NCBI RefSeq assembly: GCF_030409805.1
Contig: NZ_JAUFQP010000010.1
Location: 377,001-441,000 of the forward strand
Source of the DNA: Algibacter miyuki
GTDB taxonomy: Bacteria > Bacteroidota > Bacteroidia > Flavobacteriales > Flavobacteriaceae
Direction: 5' to 3'
Length of the DNA stretch: 64,000 nucleotides
The notes beneath the pieces are model-generated. The model had not been told where the DNA came from. It saw only the letters and a program-made list of their open reading frames with translations, and did not search any database. The translations under genes were made by a program, and so were the position numbers. Below are positions 1 through 64,000 of the stretch, in pieces. The first letter of the stretch is position 1. Each line of letters begins with the position of its first letter.

Positions 1-21
1 CACAGATATTGGTAGCTACTC

Positions 22-162
22 CTGATTGATGTGGTATCCTTTTTTTTGAATGCCTATAATTTGTTAAAAGTCTAAGTGAACATTTTAAGATTAACTTTAA
101 TTTAAAAAGATATAAGTGTAATAAAAAAAAGATATAACGGAAAGCAGGAAGAAACCTTTATG
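22..162 (+). repeat. Degenerate copy of a dispersed intergenic repeat
   Basis: The head resembles the motif GATTGATGCGGCATCC followed by a T run, here GATTGATGTGGTATCC. The tail resembles AAAAAGATATAGCGGAAAG, here AAAAAGATATAACGGAAAG. The same head and tail occur near 17990-18152, 26493-26611 and 44175-44350. The middle is AT-rich and not conserved. This copy is the most eroded and may begin before the window. No function is evident. Confidence 0.6.
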
Positions 163-207
163 GACAAGAAATAGCCTCTAGGTGCTAATTTTTATTATTT
201 TTGATTT

Positions 208-1269
208 ATGCTTAAAAACAAGAAAACGATTATGGCATTGCTGTTAATTCCGCAATATTTTTTCGTGAAATTATTAGAAGATTATCCGCAATTTGTGGAA
301 ACGTATTACAGTAATGGTCTGTATGTTTACGTGTCTAAAATGTTTCGTTTTACGTTGGGTTGGTTGCCTTTTTCGTTTGGTGATTTAGTGTATGCAGCAG
401 CTGGTTTTTATATTTTAAGATGGTTTTATTTGAATATAAAACGACTAAAAAGTGATACAAAACAGTGGTTTGCTGATGTTTTTTCGGTGGTTTCGATGCT
501 GTATTTTGCGTTTCATTTATTTTGGGGTTTTAATTATTACCGATTGCCGCTGTATAAAAGTTTGAATTTGGAGCCGGAATATTCAACAGAACAACTTGTA
601 AAAGTAACCGAGAATTTAATTTTAGAGGCAAACAATTTACATTTAAAAATAACCAAAAACGATACGACTAAAGTAACCATGCCTTTTAGTAAATCGGATA
701 TTTTAAAGTTGGCACCAGATGGTTATGAGGGCTTAAAAAAAACGTTTCCCAATTGGGAATACACGCCGCGAAGTGTTAAAAAATCGCTATTTAGTTACCC
801 ATTAACCTACATGGGTTTTAGCGGGTATTTGAATCCGTTAACAAACGAAGCACAAGTAAACGCTGTAATTCCAACCATTAAACTGGCTACAACGGCCACG
901 CATGAAATGGCACATCAATTAGGTTTTGCTGCAGAAAATGAAGCTAATTTTATTGGCTGTTTGGCGGCTATTAATCATGAAAACATATATTTTAATTATT
1001 GTGGTTACACCTTTGGTTTGCGCTATTGTTTAAATGAAATTTACAGACGTAACCCCGATTTACATAAGCAATTGATGGGCACTATAAATGTTGGAGTTTT
1101 GAAGAATTACGAAGAAGTACGCTTATTTTGGGACGCGCATCAAAACCCTACGGAACCTGTTTTCAAAAGTTTTTATAGTGGCTTTTTAAAAGCTAACAAA
1201 CAGGTAAAAGGCATGGAAAGCTATAGTTACGTGGTGGCTTTGCTTGTTAATTATTTTGAAGAAAAATAA
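208..1269 (+). CDS. DUF3810 family membrane protein, metalloprotease-like
   Basis: The 353-residue protein has an N-terminal hydrophobic part (about residues 8-115, several membrane spans) and a C-terminal soluble domain. That domain holds a zinc-protease motif H-E-M-A-H at residues 232-236, followed by A-E-N-E-A-N, where a glutamate could be the third metal ligand. This arrangement is typical of DUF3810, a family almost confined to Bacteroidota and of unknown substrate. A membrane-anchored metallopeptidase role is inferred from the motif only. The ATG at 208 follows the repeat region directly. The gene appears monocistronic, with 92 bases before the next gene. Confidence 0.88.
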   Translation: MLKNKKTIMALLLIPQYFFVKLLEDYPQFVETYYSNGLYVYVSKMFRFTLGWLPFSFGDLVYAAAGFYILRWFYLNIKRLKSDTKQWFADVFSVVSMLYFAFHLFWGFNYYRLPLYKSLNLEPEYSTEQLVKVTENLILEANNLHLKITKNDTTKVTMPFSKSDILKLAPDGYEGLKKTFPNWEYTPRSVKKSLFSYPLTYMGFSGYLNPLTNEAQVNAVIPTIKLATTATHEMAHQLGFAAENEANFIGCLAAINHENIYFNYCGYTFGLRYCLNEIYRRNPDLHKQLMGTINVGVLKNYEEVRLFWDAHQNPTEPVFKSFYSGFLKANKQVKGMESYSYVVALLVNYFEEK

Positions 1270-1361
1270 GACACTTTTAAATATTAACTTTTTTTTAAGT
1301 GTCGCACCTGCCTATGTAGTTAGATATTCTTACTTTTATGAGAAACTAACAGCTTATATTT

Positions 1362-4343
1362 ATGTTTAAAAACGTTCTAGGAATCTTGAGCTTCTTTTGC
1401 TACAGTTGCCTTTTTGGCCAAGATTACTTCCCGAAAAATGATGGTGTAACCACGACCAACACCAATTACACAGCATTCACTAATGCAAAAATCCATATTT
1501 CTAGCAGTCATATTATTAACAAAGGCACACTGCTAATAAAAGATGGTAAAGTAGTAGCCTCAGGAACCGAGGTTAGTATACCGAAAAACAGCAAAATTAT
1601 TAATATTGAAGGCAAAAGTATTTACCCTTCCTTTATTGATATGTATTCGGATTTTGGTATTGAAAAACCCAAACGAGAAACCGGTAACAGAAGTGCATCC
1701 CCACAATATGACGCCAGTAGAACGGGCTATTACTGGAACGACCATGTGATGCCAGAAAACCAAGCGCTTTCACAATTTAAGTTTGATGCTAAAAAAGCTA
1801 AAGATTTATTAGAAGCCGGGTTTGGAGTAGTTAACACCCACATTCAAGATGGTATTCATCGAGGAACCGGCACACTAGTTGCTTTAAACAGTCAAGCTGG
1901 AAATGAAACACGTATTCTTAAAGAGAAATCGGCACAATACCTGTCTTTTTCTAAAAGTGCATTATCTCGACAGTCTTATCCAAGTTCGCTCATGGGCAGC
2001 ATGGCATTACTTCGCCAATTTTATCTCGATGCAGAATGGTATAAAAAAGGACTCAGTAAAACGAAAGATTTATCTATTGAAGCCTTAAATAGAAACCAGA
2101 ATTTAATTCAAATTTTTGACGCAGGAAACAAAGCCAATGCACTAAGAGCCGATCTTGTTGGCGACCAATTTGGTATTCAATATGTTATTTTAGGTGGTGG
2201 TGATGAGTATGAGCGTATTGCCGATATAAAAAACACCAACGCCTCATTTATACTTCCTATAAATTTTCAAGATGCTTATGATGTTGAAAATAGTTTTTTA
2301 ACAAATTCACTAGCGCTTAGCGATATGAGAGCGTGGAGTCAAGAACCTACAAACCCGAAGGTTTTTGCCGAAAACAACATCGATTTTGCTTTAACAACGC
2401 ATACTTTAAAATCGCCAAGTGAGTTTAAAGACAAGTTAATACAAGCTATTGACAATGGACTTTCTAAAGAAAAAGCACTCGAAGCATTAACCACTATCCC
2501 GGCCAAATTACTGGGTCTACCATCAGAAATAGGGACGCTTACAAATGGTGCTTACGCTAACTTTTTAATTACTTCGGGAGATGTTTTTGATAAGAAAACA
2601 AAACTCTTTGAAAATTGGGTGCAAGGCGAGCAACACATGGTTACCAACATGAACACTAAAGATATTAGTGGTGATTATGAATTTAGCTTAGCCAATACAG
2701 TTTACAAGATGACGCTATCGGGAGATAGCAAAAAACTTAAATCTAAAGTGACGAGCGAAAGCAAAACTTTAGGCTCTAAAGTAAGTTATGATAATGATTG
2801 GCTTCAACTTTCATTAACCGCGATAGATTCTACTTCGGAAGGCTTTACCCGAGTTATGGCTCAGGTTGAAAACAATGCATCACTTAAAGGAAAAGCAATT
2901 TTACCTAATGGCGCAGAAACTGTTTTTTTAGCCACAAAAAATAAAAAAACAAAAACAGATTCCGAAGAAAAAGATGAAAAAAAGGCAGATTCGACAAAAA
3001 CCATTGCCGCTATAACGTACCCCAATACGGCTTACGGATTTAAAACCCTCCCAAAACAAGAAACATTACTTTTTAAAAACGCGACGGTTTGGACTAACGA
3101 AGCCGATGGTATTTTAAAAAACACCGATGTGCTTATTAAAAATGGTAAAATAATTAAAATTGGCAACAACCTTAGCGATACAAAAGCTGAAATCATTGAT
3201 GCTACCGGCAAGCATTTAACCGCTGGTATTATTGACGAGCACTCGCATGTTGCTGCAGCTTCAGTTAACGAAGGCGGTCAAAACTCATCGGCCGAAGTAA
3301 GTATGGAAGATGTTATCGATGATGAAGATATTGGTATTTATCGCAACCTAGCTGGTGGTGTAACATCTATGCAAATATTGCACGGTTCGGCAAATCCAAT
3401 CGGTGGGCGTTCGGCTATTATAAAATTAAAATGGGGCGAATCGGCCAATAATTTAATTTATAACGATTCTCCTAAATTTATAAAATTCGCGCTTGGCGAA
3501 AATGTAAAACAAACCAGACATACCAACGGCGTGCGTTTTCCGCAAACCAGAATGGGCGTGGAACAACTTTATATTGATTATTTTACCCGAGCAAAAGCCT
3601 ATAAAGCTTTAAAGAAAAGTGGAAAACCATATAGAAAAGACATCGAAATGGATGTGCTTGTTGAAATTCTGAATAAAGAACGTTTCATTTCTTGTCATTC
3701 TTATGTGCAAAGTGAAATTAATATGTTGATGAAAGTTGCGGAACAATTCGACTTCAATATTAATACATTCACCCATATATTAGAAGGTTATAAAGTGGCC
3801 GACAAAATGGTAGAACATGGCGTAGGTGGCTCAACCTTTAGCGATTGGTGGGCGTACAAATACGAAGTTAACGATGCCATTCCTTACAATGCTGCCATTA
3901 TGCACAATGCAGGTGTTACTGTAGCGATTAATAGTGACGACCCTGAAATGTCTAGACGTTTAAATCAAGAAGCAGCTAAAACCATTAAATACGGAGGTAT
4001 GAGCGAAGAAGACGCTTGGAAGTTCGTAACCTTAAACCCTGCCAAACTATTACATATTGATCATCGTGTGGGAAGTATAAAAGTTGGAAAAGATGCCGAT
4101 GTGGTATTATGGACCGATCACCCGATGTCTATTTATGCTAAAGCCGAAAAAACCATTATTGAAGGCGTAACTTATTTTGATTTAGAACGCGACAACAAAC
4201 TGCGTGCCGACATTAAAACAGAGAAAAACGAGTTGATAAACCAAATGCTTAAAGCTAAAAACAAAGGTTTAAAAACACAACCTATTAAGAAAAAGGAAAA
4301 AGAAGCAATGCATTGCGATTATGTAGGCAATCAAATTAATTAA
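1362..4343 (+). CDS. Exported tandem amidohydrolase family protein
   Basis: The 993-residue protein has a signal peptide (about residues 1-20) and two consecutive amidohydrolase-like modules. The C-terminal module (from about 575) keeps the metal-binding H-S-H at 627-629 and a late aspartate in an N-S-D-D-P-E motif near 857, so it is probably the catalytic half. The N-terminal module (about 35-440) has the fold features but D-M-Y-S-D where HxH is expected, so it looks inactive. A lysine- and acid-rich linker near 525-545 separates the halves. The family hydrolyses amide or ester bonds in small molecules or dipeptides; the substrate here is unknown. The next gene starts 10 bases on and encodes a related protein, so they probably form one operon and may form a complex. 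Confidence 0.85.
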   Translation: MFKNVLGILSFFCYSCLFGQDYFPKNDGVTTTNTNYTAFTNAKIHISSSHIINKGTLLIKDGKVVASGTEVSIPKNSKIINIEGKSIYPSFIDMYSDFGIEKPKRETGNRSASPQYDASRTGYYWNDHVMPENQALSQFKFDAKKAKDLLEAGFGVVNTHIQDGIHRGTGTLVALNSQAGNETRILKEKSAQYLSFSKSALSRQSYPSSLMGSMALLRQFYLDAEWYKKGLSKTKDLSIEALNRNQNLIQIFDAGNKANALRADLVGDQFGIQYVILGGGDEYERIADIKNTNASFILPINFQDAYDVENSFLTNSLALSDMRAWSQEPTNPKVFAENNIDFALTTHTLKSPSEFKDKLIQAIDNGLSKEKALEALTTIPAKLLGLPSEIGTLTNGAYANFLITSGDVFDKKTKLFENWVQGEQHMVTNMNTKDISGDYEFSLANTVYKMTLSGDSKKLKSKVTSESKTLGSKVSYDNDWLQLSLTAIDSTSEGFTRVMAQVENNASLKGKAILPNGAETVFLATKNKKTKTDSEEKDEKKADSTKTIAAITYPNTAYGFKTLPKQETLLFKNATVWTNEADGILKNTDVLIKNGKIIKIGNNLSDTKAEIIDATGKHLTAGIIDEHSHVAAASVNEGGQNSSAEVSMEDVIDDEDIGIYRNLAGGVTSMQILHGSANPIGGRSAIIKLKWGESANNLIYNDSPKFIKFALGENVKQTRHTNGVRFPQTRMGVEQLYIDYFTRAKAYKALKKSGKPYRKDIEMDVLVEILNKERFISCHSYVQSEINMLMKVAEQFDFNINTFTHILEGYKVADKMVEHGVGGSTFSDWWAYKYEVNDAIPYNAAIMHNAGVTVAINSDDPEMSRRLNQEAAKTIKYGGMSEEDAWKFVTLNPAKLLHIDHRVGSIKVGKDADVVLWTDHPMSIYAKAEKTIIEGVTYFDLERDNKLRADIKTEKNELINQMLKAKNKGLKTQPIKKKEKEAMHCDYVGNQIN

Positions 4344-4353
4344 AACGAAGACA

Positions 4354-5655
4354 ATGAAATATTTCAATTTATATATCGCGTGTGCCTGCCTCCTATTTTT
4401 CGGATCTATACACGCCCAACAAACACCCGCAAAAAAACAAAGCAAAGCCCTATCTATAGAAGGAGCAACCGCCCATTTAGGCAATGGTAAAGTTATTGAA
4501 AACGCCCTCATTATGTTTAATGAAGGAAAAATCACTTTTATAGGAAGTGCCCATATGAGAATTGCTCGTATAGGCAAAGTTATCGACGCTAAAGGCAAAC
4601 ATGTTTACCCTGGTTTTATTATTCCGAATTCTACTTTAGGTTTAGTTGAAATTGATGCGGTAAAAGCCAGTGATGACGACTCCGAAATTGGAACTTGGAA
4701 CCCAAACATTAGAAGTTTAATTGCTTATAATGCCGAATCTAAAGTAGTAGAGTCTATGAGACCAAACGGTGTTTTACTCGGGCAAATAACACCACGTGGC
4801 GGGCGTATTTCGGGCACCTCATCTGTAGTACAATTTGATGCTTGGAACTGGGAAGATGCTGCCGTAAAAACCGATGAAGGTATTCATATTAATTGGCCAA
4901 GCAACTTTTCCAGAGGACGCAGTTGGCTGGGTGAAGATCCTGGTCTAAAAATGAATAAAGCGTATGCCGACCAAGTTAAAGCCATAGAAGATTATTTTAA
5001 TAATGCCAAAGCCTATTCCAAAGCAACGCCATCTATAACCAACTTAGCTTACGAAGCGCTTAAAGGTATTTTTGATGGTTCTAAAAAACTATACGTTAAT
5101 GTGAATGATGAAAAAGGCATTATAGATGCCGTTAACTTTTCTAAAAAGAACAACATTGCAAACACGGTTATCGTTGGTGGTCAAGACGCGTATAAGGTGG
5201 CAGACATTTTAACGGCAAACAATATTCCAGTGATATTAAACCGTGTACATTCTAGACCAAACCAAACCGATGATGATTACGATTTACCATATAAAACCGC
5301 AAAATTATTAGTAGATCAAGGTGTTATAGTCGCATTACAAGCGAACGGCCAAATGGAGCGCATGAACACAAGAAACCTACCTTTTTATGCAGGTACCACT
5401 GTTGCTCATGGTTTAACTAAAGCACAAGCTTTACAATTAATCACTTTAAATCCTGCTAAAATATTAGGCATCGATGCCATGTACGGTTCATTAGAAACGG
5501 GTAAAAGTGCGACCTTATTTATAAGTGAAGGCGATGCTTTAGATATGCGCACCAACATCATCTCGCATGCTTTTATAGACGGACGCCTAATTAGTCTAGA
5601 AACGCACCAAACAGAGTTATGGAAACGCTATTCCGAGAAACATCAATCCAATTAA
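4354..5655 (+). CDS. Exported amidohydrolase-like protein, likely catalytically degenerate
   Basis: The 433-residue protein starts with a signal peptide ending near residue 21 (H-A-Q-Q). It has the amidohydrolase composite fold, with an N-terminal beta-sandwich strand set and a C-terminal stretch L-I-T-L-N-P-A-K-I-L-G typical of imidazolonepropionase-like members. The HxH motif expected after V-Y-P-G-F-I is replaced by I-P-N-S-T, as in the N-terminal half of the preceding protein. It therefore probably lacks the binuclear metal centre. It lies 10 bases behind the 993-residue amidohydrolase and ends at a bidirectional terminator. Co-function with its neighbour is inferred. Confidence 0.8.
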   Translation: MKYFNLYIACACLLFFGSIHAQQTPAKKQSKALSIEGATAHLGNGKVIENALIMFNEGKITFIGSAHMRIARIGKVIDAKGKHVYPGFIIPNSTLGLVEIDAVKASDDDSEIGTWNPNIRSLIAYNAESKVVESMRPNGVLLGQITPRGGRISGTSSVVQFDAWNWEDAAVKTDEGIHINWPSNFSRGRSWLGEDPGLKMNKAYADQVKAIEDYFNNAKAYSKATPSITNLAYEALKGIFDGSKKLYVNVNDEKGIIDAVNFSKKNNIANTVIVGGQDAYKVADILTANNIPVILNRVHSRPNQTDDDYDLPYKTAKLLVDQGVIVALQANGQMERMNTRNLPFYAGTTVAHGLTKAQALQLITLNPAKILGIDAMYGSLETGKSATLFISEGDALDMRTNIISHAFIDGRLISLETHQTELWKRYSEKHQSN

Positions 5656-5662
5656 ACCCCAT

Positions 5663-5694
5663 AAAAAAAGCAAGCTTAACAGCTTGCTTTTTTA
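5663..5694. terminator. Bidirectional intrinsic terminator
   Basis: The stem GCAAGCT / AGCTTGC has a TAAC loop and is flanked by A and T runs, so it can end transcription from both the amidohydrolase operon (+) and the convergent lipoprotein gene (-). Confidence 0.85.
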
Positions 5695-5719
5695 TTTTAT
5701 ATTTGTTCTTTACTGCAAA

Positions 5720-6517
5720 TTACTTAGCAATTTCAGCTGTTTCTGGAGTTTCAAAAATAGCATTATCTGGAGCTGTTTGAGATAATTTTACATCTGTAAA
5801 AACATCTTTTCTTTTGCTTTTTCCTGGGGCATTATTTTCTGTTGTAAAACCTTCCATGCTTTCAACAAGTTCTAAACCATTCACAGTTTGCCAATCTGTG
5901 TAACGTCTAAAATGTAATTCCGAACTTTTTTCTTTTGAAAAATAAGTTACAGTATAACCCAACCATGCCATTTTATAAGTCGTTGGATTGTAATAAAGCA
6001 CATAATCATCTCCTGAAGATTCACCAACACCATTTTCATACGAAATTTTAATTCCTGGATATGTTACACCTTCGAAAGTAATAGACTCTGCATCGCTATA
6101 AATAATACCATCATCGGCTAAAACAAAAGGCATCGCGTAGAAATAAAACATTAAATTATAGAAAAAACGAGGATTACCTTTAAAGGCTTTATCGTTTTTA
6201 CTGTTCAACCAAATATCGTTGCTATTCGCACCAATGGTATGATCTGGCATATCTACTACAATATTTCTATTCTTTAAATTGGTAATAGTCGATACATTTC
6301 CATCGTCCTTTACTTGCGTATAAGCTAGTGATTGCATGCTATTCCAAGTCTCTAAACCACCGTGAGCATCAAATACTTTTACTAAAGCTTCTGGATAGTT
6401 TTTGGTTGGAGCAGCCGTTTCTTCAGCTGTAGTTTCTGCCTTTACAGTTTCTTTTTTTGTTTCATTTTTACAAGAAAACATTGAAATGGTAAGTAATAAT
6501 AAAAAAATGTGTTTCAT
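5720..6517 (-). CDS. DUF6503 family lipoprotein
   Basis: The 265-residue protein has a lipoprotein signal with the lipobox S-C at residues 15-16 (M-F-S-C-K-N-E). A low-complexity K/E/T/A linker follows to about residue 38, then a single beta-rich domain to the end. Regular Y-P-G-I-K-I-S-Y and W-L-G-Y-T-V strands fit the DUF6503 family of Flavobacteriia, a LolA/LolB-like or heparinase-like beta scaffold of unknown role. It is convergent with the amidohydrolase operon. Its start is 77 bases from the divergent methyltransferase gene. Confidence 0.75.
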   Translation of the reverse strand: MKHIFLLLLTISMFSCKNETKKETVKAETTAEETAAPTKNYPEALVKVFDAHGGLETWNSMQSLAYTQVKDDGNVSTITNLKNRNIVVDMPDHTIGANSNDIWLNSKNDKAFKGNPRFFYNLMFYFYAMPFVLADDGIIYSDAESITFEGVTYPGIKISYENGVGESSGDDYVLYYNPTTYKMAWLGYTVTYFSKEKSSELHFRRYTDWQTVNGLELVESMEGFTTENNAPGKSKRKDVFTDVKLSQTAPDNAIFETPETAEIAK

Positions 6518-6577
6518 AGTGGTTTTTTAATTTTAACCTAAGTCGTAAATAAGCGCTCAAAATTACATTAAATAAAT

Positions 6578-6585
6578 TATTTTTG
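6578..6585 (+). promoter_or_regulatory. Candidate -7 promoter element very close to a start codon
   Basis: TATTTTTG matches the Bacteroidota -7 consensus TAnnTTTG exactly. It ends 8 bases before the ATG at 6594, which would make the methyltransferase mRNA nearly leaderless. No clear TTG -33 element is visible, so this is tentative. Confidence 0.4.
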
Positions 6586-6593
6586 TTAAACCT

Positions 6594-7391
6594 ATGATAA
6601 AAGAAATTACAAGTATCCAAAATCCGTATATAAAACAACTCTTGTTACTCAAAGAGAAATCTAGAGCACGTAAAAAATCGGGCTTATTTTTAATTGAAGG
6701 CGTTCGCGAAATAGAACTCGCTATAAAAGGCGGCTACGTGCTAGACACGATTTTATTTTACCCAGAACTTTTTTCTGAAACGGCACTAAACACGCTAACT
6801 ACGAGTCAGAATTCAACTATTGAAATCTCTAAAGACGTTTACGAAAAACTTGCTTACCGAAGCACTACGGAAGGTGTTTTAGCCGTTGCCAAACCGAAAA
6901 GCCACCTGATAAGTGATTTAAAATTTAACACCCAATCGCCATTAATTCTAATTGCTGAAGCACCGGAAAAACCGGGTAATATTGGTGCTATTTTACGTAC
7001 TGCCGATGCAGCCAATGCCGATGCTGTAATTATTGCCAATCCCAAAGGCGATTTATACAACCCCAATATTATTCGTTCTAGCGTAGGTTGTGTGTTTACC
7101 AATACCATTGCAACCGGTTCTACTACCGAAATTATAACATTTCTAAAAGCCCATAATATTAATATTTACTGTGCTGCGTTGCAAGCTTCGGTAGACTATC
7201 ATACCCAAGATTTCACAAAAGCCACGGCCCTAGTTGTTGGCACAGAAGCTACCGGCTTAAGTGACGAGTGGCGCGTCAATTCAACCCAAAATATTATTAT
7301 CCCTATGCAAGGCGAAATCGATTCTATGAATGTTTCCGTTGCCGCAGGAATTCTTATTTTTGAAGCCAAACGCCAACGCGATTTTAAGTAA
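6594..7391 (+). CDS. TrmH/SpoU-family RNA 2'-O-methyltransferase
   Basis: The 265-residue protein has an N-terminal substrate-binding L30e-like domain (about 1-100) and a C-terminal SPOUT domain (about 115-262). The three SpoU motifs are visible: N-I-G-A-I-L-R-T near 125-132, the V-G-T-E-A-T-G-L region near 213-220, and S-M-N-V-S-V-A-A-G near 243-251. This architecture matches 23S rRNA Gm2251/tRNA-type methyltransferases such as RlmB. The exact RNA target cannot be told from sequence. It is transcribed away from the lipoprotein gene and is followed after 53 bases by a T9SS substrate gene. Confidence 0.9.
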   Translation: MIKEITSIQNPYIKQLLLLKEKSRARKKSGLFLIEGVREIELAIKGGYVLDTILFYPELFSETALNTLTTSQNSTIEISKDVYEKLAYRSTTEGVLAVAKPKSHLISDLKFNTQSPLILIAEAPEKPGNIGAILRTADAANADAVIIANPKGDLYNPNIIRSSVGCVFTNTIATGSTTEIITFLKAHNINIYCAALQASVDYHTQDFTKATALVVGTEATGLSDEWRVNSTQNIIIPMQGEIDSMNVSVAAGILIFEAKRQRDFK

Positions 7392-7444
7392 TATCATGGA
7401 AACCATAAAACCCTTAATATTAATCCATTTTAAATTTAAAAACT

Positions 7445-8227
7445 ATGCAGAAAACATTACTCTCTTTTTTTATTCTACTAAGCTACTTAGGTTTTTCTCA
7501 AAACCCGAATTTAGTTTATAATGGCAATGTAGAATTATTCTCATCACCAACAAGTTCACCATCAGGATGGTCGTCTTCTAGCGATTTTGGAGGTTTTAAT
7601 CAAAACACTACCGATTTTAGTGAAGGTGCTAGCAGTGTACAATTTAATCCAATGTTTACTGATTTAATGATGTTTACCACAGTGGCCATACCTTTGGAAG
7701 CCAATAAAACCTATAACATTAAATACAGCTACAAATTCCTTGGAAATGCGTTTGATACTGACGATAATATTAAATTTCAAATTTACCTAACATCTACCGA
7801 AAAGTTTGAAAACTTTGTTAGTATTACAAACAACGAGTGGAACACGGTTGAAGTACAATACACCCCAACCGTATCTGATGCAGATGCAGAAGCTAGTATT
7901 ACAGTAACTCCAGGAGATTCAGAATACGCTGTATTATTCGACGATATTCAAATTGTGGAAGCGGCTGTATTATCTAACACCGATGTTTCAAAAGAAAAAC
8001 ACATCAATTTAGTCCCCCTTGGCAATAATCAATATCAAATAAAAACAGGGGCAGATACACAAATTTCTAACGTGTCGTTATATTCTATATTAGGCGCCAA
8101 GCAAAGGTTATCTCCAGCATCAAAAAGGGATCAAAACTATAATTTAAATCACCTTTCGGCTGGTCTTTATGTTTTTCATATTACAACCAATACCCAACAA
8201 ATTGCCGAAAAAATATTGATTAAATAA
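7445..8227 (+). CDS. T9SS type A sorting domain protein with carbohydrate-binding-like domain
   Basis: The 260-residue protein has a signal peptide (about 1-18, ending G-F-S-Q). A jelly-roll domain (about 20-175) begins N-L-V-Y-N-G-N-V-E-L-F, the usual opening of CBM4/9-like sugar-binding modules in Bacteroidota. The last ~75 residues form a type A C-terminal sorting domain with V-S-L-Y-S-I-L-G and ending A-E-K-I-L-I-K. It is predicted to be exported by Sec, then carried to the cell surface or released by the type IX secretion system. No catalytic domain is present, so adhesion or glycan binding is inferred. Confidence 0.82.
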   Translation: MQKTLLSFFILLSYLGFSQNPNLVYNGNVELFSSPTSSPSGWSSSSDFGGFNQNTTDFSEGASSVQFNPMFTDLMMFTTVAIPLEANKTYNIKYSYKFLGNAFDTDDNIKFQIYLTSTEKFENFVSITNNEWNTVEVQYTPTVSDADAEASITVTPGDSEYAVLFDDIQIVEAAVLSNTDVSKEKHINLVPLGNNQYQIKTGADTQISNVSLYSILGAKQRLSPASKRDQNYNLNHLSAGLYVFHITTNTQQIAEKILIK

Positions 8228-8259
8228 TACCTTAATTTAAATTACGAACTATAGCGTTA

Positions 8260-9492
8260 ATGAATTCAACAACCCTTTTTTACATTATAATCGCCTTAAT
8301 CCTTATCAATTTTATAGTTGATAAAATTTTAGACGCCTTAAATGCGAAGCACTTTAATGATGCACTTCCCGAAGATTTACAAGATGTTTACGATGTAGTG
8401 GAATACAAAAAATCGCAGCAGTACAAAGCCACCAACTATAAATTTGGGCTGCTAACATCTACCTTTTCGGTGGTGCTTACTTTAAGTTTTTTATGGTTTG
8501 ATGGTTTTGAATTCATTGACAATATAGCCCGTAGTTACAGTACAAACCCTATAATTATCGCACTAATATTCTTCGGAATTATTACCGTAGGTAGCGATAT
8601 ACTCACCACACCATTTTCGTATTACAGCACCTTTGTAATTGAAGAAAAATTTGGGTTTAACAAAACCACAAAAGGCACGTTCTTTTTAGATAAACTAAAA
8701 GGCTGGCTCATGATGGCCGTTGTTGGCGGTGGTATTTTGGCTTTAATTATTTGGTTTTACCAGCTTACAGGCGACAATTTTTGGCTGTATGCTTGGGGAT
8801 TAGTTGCTGTTTTCAGTTTGGTTATGAATATGTTTTACTCCAAACTTATTGTGCCACTTTTTAACAAACAAACTCCATTAGAAGCCGGAAGTTTACGCGA
8901 TAAAATATCGGCATACGCCAGTACGGTAGGTTTTAAAATTGATAAAATATTTGTAATTGATGGCTCTAAACGCAGTACCAAAGCCAATGCTTACTTTTCA
9001 GGTTTTGGAAGCGAAAAACGCGTTACGCTTTATGATACTTTAATAAACGATTTAGATGAAGATGAAATTGTTGCTGTGCTTGCCCACGAGGTTGGCCACT
9101 ATAAAAAGAAACACATCATTTTTAATTTGATAACCTCTATTTTACTCACCGGTTTTACACTTTTTATATTATCGCTTTTTATTTCTAATCCGTTATTATC
9201 GGAAGCTTTAGGTGTGCAAATACCAAGTTTCCATATTGGGTTGGTGGCTTTCGGGATGCTCTACGCGCCTATTTCGGAAATTACAGGTTTAATAATGAAT
9301 ATGTTTTCTAGAAAATTTGAATACCAAGCCGACAATTACGCGAAAAACACCTACAAAGCCGACCCCTTAATTACCTCCTTAAAGAAGCTTTCTAAAAACA
9401 GTTTAAGTAATTTAACACCGCACCCAGCTTATGTTTTTATGCATTACTCCCACCCGACACTTTTAGAACGTATTGGGAATTTAAAAAAATAA
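8260..9492 (+). CDS. M48 family metallopeptidase, Ste24/CAAX-protease-like
   Basis: The 410-residue integral membrane protein has hydrophobic spans near 5-22, 65-85, 95-115, 150-170, 175-200 and 290-345. The zinc motif H-E-V-G-H lies at 276-280, and the downstream E-Y-Q-A-D-N (about 355) supplies the third ligand. An N-terminal M48 region precedes the protease, as in Ste24 (CAAX prenyl protease 1) homologues. In bacteria this family is thought to act in membrane protein quality control; the target is not known. It lies 32 bases after the T9SS gene on the same strand. Confidence 0.9.
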   Translation: MNSTTLFYIIIALILINFIVDKILDALNAKHFNDALPEDLQDVYDVVEYKKSQQYKATNYKFGLLTSTFSVVLTLSFLWFDGFEFIDNIARSYSTNPIIIALIFFGIITVGSDILTTPFSYYSTFVIEEKFGFNKTTKGTFFLDKLKGWLMMAVVGGGILALIIWFYQLTGDNFWLYAWGLVAVFSLVMNMFYSKLIVPLFNKQTPLEAGSLRDKISAYASTVGFKIDKIFVIDGSKRSTKANAYFSGFGSEKRVTLYDTLINDLDEDEIVAVLAHEVGHYKKKHIIFNLITSILLTGFTLFILSLFISNPLLSEALGVQIPSFHIGLVAFGMLYAPISEITGLIMNMFSRKFEYQADNYAKNTYKADPLITSLKKLSKNSLSNLTPHPAYVFMHYSHPTLLERIGNLKK

Positions 9493-9687
9493 GTCACTCT
9501 CTGTTTTTTGTTATTTTGAAGTTAGGGGGAATTGAATACGCTAAGTTGTTAATTTTGATGGCTTTTTGTTTAGATTTATTGTTGAATTTGTAAAAGTTTT
9601 TGGCTATTTTCGTTTGAGGTTGGGAGTTACGTTTAAAATGATTACCGCGCCACTAAACCTCATGAGCAATTATAAGAGAACTAAAAA

Positions 9688-11835
9688 ATGCACACAGACT
9701 TACCATTAAAAGAAAGCTCTACAGATAAATTAGGAAGACATATTTTTGCTTCTGAAATAGCATCTGGACTAGTCAAATCTTTTAAAGATAATAACGAAAG
9801 TATTGTACTTGGAATTAATGGTACTTGGGGCTCAGGAAAATCTACGTTACTTAATTTTATAATAAATGAAGTTGAACAACTTTCATCAGATATAAAACAA
9901 GATATAATAGTTTTAAGATTCAACCCTTGGATGTTTTCTGGACAAAAAGAACTACAGTCTGTATTTTTAAGAGAATTAGTTATAAAATTAAAAAACAACT
10001 CGGAAAATCTTAAAAATGTTTCAATAAAAATAGCTGAATTTTTAGAATACCTAAACTGGGTTAATTACATTCATTCAGGTGCAGGTGATGCAATAAAATA
10101 TCTAAGGAACTTTTTTAAGAAGGCAGGCAAGGAAAAAGATCTTAATCAATTAAAAAGTGAAATTGACAACATTCTAATTGAATCAAAAGTAAAATTATAT
10201 ATTACAATTGACGATATAGATAGATTAACACCTTCTGAAATAACTGAAATTTTTCAATTAATAAAATTAAATGGAAACTTTGCAAATACAATTTTCATCT
10301 TAGCCTATGACCAAAAGGTAGTTGAAACTGCATTAGAAAATCAGTTTGGTGAAAACGGAAAAAAATATATCGAAAAAATAGTACAAGTTGACTATACTTT
10401 ACCTTCTATTTCTAAAGAAGATATTTCAAGATTATTTATTGATAATTTAAACGAAATCTTTACTGATGAGAAAATAAATAAAACAATTAAAAGCTTAAAT
10501 GACTCAATTAAAGAAGAACCTTTCATAGATACTTTCCAATCTTTACGAGATATTTACAGATACAACAATAGTATAAAGCTTCGATTACCATCAATAATTA
10601 ATGAGCTAAATGTTTTAGATTTTTTATTGATTGAGTCTTTAAGAATATTTAACTCAAAAGCTTATCAATTCATAATTACCAATAAAGATATATTAACATA
10701 CAAAAACAAAACGTCAGTTAACAATTTCCACTCTATTTCTACCAATGAACAGTCTACAGAAGAGTTTATTGAAAACTCAGAATTTGATTTATTAGTGAAA
10801 ACAAATTTAAAACGATTATTCTTAATTGACACTTCCTTTTCATTGAATGAAAGTACTGATGAAGAATTAATTCGAGCAAAAAGAGTTGCTAATAGGAATT
10901 ATTTTGACAGGTATTTTAATCTTCAATTATCTAACTTTGATATTCAAGAAAATGTGTTTGATAACTTCATAAACAAAAATTCGATTAGAGAAAACGAAGA
11001 GGTACTGATTCAAATTCACGATAAAGAACAAATATTTCAGTTTTTAAACTGGATAAAAATAAAAAGTAAAAATTCCGAAGAAACTAAACATCAAAAAATA
11101 ATTGAATCTATTTTAACATTTTCTAAAAACTTATCATATACAAGTGGAATATTCATGGGAGCCGGTTCCGACTTAAGCGTTACCTTACATTACACTTCAG
11201 AAATGCTAAGTAATATAATAGAGTTAGATTTAAGAAGAGAAATTATCATAAACCATTTAAAAAACAATCATTGTTTTACTTCATTCCATGTCGCGGACGG
11301 AATATTATATGCTAACGAAAAATTAGAAAGTAATCAATTATATTCCAATGATCAATGGCATTACCTATTCAAATACGAAAAAGAGAATGATGCAGTGTTT
11401 ACTGAAAAAATAATAGAACATAGAAATGCTATTGCAAAAGAACTTTTTGATAAAATTTTAACTGACTCCGACTATTTAGCAGAAGATGAGATTCGCTCGG
11501 TTTTAGAGGTTGTTTATAAAAACTATAGAAAACATTACGAAGTAAATTTCCCCAAATTAATAAGTAAAGACACCGAATTAGTGAAGTTTTTATGGTTATC
11601 TATTAAGCGGAACAAGATGACTTCAGTGAACATGACTGCTTACCAACTTGCCGATTATCAGTTTTTTCCATGTTTTAACAAGGAAAAAATAAAGGATAGA
11701 ATAGATAAGTTTAATTTAGACAACTTTGATGAAAACGAAAATAAAGTAATAGCACTATTTCAAAATGCCTACTCAGATGGTTTCATCGATAAAAAATATT
11801 ACGATATAGAAACACTTAATGAAATAATGAGATAA
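9688..11835 (+). CDS. KAP-family P-loop NTPase
   Basis: The 715-residue protein has a Walker A G-T-W-G-S-G-K-S-T at 45-53, the KAP hallmark F-N-P-W at 78-81, and Walker B L-Y-I-T-I-D-D-I-D at 170-178 followed by R-L. Unlike many KAP NTPases it shows no membrane helices between Walker A and B, so it belongs to the soluble branch. Residues 330-715 are alpha-helical, charged and unassigned. KAP proteins include phage-exclusion factors such as PifA, so a defence role is possible but not shown. The gene is isolated, with about 195 and 275 noncoding bases on either side, and looks more AT-rich than its neighbours, which suggests acquisition. Confidence 0.88.
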   Translation: MHTDLPLKESSTDKLGRHIFASEIASGLVKSFKDNNESIVLGINGTWGSGKSTLLNFIINEVEQLSSDIKQDIIVLRFNPWMFSGQKELQSVFLRELVIKLKNNSENLKNVSIKIAEFLEYLNWVNYIHSGAGDAIKYLRNFFKKAGKEKDLNQLKSEIDNILIESKVKLYITIDDIDRLTPSEITEIFQLIKLNGNFANTIFILAYDQKVVETALENQFGENGKKYIEKIVQVDYTLPSISKEDISRLFIDNLNEIFTDEKINKTIKSLNDSIKEEPFIDTFQSLRDIYRYNNSIKLRLPSIINELNVLDFLLIESLRIFNSKAYQFIITNKDILTYKNKTSVNNFHSISTNEQSTEEFIENSEFDLLVKTNLKRLFLIDTSFSLNESTDEELIRAKRVANRNYFDRYFNLQLSNFDIQENVFDNFINKNSIRENEEVLIQIHDKEQIFQFLNWIKIKSKNSEETKHQKIIESILTFSKNLSYTSGIFMGAGSDLSVTLHYTSEMLSNIIELDLRREIIINHLKNNHCFTSFHVADGILYANEKLESNQLYSNDQWHYLFKYEKENDAVFTEKIIEHRNAIAKELFDKILTDSDYLAEDEIRSVLEVVYKNYRKHYEVNFPKLISKDTELVKFLWLSIKRNKMTSVNMTAYQLADYQFFPCFNKEKIKDRIDKFNLDNFDENENKVIALFQNAYSDGFIDKKYYDIETLNEIMR

Positions 11836-11949
11836 TCCCACCCCCCCAGCCCAACCCCGCGTTAACGATTAAACGGTTTGTTTGAAATCCTTTTTGCCTT
11901 TTTCGGCAACAAGATTGAGTAGTGAAAGCGTGTTAAAACGCCCAAAAAA

Positions 11950-11978
11950 TTGAATATCCAAAAATTTGATTACCTTTG
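11950..11978 (+). promoter_or_regulatory. Consensus Bacteroidota promoter of the DEAD-box gene
   Basis: A -33 TTG (11950-11952) and a perfect -7 element TACCTTTG (11971-11978) are spaced by 18 bases. Transcription would start near 11984 and give a leader of about 125 bases before the ATG at 12111. Confidence 0.75.
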
Positions 11979-12024
11979 CAGCTTGAAACTCGGGAAAAAT
12001 CGAGTTTATATTCCTCAGAGAGAG

Positions 12025-12083
12025 GATGTGTTACTGGAAGTTTAAGGTTAAGTATGTCGATTCGCTTTCTTATGTAACACCAC
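12025..12083 (+). promoter_or_regulatory. Stem-loop in the DEAD-box mRNA leader
   Basis: GTGTTAC at 12028-12034 and GTAACAC at 12074-12080 are exact inverted complements and close a 39-base loop inside the long 5' leader. Long structured leaders are common on cold-inducible RNA helicase genes, so post-transcriptional control is plausible. No known riboswitch class was recognised. Confidence 0.45.
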
Positions 12084-12110
12084 ATAACAAAATCGAATAC
12101 TTATACAAGA

Positions 12111-13937
12111 ATGAGCACATTCCAAGAATTAGGTCTTAATGACGACCTTTTACGCGCAATTACCGATTTAGGATTTGAAAAGCCTAGTGAAGTTCAAGAA
12201 AAAGCAATCCCAATTTTATTAAATTCTGAAACCGATTTAGTGGCACTAGCCCAAACCGGAACAGGAAAAACAGCAGCATTTGGTTTCCCTATGTTAGCTA
12301 AAATAGATGTAAACAGCCGCACAACGCAAGGTTTAATTTTAAGCCCAACACGTGAGCTTTGTTTACAAATTACCAACGAGATGAAACAATACGGTAAGTA
12401 TTGTAAAGGTTTAAATGTGGTTGCCATCTATGGTGGATCTAGCATTACAGACCAAGCGCGTGAGGTAAAACGTGGTGCACAAATTATTGTGGCTACACCA
12501 GGTAGAATGAAAGATATGATTAGCCGTAGATTGGTTGATATTTCTAAAATTCAATATTCGGTTTTAGATGAGGCCGATGAGATGTTAAACATGGGTTTTA
12601 AAGAGGATATTACCGATATTTTATCGCATACTCCTGAAGAGAAAAACACATGGTTATTTTCTGCAACGATGCCTAGAGAGGTAGCAACGATTGCTAAAAA
12701 ATTCATGGACAATCCGCAAGAAATTACGGTTGGAAATAAAAATGAAAGTACAAGTAACGTATCTCACGAATACTATTTAGTAAATTCTAGAGACCGTTAC
12801 CAAGCCTTGAAACGTTTGGCTGATGCGAACCCAGATATATTTTCTGTTGTATTCTGTAGAACAAAACGTGATACGCAAAAGGTTGCCGAGCAACTTATTG
12901 AAGATGGGTATAGCGCTGGTGCTTTACACGGCGATTTAAGCCAGAACCAACGTGATTTGGTAATGCAATCGTTTAGAAAAAACCAAATACAAATGCTTGT
13001 GGCTACCGATGTAGCGGCTCGTGGTATTGATGTTGACGATATTACTCACGTTATTAACTACCAATTACCTGATGAAATTGAGACGTATACGCACCGTTCT
13101 GGTCGTACTGGTCGTGCCGGAAAAAACGGTATTTCTATGGTTATTGTTTCTAAAAGTGAAGTGCGCAAAATTAAAAGCATCGAACGTATTATTAAACGTC
13201 AGTTTGATAAAAAGGAAATTCCAGACGGCATGGAAATTTGCGAAGTGCAGTTAATGTCGCTTGCAAATAAAATTCATAACACGGAAGTTAACGAGGAAAT
13301 TGAAAAATACCTAACAAGCATTAATGAAATGTTTGAGGATACAACAAAAGATGAATTGATTAAAAAATTCTTCTCTGTTGAATTTACACGTTTCTATAAT
13401 TATTACCAAAAATCGAAAAACTTAAACGTTGCCGAAGGTTCTAGAGATAGAGAAGGCGGACGCGAAGGTGGTCGTGATTTTGGAGGAAGCTCTAACTCGA
13501 CAAGATACTTTATTAACGTTGGTGAGAAAGATGGTTTTGATTGGATGAAATTGAAAGATTTCTTAAAAGACCAATTACAACTTGGTAGAGATGACGTATT
13601 TAAAGTGGAAGTTAAAGAGAGTTTCTCTTTCTTTAATACTGAAAATGAAACTAAAGATAAGGTTTTAGCTTTCTTTACAGACTTTAAACATGAAGGTCGT
13701 TTTGTTAATGTTGAAGTTTCGGAAAACCGAGGCGGTGGCGGAAGACGCAATGACAGACGTGGCGGCGGCGGAAGACGTGACGATAAACGTGGCGGTGGAA
13801 GACGTAGTGATGACAGAAGAAGTGCTTCTGGAGGAAGTAGAAGTGATCGTAGACGTGAAGGTGGATCTAAACCAAGACGTTCGGATTCGGACTCTGGTGG
13901 AGGAAAATTTGCTGGAGCAAGACGTTCTAGAAGATAA
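12111..13937 (+). CDS. DEAD-box ATP-dependent RNA helicase with DbpA-like and RGG-rich tail
   Basis: The 608-residue protein has the Q motif region near residue 5-30, Walker A A-Q-T-G-T-G-K-T at 47-54, D-E-A-D at 153-156, an S-A-T motif near 184-186, and the RecA2 arginine-finger block H-R-S-G-R-T-G-R-A-G near 325-334. A DbpA-type RNA-binding domain follows (about 460-545). The tail is rich in Arg, Gly and Asp, built from repeats such as G-G-G-R-R-D-D. This resembles CsdA/DeaD, which acts in ribosome assembly and mRNA decay, especially in the cold. The leader is structured and has a strong promoter. A hairpin terminator follows. Confidence 0.94.
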   Translation: MSTFQELGLNDDLLRAITDLGFEKPSEVQEKAIPILLNSETDLVALAQTGTGKTAAFGFPMLAKIDVNSRTTQGLILSPTRELCLQITNEMKQYGKYCKGLNVVAIYGGSSITDQAREVKRGAQIIVATPGRMKDMISRRLVDISKIQYSVLDEADEMLNMGFKEDITDILSHTPEEKNTWLFSATMPREVATIAKKFMDNPQEITVGNKNESTSNVSHEYYLVNSRDRYQALKRLADANPDIFSVVFCRTKRDTQKVAEQLIEDGYSAGALHGDLSQNQRDLVMQSFRKNQIQMLVATDVAARGIDVDDITHVINYQLPDEIETYTHRSGRTGRAGKNGISMVIVSKSEVRKIKSIERIIKRQFDKKEIPDGMEICEVQLMSLANKIHNTEVNEEIEKYLTSINEMFEDTTKDELIKKFFSVEFTRFYNYYQKSKNLNVAEGSRDREGGREGGRDFGGSSNSTRYFINVGEKDGFDWMKLKDFLKDQLQLGRDDVFKVEVKESFSFFNTENETKDKVLAFFTDFKHEGRFVNVEVSENRGGGGRRNDRRGGGGRRDDKRGGGRRSDDRRSASGGSRSDRRREGGSKPRRSDSDSGGGKFAGARRSRR

Positions 13938-13958
13938 GCCTAACCGGTTATAAATATT

Positions 13959-14002
13959 AAAAAGCTGACTGAAAGTACATTTACTTTTAGTCAGCTTTTT
14001 TT
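13959..14002. terminator. Bidirectional intrinsic terminator
   Basis: AAAGCTGACT at 13961 pairs with AGTCAGCTTT near 13989-13998, and the stem extends through GAAAGTA / TACTTTT. A and T runs flank it, serving the helicase gene (+) and the convergent T9SS gene (-). Confidence 0.85.
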
Positions 14003-14030
14003 ATGCTTAAAATTATAGAAGAATAAAGAC

Positions 14031-16973
14031 TTAACGTTTTAAACTGAAATGCCCTTGATAGGTTTTATTTTGACTTGGTCTGTACAGTGTAAACCAATAA
14101 TCGGATGATGCTAATAAATGCCCATTGAAAGTGCCGTTCCAACCTTTTGATTTTGGGTTTAATTGAATAAGTAATTTACCATACCTATCGAAAATATTAA
14201 TTTTAATTCCCGGTTCTGCCTCTGGTAAAGCAATTTCCCAAACATCATGATAGCCATCGTTATTAGGTGTAAAGTACTTTGGGTAATTGAATATAAAAAT
14301 AGCTTCAGTATAAACAATACACTCATTTTCGTTTAGAATATAAAGCGTATAATCGCCAGGTTCTAAATTGTTAAAATAAGGTCGTGTTTGAAAAATATTG
14401 CCGTCTAAAGAATATTTAAAATCTTCTGCAATTCCATTTACAGAAACTGATACCGTGTTTCCATTAGATGCCCAATCGCTCACTTCAACACCAACATCGG
14501 TTAACTCATTAATGCCTATAACCTGTACCGTTTTAGTGGCTTCACATTTTAAACTCGGATTATTAGGATCGATATCAAAAACCGTTACCGTATAATCGCC
14601 TGGGGTATCTACAATAAGTTCGTGGCTAGTGTCTCCCGTATTCCACAAGTATTCATCGTGAGCAGAATCGACATACAATTCCACAGTTTCACCCGGGCAT
14701 ACATACCAAAAGGTATCCATAACGATGTCTGGACTTCTATTAATTTTTATGTAAAATGATGTGGTATCAAAACAGGTATTATTGGTTGTGTTTTCGGCAC
14801 GAACAAAAATACGTTGCGGATTGCTTTGATTTTCAAAGTTTTCAGCTATGGAAGCTTGTCCGTTATCGGCATCATACTGACTTAAATGGTAGGTTACCTT
14901 TCCTGTTTGTCCGTTTAAAATAATATCGGTTTGACTACCCAAATCGAAAAATGCCTTACTGTCTATAGCGCCATCGCCACAGAAAAACAAATCGTTTGGT
15001 GGGTTTGCAATTACGGCTTTATCGATGATAATGGTAATGGGCGTTGTAGAAAAACAACCGATATCTGTATTTTCTAATCTCGCAACGATTGTTTGGTTAT
15101 TGCTTGAGGTTTCAAAAGTGGATGGATTTAGAACGCCCAAACCTGATGTTGCGTCAACATAATTCAAATGATAGGTAATAGCATAATTACCAAGCGATAA
15201 GCTGCTTGGCGTATAAACTTGGCTATCAAATTGAGATAAATCTACAAAGGCTTTTCCATCGTTCGAGGCATCGTCACATAAAATTAAATTAGTGACTACC
15301 TCCGCTCTTTCCGTTTCAATAATTAATTTAAAGCTTGATATATCAAAACAATTCTTGTTTAGCACATTGGTTATACGCGCATAAATAGTTTGATAATTAC
15401 TGGTATTTAATATCGTACGCGGTAAAACATTAAGCTGATCTTCGGCATCATCGAAAGTTAAAAAGTAATCCACATCGAAATCTGAACCAGACTGAGTTCC
15501 TAAAATTTCAGCTGTTTTAGTATCTAAATCAAAGGATTCAATGCCATCGGCTTTATCATCGTTGCAAATCACATAATCTTCTGCTTGTTGCGCTTCAGGC
15601 GATTCAAAAATCTCTAAATATTTAGATACATTATACGTACAACTTCCCGATTTAAAAACGGCTTTAACCAAGTACTTACCTGCAGTGGTATAAGCATGTT
15701 CTGGACTAATTGCTGTTGATGTTTTGCCATCTCCAAAATCCCACAAAACAGAATCTATAGGTTCTTCGGTATTTAAATTCAAGGAAATATTAGTATTTGA
15801 ACAGCTGTTATCCGCATCAATTTTTCCAACAAAATACGATTGAATAAAAGACGGTAAACCAAAAATGGTTGTTTTAAACTGCAGATCCACGCTCCTACTC
15901 ACATAATTGCAACCTAATCCTTTAACATTCGGATTTTCAACCACACTTAAATTCCGAGAAAACGTATTAGAAATATAAATTTTTCCATTGGGTCCAAGTT
16001 GTAAGCCTGAAATAAGTTTGCTCTCGGATGAAATAACCACATGCGAACTAATTAAATCGGCCCTGTTGTTCATCGTTAAATCAAACTGATACAATTTTGA
16101 GGTGTATTTTTGCTGATCTAAATCGGTAACATAAAGTAATTTACTATTCGGAGAAAACTCGATACCATAAGCGCCATTAAAAAACGTATTGGCAAAAAAA
16201 CCATTTAAAGTAATGGCGTTAGAGACTACACCGGTTTGTTTATCAAAATCGAAAATATCAACAAAACTATTGGTACTCCATTTAGCCAAAGCCAACCGCT
16301 TTCCGTTAGGAGAAAATTTCATGTAGCCAATACTATTAAAATCCGATCCGCCATGATAGCTGCCTACAACAGAAATTACAGGCGTAGTATCTACACCATC
16401 TTTCGTGATTTTAAAACTGGCCAAACTGGCACCATTCCAAAGTTGTGTGGTTACCCAAAAATCGACACCATTGGCATGCTGAACAGCCGATATTTTTTCG
16501 GAACAAGGCCCAATAACGGGTATATTTTTATTTGCAGTAACATCACCATTACCGTTATTTAGCGTCATATCCACTTCGGAATAATTCAACCCAACCACAG
16601 AGCCACCAGCGGCCACCGTAAAAATATAATAAATTGTATCAGAGTTTGGTTTTGGGACTACAATAGCCGATTGCGTGCTCGAAATATCACCTTTTAAACC
16701 TGCTCCATTAGGCATAATATTATGGTTTTTATCCCACACCTTACCGCCATCGGTATAAAATAAAATCTCCCCTTCAGCATTGGATATTCCGGAGCAACCT
16801 TCATTCGTGGCCAGTTTTCCATCGGTTAACGCACCAACAGTTTCACCATCAAAATAAACGCCGGCATTATAACCAAAATACCAATTAGAACCTTCCCCTT
16901 GAGCGCATACAGCAAGCGGCATTAAGGCAGTAAGCACCCCCAAAAAAAGCACAACATATAATTTAGAAAACAT
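14031..16973 (-). CDS. Large T9SS type B (gliding-motility-associated) surface protein with PKD domain
   Basis: The 980-residue protein has a signal peptide (about 1-25). A beta-propeller-like region follows (about 28-380; S-P-N-G-K-R-L-A-L-A and S-P-N-S-K-L-L-Y-V-T blades). A PKD domain (about 395-460) contains W-D-F-G-D-G-K. Three Ig-like repeats each begin with an I-C-N-D / L-C-D-D / F-C-G-D motif (about 470-760). The C-terminal type B sorting domain starts Y-F-T-P-N-N-D-G-Y-H-D and ends in F-S-L-K-R. Such proteins are secreted by T9SS and act as surface adhesins or in gliding. It is monocistronic, with a 229-base AT-rich upstream region. Confidence 0.9.
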   Translation of the reverse strand: MFSKLYVVLFLGVLTALMPLAVCAQGEGSNWYFGYNAGVYFDGETVGALTDGKLATNEGCSGISNAEGEILFYTDGGKVWDKNHNIMPNGAGLKGDISSTQSAIVVPKPNSDTIYYIFTVAAGGSVVGLNYSEVDMTLNNGNGDVTANKNIPVIGPCSEKISAVQHANGVDFWVTTQLWNGASLASFKITKDGVDTTPVISVVGSYHGGSDFNSIGYMKFSPNGKRLALAKWSTNSFVDIFDFDKQTGVVSNAITLNGFFANTFFNGAYGIEFSPNSKLLYVTDLDQQKYTSKLYQFDLTMNNRADLISSHVVISSESKLISGLQLGPNGKIYISNTFSRNLSVVENPNVKGLGCNYVSRSVDLQFKTTIFGLPSFIQSYFVGKIDADNSCSNTNISLNLNTEEPIDSVLWDFGDGKTSTAISPEHAYTTAGKYLVKAVFKSGSCTYNVSKYLEIFESPEAQQAEDYVICNDDKADGIESFDLDTKTAEILGTQSGSDFDVDYFLTFDDAEDQLNVLPRTILNTSNYQTIYARITNVLNKNCFDISSFKLIIETERAEVVTNLILCDDASNDGKAFVDLSQFDSQVYTPSSLSLGNYAITYHLNYVDATSGLGVLNPSTFETSSNNQTIVARLENTDIGCFSTTPITIIIDKAVIANPPNDLFFCGDGAIDSKAFFDLGSQTDIILNGQTGKVTYHLSQYDADNGQASIAENFENQSNPQRIFVRAENTTNNTCFDTTSFYIKINRSPDIVMDTFWYVCPGETVELYVDSAHDEYLWNTGDTSHELIVDTPGDYTVTVFDIDPNNPSLKCEATKTVQVIGINELTDVGVEVSDWASNGNTVSVSVNGIAEDFKYSLDGNIFQTRPYFNNLEPGDYTLYILNENECIVYTEAIFIFNYPKYFTPNNDGYHDVWEIALPEAEPGIKINIFDRYGKLLIQLNPKSKGWNGTFNGHLLASSDYWFTLYRPSQNKTYQGHFSLKR

Positions 16974-17202
16974 CTTTTTCCTTTAAAAATCTAGACTTAA
17001 AATGACAGGGGGCTCATTTTTTGTTTAAAAATAAGCAAGCTTTTTATATTGTAATAATAATCTTAATAAAAAAAAGTCAAAAACCAATAAAATTCACATA
17101 AAACCGTTAAAGCTGTATTAATAGCATGATATCTACGTTAAATTATACTAAATTATGCGCTTATGTTTATTTCTTTAGTATTTTTATAAAAAATTTAAAT
17201 TA

Positions 17203-17982
17203 ATGAAAAAAATTTTAATATTCCTTTTTATATCTACTCTTGCAGTCGAGCTATCTTATGCCCAAGACGCATTGAGAGCGGAAGGAGTTGTTCTTAATTC
17301 TTCAACGTCTACGGCGTTAGAAGGCGTTAATATTGTTAACCTAAACCAAGTTAAAGGAACAACAACCAACGAAAACGGGGAATTTAAAATTACAGCAAAA
17401 GTTAACGATACACTTCACTTTTCATATTTAGGTTTTAAATCCATCAAAGTACGTGTTACTAATGACTGGTTAAAGTATGGCAGCTCTAACATTGAGCTTA
17501 CCGAACTCGCGCTAGCCCTAGAAGAAGTGGTGGTTAGCCAACTTAAACTTACCGGTTTTTTAGAAGTCGATATTAAGCAAGTTCCTGCCATAAACAGCAA
17601 TTACCGATACAGCATTTCTGGTTTAGAAGGTACTGGTTACGAGGCGAGCCAAAAATCTGGATTAACCAAAGTTATTGGTTCTATTTTTAATCCAGCCGAT
17701 TTTCTACATCGTATGTTTGGCAAAAAACCAAACGAGCTTAAAAAGCTTAAAAAGATGAAAGAAGACGACGAAATTAGAAACCTTTTAGCGCATAAATTCG
17801 ATCGCGAAATGCTTACTATTTTACTGCAAGTAGACCGTGTAGATTTAGACGAAATTGTAAGCCAATGCAACTACTCGAAAGGGTTCATACAAAAAGCAAA
17901 CGACTTGCAAATTCTCGATGCCATTAACGAATGCTACGAAGAATACAAGCTATTAAGTCGCGGTAGAACACGTAAAATATAA
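17203..17982 (+). CDS. Carboxypeptidase-regulatory-like domain protein, exported
   Basis: The 259-residue protein has a signal peptide (about 1-20, ending S-Y-A-Q). A CarboxypepD_reg-like beta-sandwich (about 27-112) contains T-N-E-N-G-E-F-K-I and L-H-F-S-Y-L-G-F, the pattern also found at the N-terminus of SusC-type receptors. The remaining half is lysine-rich and alpha-helical with no recognised domain. It is a common periplasmic or outer-membrane-associated type in Flavobacteriia without a known function. It stands alone between the T9SS protein and a repeat element. Confidence 0.78.
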   Translation: MKKILIFLFISTLAVELSYAQDALRAEGVVLNSSTSTALEGVNIVNLNQVKGTTTNENGEFKITAKVNDTLHFSYLGFKSIKVRVTNDWLKYGSSNIELTELALALEEVVVSQLKLTGFLEVDIKQVPAINSNYRYSISGLEGTGYEASQKSGLTKVIGSIFNPADFLHRMFGKKPNELKKLKKMKEDDEIRNLLAHKFDREMLTILLQVDRVDLDEIVSQCNYSKGFIQKANDLQILDAINECYEEYKLLSRGRTRKI

Positions 17983-17989
17983 ATTATTT

Positions 17990-18152
17990 GGGCGTTACCC
18001 TTTTCCGTAAAAACTACACAGGGTCGGGCTTTCCGCTATATCTTTTTTAGGTTTATTTACAAACAAATACTGTATTCAAAAAACAGGTTTTGTTTCAAAA
18101 ACAACGTGTTTATTATAAAGTAAAAAAGGATGCCGCATCAATCCCTAACGCA
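17990..18152 (-). repeat. Dispersed intergenic repeat, full copy
   Basis: On the minus strand it starts GCGTTAGGGATTGATGCGG, then CATCC and a T run. After a variable AT-rich middle comes AAAAAGATATAGCGGAAAG, then CCCGACCC, and it ends GGGTAACGCCC. The end segment GACCCT...AGGGTAACG can fold as a hairpin. It shares head and tail almost base for base with the copy at 44175-44350, which is in the opposite orientation. It fills most of the gap between two convergent genes. Confidence 0.85.
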
Positions 18153-18185
18153 TGTGTCTGCCATCAACAAGCTAACATAAAACTC

Positions 18186-18842
18186 TTAATTCGTTTTATA
18201 AAATCGTTCGATAATCTCTTCGTGACTTTTAATGGTGTTTTTACACCAATCCATACGTTTCTCAAGAATTTCTTCTTCAGTTAATTTCCATTCCAAATCC
18301 GTTTGTCTCAATTTAGACGTGGCTTGTTGTAAAATAATAGCTGCCGAAACCGAAATATTTAAGCTCTCGGTAAACCCAACCATCGGAATTTTCAAATAAC
18401 AATCAGCAGCCTCTAAAACCGCTTCCGATAAACCTTCTGTTTCTCTTCCGAAGAAAAAACACGACTTTTTAGTCACGTCAAAATCCTTTAAATCGCAATC
18501 GTCTGTATGTGGTGTTGTAGCCACAATTTGATAGCCTTTAGCTTTTAAATCGTCAATACATTCCTTTACATGATTGTATCGGTGTAAATCTACCCATTTT
18601 TGAGCGCCCATCGCAATTTCCCGATCAATATCTTTGGTGTTGCGTTCTTCAACAATATTCAATTCCTGAATTCCAAAAACATCGCAAGTTCGCATTACAG
18701 CACTCGTGTTGTGCAATTGGTACACATCTTCAGTAGCCACTGTAAAATGTTTGGTGCGTTGCGATAAAACTTTTGCAAATTTATCTTTTCGCGATTCGGT
18801 TAAAAAAGTTTCTAAGTGTTCTAGAAGTTTTAAATCTGTCAT
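18186..18842 (-). CDS. trmH: TrmH family RNA methyltransferase, probably tRNA (Gm18) methyltransferase
   Basis: The 218-residue SPOUT methyltransferase has motif 1 N-T-S-A-V-M-R-T near 46-53, motif 2 F-G-R-E-T-E-G-L-S near 147-155, and motif 3 S-L-N-I-S-V-S-A-A near 177-185. Its short N-terminus and C-terminal helical extension match tRNA guanosine-18 2'-O-methyltransferase TrmH, which modifies the D-loop. The assignment over other SpoU members rests on overall form and length. It is divergent from the sirtuin gene with 50 bases between starts. Confidence 0.85.
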   Translation of the reverse strand: MTDLKLLEHLETFLTESRKDKFAKVLSQRTKHFTVATEDVYQLHNTSAVMRTCDVFGIQELNIVEERNTKDIDREIAMGAQKWVDLHRYNHVKECIDDLKAKGYQIVATTPHTDDCDLKDFDVTKKSCFFFGRETEGLSEAVLEAADCYLKIPMVGFTESLNISVSAAIILQQATSKLRQTDLEWKLTEEEILEKRMDWCKNTIKSHEEIIERFYKTN

Positions 18843-18892
18843 ATTTATTTATAAAAAAATCGAAATTACTAAAAAAGAGTTAATTTCACAGT

Positions 18893-19573
18893 ATGAAACA
18901 TATTGTTGTATTAACGGGCGCAGGAATTAGTGCCGAAAGTGGCATTAAAACCTTTAGAGATGCCGATGGTTTATGGGAAGGTCACGATGTGATGGAAGTT
19001 GCTACACCCCAAGGTTTTGCTGCAAACCCAGAATTGGTTTTAGATTTTTACAACCAACGCCGTACACAACTTTTAAGCGTTAAACCAAACGCTGCTCACC
19101 AACTTTTGGCCGAACTAGAACAACAGTATAAAGTAAGTATCATCACCCAAAATGTGGATGATTTACACGAACGTGCTGGCAGCACAAACGTAACGCATTT
19201 GCACGGTGAGCTCTTAAAAGTGCGAAGTACTGCAAACCCTACCGATATTAAAGCTTGGCAAACCAACCTTAATTTAGGCGATCTTTGCGCTAACGGACAC
19301 CAAATGCGACCGCATATTGTATGGTTTGGCGAAGATGTCCCGATGATGGAAAAAGCCATTACTATTTGTGAAACTGCCGATATTTTAATGATTATAGGCA
19401 CTTCGATGCAAGTGTATCCTGCCGCTAGCTTAATGGATTATGTGCCACAAAACACGCCCACATTCTTTATAGACCCCAAACCGAACATGGCAAGCAACAA
19501 AAATATAAACGTTATTGCCGAACGCGCTACAATAGGTGTTGCTCAAGCGATTAAACTCATAGAAAACCTATAG
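18893..19573 (+). CDS. Sir2-family NAD-dependent deacylase lacking the zinc cysteines
   Basis: The 226-residue sirtuin has G-A-G-I-S-A-E-S-G-I at 9-18, the T-Q-N-V-D-D-L-H block at 85-92, and the catalytic His at 104 in H-G-E. Tyr53 and Arg56 form the YxxR pair of class III sirtuins (CobB/SIRT5), which favour removal of succinyl or malonyl groups. The four cysteines of the structural zinc site are absent; only Cys132 remains between residues 110 and 140. A compact, zinc-free class III deacylase acting on protein lysines is inferred. Confidence 0.9.
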   Translation: MKHIVVLTGAGISAESGIKTFRDADGLWEGHDVMEVATPQGFAANPELVLDFYNQRRTQLLSVKPNAAHQLLAELEQQYKVSIITQNVDDLHERAGSTNVTHLHGELLKVRSTANPTDIKAWQTNLNLGDLCANGHQMRPHIVWFGEDVPMMEKAITICETADILMIIGTSMQVYPAASLMDYVPQNTPTFFIDPKPNMASNKNINVIAERATIGVAQAIKLIENL

Positions 19574-19695
19574 AATCCTACCCTTTTATTTTTCATTACA
19601 TCGAAAAAACAACCGGAATTTCAGAATATATCGCATTATAAAAGCACTACCTCATTAAAAAGAGTATCTTCGCGCCAAATTTAGAATTGCTTATT

Positions 19696-20142
19696 ATGAA
19701 ACGTATTAATGAATACAAGAAATTATTTGGTGCTGAACAAGATATGAGTTTAAAAGCTCTAAAATCTTCTTACAGAAATTTAGTAAAAGAATGGCACCCT
19801 GATAAATTTCAAGCTGGTGATGAAAAGGCTATCGAAGCTGAATTAAAAAGCCGACAAATTATTGATGCTTATCATTTTTTAGTGAGTATTGCTCCAGAAA
19901 CAAAAGCTGCTAATTTAGACGATTTCAATACAACCATTGCAACACCAATCATGGATTGGCAACACAAGGGGTTACTTTTAGAAGTTACTTTTTTAGACGG
20001 AAACACTTACGAATTCTTTGGTGTAAATAAAGCGTTATATATTAAATTTTCGCAATCGGATAAACAAACCCGTTTTGGAAAACGTAATATTTTTAACTCG
20101 TTTACCTACAGAAAAATTAAGAAAAGCGAAGTAGAAGCTTAG
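19696..20142 (+). CDS. J-domain-like KTSC protein
   Basis: The protein has 148 residues from the ATG at 19696; a TTG three codons upstream is less likely. The first ~65 residues form a DnaJ-like J domain with H-P-D at 34-36. The rest (about 80-148) is a KTSC-like beta domain, named for the C-terminal K-T-S-C-like block, here F-N-S-F-T-Y-R-K-I. The J domain suggests that it recruits an Hsp70. The KTSC domain is of unknown function. Its last four bases overlap the 3' end of the convergent glycosyltransferase gene. Confidence 0.8.
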   Translation: MKRINEYKKLFGAEQDMSLKALKSSYRNLVKEWHPDKFQAGDEKAIEAELKSRQIIDAYHFLVSIAPETKAANLDDFNTTIATPIMDWQHKGLLLEVTFLDGNTYEFFGVNKALYIKFSQSDKQTRFGKRNIFNSFTYRKIKKSEVEA

Positions 20143-21371
20143 TCTTTATTTTTTTCTTCAATCCAACGACTCATAAATTTCGTGCTTTGCATGCTTTGAT
20201 GTTGTAACATCTGGCCTGTAAAATTGTTTTGGCGCTGGCTATATAAGTTTATAGCCAGTGATTCCATGCGCGATAAAAATACCTGTTGCAGAGTTTCTTT
20301 ATTAAAACGGGTATTAATTACGGCAAAACTAGGTTCTTGTTTTTCGTTCCAAAACCAATCATTTTCATGCAATTGTACGGCTTTGTTCGCAAAGTCCTGT
20401 GGGTTATCGGTTATAAATCCGTTAGGTTCAAAATCACCAAAAAGGCCTTCGGCCCCAATAGTTGTGGTTACCATAGGCGTTCCGTTTTGCAAAGCATCCA
20501 CCAATTTACCTTTTAATCCTGCACCAAATCGCACAGGCGCTAAACACACTTTGGCTTGTTGCATGGCAGTATAAACATCATCAACAAAACCCTTGATTAA
20601 AAAGCCTTCTTTAACGTTGTTTAATTGAGTTACTTTTTGCGACGCATAAGCCCCATAAATATGCAATTCTGCTTTTGGTAATTGCTTCCTGATTAATGGC
20701 CAAATGGTTTCCTTTAAATATAAAACGGCGTTATAATTGGGTTCGTGCAGAAAATTACCGATGGTTATAAAATGTGAGCGTTCTTCAAACTTTGGAAGTT
20801 TTTGGATAAATTCCTTAGAAATGCCGTCGAGCATAAAAGGCAAATATTGCAACAAGGCTTTATCCACTTTGAAATCGTTTTGCAAGATTTCCATTTCAAC
20901 TTCAGAAATAATTAAACTTAAATCACTGCGGTAAATACTGGCAATTTCACGTTTTGCCGTATCATTAAACAAATAACTTTTATCGAAAACAGCTCCATCC
21001 TTAAAGGCTTGTTGTCTGCCTTTTCGTAAACCATGTAAATCTTCGGTGTCTAAAACTCGAATGGCATTCGGACAATTTTCGGCAACGCGCCATCCAAATT
21101 GTTCTTCCATTAAAAAACGATCGAAAACAACAACGTCTGGTGCAAGGTGTTTCACATACACATCAAAACTGGCACTATTCAATTCAATAGTTTCTTGTTT
21201 AACACCAATACTCTCCAAGTTAAAAGCATTATCACTTTTAGCACATGGGCTGGCAAAAGTAATTTCAGAATTTATAGTTTGAAAGGTTTTAATCAACTGC
21301 ATCATTCGGCTTCCAGCCGCAGAACTTTTGGGCTCTGGCCATACAAAACCAATAATTAATACTTTTTTCAT
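20139..21371 (-). CDS. Glycosyltransferase of the GT4/GT-B type
   Basis: The 410-residue protein has a GT-B layout: an N-terminal Rossmann half beginning with V-L-I-I-G-F-V-W-P-E-P (about 4-14) and a C-terminal half with F-I-T-I-G-N-F near 197-205. A nucleotide-sugar binding region F-G-A-G-L-K-G-K-L-V-D-A-L-Q-N-G-T-P near 288-305 is typical of family 1/4 transferases. Donor and acceptor cannot be told. It is a single gene, not part of a polysaccharide cluster here. Confidence 0.82.
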   Translation of the reverse strand: MKKVLIIGFVWPEPKSSAAGSRMMQLIKTFQTINSEITFASPCAKSDNAFNLESIGVKQETIELNSASFDVYVKHLAPDVVVFDRFLMEEQFGWRVAENCPNAIRVLDTEDLHGLRKGRQQAFKDGAVFDKSYLFNDTAKREIASIYRSDLSLIISEVEMEILQNDFKVDKALLQYLPFMLDGISKEFIQKLPKFEERSHFITIGNFLHEPNYNAVLYLKETIWPLIRKQLPKAELHIYGAYASQKVTQLNNVKEGFLIKGFVDDVYTAMQQAKVCLAPVRFGAGLKGKLVDALQNGTPMVTTTIGAEGLFGDFEPNGFITDNPQDFANKAVQLHENDWFWNEKQEPSFAVINTRFNKETLQQVFLSRMESLAINLYSQRQNNFTGQMLQHQSMQSTKFMSRWIEEKNKD

Positions 21372-21415
21372 ACTTGATTTTTCAATATATAAATTTCAGA
21401 AACTATGAAACCGAT

Positions 21416-21889
21416 TTACTCTGGCTTCGCCTCCATACCATATTTTATACGCACCAATTGCGCCCAATCTACAACAGCTTTTATTTGTGCATCACTTAAT
21501 TTTGCTTCACTATGGGTAATGGTATATGATTCTAATGGCATTTCCTTAGCTTCTACCATTTCAATAATTTCCTCAAACTTATGATCTTTCCGTTTTACGG
21601 AATTCCCTACCCAATTGGAGAAATTCAATTCTTCCTTGCCTTCATCAACATGGTGTGCTAACCAATAATTAACCGGTGTAATGTTGTTATACCAAGGATA
21701 TCGTGTAACATCACTATGGCAATCGTAACAAGTTTCTTTTAAAATTTGTTTTACGTTTTCAGGCGGATTCGTTTCAGCTAAAAAAGCATTTACAGATTTT
21801 AAATCGCCTTCATTTTTATCCGGACCAAAAAACTGTGCCACTCCAAATGCAATCAATAACAGCAACAATACTTTTTTTATCATCTTCAT
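21416..21889 (-). CDS. Membrane-anchored haem-binding domain protein
   Basis: The protein has 157 residues from the ATG at 21889. An in-frame ATG at 21919 would add ten residues but leaves only 7 bases to the divergent gene, so the later start is preferred. A single N-terminal helix (about 4-22) anchors or exports the protein. The c-type haem motif C-Y-D-C-H lies at 54-58, followed by S-D-V-T-R-Y-P-W-Y, the hallmark of the Haem_bd family. Such proteins are thought to carry one covalently bound haem in the periplasm. The role is unknown. Confidence 0.8.
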   Translation of the reverse strand: MKMIKKVLLLLLIAFGVAQFFGPDKNEGDLKSVNAFLAETNPPENVKQILKETCYDCHSDVTRYPWYNNITPVNYWLAHHVDEGKEELNFSNWVGNSVKRKDHKFEEIIEMVEAKEMPLESYTITHSEAKLSDAQIKAVVDWAQLVRIKYGMEAKPE

Positions 21890-21926
21890 TTTAATTAAAT
21901 TTAAACCATAAAAATACATAATCCTT

Positions 21927-22499
21927 TTGACTACCGAGCAACTCTACAACGAATTAAATTACGTAAATCATTCGCGCGAAAAACGCCTTTTTTATGCCAA
22001 TTTGGTAATTGCAAACCCCGATTTAATTCCGAGGTTATTAGATATTCTATTTATGGTGGATGATAAGTTATCGCCAAGAGCGGCTTGGGTTTTAGAGTTT
22101 TTGTGTAGTCAAGATATTGAACCTATAATTCCGTATTTAGACAATTTTACATTGAATTTTCATAAAGTCCATTTAGATTCTGCCGTGCGACCCGTAGCGA
22201 AAATATGCGAAGCTTTAGCAACACATTATACCTCGAAAACAAGTCATATTATACAAACGGCGCTCACCGAAACACATAAAGAACGGATTATAGAAAACTG
22301 TTTCGATTACATGATTACCGATGGCAAAGTAGCCTCCAAAGCGTATAGCATGACCACGCTTTTTATGTTGGGTAAAACAGTCAATTGGGTACATCCTGAA
22401 CTAAAAATTATTTTAGAGCGCGATTTTCACATACAAAGTGCCGCATTTAAAGCCCGAGCGCGTATAATTCTAAAAAAAATAAATAAGAAAAAACGTTAA
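21927..22499 (+). CDS. HEAT-repeat-like protein upstream of purB
   Basis: The 190-residue, all-helical protein resembles HEAT/ARM repeats (P-R-L-L-D-I-L-F, A-W-V-L-E-F-L). The reading frame starts at a TTG at 21927; no ATG occurs until well inside the conserved helices, so a TTG start is favoured. It lies 74 bases upstream of purB on the same strand and is probably co-transcribed. No function is known. Conservation of the pairing with purB would suggest a link to purine synthesis. Confidence 0.7.
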   Translation: MTTEQLYNELNYVNHSREKRLFYANLVIANPDLIPRLLDILFMVDDKLSPRAAWVLEFLCSQDIEPIIPYLDNFTLNFHKVHLDSAVRPVAKICEALATHYTSKTSHIIQTALTETHKERIIENCFDYMITDGKVASKAYSMTTLFMLGKTVNWVHPELKIILERDFHIQSAAFKARARIILKKINKKKR

Positions 22500-22573
22500 A
22501 TACTTAGCAGCTCTAACTTCAGTTTTTAACTTTCTTTACTATCTTAGCATCTTTAAAAAAAATCATTTAAAAT

Positions 22574-23917
22574 ATGTCATTATCAGCATTAAACGCCATA
22601 TCGCCAATCGATGGTCGTTACAGAAGTAAAGTCAACGAATTAGCTCCATATTTCTCGGAAGAAGCTCTAATAAAATACCGTGTTTTAGTTGAAATTGAAT
22701 ATTTTATCGCCCTTTGCGAAATTCCGTTACCTCAACTAGCATCTGTTGACAAGGGTATTTTTGAAGATTTAAGAGGGATTTACAAGAATTTTTCTTCGGA
22801 AGATGCTTTGGCAATCAAAAAAATTGAAAGCGTTACCAACCACGATGTTAAAGCGGTTGAGTATTTTATAAAAGAGCAGTTTGATGCTTTAAACTTATCA
22901 GAATACAAAGAGTTTATCCATTTCGGATTAACTTCTCAAGATATTAATAACACCGCTATTCCTTTAAGTATTAAGGATGCGATGAACGATGTTTATGTTC
23001 CTGAATATTTTATTGTTCTAGAAAAACTAAAAACATTATCTAAAGATTGGGCCAGCATTTCTATGTTAGCACGTACGCACGGGCAACCGGCATCGCCAAC
23101 ACGTTTAGGTAAAGAAATTGAAGTATTTATTGTACGTTTAGAAGCGCAGTTTAACTTATTAAACGATATACCAAGTGCAGCCAAATTTGGTGGAGCAACA
23201 GGTAATTTTAACGCACACCATGTAGCTTACCCAAATATTGACTGGAAAGCTTTTGGAGGTCAATTTGTACAAGAAAAATTAGGTTTACACCACTCGTTTC
23301 CAACCACACAAATTGAGCATTACGACCACATGGCAGCTTTGTTTGATACCTTAAAACGTATTAACAATATCATTTTAGATTTAGACCGTGATATTTGGAC
23401 TTACGTATCTATGGATTACTTTAAACAAAAAATTAAAGCTGGTGAAGTAGGAAGTTCTGCTATGCCACATAAAGTAAATCCTATTGATTTTGAAAATTCA
23501 GAAGGAAATTTAGGTATAGCAAATGCTATTTTCGAACACCTTTCTGCAAAATTACCAGTATCGCGTTTACAACGAGATTTAACCGATAGTACGGTTTTAC
23601 GTAATGTTGGTGTACCTTTCGGACATACCTTAATTGCTTTTAAATCGACTGTAAAAGGTTTAGATAAATTACTTTTAAACGAAAGTAAATTTGCTCAAGA
23701 CTTAGAAAATAACTGGGCAGTAGTAGCTGAGGCTATTCAAACTATATTGCGTCGTGAGGCTTATCCAAATCCTTATGAAGCTTTAAAAGGGTTAACACGT
23801 ACCAACGAAAAGATAAACCAAGCGTCTATCTCTAATTTCATTGATACTTTAGAAGTTTCGGATGCTATTAAAGCCGAATTAAAACAAATTACACCAAGTA
23901 ACTATACAGGAATTTAA
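22574..23917 (+). CDS. purB: Adenylosuccinate lyase
   Basis: The 447-residue enzyme cleaves SAICAR and adenylosuccinate, releasing fumarate, in purine nucleotide synthesis. The fumarase-superfamily signature G-S-S-A-M-P-H-K-V-N-P is near 293-303, with the flexible catalytic serine loop. T-S-Q-D-I-N-N-T near 119 and A-R-T-H-G-Q-P-A near 166 form the other active-site blocks. Length and motif order fit the E. coli-type PurB. It probably forms an operon with the HEAT-like gene before it and a tiny membrane protein after it. Confidence 0.96.
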   Translation: MSLSALNAISPIDGRYRSKVNELAPYFSEEALIKYRVLVEIEYFIALCEIPLPQLASVDKGIFEDLRGIYKNFSSEDALAIKKIESVTNHDVKAVEYFIKEQFDALNLSEYKEFIHFGLTSQDINNTAIPLSIKDAMNDVYVPEYFIVLEKLKTLSKDWASISMLARTHGQPASPTRLGKEIEVFIVRLEAQFNLLNDIPSAAKFGGATGNFNAHHVAYPNIDWKAFGGQFVQEKLGLHHSFPTTQIEHYDHMAALFDTLKRINNIILDLDRDIWTYVSMDYFKQKIKAGEVGSSAMPHKVNPIDFENSEGNLGIANAIFEHLSAKLPVSRLQRDLTDSTVLRNVGVPFGHTLIAFKSTVKGLDKLLLNESKFAQDLENNWAVVAEAIQTILRREAYPNPYEALKGLTRTNEKINQASISNFIDTLEVSDAIKAELKQITPSNYTGI

Positions 23918-23918
23918 T

Positions 23919-24098
23919 ATGTTTAGCGATAAAGTTTCTATGATTATTTGCGGCTGCTTAATAGCTGTTATTTTCTGTACAGGAATTTTAGGCATACTTA
24001 GTAATTATATTGTTTTAACGGTTATTTCGGTTTTGTTTTTAACTATTGTTTACAATATTATTTACACCAAACAAAACTCTAAACAGAATTCAAAATAA
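23919..24098 (+). CDS. Small two-helix membrane protein
   Basis: The reading frame encodes 59 residues and begins 1 base after the purB stop codon. Two hydrophobic helices (about 7-28 and 30-49) are followed by a short polar tail Y-T-K-Q-N-S-K. Tight coupling to purB and the terminator just behind it support real expression. No family was recognised. Confidence 0.6.
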   Translation: MFSDKVSMIICGCLIAVIFCTGILGILSNYIVLTVISVLFLTIVYNIIYTKQNSKQNSK

Positions 24099-24117
24099 CG
24101 CATAGAACATTGCACAT

Positions 24118-24156
24118 AAAAAAAGGGACACTTTATAAAAGTGTCCCTTTTTTATT
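24118..24156 (+). terminator. Intrinsic terminator of the purB operon
   Basis: GGGACACTTT (24125-24134) pairs exactly with AAAGTGTCCC (24138-24147) across a three-base loop and is followed by a T run. The A run in front could also let it act on the convergent DUF4252 operon. Confidence 0.88.
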
Positions 24157-24204
24157 TATTTTACAGCTAGATTTTAAAGCCGTATAATATTTGTATCTCC
24201 CTGT

Positions 24205-24762
24205 TTATTTAAAGAAATCGGCAATGCCTTTTAATTGTTCTTCATCGATATTGGCATACTTCATCGCTCCAACCAAACTGCCCATTTTAGACGGATTCAT
24301 CCCATCTCCTAATACACGAACAACTCCGAAACCAATCTCCTTAGAATTAGCAAAAACAACGACCTCATCGGCCTCATCATCATTACCAATATATTTTACG
24401 GTAAACTTATTCCCCAAATGGCTAAACTCTATTAGCTCATTATATTTTTCATTGTTTAAAATGGTTTTAACGGTCTCCATCTCAGCTTTCATATCTGCTT
24501 CATTCGTGTCGTTAACTTTAAAGCCTATAAAGTTTAATCGTTTTACCGAATTAAAGGCTTCTGCTTGTGTTTCCGACAAACTAGCTTCATCCATATTCAA
24601 CATAGAAATTGGCAAATCTTGCGAAATAAAATTTGCCGATTCCTGATGATCTACAAAGTAAGTTTGCAGTGTTGGCTCATTATTACAACTCACTAAAACA
24701 GCGATTGCAAAAAGACTAAATACTAGATGATTTACTACTCGTTTTATGATTGATGTATTCAT
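24205..24762 (-). CDS. DUF4252 lipoprotein
   Basis: The protein has 185 residues from the ATG at 24762. A longer in-frame start at 24810 would place 16 residues before the signal peptide and overlap the intergenic spacer, so it is less likely. The lipobox is L-V-S-C-N-N (Cys near residue 26). The body has the DUF4252 pattern, including S-V-K-R-L-N-F-I-G-F, V-V-F-A-N-S-K-E-I and M-G-S-L-V-G-A-M. It is the last gene of an operon led by a sigma factor. Function is unknown. Confidence 0.8.
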   Translation of the reverse strand: MNTSIIKRVVNHLVFSLFAIAVLVSCNNEPTLQTYFVDHQESANFISQDLPISMLNMDEASLSETQAEAFNSVKRLNFIGFKVNDTNEADMKAEMETVKTILNNEKYNELIEFSHLGNKFTVKYIGNDDEADEVVVFANSKEIGFGVVRVLGDGMNPSKMGSLVGAMKYANIDEEQLKGIADFFK

Positions 24763-24814
24763 TAGATTGATGTTTTTCTTTAATATTTTTGTTACGCCGT
24801 AATAAGTCAATAAC

Positions 24815-25375
24815 TTATTTTTTCTTCTTTAAATGCTCACCTCCAGCAATATTCATTTTATCGGTAAGTTTAGAAATTTCGTTTAAGTTAATATCGCCAG
24901 TTAAAGACACTACAACCGTTTCAATTTTACGTTCCTTTCCACCTACTTCAATACCTTCGTCCATAAATTTATCTACGCCATTTACGAAAATTAAAAGTTC
25001 CTTTACATGGTCTACATCACGACCTTCTTTTACATAAAAACTCACATGAGTTCCGTCGTCCTTAACTTCCATTAATTCTTCCAAAGCATTAGAGCGCGAT
25101 TTTACCCATTTAGATAAATCTACCGCAATGGTTTTATTATCTGTAATAATGGTTTTAAAACTGGTAATACTTTTAACCATATCAATATATGCTTTCGCTT
25201 CAGCATCATCAACATTAATTCCCATTTTGGCAATCATTTGAAACATTTTTGGTTTTATAGACACATAGGTTACATCCGAATTGTCGCTATATTTTTCAAA
25301 AACATCGCTTTGAGCCATGCCCGTTAATGGTAATAACATCACAGCCATTACAAACACTATTAATCTATTTTTCAT
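24815..25375 (-). CDS. DUF4252 exported protein
   Basis: The protein has 186 residues from the ATG at 25375 (an upstream ATG at 25408 would add a polar 11-residue extension). The signal peptide is about residues 1-21, ending G-M-A-Q. The mature part (about 24-180) is a DUF4252 domain and ends in a run of lysines. It is paralogous in type to the following lipoprotein, 52 bases away. Placement directly after a sigma/anti-sigma pair suggests that it is a target or modulator of that regulon. Confidence 0.8.
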   Translation of the reverse strand: MKNRLIVFVMAVMLLPLTGMAQSDVFEKYSDNSDVTYVSIKPKMFQMIAKMGINVDDAEAKAYIDMVKSITSFKTIITDNKTIAVDLSKWVKSRSNALEELMEVKDDGTHVSFYVKEGRDVDHVKELLIFVNGVDKFMDEGIEVGGKERKIETVVVSLTGDINLNEISKLTDKMNIAGGEHLKKKK

Positions 25376-25420
25376 TGTATTTGATTTTAATTTATTTGAA
25401 TTATTCATTGTTCCTTTTTT

Positions 25421-25894
25421 TTAGTTTTTAAAAATTAATTCCGTCGCATTATCTAGTTCGTTTAAGTAGCCTAGCGTTGCTGTGCCCTTTTCAACCTCAT
25501 CTAAATAAGCTACCGTCGATACGCCTTTATTAAAGCTTTGCGAAATCATTTCTAGCGATCTCGTTACTTCGGCTAGCGCCAATTCTGGATCGTCATAAGT
25601 TCCTAAATCGGTATCATTAAAATTTCCACCAAAATAAAACCCTATCATAAGCACTGCTACTGCTGCCACCGACAGCCATTTATAATTAAACTTTCGCGAC
25701 GTTTCCAACGGTAAATCGTTATTAAACTGCTCCTGTTTACTTACCGTAAAATAACCAAACATAGGCTTATACATTTCTAAATGGGGCGCAACTTGGTCGC
25801 TTGCAAAATAGTGTTTCAACTGCTGCTCTTCCTTTAGGCTTGTTTCGCCATTTTCGTACTTTTCTAGTAACTCTTCTATATTATTTAACACCAT
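25421..25894 (-). CDS. Anti-sigma-factor-like membrane protein
   Basis: The 157-residue protein has a cytoplasmic N-terminus (about 1-70), one membrane helix (about 73-90, L-S-V-A-A-V-A-V-L-M-I-G-F) and a C-terminal domain outside. The N-terminal block L-L-E-K-Y-E-N-G-E-T-S-L-K-E-E is typical of small flavobacterial proteins encoded after ECF sigma genes. Its start lies 13 bases inside the sigma gene, so translation is coupled. No zinc-binding anti-sigma (ZAS) motif is seen. The anti-sigma role is inferred from position and topology. Confidence 0.7.
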   Translation of the reverse strand: MVLNNIEELLEKYENGETSLKEEQQLKHYFASDQVAPHLEMYKPMFGYFTVSKQEQFNNDLPLETSRKFNYKWLSVAAVAVLMIGFYFGGNFNDTDLGTYDDPELALAEVTRSLEMISQSFNKGVSTVAYLDEVEKGTATLGYLNELDNATELIFKN

Positions 25895-26390
25895 AATTAT
25901 GTGTATTAGTCAATTTTTCTCTTATTGTTTTTCGCGCTCTCGATAAGTTTACACGCACTGCTGTATTTTTCATATCCAGCATTTTTGCAATCTCATCCAA
26001 ATCGTATTCTTCTATATCTCGCAGCTGAATAATGGTTTTTTGTAACTCCGGTAAATCGGCAATAATTTTGCCTACCCAACTCACACTATCATTTAATTCC
26101 ATCTGCTTTTGCAGTCCCGTTTGTTTATCCTCATAATTAGAATGTACAATTTTAAGATTCTGCGCCTGTTTCGATTTCAACTTATCAAAACAAAAATTCT
26201 TGGTCATCGTCATCGAAAAAGCTTCCACATTTTTATACTCGGCAATCTTTTTCTTATTGTTCCATAATTTCAAAAGCACCTCTTGCGTAGCATCCTCGGC
26301 TTCTTCCGTCGAAACCAGCAAGCGTTTCGCTAACCGAAATACTTTATCCTTAAAAGGCATTACAACATGTAAAAACTCTTTTTGAGTCAT
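25881..26390 (-). CDS. ECF-type RNA polymerase sigma factor
   Basis: The 169-residue protein has a sigma region 2 (about 15-80, with A-E-D-A-T-Q-E-V-L-L-K-L-W as core) and a region 4 helix-turn-helix (about 105-160, with R-D-I-E-E-Y-D-L-D-E-I-A near 123-134). It is the first gene of a four-gene operon: sigma, anti-sigma-like, DUF4252, DUF4252. The operon is probably induced by an envelope signal and may be autoregulated. Confidence 0.9.
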   Translation of the reverse strand: MTQKEFLHVVMPFKDKVFRLAKRLLVSTEEAEDATQEVLLKLWNNKKKIAEYKNVEAFSMTMTKNFCFDKLKSKQAQNLKIVHSNYEDKQTGLQKQMELNDSVSWVGKIIADLPELQKTIIQLRDIEEYDLDEIAKMLDMKNTAVRVNLSRARKTIREKLTNTHNYGVK

Positions 26391-26492
26391 TTTTAATTGG
26401 TTTTATAAAACAGCTTGGTAACGGCTATTTAATATTACGACGACACCCTTTCGGCTTTGTTACATCTAAAATAAATAATTTTAATAAAAATT

Positions 26493-26611
26493 TGGGCGTA
26501 ACCCTTTTTCGTAAACACTACAAAGGGTCGAGCTTTTCGTTACAAGTCCTCGCAACCCCAATTGTCATTGGGTTTCCTGTGGGCTTTCCACTGCAATCCC
26601 TTACGCGGGCA
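26493..26611 (-). repeat. Dispersed intergenic repeat, rearranged copy
   Basis: On the minus strand it begins GCGTAAGGGATTGCAGTGG and continues AAAGCCC. It later shows AGCTCGACCCTTTGTAG and ends GGGTTACGCCC. The GGCATCC / T-run / GATATAG middle of the other copies is missing, so head and tail are joined. A 62-codon open frame here (26540-26728, minus) is only a by-product of the repeat. Confidence 0.65.
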
Positions 26612-26852
26612 CAACCCCAAAAACAATCCATAACCACCATGTTTTGTGCTTAAATAAAGTTCATTCTTCAAAAAATTAAAAACCTTACCCCTATTATTTA
26701 CGTAATAAAAGTAATAGGATGTAAACAATTAATCCGTTCTCAGTTAAAAACCCCACAACAAAAGGCTATGTTTAACACAAACTATATTTTTTATTACACA
26801 ATAATGTAACTAAATTTAGAGTTTTAAAATATAGCCCTATAAACTAAATATA

Positions 26853-28325
26853 ATGAAAAGCATAAAATCCCTAGTCCTAATTCTGTTAATAGCCTTAACT
26901 GCAACCAGTTGTTTTAAAGATGAAGACGATATTATTTCAACAACAAGCAATAAAAACGATTTTGTTTGGCAAGCCATGAATTCTTGGTACAATTGGAAAA
27001 ATGAAGTTCCCGCATTAGACGATGCTCAAGACGATAATTCTTTGAGTTTTCAAGCTTACTTAGAACAATACGACACCCCCGAAAACCTATTCAATAGCCT
27101 GATATACAAAACAGGCGAAGTAGATCGTTTCTCATGGTTTATAGAAGACTATATTGAGCAAGAACAAGCTTTTCAAGGTATTACAAAATCTTTCGGACTC
27201 CGTTTTGAAGGCGTTCAAATTAACACGGCCGGTGATGTTGTTATTTACGTACGCCACGTCGCCGATAACTCCCCTGCCAGCGATGCCAACATTAACCGTG
27301 GTGATATTATAAATGCCATAAACGGTACTACACTAACCACTGCAACCTATAATACAGCCGTAAATAATTTATACGAAGATCAAGTAACATTATCTTTTGT
27401 TTCGGAAAACAGCGGTACACTTACGCCTATTGGAGATAAAACTATAACTGCCACCGTACTTTCTGAAAATCCAGTATTTCTTACAAAAGCATTTAACGAT
27501 ATCGATGGTAAAAAAGTAGGATACTTGCTTTACAACGGTTTCCGTTCTTCTTATAACGACGAATTAAACGCTGCTTTTGCCTATTTTAAAAACGAAAACA
27601 TTAGCGAATTAATTTTAGATTTACGCCTTAATGGTGGCGGATCGGTAGAAACATCGGCCTATTTAGCTAGTATGATTTATGCCAACGCTACCGAAGACGA
27701 TGGTTTTGCAGAATTACGCTTTAACGACAAGCACGACAACGAAAACGGATATTACAATTTTACGAACACCTTAAGTGTTTATAATAGTGATGGTGACAAA
27801 ACAGGCGAACAACCAATTAACCGTTTAAGTACATTAACTCAATTATACGTTATAACCTCGAACAATACTGCTTCGGCAAGCGAAATGATAATTAACGGTT
27901 TAAGATCGTATATTCCTGTAAAATTAATAGGCGCAACAACGTATGGCAAAAACGTAGGCTCAATTACATTATACGATTCTCCATCGTCTGATTACACCAA
28001 GCAAAGTTCGGCTAACGCTAATCATTTAAATGCCTTACAACCTATTGTATTTCAAATATTCAATAAAGATGGCGAAAGTGATTATACCACTGGTTTTGTG
28101 CCTGACATTGCAGAAATAAATGAATACGATTATTGGAATAACACACTTCCTTTTGGAGACGAAAACGAAGCCCTTCTACAAGCAGCCTTAAACAACATTA
28201 AAGGTATTGTAGACCGCGGTACCAATACTAAAAACTCCGTTAACAATAGACTTTTAGAAGCTCCAAAATCGAACAATAAATTTGAATTCGATATGTATAT
28301 TAATAACGACTTCTTTTCTAATTAA
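26853..28325 (+). CDS. S41 family C-terminal processing peptidase, lipoprotein
   Basis: The 490-residue protein has a lipobox A-T-S-C-F near residue 20, an N-terminal helical region, a PDZ-like domain (about 110-205, G-L-R-F-E-G-V and I-N-R-G-D-I-I-N-A-I) and an S41 protease domain (about 215-440). The nucleophile motif S-A-S-E lies at 341-344 and L-I-L-D-L-R-L-N-G-G-G near 253-263 shapes the active site. It probably degrades or trims envelope proteins on the periplasmic side. The stop codon overlaps the ATG of the next gene. Confidence 0.9.
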   Translation: MKSIKSLVLILLIALTATSCFKDEDDIISTTSNKNDFVWQAMNSWYNWKNEVPALDDAQDDNSLSFQAYLEQYDTPENLFNSLIYKTGEVDRFSWFIEDYIEQEQAFQGITKSFGLRFEGVQINTAGDVVIYVRHVADNSPASDANINRGDIINAINGTTLTTATYNTAVNNLYEDQVTLSFVSENSGTLTPIGDKTITATVLSENPVFLTKAFNDIDGKKVGYLLYNGFRSSYNDELNAAFAYFKNENISELILDLRLNGGGSVETSAYLASMIYANATEDDGFAELRFNDKHDNENGYYNFTNTLSVYNSDGDKTGEQPINRLSTLTQLYVITSNNTASASEMIINGLRSYIPVKLIGATTYGKNVGSITLYDSPSSDYTKQSSANANHLNALQPIVFQIFNKDGESDYTTGFVPDIAEINEYDYWNNTLPFGDENEALLQAALNNIKGIVDRGTNTKNSVNNRLLEAPKSNNKFEFDMYINNDFFSN

Positions 28326-29053
28326 TGCAAAAACATAAAACGTATTTTAATTGGAGTTCGGGTAAAGATTCTGCCATAGCATTATATTATTTATTGCAAA
28401 ATAAGGACTTTAGTGTACAAAAATTAGTAACCACGGTAAACAGCCATTACAACAGGGTGTCTATGCACGGACTTAGAACCGAGTTACTTTTAGCACAAAC
28501 CGAAGCTTTAAATATTCCGGCGCAAGTAATAGAATTACCCGAAATGCCAAGTATGGAAACCTACGAAGCCGTCATGCTTAAAACCGTCAATACACTAAAA
28601 AGAGACGGATTTACACACGCCGCCTTTGGCGATATTTTCTTGGAAGATTTACGTACTTACCGGGAAAACAACCTCGCAAAACACGGCATTAAAACGGTTT
28701 TTCCTATTTGGAAAAAAGACACTAAAGCACTCCTTACCGAATTTTTAGATTTAGGATTTAAAACCATCATTGTTTGTGCGAACTCTAAATATTTCGGAGC
28801 CGATTTTGTGGGTACTATTATAGATGAAAACTTTATAGATAATTTACCAGAAGGCGTTGACCCTTGCGGGGAAAATGGCGAGTTTCATACCTTTTGTTTT
28901 GATGGGCCTATTTTTAAAAACCCAATATCATTTACTATAGGCGAAAAAGTATATCGAGAATACGATACGCCAAAAACAGATGATGATTCGGTTTGTTCTG
29001 CAGATGCATACGGTGTTTGGTATTGCGATTTGATACCACAAATAACGTCATAA
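28325..29053 (+). CDS. Dph6-like ATP-pyrophosphatase (diphthine-ammonia ligase family)
   Basis: The 242-residue protein opens with a PP-loop S-S-G-K-D-S-A near 12-18, which binds ATP and adenylates a carbonyl for amidation. The full length fits the Dph6/MJ0570 family. Bacteria do not make diphthamide, so the substrate must differ from that of the archaeal and eukaryotic enzymes. The block V-D-P-C-G-E-N-G-E-F-H-T-F near 179-191 is the family signature. It overlaps the S41 gene by one base (TAATG), so translational coupling is likely. Confidence 0.85.
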   Translation: MQKHKTYFNWSSGKDSAIALYYLLQNKDFSVQKLVTTVNSHYNRVSMHGLRTELLLAQTEALNIPAQVIELPEMPSMETYEAVMLKTVNTLKRDGFTHAAFGDIFLEDLRTYRENNLAKHGIKTVFPIWKKDTKALLTEFLDLGFKTIIVCANSKYFGADFVGTIIDENFIDNLPEGVDPCGENGEFHTFCFDGPIFKNPISFTIGEKVYREYDTPKTDDDSVCSADAYGVWYCDLIPQITS

Positions 29054-29054
29054 A

Positions 29055-29082
29055 AAATGCCGCCCAATCAGGCGGCATTCTT
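29055..29082. terminator. Bidirectional intrinsic terminator
   Basis: AATGCCGCC (29056-29064) pairs with GGCGGCATT (29071-29079) around CAATCA, between the Dph6-like gene (+) and the BtuG-like operon (-). Confidence 0.8.
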
Positions 29083-29108
29083 CATATAAAACAATAAATT
29101 ACTTCTAT

Positions 29109-31076
29109 TTATTTCTTAACTAACTTCTGTGTAAATACTCCTGAAGTTGTTGATAGTTTAACAATATAAACTCCCGGATGTAATCCATCTAAAGATACTG
29201 GAGTTGTTCTATCTATTAATTCTTTTTGAAGTACCAAAGCACCTGTAACCGAATAGATAGCCATTGTTCCTGTTTTAGAAACATACAACTCAGACGACGC
29301 TGGATTAGGATAAAGTCCGATCGCATTTTGCTTTTCAGCAACACTTAATGAAATATCTTTTTGGTTTATCACACCAACAGCATCTAAATCGAAACCTCCA
29401 GAATTGAAAGGCGTGGCATACAACTCGTTTATAATATTCCCTAAACTGTCGTAACCTGCATATAAAGGATTAATAGTACCTACAACATCGACTAATTTCA
29501 CATGTGTGATACTTGTTTTATCTAATAATTCATTATCAGCGATATCCGAAATATCAAAAGGTGTTCCAAAATTAGCTCGGTATTTTCCTGCTAAATTATT
29601 TAATTTGGTTGCATCTACAGATCCGAAACCACCAATTTGCGTTGTTGTTTGCGTTTTACTATGTGAAGGAAACCTAAAATAGTTAATCCCATCTGAACTG
29701 ACTTCAACAAATGCTAGTTCTAAAAAGGTATTACTGAAACCATTTTCGAATACCGCAAAATCGTATCCCTCACCATTTGTAATTGGCAACGCAAATGTTA
29801 CAATAGCTTCTCCTGCATCTCCTAAACTTACAGGCGAATTATTTGGAGTTCCTAATGCCGATTCTGGCGTACCAAAAGAAGCATACGCATTACCTTGGTA
29901 TTCTGTTTCTGGGTTAGCAATATCAACATGACCTCGTGTTACCTCGGCCCCATTTGCCCATGCAACAAAAAGTTCGCTGGCAGCAGGAATAGCTGTGCTA
30001 CCTGGTTGCCCTGCTACTGGAGCATAAGGTTGATCGTTATAATAAATTCCTGATGGTAAAATTCCAACATCATAATTATTTACAAAACTACCATCATTGC
30101 CGTAAATAAATAATTTACTTTCACTAGTATAACTAATAGCATCTCCAATATACAATCTGTTTTCTATTTTCTCCATAGAATAAGGATTCTGTACGCCCTC
30201 AGTCGATAAATCTATAAACGATGTACTTGGTAAAGCCGTATCACTCAACGCCATTTTAAAAACCTCATTTCCTAAAACATAATAAAGCGATGTCGTATCT
30301 AATACTAATAATTCAGGATGAGACAATCCTGCGAAAGCATAAGCTGTTTTATTGGTGTAATCTGTTAAATCAATTTTAAAAAGAGACCCCGTAGTTTCTC
30401 CTGTTGGATTGTAATTAGGACTTCCACTGCAAAGCACATATAAATTGGTAGCATCAACTTCTAAGGAAGAAGGTACATCTCCAACCGCAATAGATTCCAC
30501 ACTATTTGTTGCTGTATCAATAACAGAAACACTGTTTCCGAAACCGTAACCACCTTGGTGTGCTACAAATAAAATACCGTTGTGCTCAACAATTTCTTCT
30601 GGGCCTTCGACTACAGAAATAGTTTCAGTAACCGTATTAGTCGCTAAATCTATAACCGCCACATAATCATCAGAAACGTCTGAACCATCTCCCCAGTTAG
30701 TTACATAACCCTTACCATTGTAAAACGCAATGTTACGAGGATTAGACATTTGATCTGAAATAGTTGCTACTAAAGCCAATGTGTTTCTATTGACCACTTT
30801 TACATAGTTGCTATAATTAACAACAATATATAAATAATCACCTTCAAAAGCCATGCTTTGCGCAACATCACCTAATGCAGCTCCCGAATTTTGAGTACTG
30901 AAGGCATTATTTTCAATAAAGCCTGTAGAAGTTAAAACGGATACAGATGCGTTACCATACCCAAAGCCACCTTCATTTAATACAAAAACCCCATTCTCGA
31001 AGGTTTGCGCAAATGTTAAAACGGAGAAAAAGAGTCCTGTTAGTAGTAATAATGATTTTTTGTAAAAATTTCTCAT
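29109..31076 (-). CDS. BtuG-like beta-propeller fused to a surface domain and T9SS type A sorting domain
   Basis: The 655-residue protein has a signal peptide (about 1-23), a YncE-type beta-propeller (about 25-350) and a second domain (about 360-570). The second domain has A-W-A-N-G-A-E-V-T-R-G, F-A-V-F-E-N-G-F-S and G-G-F-D-L-D-A-V-G-V, common in Bacteroidota cell-surface proteins. A type A T9SS sorting domain (about 585-655, ending K-L-V-K-K) closes it. The propeller is clearly homologous to that of the next upstream gene. BtuG propellers bind cobalamin on the cell surface beside BtuB. Position in a riboswitch-controlled btuB operon makes B12 capture the best guess. The T9SS anchoring is unlike the lipoprotein BtuG of Bacteroides. 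Confidence 0.8.
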   Translation of the reverse strand: MRNFYKKSLLLLTGLFFSVLTFAQTFENGVFVLNEGGFGYGNASVSVLTSTGFIENNAFSTQNSGAALGDVAQSMAFEGDYLYIVVNYSNYVKVVNRNTLALVATISDQMSNPRNIAFYNGKGYVTNWGDGSDVSDDYVAVIDLATNTVTETISVVEGPEEIVEHNGILFVAHQGGYGFGNSVSVIDTATNSVESIAVGDVPSSLEVDATNLYVLCSGSPNYNPTGETTGSLFKIDLTDYTNKTAYAFAGLSHPELLVLDTTSLYYVLGNEVFKMALSDTALPSTSFIDLSTEGVQNPYSMEKIENRLYIGDAISYTSESKLFIYGNDGSFVNNYDVGILPSGIYYNDQPYAPVAGQPGSTAIPAASELFVAWANGAEVTRGHVDIANPETEYQGNAYASFGTPESALGTPNNSPVSLGDAGEAIVTFALPITNGEGYDFAVFENGFSNTFLELAFVEVSSDGINYFRFPSHSKTQTTTQIGGFGSVDATKLNNLAGKYRANFGTPFDISDIADNELLDKTSITHVKLVDVVGTINPLYAGYDSLGNIINELYATPFNSGGFDLDAVGVINQKDISLSVAEKQNAIGLYPNPASSELYVSKTGTMAIYSVTGALVLQKELIDRTTPVSLDGLHPGVYIVKLSTTSGVFTQKLVKK

Positions 31077-31173
31077 ATTTTATTTTTTTGTTTACTGAAG
31101 CTATTGTGCCTTAATTATACAACTTCAGTGATTTAGTTTTTTGTTTTAGTTATTAGACACGTTGTTGTTATTC

Positions 31174-32253
31174 TTAATTATTGAAGTAAAATGAATTTGG
31201 GATAATTTCAACAGAAAATGTTTTCTGTTTTGCTCCGCTCATGTTATAAATGAAAACCTCTCCATTAGACACATAATCTTTGGCATCGGCAACATAAATT
31301 TGGTCGTTATGGATTTTAAAACCATAAGGAATTTGTACACCACTATCACTAAGCGAAAACAAGGCTGTTACCGGAAGTTCAAAACTGTTCGTTTCTAGCG
31401 TATAAACAGCTTTATCTAAAGTGTAATACAGCGTACTATTATAGATATCCAAAAAACGAGGATGTTCAGTTTCAGGAAAGCTTAATGAGGCTTCTACAGT
31501 ATCATTGGTTAAGTTAATTTTAACCAACTGACCCGATGTTTCCTCGGTAGCATAATTTGGTTTTCCCGAGCAAAGCACATACAGCTTACCATTATCAACA
31601 AGCATATCACCAGGGACATCACCAACAGTTATGGTACCTGTTAGGGTTTCCGAAACTAAATCAATAACACTTATGGTGTTTCCAAAACCATAACCACCTA
31701 TATGCGAAACGTAAATTTTGCCATTATTAACTAATATATTTTCAGGGCCTTCAGCTACCGTAATTTTATCTTCAACTAAATTGGTATTTAAGTTTAAAAC
31801 CGCCACATAATCGTCGGTAGTATCATTTGGATCGCCCCAATTCGTGATATACCCTTTAGCGCCATCAAAAGCAATATATCTTGGATTTACAATATCTGTA
31901 GTAACTGTTGCAATATATTCAAAGGTATAACGGTTAACAATTTCTATAGTAGCCGAATTATTAACAACAATATAGGCATAGTCTCCATAAAGCCCCATAC
32001 TCTGTGCAACATCTCCTAAATCCGCATCATTAACTCCAGAATAAATAGAATTAAAAATTTGTTCATCGGTATCTATAAACGACACAGACGCATTAGAATA
32101 TCCATAACCACCTTCATTTAAAATAAAAAGGCCTTGGTTATAATCACCTTCTGGTAATTCTACAACATGTTCCCGATCATCACTAGTACAGGATAATGTA
32201 ACTATTGAAATAAAAAATAAAAGACTAACATGTTTAAAAAACGATGTTTTCAT
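31174..32253 (-). CDS. BtuG-like YncE/DUF5074 beta-propeller lipoprotein
   Basis: The 359-residue protein has a lipobox T-L-S-C-T-S near residue 22 and a seven-bladed-propeller-type body with repeating blocks such as G-D-V-A-Q-S-M, Y-I-T-N-W-G-D and G-D-V-P-G-D-M. It starts 4 bases after the TonB receptor gene on the same strand, behind a cobalamin riboswitch. In Bacteroides, BtuG lipoproteins of this fold cap BtuB and bind vitamin B12 extremely tightly. The same role is inferred here from fold, anchor and operon position. The following gene encodes a paralogous propeller. Confidence 0.82.
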   Translation of the reverse strand: MKTSFFKHVSLLFFISIVTLSCTSDDREHVVELPEGDYNQGLFILNEGGYGYSNASVSFIDTDEQIFNSIYSGVNDADLGDVAQSMGLYGDYAYIVVNNSATIEIVNRYTFEYIATVTTDIVNPRYIAFDGAKGYITNWGDPNDTTDDYVAVLNLNTNLVEDKITVAEGPENILVNNGKIYVSHIGGYGFGNTISVIDLVSETLTGTITVGDVPGDMLVDNGKLYVLCSGKPNYATEETSGQLVKINLTNDTVEASLSFPETEHPRFLDIYNSTLYYTLDKAVYTLETNSFELPVTALFSLSDSGVQIPYGFKIHNDQIYVADAKDYVSNGEVFIYNMSGAKQKTFSVEIIPNSFYFNN

Positions 32254-32257
32254 AATA

Positions 32258-34090
32258 CTAAAATTTTAAGTTAATATAAAAATTAAAATTCCTACCTGGC
32301 ATAGGACGATTTAAAACGCTTTCATACGATTCGTTCCAGAAATTAAGCACTTGCGCACCTATTTTATAATTTTGTTGCTTTCCAATAGCATATTCAGCCC
32401 CTAAATTGGCAACCATATAACTATCTAAAATATTTGACGTGAAATTATCTGTGGTGGTAAAAACTTCGCCTGTATTAAGGTATTGATAATAGGCTGAAAA
32501 GTTTTTATAACCGTAACCAAACGAAGTAGTTAACTTATGAAATGGCACATAAATAAGTTGATTTCCAGTTTCTTCATTTTTAGAAACGGTGTACGCGTAA
32601 GTGGCTGAAAAACTAAACGCATGTTCCTTTATTTTTTTATTGAAAGACATTAAAGCTTCAACACCATATATTTCTACTTTACTTGTGTTTTCGGGGCGAA
32701 ATACCCCAAAACTATCCGGCACCCAACTCAGTAAGTTTTTTACTGAATTATAGTATCCCGTCACTAAAAGAGACGCATTTTTAACATGAAAATTATTGCT
32801 AATTTCACCTTGATACGATTCCTCTGGCTTTAAATCGGTATTACCTAGACCTTGCCAATACAAATCGTTGTATGTTGGTATTCTAAAGTTTTTTGAAGTA
32901 TTAAATTTTAATTGATAAAAATCGGTAATATCAGCCTTTACGCCAACCGAATACAGAAACGGATTGCCATAACTTTCATTTGCTTCTTGACGCAAGTTAA
33001 TTTCATACAAAACCCCTTTTGAAAGCACTTGCCTAAAACTAATTAATGCCGCTGTTAAATGTCTCGTTTCTTGCGTTATACTAGAACCTTTTCCGTTATT
33101 TTGAGTATAATCGGTTCCAAACGAAAGCAACATTTTACTGCTAAGCGGATAATCTACACCGTATTTAGCTATAACACTTTCTACTTTTCCGAAGGTATAA
33201 AAATCGCTATCAACATTGGCAAAATAGCGATATTCTTCGGTAGTTGTTGCTAGTTTTAAATTGGATTTGAATTTTCCAAAAGCACTCTTCCACTCTACTA
33301 ATGAGCGTGTGTTTAAATCGAAATATTTCGTTTTTAATGCATTTGGTGTTGGTACCGAAAAGTTTCGACGTCCTTTATAAATATTCGCATAAATATTTAA
33401 AGTGTTTTTAGCATTTAGCTTGGTACCTGCCGCGAAACTGATGTTCGTGTTTTGGTATTGTCCATTTTTATTAACTCGATTGGTTTCTAAGTAAGGGTAA
33501 TCATTATTCGATCCCATTTTGGCAACACCCAACATCAAACTCACCTTCTCGTTAGCATAGCTTGTTCTGTAGTCTATACCGTAGGTGTTAAATTCGCCGT
33601 AATTAGTAAACAATTCATTATTAAACCCTGTATTATAAGCCAACTCGTTAACCAGGTTAATACTTCCACCTATGGCACCACTACCATCAGCAACGCTCGA
33701 TCCTCCAGCTTTTATTTCAATCTTATTATAACCTCTCGTGTTTATAGTATTAAAATCGGTTTGGCCTGTAGTTTGCGAATTGATACTAATGCCATTCCAA
33801 AGTACAGCCGTTTGCGAAGCTGTTGTTCCTCTAAAAGATGGAGATGACACCATGCCCAATCCGTTTTCCTTAAAATATACTGTACTGTTGTAATTGAGTA
33901 GATTGGTCAACGAGGCTTGATTTTGCCTTAACACACTATCTTTCAAAATACTCACATTGGTGGTATATATAGAATCTTTGATGCGGTAAGCTGTTAAAAG
34001 CACCTCACCCAAAGCAGTCACAGGTTTAGCCTGCGAATACACTTGTCCAAAAAAGACACCAAAAAATAGTACTAAAATTGTTTTTCCCAT
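32258..34090 (-). CDS. TonB-dependent outer-membrane receptor, BtuB-like
   Basis: The protein has 610 residues from the ATG at 34090, with signal peptide about 1-20 (ending V-Y-S-Q). The reading frame extends 30 codons further up, but that part lies inside the cobalamin riboswitch core, so the later ATG is chosen. A plug domain (about 25-140, S-P-S-F-R-G-T-T-A-S-Q-T-A) precedes a 22-strand barrel ending in F-N-F-Y-I-N-L-K-F with a terminal Phe. The riboswitch and the ABC importer alongside make cobalamin or a corrinoid the likely ligand. Confidence 0.9.
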   Translation of the reverse strand: MGKTILVLFFGVFFGQVYSQAKPVTALGEVLLTAYRIKDSIYTTNVSILKDSVLRQNQASLTNLLNYNSTVYFKENGLGMVSSPSFRGTTASQTAVLWNGISINSQTTGQTDFNTINTRGYNKIEIKAGGSSVADGSGAIGGSINLVNELAYNTGFNNELFTNYGEFNTYGIDYRTSYANEKVSLMLGVAKMGSNNDYPYLETNRVNKNGQYQNTNISFAAGTKLNAKNTLNIYANIYKGRRNFSVPTPNALKTKYFDLNTRSLVEWKSAFGKFKSNLKLATTTEEYRYFANVDSDFYTFGKVESVIAKYGVDYPLSSKMLLSFGTDYTQNNGKGSSITQETRHLTAALISFRQVLSKGVLYEINLRQEANESYGNPFLYSVGVKADITDFYQLKFNTSKNFRIPTYNDLYWQGLGNTDLKPEESYQGEISNNFHVKNASLLVTGYYNSVKNLLSWVPDSFGVFRPENTSKVEIYGVEALMSFNKKIKEHAFSFSATYAYTVSKNEETGNQLIYVPFHKLTTSFGYGYKNFSAYYQYLNTGEVFTTTDNFTSNILDSYMVANLGAEYAIGKQQNYKIGAQVLNFWNESYESVLNRPMPGRNFNFYINLKF

Positions 34091-34130
34091 AAATTCAAGA
34101 CTTTTTACCCGAAAGTCATTCATATTTTGA

Positions 34131-34336
34131 AATTGGCAGGTCTCCTGACTTGCGTCCTCATGTTTGTCTTCCCAAAGCATTTGCTTCAGTGACGTTGAAG
34201 TGTAACATGAGGCTTTATAGCCTACAGTTGCGGGAACAGTTCAAGAATTATTTCAATACGCCTTTAAAAACGTAAATCCACTTACTTGATTCCCTTTTAA
34301 TTCATCTAATTGAAATAGATGAAACCAAATTTCGCT
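34131..34336 (-). promoter_or_regulatory. Cobalamin riboswitch upstream of the btuB-like operon
   Basis: Reading the minus strand: the closing P1 arm near 34336 with GGTTTCATC, then AAAGGGAATC, then ACTGTTCCCGCAACTGTAGG (the conserved core), and GTCAGGAGACCTGCC at 34149-34135. These are the invariant elements of the B12-sensing (class I) riboswitch. It ends about 40 bases before the ATG of the TonB receptor and so should shut the operon off when B12 is plentiful. Confidence 0.93.
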
Positions 34337-34901
34337 GCAAAGCTAATCCTTTTGTTCTATATTCTGTTATAAACGGGGCATAACATTCCTATAAATTATT
34401 TAAATAATGGGCTTGGATAAATACTAGTGTTTTTTACACCTAATATTTTTTTAATATGAAGACATAAAGTAGTTTTTAGAACCGTTTATTTGAATTATGA
34501 TAAACTTCAAACAAATCAAAACCAATATTAATCGAAATTACAAAGGGCCTCTCACCTCCTCATGTAAGTTCTCGTTTGATTAATACAACAACCGACTAAG
34601 TTATTAGGTTCTGATTAAGCAAAGCAATTGTAAGACAAGCGTTCCTTACCGGTTCTTCAAAACTATTTATTTTTATTTTAATCTATTTTTAAATAATGTA
34701 AACACCTCTTAATTGTAACGTGCTTATGTTAACCAAAATTAATTGAATCTTTGGTAATTTCCTCGTAAATATGCATCAAAAATTTAAGACAACACTAACT
34801 TACACTTACAATCTCTTGCAAATTCAAAAAAAACTAATATGTAAAATTATGTTTCATAAATCTTTAAAAATTCTTTACCCGAGAATTACTTTAGATGCTG
34901 A
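34337..34901. other. Noncoding stretch between two cobalamin riboswitches
   Basis: About 565 AT-rich bases with no credible reading frame on either strand and no recognised RNA. Because the second riboswitch would transcribe into it, this may be a long leader, or the scar of a lost gene. Confidence 0.5.
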
Positions 34902-35098
34902 ATATGGCAGGTCTCCTGACTTATTTTATGTTACCTTACCTTCCCAGTAAATACCAGTGGTTTTGAAGTTAATAACACCTTCTAACGAAGTACCGAATAC
35001 CGTTTCGATAAAAATTCACAGTTGCGGGAACAGTCCTAGATTTTAACTAGATTCCCTTTTAATTCGTTCAATATCTATTGAATAAAACCAAATTCTTT
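34902..35098 (-). promoter_or_regulatory. Second cobalamin riboswitch, without an adjacent gene
   Basis: The minus strand again shows AAAGGGAATC near 35060-35051, GACTGTTCCCGCAACTGTG near 35034-35016, and GTCAGGAGACCTGCC at 34920-34906, in the right order and spacing for a full B12 riboswitch. The next gene in its direction is the btuB-like receptor, about 810 bases away, behind the first riboswitch. The btuF-like gene nearby is on the other strand and cannot be controlled by it in cis. Confidence 0.9.
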
Positions 35099-35287
35099 AC
35101 AAAAATAGATTCTTTTTCAAATGCAAACTAATGAAATTCACTTTTTCTTATTCAATTTATAAACAAGATAAATAAAACCAACTAAAAAATGTAGGATTAT
35201 AATTCCCCCTACTATATATATTGTTAAATTTGACCCGCCTCTCATAACCGAAATTTTAAATAAAGTTAAAAAACCTAATCTATCTCA

Positions 35288-36454
35288 ATGTTACTATTGT
35301 TACAAAAAAAGTACATATCGTCCATTTTACTTTTTATTTTTATAGGATTTCTTTCTTGCAAAAACGAACAAAAGGAACCGCCTTTAGAATTTGCCAACGG
35401 TACATCGGTACCTTTAAAATACGCCAAAGGTTTTTCGGTAACACAATTTAAAAACTACAAAGTTTTAGAAATTAAAAATCCTTGGCCAAAATCGGAAAAA
35501 AGTTATCGCTACGTTCTAATTAATAAGGAAAACGCCGCTAAAACAACCTTTATGCGCGACGAATTTGATGGTATCATAACAAATCCCATCGAGCGTATTG
35601 TAGTCACATCGACCACCCATATTCCGGGGTTAGAACTTTTAAACGAAGAAAACACACTCGTTGGTTTTCCTGGTACAAAATATGTTTCTTCCGAAAAGGT
35701 AAGAACCCGAATTGATAATGAAAGCATTAGAGAACTGGGTAAAAACGAAGGTATTAATACCGAAGTTTTATTAGAATTAAATCCCGAATTAGTTGTTGCT
35801 TTCGGCATTGACGGCAACAATAAATCTTTAGATAACATTTCTAAATCGGGTATTCCTGTTGTTTTTAATGGCGATTGGGTTGAAGAATCTCCTCTAGCAA
35901 AAGCTGAATGGATTAAGTTTTTTGGCGCCCTATACAACAAAGAAAAACAAGCTGATTCTATTTTTAATCACATCGAAACAGAATATTTAAACGCAAAAAA
36001 AATAGCCAAAAACGTAGCACATAAGCCCACTATTTTAAGTGGTGCCATGCATAATGATGTTTGGTATTTACCTAACGGAACAAGTACCGAAGCGCAATTA
36101 TTAAGAGATGCCAACACCCATTATTTATGGGAAGACACGGAAGGTACCGGTAGTTTACATCTCAATTTTGAAAGCGTTTTTATGAAAGCTAAAAACGCCG
36201 AAATCTGGTTAAGCCCATCAAATTATTCGAGTTTAGAAAGCCTGAAAGATTCAAACGAGCACAACGCCGAGTTTGATGCTTTTAAAAATAAAAATATTTA
36301 TACCGCTAACAATACCACCGGAGCTACAGGTGGCGTTTTATATTTTGAACAAGGCATGAGTCGTCCCGATTTAGTTTTAAAAGACTTAATTAAAATTTGT
36401 CACCCAGAATTGCAACCCAATTACGACCTTTACTTCTTTAAACCTTTAAAGTAA
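35288..36454 (+). CDS. Cobalamin-type ABC transporter substrate-binding lipoprotein, BtuF-like
   Basis: The 388-residue protein has a lipobox F-L-S-C-K-N near residue 24. The domain (about 85-370) is of the TroA/BtuF helical-backbone class, with I-E-R-I-V-V-T-S-T-T-H and L-E-L-N-P-E-L-V-V-A-F. It should deliver the corrinoid from the periplasm to the BtuC-like permease. It leads a three-gene operon with spacing of 23 and 15 bases. Iron-siderophore transport is the main alternative, but the divergent riboswitch-controlled receptor favours B12. Confidence 0.85.
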   Translation: MLLLLQKKYISSILLFIFIGFLSCKNEQKEPPLEFANGTSVPLKYAKGFSVTQFKNYKVLEIKNPWPKSEKSYRYVLINKENAAKTTFMRDEFDGIITNPIERIVVTSTTHIPGLELLNEENTLVGFPGTKYVSSEKVRTRIDNESIRELGKNEGINTEVLLELNPELVVAFGIDGNNKSLDNISKSGIPVVFNGDWVEESPLAKAEWIKFFGALYNKEKQADSIFNHIETEYLNAKKIAKNVAHKPTILSGAMHNDVWYLPNGTSTEAQLLRDANTHYLWEDTEGTGSLHLNFESVFMKAKNAEIWLSPSNYSSLESLKDSNEHNAEFDAFKNKNIYTANNTTGATGGVLYFEQGMSRPDLVLKDLIKICHPELQPNYDLYFFKPLK

Positions 36455-36477
36455 ACATTACAGCCAAAACCTTAAAA

Positions 36478-37503
36478 ATGACTAAAAACTACCGGTTTTC
36501 ATTTATAGCATTAACCCTAATTTTAGTGGTTTGCCTTTTTATGAATATCAGTTTAGGGTCAGTTTCCATTCCGTTTAATGCAGTTTTTAATAGTTTACTA
36601 GGCAACACATTAGAGCAAGACAGTTGGGGGCATATTATCCAAAATTACAGATTACCAAAAGCCATAACCGCCATTATTGTAGGTTCTGGATTAGGTATTT
36701 CGGGCTTGTTAATGCAAACGCTTTTCCGCAATCCGCTAGCAGGTCCTTTTGTTTTGGGTATTAGTTCGGGGGCCAGTTTGGGTGTGGCTTTAATTATTTT
36801 AGGTTCAGGCCTTTTTGGTGGTGTTTTTGCCGCTCTCTTTATATCTAAATGGGGGATTGTTATTGCTGCCAGTTTAGGTAGTTTTTTAGTACTCCTTTCG
36901 GTTTTAATGGTGTCTATAAAAGTACGCGATACTATGGCTATCCTAATAATCGGTCTTATGTTTGCCAGTATTACAGCCGCTATTGTTAGTGTGCTTTCCT
37001 ATTTTGGTTCGGCACAACAATTACAGCAATATGTATTTTGGGGCTTTGGCAGTTTAGGAAATCTTTCGTGGAACGACCTCTCCATTTTTCTTATTATTTA
37101 TGGACTGGGTATTCTCGGTAGTGTATTTTCAATAAAAGCATTAAACACCTTACTTTTGGGTGAAAATTATGCTAAAAGTTTAGGTTTAAACATCAAGCAA
37201 AGTCGATTAATCATCATTATAACCACGAGTTTACTTGCCGGAACTATTACTGCTTTCACAGGCCCTATTGCCTTTATAGGCTTAGCCATTCCGCATTTAA
37301 CACGTCAAATTTTCAACACATCAAACCATAAAATATTATTACCTGCCGTATTTTTACTAGGCGCCATTGTAATGCTTATTTGCGATAGCATTGCGCAAGT
37401 CCCAAATAGCGATTACACCCTACCTATTAACGCTATTACCAGTTTGGTTGGTGCGCCGGTAGTTATTTGGTTGTTGGTTAGAAAACGTCGCATGGTATTT
37501 TAA
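36478..37503 (+). CDS. FecCD/BtuC-family ABC transporter permease
   Basis: The 341-residue protein is almost wholly hydrophobic, with about nine to ten membrane helices. The family blocks L-P-K-A-I-T-A-I-I-V-G-S-G-L-G-I-S-G near 55-72 and G-P-I-A-F-I-G-L-A-I-P-H near 261-272 (the cytoplasmic coupling region) are present. It forms the channel between the BtuF-like and BtuD-like neighbours. The specific substrate, cobalamin, is inferred from the locus. Confidence 0.9.
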   Translation: MTKNYRFSFIALTLILVVCLFMNISLGSVSIPFNAVFNSLLGNTLEQDSWGHIIQNYRLPKAITAIIVGSGLGISGLLMQTLFRNPLAGPFVLGISSGASLGVALIILGSGLFGGVFAALFISKWGIVIAASLGSFLVLLSVLMVSIKVRDTMAILIIGLMFASITAAIVSVLSYFGSAQQLQQYVFWGFGSLGNLSWNDLSIFLIIYGLGILGSVFSIKALNTLLLGENYAKSLGLNIKQSRLIIIITTSLLAGTITAFTGPIAFIGLAIPHLTRQIFNTSNHKILLPAVFLLGAIVMLICDSIAQVPNSDYTLPINAITSLVGAPVVIWLLVRKRRMVF

Positions 37504-37518
37504 TTTAACTGAAAAACA

Positions 37519-38313
37519 TTGAGTAAACCAAACCCACATATCATTTTAAAAACCGAAAATTTAACCATCGGTTATGCCACAAAAAAGGCAAAAACGGTAG
37601 TGGCATCGCATATTAATATTGCACTAAAAAAAGGTGAATTGGTAGGATTAATTGGCGCTAATGGTATTGGAAAATCCACCTTATTACGCACGCTAACGCA
37701 TGTTCAAAATCCGTTAGAAGGTACTGTTTTTATTAACGACAAAGCTATTTCAGATTATGTCTCACTCGATTTAGCTAAAGTGATGAGCTTGGTTTTAACC
37801 GAAAAAATAAGCGCTAACAATGTTTCGGTTTACGAATTAATAGCCTTGGGCCGTCAGCCGTATACCAATTGGATTGGTAATTTATCAGACCATGATAAAA
37901 CTGTTATTAATAAAGCGATTGCACAAACTGATATTGAAGATTTAAAACATAAAAAATGTTTTGAATTAAGCGATGGCCAACTTCAAAAAGTGATGATTGC
38001 ACGTGCCCTAGCACAGGATACCGATTTAATTATTCTGGACGAACCCACCTCGCATCTCGACATGTACCATAAAGCATACATTTTGAAATTACTTCAGAAA
38101 TTAGCTAAAGAAACCGGAAAAACCATTCTATTTTCTTCTCATGAAATTGATTTAGCCATTCAACTTTGCGATACTTTAATTGTCATGAATAACGACAAAG
38201 TGATTTCGGACCAGCCTTGTAAACTCATTCAGAATGGCGTTTTTGAAACGCTTTTTCCGAAGGATTTAATTGTTTTTGATAAAGAAACGGGAAGTTTTAG
38301 GGTGAAGAAGTGA
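37519..38313 (+). CDS. ABC transporter ATP-binding protein, BtuD-like
   Basis: The 264-residue ATPase has Walker A G-A-N-G-I-G-K-S-T at 46-54, the signature L-S-D-G-Q near 155-159 (D for the usual second G) and Walker B L-I-I-L-D-E-P-T-S near 175-183. The start is TTG at 37519, 15 bases after the permease stop; there is no ATG upstream of Walker A. It powers the importer encoded by the two preceding genes. Confidence 0.9.
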   Translation: MSKPNPHIILKTENLTIGYATKKAKTVVASHINIALKKGELVGLIGANGIGKSTLLRTLTHVQNPLEGTVFINDKAISDYVSLDLAKVMSLVLTEKISANNVSVYELIALGRQPYTNWIGNLSDHDKTVINKAIAQTDIEDLKHKKCFELSDGQLQKVMIARALAQDTDLIILDEPTSHLDMYHKAYILKLLQKLAKETGKTILFSSHEIDLAIQLCDTLIVMNNDKVISDQPCKLIQNGVFETLFPKDLIVFDKETGSFRVKK

Positions 38314-38320
38314 ATACTTA

Positions 38321-38980
38321 CTATAGTTCTAAACCTTCAACAAAAAATTCTTTAGGCAGATATTCTTCGCTAAACTTTTGTTGTAAATGATTAAACCACA
38401 TAACTTTGAACGATTGATCACTAATGATTCTTTTAGGCTTACCGTCTGTATAAAACAAATCTTTTTGTTCTTCATTCTTTATCCCGGATAAGATAAAATC
38501 TGGTGACTGAAAAGATGGGCCAGGTGTTTTTTCTAGAACATGTCCATCATAAGATTTTCTGTGTTCTAATTTTTTTGTTTTAAACTGTACTCGTTTTCCA
38601 AACTCATAGTTAAAATTACTTTTATAATTTAAAACCTCTGATATTAAATCAACAGTCAAAGACTTGCTCTTACTTTCATCTTTTCTGTAGTACTTAAGCT
38701 CTAAGTAACTTTTAATTAAAGAATTATAAATAGTTTTCTCGACAAATTCACTTTTATTAGCATTAAAAAAAACACATACATATTTCACTACATCAGCTAT
38801 TTGTGCTTTTTCAATCACATCACTGTAAAGATTTTTTTTATCTTCCTTTTCATATAACACTTCTTTTATTAACATTAGCGGTGGTACGTGAGCAGGAAAC
38901 TCCATAATTCTTTTAGGAACATAACTAAACAATGGATGTGATTTAAGTGTTACAATATCTCCTATTTTAAATACAGCCAT
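38321..38980 (-). CDS. Unknown protein with a small beta-barrel-like N-terminus
   Basis: The 219-residue protein is charged, probably cytoplasmic, with no signal or membrane segment. The opening F-K-I-G-D-I-V-T-L-K-S, a later V-K-Y-V-C-V-F-F-N and S-L-I-K faintly resemble the DUF2158/YodC small barrel. The central and C-terminal parts (about 100-219) match nothing I know. It lies between the B12 importer and the reverse transcriptase and is transcribed away from the latter. Its AT-rich composition and position suggest that it is part of, or a passenger in, the accessory module. Confidence 0.6.
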   Translation of the reverse strand: MAVFKIGDIVTLKSHPLFSYVPKRIMEFPAHVPPLMLIKEVLYEKEDKKNLYSDVIEKAQIADVVKYVCVFFNANKSEFVEKTIYNSLIKSYLELKYYRKDESKSKSLTVDLISEVLNYKSNFNYEFGKRVQFKTKKLEHRKSYDGHVLEKTPGPSFQSPDFILSGIKNEEQKDLFYTDGKPKRIISDQSFKVMWFNHLQQKFSEEYLPKEFFVEGLEL

Positions 38981-39099
38981 ATTCTTTCTTTATTTTTTAC
39001 TAAATATAAGAATAATAGTATATTTACCTGAAAGTAAGGAAGTTCTTTAGTTAAAAGGAATAAAACATTTGTTGAACTACTGTATTGGTTATTAATCAA

Positions 39100-39440
39100 T
39101 CACTTAATCCGACCTTTTCGATAGAAATGGGATAATAAATATGGTGATTAAGTACTATGTAATTCTGTTAGTTTTGTTACACCAACATAAGAAATTATTT
39201 TCGGAAGTAACGTTACTACCTCAATAATTCTTATTAGAACATTGATATACACCAAGCTGTGGCATACATTAAAGGCTTCTAAAGCTAAGGTAATTATTGC
39301 TAGGGTAAGTTCTATCATATATAAGTATTTATTAATTAGACGTACAATTGCAACGTGAGTCGAGAACTCGGCTAATGGTTCAATCCTTTTTAAGGTGTAA
39401 GTTTTATTCTGTTATAAATACGTGCGAGAACTTCTCTTAC
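39100..39440 (+). ncRNA. Predicted reverse-transcriptase-associated noncoding RNA
   Basis: The 470-base gap before the reverse transcriptase has no ordinary gene but shows structure: an 8-bp stem ACTTAATC (39102-39109) / GATTAAGT (39146-39153), a palindrome AGTAACGTTACT at 39206-39217, a candidate -7 element TATTTTCG (39197-39204) with TTG 19 bases before it, and paired repeats (ACGTG plus CGAGAACT at 39353-39368 and 39420-39432). A structured RNA directly 5' of the enzyme gene is the rule for DRT2 and several other defence reverse transcriptases. The boundaries are uncertain. Confidence 0.5.
39239..39343. other. Stop-free 105-base putative template repeat (neo-like)
   Basis: The segment is bounded by ATTAGA-ACA-TTG (from 39233) and ATTAGACGT-ACA-ATTG (from 39335). 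The two ACA triplets lie exactly 105 bases (35 codons) apart. The plus frame from 39191 to 39355 has no stop, so joining the unit head to tail gives an endless frame (begins T-L-I-Y-T-K, ends Y-L-L-I-R-R; eight basic, no acidic residues). On the minus strand one frame is also open through the unit and its junction and contains an ATG at 39318-39316 (begins M-I-E-L-T-L-A-I-I-T). The other two plus frames have stops at 39243 and 39280. Function is inferred by analogy with DRT2. Confidence 0.45.
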
Positions 39441-39452
39441 TTTTATTAAAAT

Positions 39453-40961
39453 ATGAAAGCACAAAAAGATTGGTTTAAAGACAGAGGGTATCCACATTTT
39501 ACTAATAAGACTCCAATGTCTATTAGAAAAAATATTGAGCGCTTTGTAACCAATCAAAAAAAAGTAGCACAGCATTCCTTCTCCCCTCTTATTTTTAAAG
39601 AAATCAAACAAAGGAGATATAAATTATCCAAATTCAATGATGTTAAACGGCGTTCGCATAAAAAACTAAAGCATGATAAAATTGTATCGAACTCTAAAAT
39701 TAGAGAAATACTATACGCAACTCACATAGATGCACATATCTACTCGTATTATACCCAACAAATAATAACACCAAAATACGAAGCTTACCTAGAACAAAAC
39801 CCTTTACTTTCAAATTCAATAACGGCATACAGGCAAATAGAAACAGACAATAAGCTTAAATTTAAAAACAATGTGCATTTTGCAAAAGATGTATTTGATG
39901 AAATTAAACGAAGAGAAAACTGTGTTGCACTTGTTTTAGATATAGAAAACTTTTTCCCAAGTCTAAACCATAAAAAATTAAAATTAGCTTGGGCGAAGAT
40001 ATTAGGTCATAAAACGCTACCGAAAGATCATTTCAACCTTTTTAAAGCGACTACAAAGTTTTCTTATGTAAAGCTGAAAGACCTAAAAACTAAAAATAGT
40101 CATTTTGATGAAAAAGAATTATCTAAACATAGAAAAGCAGGTAAGCATACTTTTTTTGAAAATATAAAAGACCTCATTGATTCTGATGTTATAATTCATA
40201 AAAACCAAAAACATGATGACGATAAAAACCTAATGGGAATACCTCAAGGTTTACCTATTAGCGCATTATTGGCGAATATCTACATGTTAGATTTTGATAA
40301 AGCCGTTTTAAATGAGTTAACCTTAAACCACAATGTGTTTTACCGAAGATATTCCGATGATATCGTGGTGATTTGTAAAGAACATCAAATATCTTTAATT
40401 GAAGAATTTGTCAAAAATGAAATGACAAAAAACAAATTAACGGTATCCTTAGAGAAAACAGAAAAAACACTTTTCAAAATAAACAATAGTCGTTTACAAT
40501 GTTATAAAATTAAGAAAAACGGGAGTTTAAAAGAAAATATCCCCTTAAACTACTTAGGTTTTGAGTTTTATGGTTATCAAACATTAATTAAATCTAAAAA
40601 CCTAGCTAAGTTTTATAGAGAAATGAAACAAACTATAAAACGTAAGCATAAACGAGTTGAGATTATAAAAGAAAAACACCTTATGGATGACGCTCCAATA
40701 TTTAAAAGAAAACTATATAGACTTTTTAGTTTTAAAGGTGAAAAGTCTAGAATGTTACCAGCAAAACGAACCAACTATATTGATGGCAAAGCGCAAACTG
40801 ATTATTTTGACCGAAAGTTTAGAGGTAATTATTTAAGATATGCTTACAGAGCATCGGACGATTTAGAAGCTCCAGAAATAAAAAGACAACTACGGAATCA
40901 TTGGGAAATACTTCAGAAAACAATGAAAAAATATGATTTTTCGAATGTGAAGAAAGACTAA
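39453..40961 (+). CDS. Defence-type (UG/DRT) reverse transcriptase, possibly DRT2-like
   Basis: The 502-residue reverse transcriptase has the first catalytic aspartate in D-I-E-N-F-F at 163-168, G-I-P-Q-G-L-P-I-S at 262-270, and the catalytic box Y-S-D-D at 300-303. The N-terminal part (about 75-150, Y-A-T-H-I-D-A-H-I-Y-S-Y-Y and A-Y-R) is typical of Unknown-Group enzymes, not of group II introns; no maturase or endonuclease domain is present. Retron hallmarks were not seen. A noncoding, structured upstream region with a stop-free repeat points to the DRT2 class, where the enzyme copies a template RNA over and over on phage infection. The class assignment needs a profile search. Confidence 0.85.
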   Translation: MKAQKDWFKDRGYPHFTNKTPMSIRKNIERFVTNQKKVAQHSFSPLIFKEIKQRRYKLSKFNDVKRRSHKKLKHDKIVSNSKIREILYATHIDAHIYSYYTQQIITPKYEAYLEQNPLLSNSITAYRQIETDNKLKFKNNVHFAKDVFDEIKRRENCVALVLDIENFFPSLNHKKLKLAWAKILGHKTLPKDHFNLFKATTKFSYVKLKDLKTKNSHFDEKELSKHRKAGKHTFFENIKDLIDSDVIIHKNQKHDDDKNLMGIPQGLPISALLANIYMLDFDKAVLNELTLNHNVFYRRYSDDIVVICKEHQISLIEEFVKNEMTKNKLTVSLEKTEKTLFKINNSRLQCYKIKKNGSLKENIPLNYLGFEFYGYQTLIKSKNLAKFYREMKQTIKRKHKRVEIIKEKHLMDDAPIFKRKLYRLFSFKGEKSRMLPAKRTNYIDGKAQTDYFDRKFRGNYLRYAYRASDDLEAPEIKRQLRNHWEILQKTMKKYDFSNVKKD

Positions 40962-41018
40962 AGAGTTTAAATTACAACTCTTATAATTTCTTACTTTTAC
41001 AACATACAACTTAATAAA

Positions 41019-42371
41019 ATGAACGACAATCTCATCTTAATTCTCGCTATTCTTATTTCGGCCTTAATTGGTGCTTATTTAGGCATGCTTTTTACCAAAC
41101 TAAAATCTAAAAGCGAAAAAAGCACTTTAGAAGAACGCAATAGTAATTTACAGAACCAATTTGAAGCGTTTAAACAACAAACTGCATCCGAAAAACAGGA
41201 ACAAAAAGTAACAATTTCTAAAATTGAAAACGACCGCGAAAATATTCGTCGTGAAAAAGATTTTTTAAATGCTGAATTAGCTCGCAGAAATACAGAGTTT
41301 GAAAACTTACAAGCTTTAAACCAAAAGCGCGATGCGGAATTAGAAGAACGCCAAGCCCAACTTCGAAAAGATTTTGAACTGCTTGCTACTAAAATTTTAG
41401 ATGAAAAATCGGAGAAATTTACGCTTCAGAATAAAGAAAACATAAAAAACATTTTAACACCACTTCAAGAAAAAATTAAAGGTTTTGAAGAAAAAGTAGA
41501 TTTAACGCAAAAGGAAAGCATTAGTATGCATTCGGCTTTAAAAGAGCAATTATTGGGCTTAAAAGATTTAAACCAACAAATGACCAAAGAAGCCACCAAC
41601 CTAACAAGAGCGCTAAAAGGTGACAGCAAAATGCAAGGTAATTGGGGTGAATTGGTTTTAGAGCGTGTACTTGAAAAATCGGGATTAGAAAAAGATCGTG
41701 AGTATTTTGTACAACAAAGTTTTACATTAGAAGACGGCTCACGCGTGTTACCCGATGTGGTTTTAAATTTACCCGACGGTAAAAAAATGATTATTGATAG
41801 TAAAGTGTCATTAACCGATTACGAACGTTTTGTAAACGCAGAAGATGAAGAAAAACCACTGTTTCTAAAAGCTCATGTAAATTCGATTAGAAGGCATGTC
41901 GATCAACTTTCGGCAAAAAACTACCAAGATTTATATGATATTGAATCACCAGATTTCGTGCTGCTGTTTATCCCTATAGAACCTGCTTTTGCTGTGGTTG
42001 TAAATGAAGATAATGCGATTTACAATAAAGCCTTTGAGAAAAATATAGTGATTGTTACACCATCGACTTTACTCGCCACTCTGCGCACCATCGACAGTAT
42101 GTGGAATAACGAAAAGCAACAACAAAACGCCGTTGAAATTGCCCGACAAGCCGGAGCTCTTTACGATAAGTTCGAAGGTTTAGTAAGAGATTTAACCAAC
42201 GTTGGAAAGAAAATTGATGCAGCAAAAACTGATTATTCTGCCGCTATGAACAAACTGGTTGATGGCCGAGGCAATATCATTACAAGTGTAGAAAAGCTTA
42301 AAAAAATGGGAGCAAAAGCTAAAAAGGCACTGCCTGAAGCTATAATTAAACGAGCTCAAGAGGAGGAATAA
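41019..42371 (+). CDS. rmuC: RmuC family DNA recombination protein
   Basis: The 450-residue protein has one N-terminal membrane helix (about 4-25), a long coiled coil (about 28-130) and the RmuC nuclease-like domain (about 160-430) with G-N-W-G-E-L-V-L near 207-214 and D-S-K-V-S-L near 251-256. RmuC limits inversions at short repeats and is a PD-(D/E)XK-type protein. Recent work links RmuC-like proteins to mobile-element control. It lies 57 bases after the reverse transcriptase, but is a core gene, so read-through rather than function may connect them. Confidence 0.93.
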   Translation: MNDNLILILAILISALIGAYLGMLFTKLKSKSEKSTLEERNSNLQNQFEAFKQQTASEKQEQKVTISKIENDRENIRREKDFLNAELARRNTEFENLQALNQKRDAELEERQAQLRKDFELLATKILDEKSEKFTLQNKENIKNILTPLQEKIKGFEEKVDLTQKESISMHSALKEQLLGLKDLNQQMTKEATNLTRALKGDSKMQGNWGELVLERVLEKSGLEKDREYFVQQSFTLEDGSRVLPDVVLNLPDGKKMIIDSKVSLTDYERFVNAEDEEKPLFLKAHVNSIRRHVDQLSAKNYQDLYDIESPDFVLLFIPIEPAFAVVVNEDNAIYNKAFEKNIVIVTPSTLLATLRTIDSMWNNEKQQQNAVEIARQAGALYDKFEGLVRDLTNVGKKIDAAKTDYSAAMNKLVDGRGNIITSVEKLKKMGAKAKKALPEAIIKRAQEEE

Positions 42372-42561
42372 TAAAAACTTCCACCGCATAACGTATTGAT
42401 ATATTATTTGTAAAGCAAAACGATGGCTACGAAAACCATTTTTTAAAAGTAGATTTTTGTAAAACTTCCTAAAAATTAAATACCTTTATAGATTACGTTA
42501 AATATATTTCTATTTTAGAATATATTTCGAAGTATTATTTAAAACTAAACGACTAAAATTT

Positions 42562-43098
42562 ATGTTTAAGCATTCCGAAGAATCTCAAATTTCAATTACA
42601 GAATTAATGCTTCCATCCCACTCTAATTTTAGTGGAAAAATTCATGGTGGACATATTTTATATTTAATGGATCAAATTGCCTTTGCTTGCGCTTCTAAGC
42701 ACTCTAGAAACTACTGTGTAACGGCTTCTGTAAACAAAGTCGATTTTTTAAACCCTATTGAAGTCGGACAATTAGTAACGCTTAAAGCCTCTGTTAATTA
42801 CACCGGAAGAACTTCTATGGTGATTGGTTTACGTGTGGAATCGGAAAATATTCAAACCGGAGAAGTGAAGCACTGTAACTCGTCTTATTTTACCATGGTT
42901 GCTAAAGATGAAAATGGTAAAAATGTGCCTGTGCCAGGTTTAATTCTAGATACCGAACAAAGTGTAAGACGTTTTGCGCGCAGTATTGTAAGGCAAGACC
43001 AAGCGAAGTCTAGATTTTCACGTTTTAATTCTTCGGAATTTAAAATTGAAGAACACATCGATGTTGTTAAAGCCCAAAATGCTCAGGTTACTTTGTAA
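42562..43098 (+). CDS. Acyl-CoA thioesterase, YciA-like hotdog fold
   Basis: The 178-residue protein has a hotdog domain (about 10-130). The catalytic block is H-G-G-H-I-L-Y-L-M-D near 28-37, with N-F-S-G-K-I in front and A-S-V-N-K-V-D-F-L-N-P after. It should hydrolyse acyl-CoA to free acid and CoA in the cytoplasm. The last 45 residues are a basic tail. It is monocistronic and ends at a long hairpin terminator. Confidence 0.9.
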   Translation: MFKHSEESQISITELMLPSHSNFSGKIHGGHILYLMDQIAFACASKHSRNYCVTASVNKVDFLNPIEVGQLVTLKASVNYTGRTSMVIGLRVESENIQTGEVKHCNSSYFTMVAKDENGKNVPVPGLILDTEQSVRRFARSIVRQDQAKSRFSRFNSSEFKIEEHIDVVKAQNAQVTL

Positions 43099-43115
43099 AA
43101 TGCATTTAAAAACAT

Positions 43116-43164
43116 AAAAACGGTCTATATTCTGAATATTTTATTCAGAATATAGACCGTTTTA
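43116..43164. terminator. Long bidirectional hairpin terminator
   Basis: CGGTCTATATTCTGAATA (43121-43138) pairs perfectly with its complement at 43142-43159 across a TTT loop, with A and T runs outside. It serves the thioesterase gene (+) and the SHOCT gene (-). Confidence 0.9.
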
Positions 43165-43182
43165 AATAACTCATACACCGTT

Positions 43183-44019
43183 TTACAATCGGCTTAATAA
43201 TTCGGCTTTCTTGTTTTCAAACTCAGAAACCGTTAGAATTTCCTTGTTTTTTAAAGCTGCCAATTTTTCTATTTTACTAAAAATATCTTCCTCGAAATCA
43301 GTTGTGTTATTTGTATTATTTAACACGGGAGCCGATTCTAAAATGATAGGTTCTGGCTGATTTTGATTCGTATTATTATTATTATTATTATTAGCGTTGT
43401 TATTATTGTTGTTAACAATAGGTTCCTGTATTGGTGCCGGTTTATCTGGACCTCCTGAGATAATAGGTAATGTATTTAAATCGACTTGACCGTATTGACT
43501 TGTAAAGTTTACAGAGTAATTACCGCCTTGTTGTTGACCAACACCACCAATTTGATTATCTAAAGTATCAAAAACTGTAACTTTCCCGTTTTGTTGAATG
43601 GCCAAACGTGCGATGTTAGAAAATATAGCATAGCTCATGCCGTTTTGACTTCCTGTTGAATTTGGAAACCCTAAATCGCCCCACCAGTTACCAGAATTTG
43701 ATTGAAAACCGTTTTGATTTTCTACTTTAGGTAATGGTTTATATTGTATAGCACCTTGATTTATTAAATTTGATAGTTCCACACAAAGTCCGTCTACCGT
43801 AGATTTTAGTTGGTAGTTAAACATATCGCCTACCATAGTCATACCACCTTGCATCCATTGGCCTCCTCCGCCTAATTCCGGGATATTAAATTGTGCCATA
43901 GTACCATTACTTAACATAAGGGCTTGCGTTAAATTTGTAACAGCGTTAACGCTTATTCCATAGCGGTTCGCTACATTCTGCATGTTTTGAAAACTTGCAT
44001 CTGTGAATATTGCATTCAT
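43183..44019 (-). CDS. SHOCT-domain protein with asparagine-rich linker
   Basis: The 278-residue protein has no signal peptide. Residues 1-190 are rich in Gln, Asn and Gly and match no family I know. An Asn-rich run (about 203-222) is encoded by ATT/AAT triplet repeats at about 43371-43425. The last ~35 residues form a SHOCT motif (I-F-S-K-I-E-K-L-A-A-L-K-N-K-E-I-L-T), a short two-helix oligomerisation module usually at the C-terminus. Function is unknown. Confidence 0.7.
   Translation of the reverse strand: MNAIFTDASFQNMQNVANRYGISVNAVTNLTQALMLSNGTMAQFNIPELGGGGQWMQGGMTMVGDMFNYQLKSTVDGLCVELSNLINQGAIQYKPLPKVENQNGFQSNSGNWWGDLGFPNSTGSQNGMSYAIFSNIARLAIQQNGKVTVFDTLDNQIGGVGQQQGGNYSVNFTSQYGQVDLNTLPIISGGPDKPAPIQEPIVNNNNNNANNNNNNNTNQNQPEPIILESAPVLNNTNNTTDFEEDIFSKIEKLAALKNKEILTVSEFENKKAELLSRL
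43369..43426. repeat. Trinucleotide microsatellite within the SHOCT gene
   Basis: About seven uninterrupted ATT triplets, one GCG-containing break, then more TTATTATTGTTGTT. On the coding strand they give a run of asparagine. A change in repeat number would keep the frame, so protein length may vary between strains. Confidence 0.8.
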
Positions 44020-44174
44020 AATTATTTTTTCTTTTTTAAACTGCTAACCTAACAATTTTAGGCAAAGGTAGACTATCATTTTTTTAATAACGCTCTTTTA
44101 TACAGAAGTTTAGCATTTATTTTTGATGATCCTTTTTAGACTTTGAACGACTGCCTAAACATCCCCGAATGTCC

Positions 44175-44350
44175 CGCGTTAGGGATTGATGCGGCATCCT
44201 TTTTTTGTGCTTTATTAGACCATGCTTTTGAAAGATGACATACTTCAAAAAAAGTTCTAACTTTTAAATTAGCACGATTTAAACAAAAAAAGATATAGCG
44301 GAAAGCCCGACCTGTTTCCTGAACTTATTTCAGGAAACAGGTAACGTCCA
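44175..44350 (+). repeat. Dispersed intergenic repeat, full copy
   Basis: Starts GCGTTAGGGATTGATGCGG, then CATCC and a T run. A variable AT-rich middle is followed by AAAAAGATATAGCGGAAAG, CCCGACC, and the end GGTAACGTCC. The tail holds a strong hairpin CCTGTTTCCTGA / TCAGGAAACAGG. Head and tail match the 17990-18152 copy closely, on the other strand. It occupies the 392-base gap between the SHOCT gene and carB. Confidence 0.85.
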
Positions 44351-44360
44351 AAAACAAAAA

Positions 44361-44386
44361 AAACCTCACATTGCTGCGAGGTTTTT
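44361..44386 (-). terminator. Intrinsic terminator of carB
   Basis: AAACCTC (44361-44367) pairs with GAGGTTT (44378-44384). On the minus strand the stem is followed by a T run (the A run up to 44360). Confidence 0.75.
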
Positions 44387-44411
44387 AATTCTATATGGAT
44401 TGTTTTTAAGT

Positions 44412-47264
44412 TTATTTACTTAAATACATTTTACGTCTTGAATATAAATCGTAAAAGGCATCATCTTTTAAACTATCGATAAACAGGATGCTTTCGCCCG
44501 TACTTTTCATTTCTGGACCTAGCTTTTTATTTACGTTATGGAATTTATTAAAAGAGAAAACCGGTTGCTTTATAGCGTAGCCTTCTAATTTAGGATTGAA
44601 AACGAAATCTTTCACTTTCTTTTCGCCTAACATTACTTTTGTAGCGTAATTTACATACGGCTCGCCGTAAGCTTTTGCTATAAAAGGTACGGTTCTAGAG
44701 GCTCTTGGATTGGCTTCGATAATGTAAACTACATCGTCTTTAACCGCAAACTGGATATTAATTAACCCAACCGTATTAAGGGCTAAGGCTATTTTTTTAG
44801 TGTGGTCTTTTATTTGTTGCATCACTAAATCGCCCAAGTTGAAAGGTGGTAATAACGAGTTACTATCGCCAGAGTGAATTCCGCAAGGCTCAATGTGCTC
44901 CATGATTCCGATGATGTAAACATCTTCGCCATCGCAAATAGCATCGGCTTCGGCCTCAATGGCTCCATCTAAATAGTGATCGAGTAGTAATTGGTTGCCA
45001 GGCATTCTGCTTAATAAATCTACAACGTGCTTTTCTAGCTCTTCTTTATTGATTACAATTTTCATGCCTTGACCACCAAGAACGTACGATGGACGTACTA
45101 ATATTGGGAAGTCTAACACATCGGCAATGGCAGAAGCTTCGTCGGCTGTGGTTGCAATATCAAACTCTGGATAAGGAATGTTGTTTTCTTTAAGCATGTT
45201 AGAGAACAGTCCGCGATCTTCTGCTAAATCTAGCGCTTCGAAACTTGTTCCTAATATTTTAATCCCGTATTTGGTTAATTTTTCAGCTAGTTTTAAGGCT
45301 GTTTGCCCTCCTAACTGAACGATAACACCTTCTGGTTTTTCGTGCTTAATGATGTCGTAAATATGTTCCCAAAATACTGGTTCGAAGTACAATTTGTCTG
45401 CCGTATCGAAATCGGTTGAAACTGTTTCTGGGTTACAGTTGATCATGATGGTTTCGTAACCACATTCTGCAGCTGCTAAAACGCCGTGAACACAACAGTA
45501 ATCGAACTCGATACCTTGACCAATTCTGTTTGGTCCAGATCCTAATACAATAACTTTTTTCTTATCGGTTACAATACTTTCATTATCGGCATAACGTTTT
45601 CCGTCGGCCGTTTCCATATCACTTTCAAAAGTTGAATAGTAATACGGTGTTTTAGCTTCGAACTCGGCGGCACAGGTATCTACCAATTTGTATACACGGT
45701 TTACACCTAATTCTTCACGTTTGCTATAAACTTGACTTTCTAAACAACCCAACATGTGCGCTATTTGTCGATCGCCATATCCTTTTTGTTTCGCTTCTAA
45801 AAGTAAATCTTTTTCGATTGTATCGATAGTAAAGGTAGAAATCTCGTTTTTAAGCATATGAAGTTCTTCATATTGCTTTAAGAACCACATATCAATTTTT
45901 GTGATTTCGTGAATTCTGCTTAACGGAATTCCCATTTCGATAGCATCATAAATAATAAAAACACGATCCCAAGAAGCGTAAGTTAACTTCTCAATGATTT
46001 GTTCGTAATTCTTATTTTCTTTACCGTCGGCACCTAAACCGTTTCTTTTAATTTCTAGTGACTGCGTGGCTTTGTGTAAGGCTTCTTGAAAAGAACGCCC
46101 GATACCCATAACCTCACCTACAGATTTCATTTGAAGTCCTAAAGTTCTATCTGAACCTTCGAATTTATCAAAATTCCATCGTGGTATTTTTACAATTACA
46201 TAATCTAATGTTGGCTCGAAAAGCGCTGATGTTGATTTTGTAATTTGATTATTTAATTCATCTAAATGATACCCTAGAGCTAATTTAGCAGCAATTTTTG
46301 CAATAGGATATCCTGTTGCTTTACTTGCTAATGCTGAAGAACGCGATACACGTGGGTTAATTTCAATGGCAATAATATCTTCTTTTTCATCTGGAGAAAT
46401 AGCGAACTGTACGTTACATCCTCCTGCGAAATCGCCAATACTACGCATCATGTGTATGGCCATGTCGCGCATTTTTTGGAACGTTTTATCACTTAAAGTC
46501 ATAGCTGGTGCTACAGTGATAGAATCTCCGGTATGAATACCAATTGGATCCATATTTTCGATAGAACAAATAATAACAACATTATCATTTGAATCTCTAA
46601 GTAACTCTAACTCGTATTCTTTCCAACCAATTAAGGCCTTATCAATCATTACTTCGTGGATTGGAGAAATTTCTAATCCGCGCGTTAATAATTCATCAAA
46701 ATCTTCTTCTCTATAAACAAAAGAGGCGCCCGCTCCACCTAAAGTAAATGAGGCTCTAATAATTAAAGGGAAACCAAATTCTTGCGCAATTTCTTTACCT
46801 TTTAAGAAAGATGTTGCCGTTGCTTGTGGTGCCATAGGAATTCCTATTTTAAGCATCAGCTCACGAAACTGCTCTCTATCTTCAGTAATATTAATGGCAT
46901 CGATATCTACACCAATGATTTCAACATCAAAATCTTTCCAAATTCCTTTTTCATCCGCTTCAATACATAGATTTAAAGCCGTTTGCCCACCCATAGTTGG
47001 TAAAACAGCGTCTATTTGAGGATGTTCTTTTAAAATTTGAATTAACGATTTTGTAGTTAGTGGAAGTAAATACACATGATCGGCCATAGAAGGATCGGTC
47101 ATGATTGTTGCGGGATTAGAGTTTATTAAAACGGTTTCAATTCCGTCTTCTCTAAGCGATCGCAGCGCTTGGGTTCCTGAATAATCAAATTCACAGGCCT
47201 GCCCTATTACAATAGGACCTGAGCCAATAATTAATATCGATTTTAGTTTTGGATTTTTTGGCAT
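44412..47264 (-). CDS. carB: Carbamoyl-phosphate synthase large subunit without the allosteric domain
   Basis: The 950-residue enzyme has two ATP-grasp halves (about 1-540 and 541-940). It makes carbamoyl phosphate from bicarbonate, glutamine-derived ammonia and two ATP for arginine and pyrimidine synthesis. The opening I-G-S-G-P-I-V-I-G-Q-A-C-E-F-D-Y and its second-half echo L-G-S-G-P-N-R-I-G-Q-G-I-E-F-D-Y are clear. The protein stops just after M-K-S-T-G-E, about 120 residues short of the E. coli enzyme, so the MGS-like domain that senses UMP, IMP and ornithine is missing. No frameshift is evident. carA is not next to it. Confidence 0.95.
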   Translation of the reverse strand: MPKNPKLKSILIIGSGPIVIGQACEFDYSGTQALRSLREDGIETVLINSNPATIMTDPSMADHVYLLPLTTKSLIQILKEHPQIDAVLPTMGGQTALNLCIEADEKGIWKDFDVEIIGVDIDAINITEDREQFRELMLKIGIPMAPQATATSFLKGKEIAQEFGFPLIIRASFTLGGAGASFVYREEDFDELLTRGLEISPIHEVMIDKALIGWKEYELELLRDSNDNVVIICSIENMDPIGIHTGDSITVAPAMTLSDKTFQKMRDMAIHMMRSIGDFAGGCNVQFAISPDEKEDIIAIEINPRVSRSSALASKATGYPIAKIAAKLALGYHLDELNNQITKSTSALFEPTLDYVIVKIPRWNFDKFEGSDRTLGLQMKSVGEVMGIGRSFQEALHKATQSLEIKRNGLGADGKENKNYEQIIEKLTYASWDRVFIIYDAIEMGIPLSRIHEITKIDMWFLKQYEELHMLKNEISTFTIDTIEKDLLLEAKQKGYGDRQIAHMLGCLESQVYSKREELGVNRVYKLVDTCAAEFEAKTPYYYSTFESDMETADGKRYADNESIVTDKKKVIVLGSGPNRIGQGIEFDYCCVHGVLAAAECGYETIMINCNPETVSTDFDTADKLYFEPVFWEHIYDIIKHEKPEGVIVQLGGQTALKLAEKLTKYGIKILGTSFEALDLAEDRGLFSNMLKENNIPYPEFDIATTADEASAIADVLDFPILVRPSYVLGGQGMKIVINKEELEKHVVDLLSRMPGNQLLLDHYLDGAIEAEADAICDGEDVYIIGIMEHIEPCGIHSGDSNSLLPPFNLGDLVMQQIKDHTKKIALALNTVGLINIQFAVKDDVVYIIEANPRASRTVPFIAKAYGEPYVNYATKVMLGEKKVKDFVFNPKLEGYAIKQPVFSFNKFHNVNKKLGPEMKSTGESILFIDSLKDDAFYDLYSRRKMYLSK

Positions 47265-47321
47265 TTTTACGCGTTATTTATTGTCACTTAATGTGTTGCA
47301 AAAATAGTAAATCGTTGACAT

Positions 47322-47350
47322 AAAAAAAGGCGTTACACCTAAGTAACACC
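47322..47350 (-). terminator. Intrinsic terminator of rpmH
   Basis: On the minus strand GGTGTTAC and GTAACGCC (47350-47343 and 47336-47329) pair with one G-U and are followed by seven T. Confidence 0.8.
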
Positions 47351-47377
47351 TTATATTTTATTAACAATTGTTAATCA

Positions 47378-47539
47378 TTATTTTTTATGTCTAGTTTCAG
47401 TAGAAACAGATATTTTCTTTCTTCCTTTAGCTCTTCTACGTGCTAATACCTTTCTACCATTAGCAGAAGCCATTCTTTCTCTAAAACCGTGCTTGTTTCT
47501 TCTTTTTCTCTTAGAAGGCTGAAACGTTCTTTTACTCAT
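47378..47539 (-). CDS. rpmH: 50S ribosomal protein L34
   Basis: The 53-residue, strongly basic protein starts [19 protein letters not shown] and continues with the universal [12 protein letters not shown] block. It has a short C-terminal extension ([11 protein letters not shown]) typical of Bacteroidota. It is part of the large ribosomal subunit. It is single here, not beside rnpA or dnaA, with its own terminator. Confidence 0.95.
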
Positions 47540-47741
47540 TATCTTGTGTCTTTAAAACTGAATTGTATTTTATAATATCTTAGCTCGGGTATCCCCTAAA
47601 ACTGACGGCAAATATACGAAGAGTTTTCACTTTGACAAATGTTATTTTAAATATTTTCATAATAATTTCACTTGTACCGAAAACATTAACAACACCGCAA
47701 TATATTTGACTTCATGCTTGTTTTTTATGATAAAGGAATAA

Positions 47742-47771
47742 TTTGTTTTTCATAAAATTTTAGTTTCTTTG
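47742..47771 (+). promoter_or_regulatory. Candidate promoter of the TPR protein gene
   Basis: TTTG (47742-47745) and TTTCTTTG (47764-47771) are spaced by 18 bases. The second element differs from TAnnTTTG at one defined base. It would give a leader of about 50 bases. Confidence 0.4.
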
Positions 47772-47828
47772 CATAATTAACAGTTAACAAGCAGGAAATT
47801 ATCCTCTAATTTAGAACAAAATACAACC

Positions 47829-48404
47829 ATGTACAATAAAATTATAAAACTTATTATCGCAGCGGGAATTATCGCTTTTGCCATTTATCAATTTACCGAA
47901 GGTTATATAGGTAATGGTATTATGCTTATTTTATTATCGCTTATCTTTATATTTCTATACTTTAGAAATGAGTTTATACTTTTAGCTTTTTTGAAATTAA
48001 GAAAACAAGATTTTGAAGGCGCTACAAAATGGTTAAACAAAATTAAAAATCCAGAAGCCGCTTTAATAAAGAAACAACAAGGTTATTTCAATTACTTACA
48101 CGGTGTAATGGTATCGCAATCTAATATGAATGAAGCGGAAAAATACTTTAAGAAAGCCATTTCTTTAGGATTAACTATGGATCACGATTTAGCGATGGCC
48201 AAACTTAATTTAGCAGGTATTGCTTTTTCAAAGAAAAGAAAAATAGAAGCTCAAAAATTACTTACTGAAGCTACAAAATTGGATAAACAAGGCATGTTAA
48301 CTGACCAAATAAAAATGATGAAAGATAATATGAAACGTGCCGTTGGACCAAACCAACATTACGGTGCTGGCGGATCGGTAAGAGCTCAAAAACGTAGAGG
48401 GTAG
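47829..48404 (+). CDS. Membrane-anchored TPR-like protein
   Basis: The 191-residue protein has two membrane helices (about 5-22 and 28-52), followed by a soluble helical part with TPR-like pairs (L-R-K-Q-D-F-E-G-A-T-K-W-L and A-E-K-Y-F-K-K-A-I-S-L-G). The C-terminus is basic and glycine-rich (A-G-G-S-V-R-A-Q-K-R-R-G). This type is conserved in Flavobacteriia without a known role; it could be a scaffold at the inner membrane. It ends at a strong hairpin. Confidence 0.75.
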   Translation: MYNKIIKLIIAAGIIAFAIYQFTEGYIGNGIMLILLSLIFIFLYFRNEFILLAFLKLRKQDFEGATKWLNKIKNPEAALIKKQQGYFNYLHGVMVSQSNMNEAEKYFKKAISLGLTMDHDLAMAKLNLAGIAFSKKRKIEAQKLLTEATKLDKQGMLTDQIKMMKDNMKRAVGPNQHYGAGGSVRAQKRRG

Positions 48405-48430
48405 ATTTTTAAACTCTTTTTATTGCATAA

Positions 48431-48461
48431 AAAAAGCCAACACTTTCGTGTTGGCTTTTTT
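48431..48461. terminator. Bidirectional intrinsic terminator
   Basis: AGCCAACAC (48435-48443), loop TTTC and GTGTTGGCT (48448-48456), with A and T runs outside, between the TPR gene (+) and the transglycosylase gene (-). Confidence 0.88.
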
Positions 48462-48476
48462 GTATCTTATGATATA

Positions 48477-49397
48477 TTAGTTATAAAAACCTTCCTTCGG
48501 AATATCTAAAAAGTATTGTTTTCTAGACCTGTTATTCAGGTGTGGTTCACGTAACCAAGGGTTATGCAATTTTAATATTTTGTAGTTGATACCAAAGTTT
48601 TCAGCAAACTTTGTAAAATCGGTTACCGCTGTATCCACCTCTACTTTATACGTTGGGATTTCTTTGTACAAATCTTTTTCTCTAAAATTAAAACCATACG
48701 TATCTGGATTAGATAAAATTTCTTTTAAAGCTACAATTCTAAACATGTAACGTCCCGTTTCTTCACCTAAAAGCAAATCGTAATACGTGTTTACGTTTTG
48801 TTCTCTTAAACGTCTAGATACACCTGCATTACCCGCGTTATAGGCCGCTGCAGCCAAAGTCCAAGACCCTAAACTCGCTTTCGATTTTAATAAATATTTA
48901 CAAGCCACCTCGGTAGCTAATTCTAAATTGTAACGTTCGTCTACATTACTATTAACCTCTAACCCGTTTTCGCGTCCGGTAGCTGGCATAATTTGCCAAA
49001 CACCACGAGCACCTGCTGGAGAAACCGCATTGGTTAAGCCACTTTCTATAACGGCTAAATATTTAAAATCGTCTGGCACACCATGCTTTGCCAAAATAGG
49101 CTCTATAATAGGGAAATACTTTTTAGCACGTTTAAACATCAACAATCCATTAGATTGCCAATATGTATTTACAAGTAATTCTCTATCCATGCGCTCAAAA
49201 ATATCAGGGTTTTTTAGCGGCATGGCTTCTCCTGCAAAATCTAATTGCTCTGGAACTTGTAAGGCATAAACATTATAATCGTTAACTAATTTAGTTTCAA
49301 AATTTTCATCGGTAGGGGCGTCTTGAAAGGCGTTAACAAATAACACACACAAACTTAACAATCCTATCATAGCAAGGGACTTCTGTACAATTTTCAT
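48477..49397 (-). CDS. Lytic transglycosylase, MltD/SLT type
   Basis: The 306-residue protein has a signal peptide (about 1-24). The SLT domain (about 90-225) has the catalytic Glu118 in V-I-E-S-G-L and G-A-R-G-V-W-Q-I-M-P-A-T-G, with the A-A-A-Y-N-A-G-N block near 181-188. The last 50 residues look like a LysM-type peptidoglycan-binding module. It cleaves murein glycan strands to 1,6-anhydro products in the periplasm. It lies next to an alpha/beta hydrolase gene, 32 bases downstream of it. Confidence 0.92.
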   Translation of the reverse strand: MKIVQKSLAMIGLLSLCVLFVNAFQDAPTDENFETKLVNDYNVYALQVPEQLDFAGEAMPLKNPDIFERMDRELLVNTYWQSNGLLMFKRAKKYFPIIEPILAKHGVPDDFKYLAVIESGLTNAVSPAGARGVWQIMPATGRENGLEVNSNVDERYNLELATEVACKYLLKSKASLGSWTLAAAAYNAGNAGVSRRLREQNVNTYYDLLLGEETGRYMFRIVALKEILSNPDTYGFNFREKDLYKEIPTYKVEVDTAVTDFTKFAENFGINYKILKLHNPWLREPHLNNRSRKQYFLDIPKEGFYN

Positions 49398-49429
49398 TTT
49401 TCTATTTTTATTTAAATATAGTTTTTAAT

Positions 49430-50095
49430 TTAGTTCTGTAAAATAATTTTAGGCAAATTTTCATTAAACCATTTGTATTTATTTATTACCGCAATATGTG
49501 TTCCGTTTTTAAGCACTATACAGTCTTTTATGTTTTTTATGGGAAAAACACCATCAGCATCGCCATGAATATGAATAATACCCTTTGGTACTTCCGTTTG
49601 ATTCCAACACAACATTTGCTCTATGGCCCAAGATAAATAACGACTATCATTTACCGAAAGGTATTTTTGATAGAGTTCTATTCGTTTTTTAACGACTTCA
49701 CCAACGGCATATTTTTCGAACACATCAATATTTGCAGCTAATTGCGTAGGAACTAACTTATAAGCTTTAGTTGCTTTTGCTATAACCATTCTTTTAGGTA
49801 ATTCAAACATCGATTTTACACTAGACACAATAATGAGTTTTCTAGGCGTGATATGTTTTGCCATTTCTTGTACTAGCACACCTCCAAAAGACACCCCTAA
49901 TAGCACAATATTTTCATGCTTTATATGCTGGCACATACGCAATGCATAATCCCTAAGCGATTCATTATCAATTGGTATCATCCATTCTAGTAAATGAATT
50001 TGAAAATGAGCTTCCGGTAATTTAATATTCTCAAAAATCAAAGGACTCGCAGCCATTCCGGGCATTAAATAAACATGTATTAACTCTTGACTCAT
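49430..50095 (-). CDS. Alpha/beta hydrolase
   Basis: The 221-residue protein has the nucleophile elbow G-V-S-F-G at 67-71 (Ser69), an acid candidate in H-G-D-A-D-G-V-F near 178-185 and a late His in N-G-T-H-I-A-V. There is no signal peptide, so it is cytoplasmic. Substrate is unknown. It precedes the transglycosylase gene by 32 bases and is probably in the same transcript. Confidence 0.8.
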   Translation of the reverse strand: MSQELIHVYLMPGMAASPLIFENIKLPEAHFQIHLLEWMIPIDNESLRDYALRMCQHIKHENIVLLGVSFGGVLVQEMAKHITPRKLIIVSSVKSMFELPKRMVIAKATKAYKLVPTQLAANIDVFEKYAVGEVVKKRIELYQKYLSVNDSRYLSWAIEQMLCWNQTEVPKGIIHIHGDADGVFPIKNIKDCIVLKNGTHIAVINKYKWFNENLPKIILQN

Positions 50096-50138
50096 AAGGG
50101 ATTAAGATCTATTTAACTTTTATATAGGTTTTTTTTCG

Positions 50139-50146
50139 TATTTTTG
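50139..50146 (+). promoter_or_regulatory. Candidate -7 promoter element of the small GNAT gene
   Basis: TATTTTTG is an exact match to TAnnTTTG, about 70 bases before the ATG at 50215. No clear -33 TTG is visible. Confidence 0.5.
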
Positions 50147-50214
50147 CACTACAAACTTATACAAAATAGTTTTCACTATTTTAAGATTTGGGATAATTAA
50201 AAAAAATTTATGAT

Positions 50215-50511
50215 ATGGTTGAAGCTGCTGAATTGATTGACAATGAATTTTTACGTCAATTTGAGATTAAAATAGATGACCATTTGGCCATAATAGAATA
50301 TTCGCTACAAGAACGAAAAATTTTTTTAACAAAACTTATAGTTCCAGAACAAATTACTGAAGAAGATTTTAATAATGAATTTTTATCGGTGGTTTTTGAA
50401 CAAATAGCAGAACGTAATTTAAGCGTGATGCCTACCTGTCCGGAAATAGCAAAATTTGTAAGAAGCAATAGAAAATATAAACGTATGCTACCTGTAGGCG
50501 TAAGAATATAA
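50215..50511 (+). CDS. Small GNAT-fold N-acetyltransferase-like protein (NATD1/YidJ type)
   Basis: The 98-residue protein matches the short acetyltransferase family (Acetyltransf_CG). Its blocks are H-L-A-I-I-E-Y-S-L near 25-33, a helix V-F-E-Q-I-A-E-R-N near 63-71, and M-P-T-C-P-E-I-A-K-F-V near 75-85, where a cysteine-proline pair marks the CoA-binding end. These are minimal GNAT folds with unknown acceptors. It is divergent from the alpha/beta hydrolase gene and has its own terminator. Confidence 0.85.
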   Translation: MVEAAELIDNEFLRQFEIKIDDHLAIIEYSLQERKIFLTKLIVPEQITEEDFNNEFLSVVFEQIAERNLSVMPTCPEIAKFVRSNRKYKRMLPVGVRI

Positions 50512-50530
50512 ATTTCTAAATATTGAAAAT

Positions 50531-50564
50531 AAAAAAACCGAAGTTATTAGCTTCGGTTTTTTTT
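50531..50564. terminator. Bidirectional intrinsic terminator
   Basis: AACCGAAG pairs with CTTCGGTT around TTATTAG, with long A and T runs on either side. Confidence 0.85.
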
Positions 50565-50588
50565 ATGTTTTATTTTAAAATGAACATT

Positions 50589-50978
50589 CTAATAATACTT
50601 AGCATAATCATCGGATACTTTATCTAATATCACGGTTTGATTATCGGACGTCATTAAAACAAGCTGTCCCTCGGTATTTAGGGTATACACCTTATCATCT
50701 GTATCAATATCTTCAAGCGTTACGGTAATTCCTTTTAACTCCCATCTAAAAGTATTTATAGACGAAATTTCTAGTTCACCATTAACTACAGAGTTTATTG
50801 TAAGCCCTGTATTCGATTCACCAAACACCAAATTAAATGTGGATACAGAATTGGTGTCGCTCACTGTACTTTCCCATACGCCAAGTAAATCAAAATTTTG
50901 ATCATCATCATTACTGGAACATGATACAAAGGCAAATATAGCTAAGGAAGCTAAAAGAAGTTTTAAGTGTTTTTTCAT
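50589..50978 (-). CDS. Lipocalin-like small lipoprotein
   Basis: The protein has 129 residues from the ATG at 50978; a start 15 codons earlier lacks a sensible signal peptide. The lipobox is F-V-S-C-S-S followed by N-D-D-D, a common Bacteroidota surface-export-type acidic stretch after the cysteine. The mature domain (about 30-125) begins L-L-G-V-W-E-S-T, like lipocalin-like DUF4923/DUF5004 proteins, a beta-barrel of unknown ligand. Confidence 0.72.
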   Translation of the reverse strand: MKKHLKLLLASLAIFAFVSCSSNDDDQNFDLLGVWESTVSDTNSVSTFNLVFGESNTGLTINSVVNGELEISSINTFRWELKGITVTLEDIDTDDKVYTLNTEGQLVLMTSDNQTVILDKVSDDYAKYY

Positions 50979-51102
50979 AATCAACAATAAGGTTTTAAGA
51001 AAAAACCCACAATATTTCACCAAACTTACACTAGCAACATCAGAGACTCAAAAAAAGTCGTTTAAAATCATAAAAACCTCTTCAAAAAGGAATTTATAGA
51101 AT

Positions 51103-52431
51103 TTAAGTTGTTACTCCCTGATTTTCAAAGTCGAAACGCACCAAACCATCATCGTCAATTTTAGTCAATACAACGTCATGTAAAGTATTTACTAATTCTG
51201 GATTCCAAGGTGTTTTTACTTTTACGTAATTCTCGGTAAAGCCATGGATATATCCGCCTTTATTTTCACTTTCAAACAAAACAACACGCGAACTACCCAA
51301 TTGATTTTCGTAAAAGGCACGACGTTTTTTAACCGATAAACCACGTAACATTTTACTACGTTTACTACGCACATTACCTGGCACAACACCATCCATATCT
51401 GCTGCTTCCGTATTATCACGTTCCGAATAGGTAAACACGTGTAAATAAGAAATATCTAACTCGGTTAAAAAATTATAAGTCTCTAAAAAATGCTCATCTG
51501 TTTCACCAGGAAACCCAACAATAACATCCACACCAATACAAGCATGCGGCATCACTTCTTTTATTTTTAAAACGCGATCTACATAGAGCTCTCGCATGTA
51601 TCGGCGTTTCATTTTCTTTAAAACCTCGTTACTCCCAGATTGCAATGGAATATGAAAATGCGGCACAAAGGCACGAGATTTCGATACCAAATCAATGGTA
51701 TCATTCTTTAATAAATTAGGTTCGATAGACGAAATTCGTAAACGCTCAATGCCTTCAACTTTATCCAATTCGGTAACCAAATCTAAAAAAGTATGCTCGT
51801 GTTTTTTATTTCCGAACTCCCCTTTTCCGTAATCGCCAATATTAACGCCAGTTAAAACAATTTCTTTAATATTTTGTTTTGAAATATCTCGGGCATTTTG
51901 CAACACATTTTCCATGGTATCACTTCTAGAAATACCACGCGCTAAAGGGATGGTGCAATAGGTACATTTATAATCGCAACCGTCCTGAACTTTTAAAAAT
52001 GCTCGTGTTCTATCGCCTATTGAATATGAACCTACGTAAAAATCGGCATCTTCAATTTCACAGGAATGGACTTCGCCAAAATCGTTCTTTGATAAATCGT
52101 TTATATAATCGGTAATTTTAAATTTTTCAGTAGCACCAAGCACCAAATCCACACCGTGAACATCGGCCAACTCTTGAGGTTTCAACTGCGCATAACATCC
52201 CACAGCCGCTACAAAAGCATCTGGATTTGCTTTTTGCGCCTGTTTTACAATGGTTTTAAAACGCTTATCGGCATTTTCGGTAACCGAACACGTGTTTATC
52301 ACGTAAATATCAGCCTTTTCAGAAAAATCGACACGGTTAAATCCTTCATTACTAAAATCTCTAGCAATGGTTGATGTTTCAGAAAAATTAAGCTTACAAC
52401 CTAAAGTATAAAATGCGACTTTTTTATTCAT
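51103..52431 (-). CDS. mtaB: tRNA t6A37 methylthiotransferase MtaB
   Basis: The 442-residue radical-SAM enzyme has N-terminal UPF0004 cysteines at 12, 48 and 79 (one iron-sulfur cluster) and the radical SAM C-x3-C-x2-C at 152, 156 and 159, followed by a TRAM-like end (about 375-437). It converts t6A to ms2t6A at position 37 of tRNAs reading ANN codons. The opening G-C-K-L-N-F-S-E-T separates it from MiaB and RimO. It is a single gene with a divergent neighbour. Confidence 0.93.
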   Translation of the reverse strand: MNKKVAFYTLGCKLNFSETSTIARDFSNEGFNRVDFSEKADIYVINTCSVTENADKRFKTIVKQAQKANPDAFVAAVGCYAQLKPQELADVHGVDLVLGATEKFKITDYINDLSKNDFGEVHSCEIEDADFYVGSYSIGDRTRAFLKVQDGCDYKCTYCTIPLARGISRSDTMENVLQNARDISKQNIKEIVLTGVNIGDYGKGEFGNKKHEHTFLDLVTELDKVEGIERLRISSIEPNLLKNDTIDLVSKSRAFVPHFHIPLQSGSNEVLKKMKRRYMRELYVDRVLKIKEVMPHACIGVDVIVGFPGETDEHFLETYNFLTELDISYLHVFTYSERDNTEAADMDGVVPGNVRSKRSKMLRGLSVKKRRAFYENQLGSSRVVLFESENKGGYIHGFTENYVKVKTPWNPELVNTLHDVVLTKIDDDGLVRFDFENQGVTT

Positions 52432-52520
52432 TTATTATATTTCATTTCCACCTAGATGAAAATCTCATTATATTTACCTGTTAACACTAAAAGTCTGCAA
52501 ATTTACAATTAATAAGTTAT

Positions 52521-54143
52521 ATGATAAAACATGTTACTATCCAAATAATAAACTACTTATCAATTAGTTGCGCTGTTTTATTCTTTTTTTCCTGCGGAAA
52601 TGATACAAACCATAACCAAGATCATCTTGTTTTTAAGTATAACGAACATAAAAACATAGGTTCGTTAGACCCTGCTTTCTCAAAAGACATTGCCGATATA
52701 TGGGCCACCAATCAGCTTTTTAACGGCTTAGTACAAATGGACGACAACTTAAATGTAATGCCTTGTATTGCTAAAAGCTGGACTATTTCCGAAGATGCTC
52801 AAACTTATAATTTCAACTTACGTAATGATGTATTTTTTCATAAACATCAATTATTTGGAAAAGACTCAACTAGAACCGTTATCGCGAAAGATGTTGAATA
52901 CAGCTTAAACCGATTATTAGATAAACAAATTGCTTCGCCAGGAAGTTGGATTTTAAGCAAGGTAGATTATTTTAAAGCGGTAAATGATTCGGTATTTCAA
53001 ATTAAATTAAAACAAGCCTTCCCTGCTTTTCTCGGCTTGCTCACCATGAAATACTGCTCGGTGGTACCCAAAGAAATTGTAGAACATTATAACACCGACT
53101 TTAGAGCGAACCCAATTGGCACAGGTCCATTTAAATTCAAACGTTGGGAAGAAAACGTGAAACTTGTTTTTAGAAAAAACAATCTTTATTTTGAAAAGGA
53201 TAAACTAGGAAAAAGCTTACCCTATTTAGAAGCTGTAGCTATTACATTTTTACCAGACAAGCAAAGTGAATTTATGCAATTTGCTCAAGGAAACATTGAT
53301 TTTGTATCAGGTTTAGATGCCTCTTACAAAGATGAAGTTTTAACTGCCGATGGCCAATTGAGAAGCAAATATGAAAACATATCGAACTTAATTCGCGGCC
53401 CTTACTTAAACACCGAATACTTGGCCTTTTATCTTGATTCTGAAGTATCGGAAGTACAATCTAAATTAATTAGACAGGCGGTAAATTATGGTTTCGACAG
53501 AAATAAAATGATGATTTATTTACGAAACGGCGTTGGTATTCCTGCTAATGGGGGTTTTATACCAAAAGGACTTCCGGGATACAATGAAAATATTGGCTTT
53601 ACTTACAAACCCGAAAAAGCAAAACAATTAGTCCAACAATTTAAAGACGAAACCAATAATAACGCACCAGAAATCACTATTACCACCATTGGGAATTATT
53701 TAAGTTTTTGCGAATACATACAGCGTGAGCTACAAAAAACAGGCCTTATTGTAAATATTGATGTGATTCCTGCTGCGACCTTAAAAGATGCTAAAGCCAA
53801 CGGAAAACTGGATCTATTTAGAGCCAGTTGGGTAGCCGATTACCCCGATGCTGAAAACTACTTATCGCTTTACTACAGCAAAAATTTTGCGCCAAACGGC
53901 CCAAATTATACGCATTTTAAAAACGACCAATTTGATGCTTGGTACGAGCAAGCCTTTACAGAAACAAGCCCTGAAAGTAGAGCTTTACTTTATACTAAAA
54001 TGGATTCTTTAGTGATGCAAGAAGCTCCAATAATCCCTTTATTTTATGATGAAGTTGTACGTTTTACACGAAAAAACGTTGAAGGACTGGGTATAAATCC
54101 TATTAATTTATTAGAACTTAAACAAGTTAAAAAGAAGCGATAA
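52521..54143 (+). CDS. Peptide/oligopeptide ABC transporter substrate-binding lipoprotein
   Basis: The 540-residue protein has a lipobox F-F-S-C-G-N near residue 25 and an SBP_bac_5 (DppA/OppA) domain over residues 40-530. The family blocks G-S-L-D-P-A-F near 46-52, Y-N-F-N-L-R-N-D-V-F-F-H near 93-104 and I-G-T-G-P-F-K-F near 190-197 are clear. Its cognate permease and ATPase genes are not adjacent. It probably binds peptides at the periplasmic side of the inner membrane. Confidence 0.9.
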   Translation: MIKHVTIQIINYLSISCAVLFFFSCGNDTNHNQDHLVFKYNEHKNIGSLDPAFSKDIADIWATNQLFNGLVQMDDNLNVMPCIAKSWTISEDAQTYNFNLRNDVFFHKHQLFGKDSTRTVIAKDVEYSLNRLLDKQIASPGSWILSKVDYFKAVNDSVFQIKLKQAFPAFLGLLTMKYCSVVPKEIVEHYNTDFRANPIGTGPFKFKRWEENVKLVFRKNNLYFEKDKLGKSLPYLEAVAITFLPDKQSEFMQFAQGNIDFVSGLDASYKDEVLTADGQLRSKYENISNLIRGPYLNTEYLAFYLDSEVSEVQSKLIRQAVNYGFDRNKMMIYLRNGVGIPANGGFIPKGLPGYNENIGFTYKPEKAKQLVQQFKDETNNNAPEITITTIGNYLSFCEYIQRELQKTGLIVNIDVIPAATLKDAKANGKLDLFRASWVADYPDAENYLSLYYSKNFAPNGPNYTHFKNDQFDAWYEQAFTETSPESRALLYTKMDSLVMQEAPIIPLFYDEVVRFTRKNVEGLGINPINLLELKQVKKKR

Positions 54144-54152
54144 CCTTTCTAA

Positions 54153-55064
54153 TTACATCTTTTTAAAAAAATATACATCATCATCTCCTTTTCCGCCGAG
54201 TCGCTTTGATGATAGAAAACCTGAAACATTATCAGCATTTATAATGATAGACAAATCGTCTTTATTACTATTTAAAGGTTCTTCCAATTTAACTGCTTTC
54301 TCAAAGGCGCCTTCACTATTCATTGTAGATTTATATAAATCGTAACCACCAAAACCATTTGGCCTATTTGACGAAAAATACAAGGTATTATCATCAGCAA
54401 TATAAGGAAACATTTCTTTGCTATAAGAATTAACTTTAAGTCCTAAATTTAGGGGTTCACTATAAGTACCATCTTCCAAAATATCGACTTTATAAATATC
54501 CGAAGCTCCTTTTGAGGTGTTCTTACCGCCTTTAATATTAGCTGTAAAATACATGGTTTTCCCATCGCTACTTAATGCAGGATGCGCATAAGAAAACCTA
54601 GGTTTACAAAAATCTAACACCTTAAAATTAGTAAAGCCTACTCCACTTTCAAACTCACCAACTTCAATATGAAAATTGGTTTCTTTAAAGGGAACTTTTG
54701 GTTTGTTTTTTTTGGTATAGACTGTAGAAATATATATTTTTTTTCCATCTGCCGATAGTGTCGCACTATTAATTTTAGATACGTCTGCTTTTGGATCTAT
54801 TTGTAATGGCATAAGGTTTTCTATTTTGTCATTTCCAACTAAATACCCCTGAAGCACCATTAGTTTTGGCTCGCCATGAACACGTTTTACTTTACCTTTT
54901 CTATCAAGCTCAAAGGAAGTTAACATAATATTGTTACCAACCCGCATGAGACCGAAATGAGGATTTTCATTATTTATATCTAAATTCTCAATTACAAAAT
55001 TATTGGTTTGCCCATAAGAAAACCCACATAAAAACATAAAAAAAACAGCAATCCTTTTCATCAT
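54153..55064 (-). CDS. Exported PD40 (WD40-like) beta-propeller protein
   Basis: The 303-residue protein has a signal peptide (about 1-18, ending S-Y-G-Q). Propeller repeats include A-T-L-S-A-D-G-K-K-I-Y-I-S-T, A-L-S-S-D-G-K-T-M-Y-F-T-A and L-Y-F-S-S-N-R-P-N-G-F-G-G-Y-D-L-Y, the last being the classic PD40 motif. Related repeats occur in OmpA-type gliding proteins, but no OmpA domain is present here. It is convergent with the peptide-binding lipoprotein gene, 9 bases apart. Confidence 0.82.
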   Translation of the reverse strand: MMKRIAVFFMFLCGFSYGQTNNFVIENLDINNENPHFGLMRVGNNIMLTSFELDRKGKVKRVHGEPKLMVLQGYLVGNDKIENLMPLQIDPKADVSKINSATLSADGKKIYISTVYTKKNKPKVPFKETNFHIEVGEFESGVGFTNFKVLDFCKPRFSYAHPALSSDGKTMYFTANIKGGKNTSKGASDIYKVDILEDGTYSEPLNLGLKVNSYSKEMFPYIADDNTLYFSSNRPNGFGGYDLYKSTMNSEGAFEKAVKLEEPLNSNKDDLSIIINADNVSGFLSSKRLGGKGDDDVYFFKKM

Positions 55065-55293
55065 AATCTATTGATATTAAAACAAATATACAAATACTTA
55101 TTTTAATATTTCGGAACAATAAACACAACAAAAAAGTTAATCGGTTAAGCTTAAATAAACGTAAAAAAACAGCATCCTCGTCTCAACGAAACATTTTCGT
55201 TTTTTCAAAAACATGATTTAAATTAGCACGTACTTTCTTTGTAACTCCGATTTTTCGTAACCGCATGATTACAGTTATAACTTGATTGTTTTT

Positions 55294-56070
55294 CTAAATT
55301 ATATTACTCTTATTAGAAAACTGATCTATTTCAGTTGGTTCAAGCAAAACTTCACTCAATATACCCAGAACAAACAGGTATTGTCCTACTTCATATAAAA
55401 CAAGTAATATTGGACCATCGAATGCAGAGCTACTTCCATAAAGCTTTATCGCTAGCATGCTTTCGGATATTACAAAAAGCAGCAAACCTAAAAACACCAA
55501 AATATAACTCTTGTAACAAACAAACTCTTTTCTAACAAAAGCAAATGCCAATAAAACTACAGATATAAAAAAATAAACGATAATTATGAAGAATTGTCCT
55601 TCTGAGTTATCGTAAACTTGGGTAACAAGCAAGAACATATATAAGCTAAAAAGTAATAAAAAGAAGAATATCCGATTATAATTAAAATCGTGATTTTTCG
55701 CTAACCTTAAGCCATAAAAAATTTTACCTCCTGCAAAAAACACGAAAGACAGCAAGAAATAGGTATAACTATTATTCATGAGCACCCCAAAACAGCCACC
55801 AATAGTAAAAAGGACTAAACCTATAATTACGGCATTAGACTTAAATTTAGGAACCTTATCACTCTTATTCACTAGATAATACACCAACAATAAACCCGTT
55901 ACTAAACTTTTGGTTATAAAACGATGAAGGGATGTATCTTGGTTTTCCTTTACCAAGTTATCCAATATAAGAGCTATAAAAAATATAACAGAAAACAAGT
56001 AAACGTTTTTAAAAAAAATACGCATAAAATAGAATAATTGACTTATTTTTTTCCAAGATAGCCAATTCAT
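55294..56070 (-). CDS. YhhN/TMEM86 family membrane protein
   Basis: The 258-residue polytopic protein has about eight helices from residue 20 to 240. The conserved G-K-I-F-Y-G-L-R near 113-120 and F-V-I-S-E-S-M-L-A-I near 200-209 match YhhN/lysoplasmalogenase-type proteins, which cleave the vinyl-ether bond of lysoplasmalogens in animals. The bacterial substrate is uncertain. An internal ATG at residue 16 is an alternative start that places the first helix closer to the N-terminus. Confidence 0.78.
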   Translation of the reverse strand: MNWLSWKKISQLFYFMRIFFKNVYLFSVIFFIALILDNLVKENQDTSLHRFITKSLVTGLLLVYYLVNKSDKVPKFKSNAVIIGLVLFTIGGCFGVLMNNSYTYFLLSFVFFAGGKIFYGLRLAKNHDFNYNRIFFFLLLFSLYMFLLVTQVYDNSEGQFFIIIVYFFISVVLLAFAFVRKEFVCYKSYILVFLGLLLFVISESMLAIKLYGSSSAFDGPILLVLYEVGQYLFVLGILSEVLLEPTEIDQFSNKSNII

Positions 56071-56420
56071 AACTTATTACTCTTTAAAAACTTAAATATC
56101 ATTGTGTTATTTTACATTCAATACCCTGAAGAAGAATTAATTGTAAATACTCCACATATTAAGCAAATTTCGTTGCACAAAATAATAACTCCATAAAATT
56201 AGAACATTGCGCTATAATTTAACTCTAAAAACAACGCCTAGGTTAACTCACAAGAACAACCTGAACCAGAGCTATAAGCCATTATACTAGGCACCTACTT
56301 AACTTGAAAAGCAGATATGCATTTGTTATTACAAATAGATCTTATAATTAAAACAAGATTCATTTAAAATGACTTTCACACATTTCACCTATTATAATAA
56401 AGTTAAGTTCTAAAGTCCTC
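56071..56420. other. Gene-free AT-rich spacer
   Basis: About 350 bases with no reading frame, repeat-family copy or clear hairpin that I can see. It probably holds the promoter of the YhhN gene on its left edge. Nothing else could be supported. Confidence 0.5.
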
Positions 56421-57596
56421 CTATTCTCTTCTATATTTTTTAGTTTCTTCAAAAACATACTCTAAAATAGCCTGATCTTGTTCATCAAATTCAATTCCAC
56501 GTCTACTCATAACTATTTGGGCTACTTCAAAAGCTTTCTTTGTTAAATAGGTTGAAAAACCAGCGCTGCCACCCCAAGAAAAGCTAGGCACAAAATTACG
56601 TGGAAATCCTGGCCCAAAAATATTTGCACTAACACCAATAACGGTACCGGTATTAAACATGGTATTTATACCACATTTACTATGATCTCCCATCATAAGA
56701 CCGCAAAACTGCAAGCCTGTTTTGGCAAAACCTTCGGTTTCATAATCCCATAACCGCACCTCGGCATAGTTATTTTTTAAGTTTGAATTATTAGTATCGG
56801 CGCCTATATTACACCATTCACCTAAAACAGAATCTCCTAAAAAGCCTTCATGCCCTTTATTTGAATGTCCAAAAATAACCGAATTACTTACTTCTCCACC
56901 TATTTTACAAAACGGCCCAATAGTTGTTGGCCCATAAATTTTAGATCCCATTTTTATAACAGAAGCTTCACCTAAAGCTAAAGGCCCACGAATTAGTGCG
57001 CCTTCCATTATTTCAGCATCTTTAGCAATATAAATAGGTCCTTTAGAGGCATTTAATGTTACAAATTCTAGCTTTGCACCTGCTTCTATAAAGATGTTTT
57101 CTGGAGCTATAACATTATTTGTTTCAGAAATGGGCTGCGAGCTACAGTCTTCGGTAAGTAAGTTAAAATCTTCCTGAATAGCATCTGCATTTTTAGAAAA
57201 AATATCCCAAGTATTCTCGATAACCAAAACATCATCCTTAAATTCAATAGCTTCAAAAGCATCAAAATCGATATCCTCTTGCTCTTCTTTTGTAAAAAAA
57301 GCTATGATATCTTCACCTTTAAGAATCAATTGGTTTTCCTTTAAACCTTTTACAACTTCAATTAAAGCTTCGTTTGGAAGGTATGATGCGTTAATCATCA
57401 CATTTTCTTCCATTTCTACCATCGGGAATTTTTCAGCTAAATAATCTTCCGTGATTGTAGTTGTGGTGCAACCTAGGTGTTTTTCCCATTTTTCACGAAT
57501 GGTTAGTATACCAACTCGAATTTCGGCTACGGGCCTCGTATATGTAAAGGGTAATAAACTGTTTCGAGAGGGACCGTCAAAAAGGATGTAATTCAT
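56421..57596 (-). CDS. GlmU-like putative sugar nucleotidyltransferase
   Basis: The 391-residue protein starts with F-D-G-P-S-R-N-S-L-L-P-F-T-Y-T-R-P, the signature of the Bacteroidota NTP_transf_4 family. A left-handed beta-helix with hexapeptide repeats follows (about 160-340, such as I-Y-I-A-K-D-A-E-I-M-E-G-A-L-I-R-G-P). It resembles GlmU (uridylyltransferase plus acetyltransferase) but the N-terminal Rossmann part is shortened, so the reaction is unknown. Sugar-1-phosphate activation for envelope glycans is a fair guess. It lies about 140 bases downstream of the L31 gene. Confidence 0.83.
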   Translation of the reverse strand: MNYILFDGPSRNSLLPFTYTRPVAEIRVGILTIREKWEKHLGCTTTTITEDYLAEKFPMVEMEENVMINASYLPNEALIEVVKGLKENQLILKGEDIIAFFTKEEQEDIDFDAFEAIEFKDDVLVIENTWDIFSKNADAIQEDFNLLTEDCSSQPISETNNVIAPENIFIEAGAKLEFVTLNASKGPIYIAKDAEIMEGALIRGPLALGEASVIKMGSKIYGPTTIGPFCKIGGEVSNSVIFGHSNKGHEGFLGDSVLGEWCNIGADTNNSNLKNNYAEVRLWDYETEGFAKTGLQFCGLMMGDHSKCGINTMFNTGTVIGVSANIFGPGFPRNFVPSFSWGGSAGFSTYLTKKAFEVAQIVMSRRGIEFDEQDQAILEYVFEETKKYRRE

Positions 57597-57676
57597 TTGA
57601 ATCCAAAGGATTTATGGCTTGAAAAAAATAGTTTCAAGTCTTATTATTTTTCAAAAGTAATTTAAATATAGAAAAC

Positions 57677-57712
57677 AAAAAAGCCTTCCATATTAAATAT
57701 GAAGGCTTTATA
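57677..57712 (-). terminator. Intrinsic terminator of the L31 gene
   Basis: AAGCCTTC (57681-57688) pairs with GAAGGCTT (57701-57708). The minus strand then reads a T run. Confidence 0.75.
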
Positions 57713-57733
57713 TAAATTAAATACGTGCTAAAC

Positions 57734-57985
57734 TTATTTTTTAAACTTAGCGTATTTGTTTTTAAACTTGTCAATACGACCAGCTGTATCTACTAATTTA
57801 GATTTACCAGTGTAAAATGGATGAGATGTTCTAGAAATCTCCATTTTTATTAATGGATATTCAACACCATCAACCTCAAGAGTTTCGTTTGTATTTGCTG
57901 TAGATTTTGTTAAAAACACATCTTCGTTAGACATATCTTTAAACGCTACTAATCTATAATTTTCTGGGTGTATACCTTTTCTCAT
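57734..57985 (-). CDS. rpmE2: 50S ribosomal protein L31, type B
   Basis: The 83-residue protein starts [11 protein letters not shown] and has [10 protein letters not shown] near 50-59. It lacks the CxxC zinc motif of type A L31, as expected for the zinc-independent form (YkgM/RpmE2). It belongs to the large subunit bridge region. A type B gene lacking zinc often serves when zinc is low, but in Flavobacteriia it is usually the only L31. Confidence 0.95.
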
Positions 57986-58097
57986 CGCTAAATGCTTTTA
58001 TTCTTTTCAATTTTGGAAGTGCAAATTTAAGCAAATTTTATAAATTCACAATATTTTTTGCATTTTATTTTTTACTGGTACAAATGTAACGTTTTAC

Positions 58098-58105
58098 TAT
58101 CTTTG
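58098..58105 (+). promoter_or_regulatory. -7 promoter element of the DUF4199 gene
   Basis: TATCTTTG matches TAnnTTTG exactly, 40 bases before the ATG at 58146. The -33 region has no clear TTG. Confidence 0.55.
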
Positions 58106-58145
58106 AACACTAACATTTCAACTAAAAAATTTCAATAAAAATATT

Positions 58146-58676
58146 ATGGACAAAACTTTAAAATCTGTAGCCACAAATTTCGGCTTGTATCTAGGCACAC
58201 TACTAGCTTTAATTACAATAGTACCTTATGCTATCGACATTACAATATTAACCAATACTTGGTTAGGTATCTTCATTTTAATTGCTATTATTGTTTTTGG
58301 TATCATTTCGGTTGCCAAAGCCAAACAAGTACAAGCAGGTTACGCCACTTTTAAAGAAGCTTTTACCGCCTATTTTATTACGGTAGCATTAGGTTTACTT
58401 ATTAGCACACTAGTTTCTTATGTATTATTCAATTTTATTGATACCGATGCCGCTGAAGTTTTAAAGCAAAAAACTATTGAAAAAACAGTAGAAATGATGG
58501 AAGGTTTCAATTCTCCAAGTGGCGTTATAGACCAAACTGTTGAAAACATGGAAGCTCAAAACAATTATTCTATAGCAAATATTGTAAAAGGATTAGCAGG
58601 TTATTTAGTGATGTTTAGTATTATAGGACTTATTGTTGCTGCTGCAATGAAAAAAAAGAACCCTGACGCAGAATAA
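58146..58676 (+). CDS. DUF4199 membrane protein
   Basis: The 176-residue protein has four membrane helices (about 12-32, 36-56, 70-95 and 145-166) and a polar loop (about 100-140). The pattern Y-A-T-F-K-E-A-F-T-A-Y-F near 67-78 between helices 2 and 3 marks DUF4199, a Bacteroidota family of unknown role. It is followed after about 40 bases by a glycosyltransferase gene on the same strand. The pairing DUF4199-GT2 suggests envelope lipid or glycan work, which is inferred. Confidence 0.85.
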   Translation: MDKTLKSVATNFGLYLGTLLALITIVPYAIDITILTNTWLGIFILIAIIVFGIISVAKAKQVQAGYATFKEAFTAYFITVALGLLISTLVSYVLFNFIDTDAAEVLKQKTIEKTVEMMEGFNSPSGVIDQTVENMEAQNNYSIANIVKGLAGYLVMFSIIGLIVAAAMKKKNPDAE

Positions 58677-58714
58677 ATTCTGTATTTTTGAATCTTATTA
58701 TTGAAAACCATTAC

Positions 58715-59665
58715 ATGAATATATCAGTAGTTATACCACTACTTAACGAGCAGGAGTCTTTAACAGAATTACACGATTGGATTGTACGCGTTATGCAAGC
58801 CCATAGTTTTACGTACGAAATTATCTTTATTGATGATGGTAGTACCGACGATTCATGGAAAATAATTGCGACGCTTTCAACTAAAAATGATAACGTAAAA
58901 GGCATTCAGTTTTCACGAAATTTTGGTAAATCGCAGGCTTTACATGCCGGATTTAAAAAAGCTGAAGGTGATGTTATTATCACTATGGATGCCGATTTAC
59001 AGGATAATCCAGATGAAATACCAGACCTTTATAATATGATTATAAAAGATGGTTTCGACTTAGTTTCTGGTTGGAAAAAGAAACGTTACGATTCTGTTAT
59101 CGCAAAAAACCTACCTTCTAAACTATTTAATTGGGCCGCGCGTAAAACATCGGGGGTAACTCTTAACGATTTCAATTGTGGACTAAAAGCCTACAAACAA
59201 GAAGTAGTTAAAAACATTGACGTTAATGGCGAAATGCATCGTTATATTCCGGTACTTTCAAAAAACGCAGGTTTCAGTAATATTGGTGAAAAAGTAGTAC
59301 AACATCAAGCTCGAAAATACGGCGAAACTAAATTTGGTATGGATCGGTTTGTGCACGGTTTTCTCGATTTAATTACCATTTGGTTTTTATCGCGCTTCGG
59401 TAAACGGCCCATGCATTTATTTGGATCTTTAGGATTTATTATGTTTGCCATTGGTTTTGCTTTTGCCTTCTATTTGGGCATCGACAAGTTATTTTTAAAC
59501 AGAGCAGGACGCCTTATTACCGAACGTCCACAGTTTTTTATATCACTTTCTACCATGATAATAGGTATGCAATTTTTTGTTGCAGGTTTTTTAGGCGAAA
59601 TAATTCTTCGAAATAAACCCGACAAAAACCGCTATTTAATAAAAAATGAATTAAATTTAAAATAA
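58715..59665 (+). CDS. GT2 family glycosyltransferase with C-terminal membrane anchor (DPM1/GtrB-like)
   Basis: The protein has 316 residues from the ATG at 58715; a TTG nine codons earlier is a weaker choice. The GT-A domain (about 3-215) starts [14 protein letters not shown] and has the metal-binding D-A-D near 91-93 and [11 protein letters not shown] near 38-48. Two C-terminal helices (about 235-258 and 270-295) anchor it. Such enzymes attach a sugar to undecaprenyl or dolichyl phosphate. It is probably in one operon with DUF4199. Confidence 0.9.
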
Positions 59666-59774
59666 ATCCTCAGCAAGGGCTATTGCTGATTCCTCCAATT
59701 GTAAAAAGTTAAATGGAGTTCCAATTTTTCTATTACAATTGTTTACTTTTGTTACACAACTAATTATACAAAAC

Positions 59775-61505
59775 ATGATACACATTGAACCGAAAATTTT
59801 AGACAGAATAAACGCTTGGTTAACACCTGCTTTTGATGAAGAAACGCAAAACACTATTAAAGATAGTATTGCTAACAATCCAAAAGATATTCAAGAAAGC
59901 TTTTATAAAGATTTAGAATTTGGAACAGGTGGTATGCGCGGTATAATGGGGGTTGGTACAAACCGTATCAACAAATATACCTTAGGAAAAAGCACACAAG
60001 GTTTAAGTGATTATTTAATAAAATCGTTCCCTGGAGAAACACCTAAAGCGGTTATTGCTTACGATTGTAGACACAATAGTAAAAGCTTAGCAAAACTGGT
60101 AGCCGATGTGTTTTCTGCTAACGGAATTCAAGTCTATTTATTCGAAGATTTACGTGCAACACCAGAATTATCGTTCGCGGTAAAGCATTTAAATTGCCAT
60201 TGTGGCATTGTTTTAACAGCATCGCACAACCCACCAGAATATAACGGTTACAAAGTATATTGGCAAGATGGCGGACAATTAGTACCACCGCATGATGGCG
60301 CTGTAATTAGTTTAATTAACGCTTTGGATTATGCCGATATTAAATTTGAAGCCAATAACGATTTAATAGAATATATTGGAAAAGATGTTGATGATGTATT
60401 TATCGATGCCTCAGTTGAAAATGGTTCTGTTGGTGCAACACAAGCAGCAAAAGACGATTTAACCATTGTTTTCACATCATTACACGGAACTTCAATTACG
60501 GCAGTTCCTGAAACGTTGAAACGTGCCGGATACAAAAACGTTCATATTGTAAAAGAACAAGAAGCTCCAGATGGTGATTTTCCAACCGTAGCTTCTCCAA
60601 ACCCAGAAGAACCAGCAGCTTTAAAAATGGCTTTAGAATTAGCCGATAAAGTAAATGCCGATATCGTAATTGGTACCGATCCAGATTGCGATCGTTTAGG
60701 TGTGGCGGTTAGAAATTCGGATGGTGAATTACAACTTTTAAATGGTAACCAAACCATGTTAATGATGACTGATTTTCTATTAAAACAATGGAAATCAGAA
60801 AGCAAAATTAACGGCAAACAATTTATTGCTTCAACTATAGTATCTACACCAATGCTTACCAAGCTAGCAACATCTTACGGTGTGGAAAGCAAAATTGTAT
60901 TAACAGGTTTTAAATGGATTGCGAAGTTAATTCACGATTTTCCTGAATTAGATTTTATAGGTGGTGGTGAAGAAAGTTTCGGTTATATGGTTGGCGATTT
61001 TGTTCGCGATAAAGATGCCGTTACCTCTACCCTGTTGGCTTGCGAAATTGCAGCAATTACAAAATCTAACGGAAGTTCGTTCTTCAACGAATTAATCAAA
61101 TTATACACCGAACACGGTTTTTATAAAGAAAAATTAATTTCGTTAACTAAAAAAGGTATCGAAGGTGCCGAGGAAATCAAACAAATGATGACCGACGCGC
61201 GTAACAACACCCTTAAAGTAGTTAACGGATCTAAAGTAGTTAAGTTTGAAGATTACGATTTATCGGTTTCAAAAAATATGATTACTGGTGAAAAAACACC
61301 TATTGATGTTCCAAAATCCAACGTACTAATTTATTATACTGAAGATGGTAGCCAAGTGGCATTAAGACCAAGTGGAACCGAACCAAAAATTAAATTCTAC
61401 GTGAGTGTAAACACACCGCTATCGGCTATTGAAGACTTCAAAACAACCGAAGCTGCGTTAGACACTAAAGCAGAAGACATCTTAAAAAGCATGAACCTTA
61501 TTTAA
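59775..61505 (+). CDS. Phosphoglucomutase/phosphomannomutase
   Basis: The protein has 576 residues from the ATG at 59775; the frame is open 12 codons further up but without a better start. It interconverts hexose 1- and 6-phosphates. The phosphoserine is S150 in T-A-S-H-N-P-P, the metal loop D-P-D-C-D is at 302-306, and G-G-G-E-E-S-F-G near 395-402 binds the sugar. The length and the E-F-G-T-G-G-M-R-G block near 53-61 fit the PgcA/PGM2-type enzyme. The next gene overlaps its stop codon. Confidence 0.94.
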
Positions 61506-63340
61506 TGGATTATATAAAGAAGCTTTCCAGGTTTATTTCACCTTACAAGAAATACGCCTATTTAAATATTTTTTTTAACATCCTTTTCGCACTATTTGGT
61601 ACACTCTCTTTTGTATCACTTATGCCGATGTTAAAAGTTTTATTAAAAACTGCCGAATCTATAACAACCAAACCCAGCCGTGCTGATTATGATGGCATTT
61701 TAGAATATGGCGAATATTTAGAAGATTCTTTAAACTATTTTATTACTCAAAAAATAGCAACAGACGGTCAATACAGTGTATTAATTATAATGATTTGCAT
61801 TGTATTGGCAACGTTTTTGCTAAAAAACCTATCCGGTTACTTTTCTAATTTCTTTCTAGCTTATTTAAGAAATGGGATATTAAAAGACATTAGAAACGAG
61901 TTATACAAAAAAACAGTAGAGCTTCCTATTGCCTATTTTTCAGAAAAAAGAAAAGGCGATTTAATCTCGAGAATTTCGGCCGATGTTAATGAAATTCAAA
62001 ATTCATTACTAGCCATGTTAGAGCTTTTGGTTAGAGAACCGCTAACCATTATATTCACGATTATCGTGATGTTTACTATTAGTGTAAATCTTACTATTTT
62101 CGTTTTTGTATTTATTCCTATTTCTGGACTTATTATTTCACGCGTTGGAAAAAGTTTAAAAAAACATTCTAATCGTGTACAAGAAGAAAACGGCATGTTT
62201 CTTTCTGTTTTAGACGAAACGCTTAACGGCTTAAAAGTGATTAAAGGTTTTAATGCTGAAGATAAATTCAATAGAATTTTCACAACGTCTACAAACCGAT
62301 TGTTTAAATTTTCGAACAACTTAGCCCATCGTCAAAACTTGGCTTCTCCAACTTCTGAATTTTTAGGAATTGTGGTGATTGCAGTGATATTATTATATGG
62401 TGGAAAAATGGTTTTAGTTGATAAAATATTAACCCCAGACCAATTTATAACTTACATGGTTCTGGCTTATAACATTCTAACACCAGCCAAAGCAATCAGT
62501 AAAGCGAGTTATAAAGTAAAAACCGGTAACGCATCTGCCGATCGTGTTTTAGAAGTTCTAAATACAGAATCTACCTTAAAAGATTCACCAAATGCGATAA
62601 CCAAAAAAGACTTTTCTAATGAAATAAAATTAAACAACATCTCCTTTAAATATGAAGATGAAATGGTTCTGAAAAACTTCTCAATTTCAGTGCCTAAAGG
62701 AAAAAGTATTGCGTTAGTTGGTCAATCTGGAAGTGGAAAATCAACCATTGCTAATTTAGTTACCCGTTTTTACGATGTTAACGAAGGTAGTATTACCATA
62801 GATGGCGAAAACATTAAAAACCTAACAAAGCATTCACTTCGGAATTTAATGGGCTTAGTAACTCAAGATTCTATCCTATTTAACGATTCAGTAAAAAACA
62901 ACATCCTTATCGGAAAAGAAGATGCTACGGATGATCAAATTATCGAGGCCTTAAAAATTGCAAACGCTTGGGAATTTGTAAAAAACCTTCCGAAAGGTAT
63001 TGACACCAATATTGGCGATGCTGGAGGAAAACTTTCAGGAGGCCAAAAACAACGTTTAAGCATTGCGCGTGCTGTACTTAAAAACCCACCAATTATGGTG
63101 TTAGACGAAGCTACTTCGGCATTAGATACAGAAAGTGAACGCTTGGTACAAGATGCCTTAGAAAACATGATGAAGAATAGAACCTCCATCATTATTGCAC
63201 ATCGTCTATCAACCATCCAAAATGCTGATGAAATTATTGTTTTAAATAAAGGTGAAATTACAGAACAAGGAAAACACCAAGATCTTATTACCAAAAATGG
63301 TGTTTATAAGAAACTAGTAGATATGCAAAGTTTCGAATAA
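61505..63340 (+). CDS. ABC exporter with fused membrane and ATPase domains, MsbA-like
   Basis: The 611-residue half-transporter has six membrane helices (about 20-45, 80-110, 155-180, 185-205, 265-290 and 300-320) and a C-terminal ATPase with Walker A G-Q-S-G-S-G-K-S-T at 406-414, signature L-S-G-G-Q at 510-514 and Walker B I-M-V-L-D-E-A-T-S. A homodimer would flip lipids such as lipid A core, or export a drug. The start ATG overlaps the mutase stop (TAATG), so translation is coupled. It ends at a strong terminator. Confidence 0.9.
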   Translation: MDYIKKLSRFISPYKKYAYLNIFFNILFALFGTLSFVSLMPMLKVLLKTAESITTKPSRADYDGILEYGEYLEDSLNYFITQKIATDGQYSVLIIMICIVLATFLLKNLSGYFSNFFLAYLRNGILKDIRNELYKKTVELPIAYFSEKRKGDLISRISADVNEIQNSLLAMLELLVREPLTIIFTIIVMFTISVNLTIFVFVFIPISGLIISRVGKSLKKHSNRVQEENGMFLSVLDETLNGLKVIKGFNAEDKFNRIFTTSTNRLFKFSNNLAHRQNLASPTSEFLGIVVIAVILLYGGKMVLVDKILTPDQFITYMVLAYNILTPAKAISKASYKVKTGNASADRVLEVLNTESTLKDSPNAITKKDFSNEIKLNNISFKYEDEMVLKNFSISVPKGKSIALVGQSGSGKSTIANLVTRFYDVNEGSITIDGENIKNLTKHSLRNLMGLVTQDSILFNDSVKNNILIGKEDATDDQIIEALKIANAWEFVKNLPKGIDTNIGDAGGKLSGGQKQRLSIARAVLKNPPIMVLDEATSALDTESERLVQDALENMMKNRTSIIIAHRLSTIQNADEIIVLNKGEITEQGKHQDLITKNGVYKKLVDMQSFE

Positions 63341-63361
63341 AACAGAATATCATAAAAAAGT

Positions 63362-63399
63362 AAAAAGGATAGAGACTTGGGGGCTTCTATCCTTTTTTT
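63362..63399 (+). terminator. Intrinsic terminator of the exporter operon
   Basis: AAAAAGGATAGA (63362-63373) pairs with TCTATCCTTTTT (63386-63397) around a G-rich loop and runs into a T tract. Confidence 0.85.
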
Positions 63400-63632
63400 A
63401 TTCCTGTTAGACTTGGGGAAGACTAACAAATTAAGTAGGTTACTGATACAAATTTAAAACAAAAGACCATACAAAACAAGAATAAAATGCATTTTAGCGA
63501 AATAAGATGTTTTTAATCGATAAAATAGATTTCAAATCACTCATTTGTAATCTTTTACAACTTTAATAAAAGATTCAAATTTCAATTAAACCTTTTGTAC
63601 ATTTATAAGTCTAATAAATAAAGTATTTTTTA

Positions 63633-64000
63633 GTGACGGACGAATTAGAACTCATAGAACAATTAAAATCGGACATCCATAGAGAACAAGCCTTTAGAGC
63701 CTTAATAACGCAATATAAAGAACGCTTATATTGGCATATTCGAAATATTGTAAAATCGCATGACGATACCGACGATGTGCTGCAAAACACCTTTATTAAA
63801 ATTTATAAAAACATAGATAAATTTAAAGGCGACAGTAAACTATATTCTTGGATGTATCGTATAGCTACTAACGAATCGATAACATTTATAAATAAAAATG
63901 CGAAACGATTACAAACTAGTAATGAAGAAGTACAACAACTAGCCTTAAACAATTTAACATCTGATGTTTATTTTGAAGGCAGCGATATTCAACTCAAATT
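63633..64000 (+). CDS. RNA polymerase sigma factor (ECF type), cut by the window end
   Basis: The frame opens with GTG at 63633 and runs without a stop to the last base, giving at least 122 residues. No in-frame ATG lies before the conserved part. Region 2 is clear: D-D-T-D-D-V-L-Q-N-T-F-I-K-I-Y near 47-61, then S-K-L-Y-S-W-M-Y-R-I-A-T-N-E near 73-86. Region 4 would lie beyond the window. It starts about 290 bases after the exporter gene and is probably transcribed on its own. Target genes cannot be judged. Confidence 0.88.
   Translation, partial: MTDELELIEQLKSDIHREQAFRALITQYKERLYWHIRNIVKSHDDTDDVLQNTFIKIYKNIDKFKGDSKLYSWMYRIATNESITFINKNAKRLQTSNEEVQQLALNNLTSDVYFEGSDIQLK

What the first reader, a model, noticed from the sequence alone, without database searches (positions are those of the whole stretch)
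39191..39355. Stop-free, ACA-bounded 105-base unit in the noncoding region before the reverse transcriptase: a candidate neo-like hidden gene
Seen: a direct repeat ATTAGA-ACA-TTG / ATTAGACGT-ACA-ATTG, with the two ACA triplets 105 bases (35 codons) apart and in the same frame. The plus frame is open from 39191 to 39355 and stays open if the unit is joined end to end. Known: DRT2 enzymes copy a short segment of an upstream RNA repeatedly, with short ACA repeats guiding the jump, and the product encodes an endless toxic protein (Neo). Inferred: this locus works the same way with a 35-residue repeat. Caveat: single open frames of this length do occur by chance in AT-rich DNA.
Basis: partly seen in the sequence, partly recalled or inferred. 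Interest (0 to 1): 0.92.

Follow-up and report, generated by a model that had tools for sequence, protein, structure and literature searches.

The report
Hidden repeat gene for phage defence

Summary
The reverse transcriptase (39453-40961) is a divergent Drt2. Comparing 34 loci, then 7 held-out ones, reveals another unit. A covarying RNA (about 39034-39440) carries a variable template, 39159-39341: 183 bases, bounded by GTA, not ACA. Unit length (171-204) is divisible by three in 30 of 34 loci and 6 of 7 held-out ones. In all 36, an antisense frame stays open across the end-to-end junction; shuffles predict 0.4 of the 30. An unbiased scan ranks GTA/GTA first. A distant clade fits ATTC. Seven relatives form a Bacteroidota-type promoter across the junction; the window shows none clearly. 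The five exceptions carry a finite frame crossing the junction. Best reading: a Bacteroidota DRT2 variant whose Neo protein is antisense, with 61-residue repeats; a YodC-like gene accompanies it in all 33 relatives examined. All is inferred from sequence; no cDNA was seen.

The parts
38321..38980 (-). YodC-like partner gene (219 aa), divergent from the RNA and RT; role unknown
   Evidence: PADLOC RTasYodC 3e-74; a homologue in the locus of 33 of 33 other main-clade loci (tblastn); model mean pLDDT 86, no PDB match at E <= 0.001
39019..39027 (+). TATATTTAC, likely -7 box of the ncRNA promoter
   Evidence: position; conserved block in alignment; TAnnTTTG is the flavobacterial sigma-A -7 box (PMC9723704, passages); promoter activity inferred
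39034..39440 (+). ncRNA; ends inferred from the closing helix P1 (39034-39046 with 39427-39440)
   Evidence: conserved blocks and covariation
39072..39077 (+). P2 5' strand UUGAAC, pairs long-range with 39378-39383 across the template
   Evidence: 97% paired against 91% permuted; double-sided changes in 3 of 6 pairs
39084..39100 (+). hairpin P3
   Evidence: 92% paired against 58% permuted; double-sided changes in 7 of 7 pairs
39159..39161 (+). left jump triplet GTA (counterpart of ACA-1), first bases of the repeat unit
   Evidence: G here in 34 of 34 loci; top pair of an unbiased scan
39159..39341 (+). template = repeat unit, 183 bases
   Evidence: divisible by three in 30 of 34 loci and 6 of 7 held-out loci
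39160..39339 (-). linear part of the Neo frame (60 of 61 codons; the last codon spans the junction)
   Evidence: open across the junction; chance 0.3% for this unit by shuffles
39316..39318 (-). likely Neo start codon ATG
   Evidence: Met invariant in 8 of 8 of the aligned template family; in-frame ATG within 28 codons of the junction in 30 of 30
39342..39344 (+). right jump triplet GTA (counterpart of ACA-2)
   Evidence: equal to the left triplet in 27 of 34 loci and 4 of 7 held-out loci
39353..39423 (+). 3' scaffold: P7 ACGU (39353-39356 with 39420-39423) enclosing hairpins P5 (39359-39372) and P6 (39383-39398)
   Evidence: P7 94% paired against 70% permuted, P5 99 against 92%, P6 78 against 70%
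39453..40961 (+). reverse transcriptase, Drt2 family, 502 aa, YSDD active site
   Evidence: PADLOC Drt2 7.1e-135; NCBIfam Drt2 363.7 bits, below its cutoff of 390; solved Drt2 chains 2.9e-51

Best explanation
This is a Bacteroidota variant of the DRT2 phage-defence system. The RT would bind an RNA of about 400 bases transcribed from just upstream and copy the template from 39341 down to 39159. At the end of each round the new cDNA would end in TAC (copied from the left GTA), melt off, re-anneal to the right GTA (39342-39344) and start again, giving a concatemer of period 183. After second-strand synthesis, presumably triggered by phage, the concatemer would be transcribed from the strand opposite to the ncRNA and translated from the ATG at 39318 into a hydrophobic protein of 61-residue repeats without a stop, which would stop growth of the infected cell. 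Supported here by computation: RT family, RNA covariation, unit ends, length rule, open antisense frame, constant partner gene. Inferred from the Klebsiella system: concatenation, phage trigger, second strand, toxicity.
For: RT is Drt2. RNA helices covary. Unit divisible by three in 30 of 34 loci (lengths 171, 174, 183, 186, 189, 192) and exactly one antisense frame open around the junction in each of the 30, 0.4 expected; sense open in 2 of 30, 0.5 expected. Held-out: 6 of 7 new loci. Of 12,000 boundary pairs GTA/GTA ranks first: 27 of 34 equal, 30 open. Equal triplets exceed pairings between loci, 8 of 10,000 permutations as high, with GTT/GTT and GTC/GTC in single loci. Junction promoter TTG-N19/20-TAnnTTT[AG] in 7 of 34, all across the junction, 0 on the sense strand, shuffle mean 0.5 and maximum 3. 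Neo hydrophobic: mean GRAVY 0.83 against 0.26 for shuffles. Positive control: an annotated drt2 locus of Psychrobacter gives an ACA-ACA unit of 105, open antisense, closed sense.
Against: No cDNA, transcript or protein was seen. 4 of 34 loci (L003, L005, L006, L021) and 1 of 7 held-out loci (L095) break the length rule, and L020 has lost the RNA. Triplets differ in 7 of 34 and 3 of 7 loci. The window's own junction has no convincing promoter; the strict pattern is absent in 27 of 34. No third-codon-position excess of changes, so no sign of selection on the peptide sequence. Single-unit structure model weak, one helix, pTM 0.37. Loci are related, so counts are not independent.
Confidence: 0.85

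Rival explanations
1. One reading: neo is on the plus strand, with a 105-base unit bounded by the ACA triplets at 39239 and 39344.
For: The frame is open and stays open when joined; 105 equals the unit length in the Psychrobacter control, by coincidence in my view; the plus frame is also open in 9 of 34 aligned loci.
Against: Chance level (17% and 10% of shuffles); both ACA in 3 of 34; stops in 25 of 34; sense openness is no more than the antisense codons produce; wrong strand for the described system.
Confidence: 0.01
2. The antisense frame is an ordinary small gene with its own start and stop, unrelated to concatenation.
For: An ATG-started linear frame exists in the window (from 39318 to a stop just left of 39151).
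Against: An ordinary gene need not be open on both sides of its start and stop around a circle; the circular frame is open in 30 of 30 loci with a unit divisible by three. It overlaps a template inside a covarying RNA, and the phase relative to the scaffold changes between families (0, 1, 2 in 16, 8, 6 loci). No third-position signal.
Confidence: 0.05
3. The RNA is copied into repeats, but the DNA itself acts (as proposed for DRT9 homopolymers) and the open antisense frame has no meaning.
For: DRT9 and DRT10 make repetitive DNA from an ncRNA (PMC12632851, passages); the peptide sequence is not conserved.
Against: 30 of 30 open frames against 0.4 expected from shuffles; unit length kept in multiples of three over 171-204 bases; RT scores as Drt2, with the next family at 6.7e-25.
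Confidence: 0.06
4. The five exceptions are decaying systems that lost the frame (rather than a finite-neo variant).
For: A single frameshift in a once open unit would leave a frame of about one unit; L020, close to L021 in the RT tree, has lost the RNA altogether.
Against: L021 and L095 keep the same layout despite 37 mismatches and gaps; L003, L005 and L006 stay in phase from ATG to junction (158, 161, 161 bases) while only the part before the ATG differs by 4 bases (subtraction mine).
Confidence: 0.5

Closest known systems
Klebsiella pneumoniae DRT2 / Neo system (PMC12039810 and PMC11100668, passages read)
   Same: Drt2-family RT; structured upstream ncRNA; variable template between short matching sequences; unit divisible by three; stop-free frame on the strand opposite to the ncRNA; hydrophobic product; in some relatives a promoter formed across the junction.
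   Different: GTA instead of ACA at the template ends; unit 183 bases (171-204 in the clade) against 111-129 in the 42 published relatives; Bacteroidota-type junction promoter where visible; longer RT (502 aa against 425 in the solved chain); a YodC-like partner gene; five loci with a finite frame.
PADLOC DRT entries RTasYodC and RTasWYL-YodC
   Same: The neighbouring gene matches RTasYodC; L058 and L065, the two fusions tested, match RTasWYL-YodC.
   Different: PADLOC names the association only; no ncRNA, template or Neo is part of those models. I recall the association from the UG/Abi survey, which is not held.
DRT9, DRT10 and telomerase (PMC12632851, passages; DRT9 and DRT10 as described there)
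   Same: Repeat addition on an RNA template, guided in telomerase by matching sequence at the template ends.
   Different: A long coding unit here; DRT9 copies a poly-U tract and DRT10 short repeats; the RT scores as Drt2.

Membership tests
DRT2 / Neo | Drt2-family reverse transcriptase | tested here: met
   PADLOC Drt2 7.1e-135, PDB Drt2 2.9e-51; NCBIfam Drt2 is its best model there but at 363.7 bits below the cutoff of 390
DRT2 / Neo | structured ncRNA upstream of the RT | tested here: met
   seven helices, paired above permuted means, P3 and P7 by 34 and 24 points
DRT2 / Neo | template flanked by two ACA triplets | tested here: not met
DRT2 / Neo | short matching sequence at both template ends, of whatever letters | tested here: met
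   window GTA/GTA; equal in 27 of 34 and 4 of 7 held-out loci
DRT2 / Neo | unit length divisible by three | tested here: met
   window 183; 30 of 34, 6 of 7 held-out
DRT2 / Neo | stop-free frame across the junction on the strand opposite to the ncRNA | tested here: met
   window and 30 of 30 loci in phase; 0.4 expected
DRT2 / Neo | promoter formed across the repeat junction | tested here: inconclusive
   strict Bacteroidota pattern across the junction in 7 of 34 relatives, not in the window
DRT2 / Neo | concatemeric cDNA and second strand on phage infection | not testable with these tools
   needs cells, phage and sequencing
DRT2 / Neo | growth arrest by Neo | not testable with these tools
   needs expression
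DRT2 / Neo | single-gene system without partner | tested here: not met
   YodC-like gene in the locus of 33 of 33 other main-clade loci; I do not regard this as defining
DRT9 / DRT10 | RT of that family; poly-U or short-repeat template | tested here: not met
   RT is Drt2; UG17, named DRT10 in PMC12632851, is the next family at 6.7e-25; no such tract seen in the sequence read

The most novel reading that the evidence does not exclude
The jump guide of DRT2 is not ACA as such but a short sequence present in matching copies at both template ends and free to change if both copies change: ACA in the Klebsiella type, GTA (GTT/GTT, GTC/GTC in single loci) here, ATTC (TTTC at both ends in L070) in a more distant Bacteroidota clade. 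In two sublineages (L003, L005, L006; and L021, L095) the synthesised gene is finite: it starts at an ATG, crosses the junction and is closed by a stop that comes into frame only in the concatemer.
Probability: 0.4. Interest if true: 0.75.

Novelty: new variant of a known kind. Interest (0 to 1): 0.62.

Why it matters
The preprint that described Neo reports that in divergent DRT2 clades Neo annotation was 'more challenging' and raises alternative mechanisms (PMC11100668, passages). I cannot tell whether its divergent clades include this one. For this clade, and in outline for a second, the analysis predicts template ends, strand, frame and repeat length, which one long-read experiment can test. 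It suggests that the guide sequence can be exchanged, which matters for reprogramming the enzyme, that genes invisible to annotation are present in many Flavobacteriaceae, and it ties a YodC-like partner of unknown role to the system.

Tried and rejected
Plus-strand 105-base unit: rejected. Rfam on 38900-39600: two matches, both far below gathering scores. Viral contigs: no relative of the RT. Codon-position test for selection on the peptide: no signal. Neo units of the window, L008, L036 and L040 against Pfam and PHROGs: nothing for the window; one weak PHROG match (E 0.043) for L040. Structure of a single Neo unit: one long helix, mean pLDDT 71, pTM 0.37, too weak to build on. YodC model against the PDB: no match at E <= 0.001. 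Clade D (L043-L045): several boundary pairs fit, so no motif named. Clade C (L046-L048): the script stopped after one locus; not used. A one-base addition at the jump, as in Klebsiella, would restore the phase of L003 (182) but not of L005 and L006 (181), so it does not explain the exceptions. Searching for Bacteroidota DRT2 papers by name gave only unrelated titles. Rows dropped before the counts: L020 (no homologous upstream RNA); L001 and L030 (the window itself); six duplicates between collections; eight held-out loci that duplicate training units.

Full report
The observation. The two ACA triplets (39239, 39344), their spacing of 105 and the open plus frame 39191-39355 are in the sequence. 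Dinucleotide shuffles of the 472-base stretch 38981-39452 reach a plus run of 55 codons in 17% of cases and an in-frame, sense-open ACA pair in 10%. Across 34 aligned loci both triplets are ACA in 3; L031, nearest by RT tree path, has AAA on the right; L002 has spacing 106; the first frame of the aligned segment has stops in 25 of 34 and none in 9. Nine open loci look like many, but long sense runs are what the antisense codons produce by themselves: shuffling the codons of the antisense frame gives a mean longest sense run of 48.4 codons, against 44.7 observed. The open plus frame is a shadow.

The enzyme and its neighbours. The RT (502 aa) is Drt2 by PADLOC (7.1e-135; next family UG17 at 6.7e-25). 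NCBIfam's best model is also Drt2, but below that model's cutoff (363.7 against 390). The best PDB matches are three Drt2 sequences (2.9e-51 and weaker). The divergent gene 38321-38980 matches RTasYodC (3e-74). tblastn finds a homologue in 33 of 33 other loci of the main clade, a partial one in L020, one in L057, and one in 5 of 28 more distant loci. Two of those five were scanned and match the YodC-WYL fusion. Four of four other genomes of the window's genus lack the RT at E <= 1e-30. In them the matches of the two flanking stretches lie 114, 117, 159 and 946 bases apart, against 2,729 in the window (subtraction mine), so the cassette is patchy in the genus.

The set. Relatives came from 28 loci of named genomes and from 397 family, 395 order and 395 phylum genomes (27, 13 and 12 with a match, the window's own genome and overlaps included). 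Thirty-four distinct loci with RT identity above 50%, the window included and L020 left out, were aligned upstream of the RT. Two conserved blocks surround a variable core.

The RNA. Cells paired against column-permuted means: P1 closing helix 92 against 87%, P2 long-range 97 against 91, P3 92 against 58, P4 87 against 82, P5 99 against 92, P6 78 against 70, P7 94 against 70. Double-sided changes occur in 8 of 13, 3 of 6, 7 of 7, 1 of 2, 2 of 6, 5 of 5 and 3 of 4 pairs. P2 joins the parts on either side of the template. The helices were named by eye from the window and the alignment; relatedness is not corrected; P6 is the weakest.

The template. The conserved blocks meet the core at GTA (39159) and GTA (39342). 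With these ends the unit is 183 bases in the window, divisible by three in 30 of 34 loci (171, 174, 183, 186, 189, 192), and in each of the 30 exactly one antisense frame is free of stops around the circle. Shuffles of the same units give 0.4 of 30; a sense frame is open in 2 of 30, 0.5 expected. Units form 12 clusters at 60% nucleotide identity; sister RTs can carry templates of different clusters (L003 and L032), so the template behaves like a swappable cassette. The phase of the open frame relative to the scaffold differs (0, 1, 2 in 16, 8 and 6 loci), so the scaffold does not dictate it. A naive binomial for 11 of 12 clusters is 5e-5 (a cluster counted by its majority).

The ends. Without choosing ends beforehand, 12,000 pairs of positions were scored for equal triplets in the 34 loci. 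GTA/GTA is first (27 equal, 30 open); the other pairs with 17 or more equal triplets have at most 10 open, and one with 16 equal has 22 open. Equal triplets exceed pairings between different loci (27 against a mean of 22.3; 8 of 10,000 permutations as high), with GTT/GTT and GTC/GTC in one locus each; 7 of 34 do not match.

Held-out test. Searches of two genera (398 and 146 genomes, 8 and 8 with a match) gave loci not used so far. With L057 there were 15; 8 duplicate training units. Of the 7 new ones, 6 have a unit divisible by three (183, 183, 186, 186, 189, 204) with an open antisense frame, one of these also with an open sense frame (L086); L095 (178) fails; triplets are equal in 4 of 7. 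Four of the 7 were missed by my first pattern rule and placed by alignment.

Controls and other clades. In an annotated drt2 locus of Psychrobacter, scanning ACA pairs for units in phase and open finds a single one, 105 bases, open antisense and closed sense. In a clade at 30-33% RT identity (L049, L050, L051, L053, L056, L070), the only ends among 15,600 pairs that are equal, in phase and open in 6 of 6 are ATT/TTC, one base apart, that is (A)TTC, units 129-141; in L070 both copies read TTTC. For L043-L045 several ends fit.

Promoter and start. TTG-N19/20-TAnnTTT[AG] occurs in 7 of 34 antisense units, all across the junction, 0 on the sense strand, shuffle mean 0.5, maximum 3. TAnnTTTG is the flavobacterial sigma-A -7 box (PMC9723704, passages); the TTG at -33 and its spacing are recalled. 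A looser TTG-N20-TAnnTT ends two bases before the junction in five relatives (L002, L007, L017, L034, L035), but the looser pattern is less specific (14 antisense, 6 sense of 34, shuffle maximum 9), and the window has neither. An in-frame ATG follows the junction within 28 codons in 30 of 30; the Met is invariant in 8 of 8 aligned units.

The product. Neo units are hydrophobic (mean GRAVY 0.83 against 0.26), the window's matches no family, and changes are spread evenly over codon positions (third position 36% over 21 pairs, 35% over 7 disjoint pairs). In the Klebsiella system, too, most conserved residues are attributed to promoter and ACA elements (PMC12039810, passages). Selection seems to act on 'open, hydrophobic, in phase' rather than on one sequence; this is inference.

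Exceptions. L003 (182), L005 and L006 (181), L021 (172) and L095 (178) break the rule. In each, the longest ATG-started frame of the concatemer crosses the junction and stops: 56, 58, 58, 75 and 72 residues. In L003, L005 and L006 it stops within a few codons of the junction; ATG to junction is 158, 161 and 161 bases, in phase with each other, while the stretch before the ATG differs by 4 bases (offsets). L021 and L095 share the layout with 37 mismatches and 20 gap columns. Decay after one frameshift would also leave a frame of about one unit, so a finite neo is a proposal. L020, close to L021 in the RT tree, has lost the RNA.

Literature. Two papers on the Klebsiella system were read in passages. 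They say that neo lies on the strand opposite to the ncRNA and that the units of 42 relatives are divisible by three (mostly 117, some 111 or 129, Klebsiella 120) with one stop-free frame each; the preprint adds that Neo annotation was harder in divergent clades. Titles and abstract starts listed by four searches include none on Neo in Bacteroidota or a GTA guide. The library lacks most subscription papers, so this is weak evidence of novelty. The UG/Abi survey that I recall for the YodC association is not held.

Verdict. A well-supported template for a neo-like gene lies here, but on the other strand, with another unit and another guide than proposed. It works like DRT2 and its RT belongs to the Drt2 family; the ACA feature of the described systems was tested and not met, so I call it a variant. 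Everything after the template is inference until cDNA is sequenced.

Noticed in passing
window 38321-40961: The YodC-ncRNA-RT cassette sits between an ABC-transporter ATPase gene and an rmuC-like gene; in the four other genomes of the genus the flanking matches lie 114-946 bases apart. Gene names by my reading of the ORFs.
   Followed up: partly
window 38321-38980; L058, L065: The partner gene is divergent from the RT in the window but in the same direction upstream of it in L039-L042, and fused to a WYL part in more distant loci; it may be a regulator or trigger component.
   Followed up: partly
L020, RT at 3001: A Tenacibaculum locus with an intact RT whose upstream RNA is gone; homology to its sisters starts only 46 bases before the RT match.
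   Followed up: partly
L003 and L032 templates: Sister RTs carry unrelated template clusters, as if templates were exchanged between systems.
   Followed up: partly
L043, L044, L045 upstream of the RT: Another Bacteroidota Drt2 clade whose conserved upstream region has a long open antisense frame; template ends could not be fixed.
   Followed up: partly
L086, RT: The RT match carries one internal TAA, so this system may be broken although its template still follows the rule.
   Followed up: no
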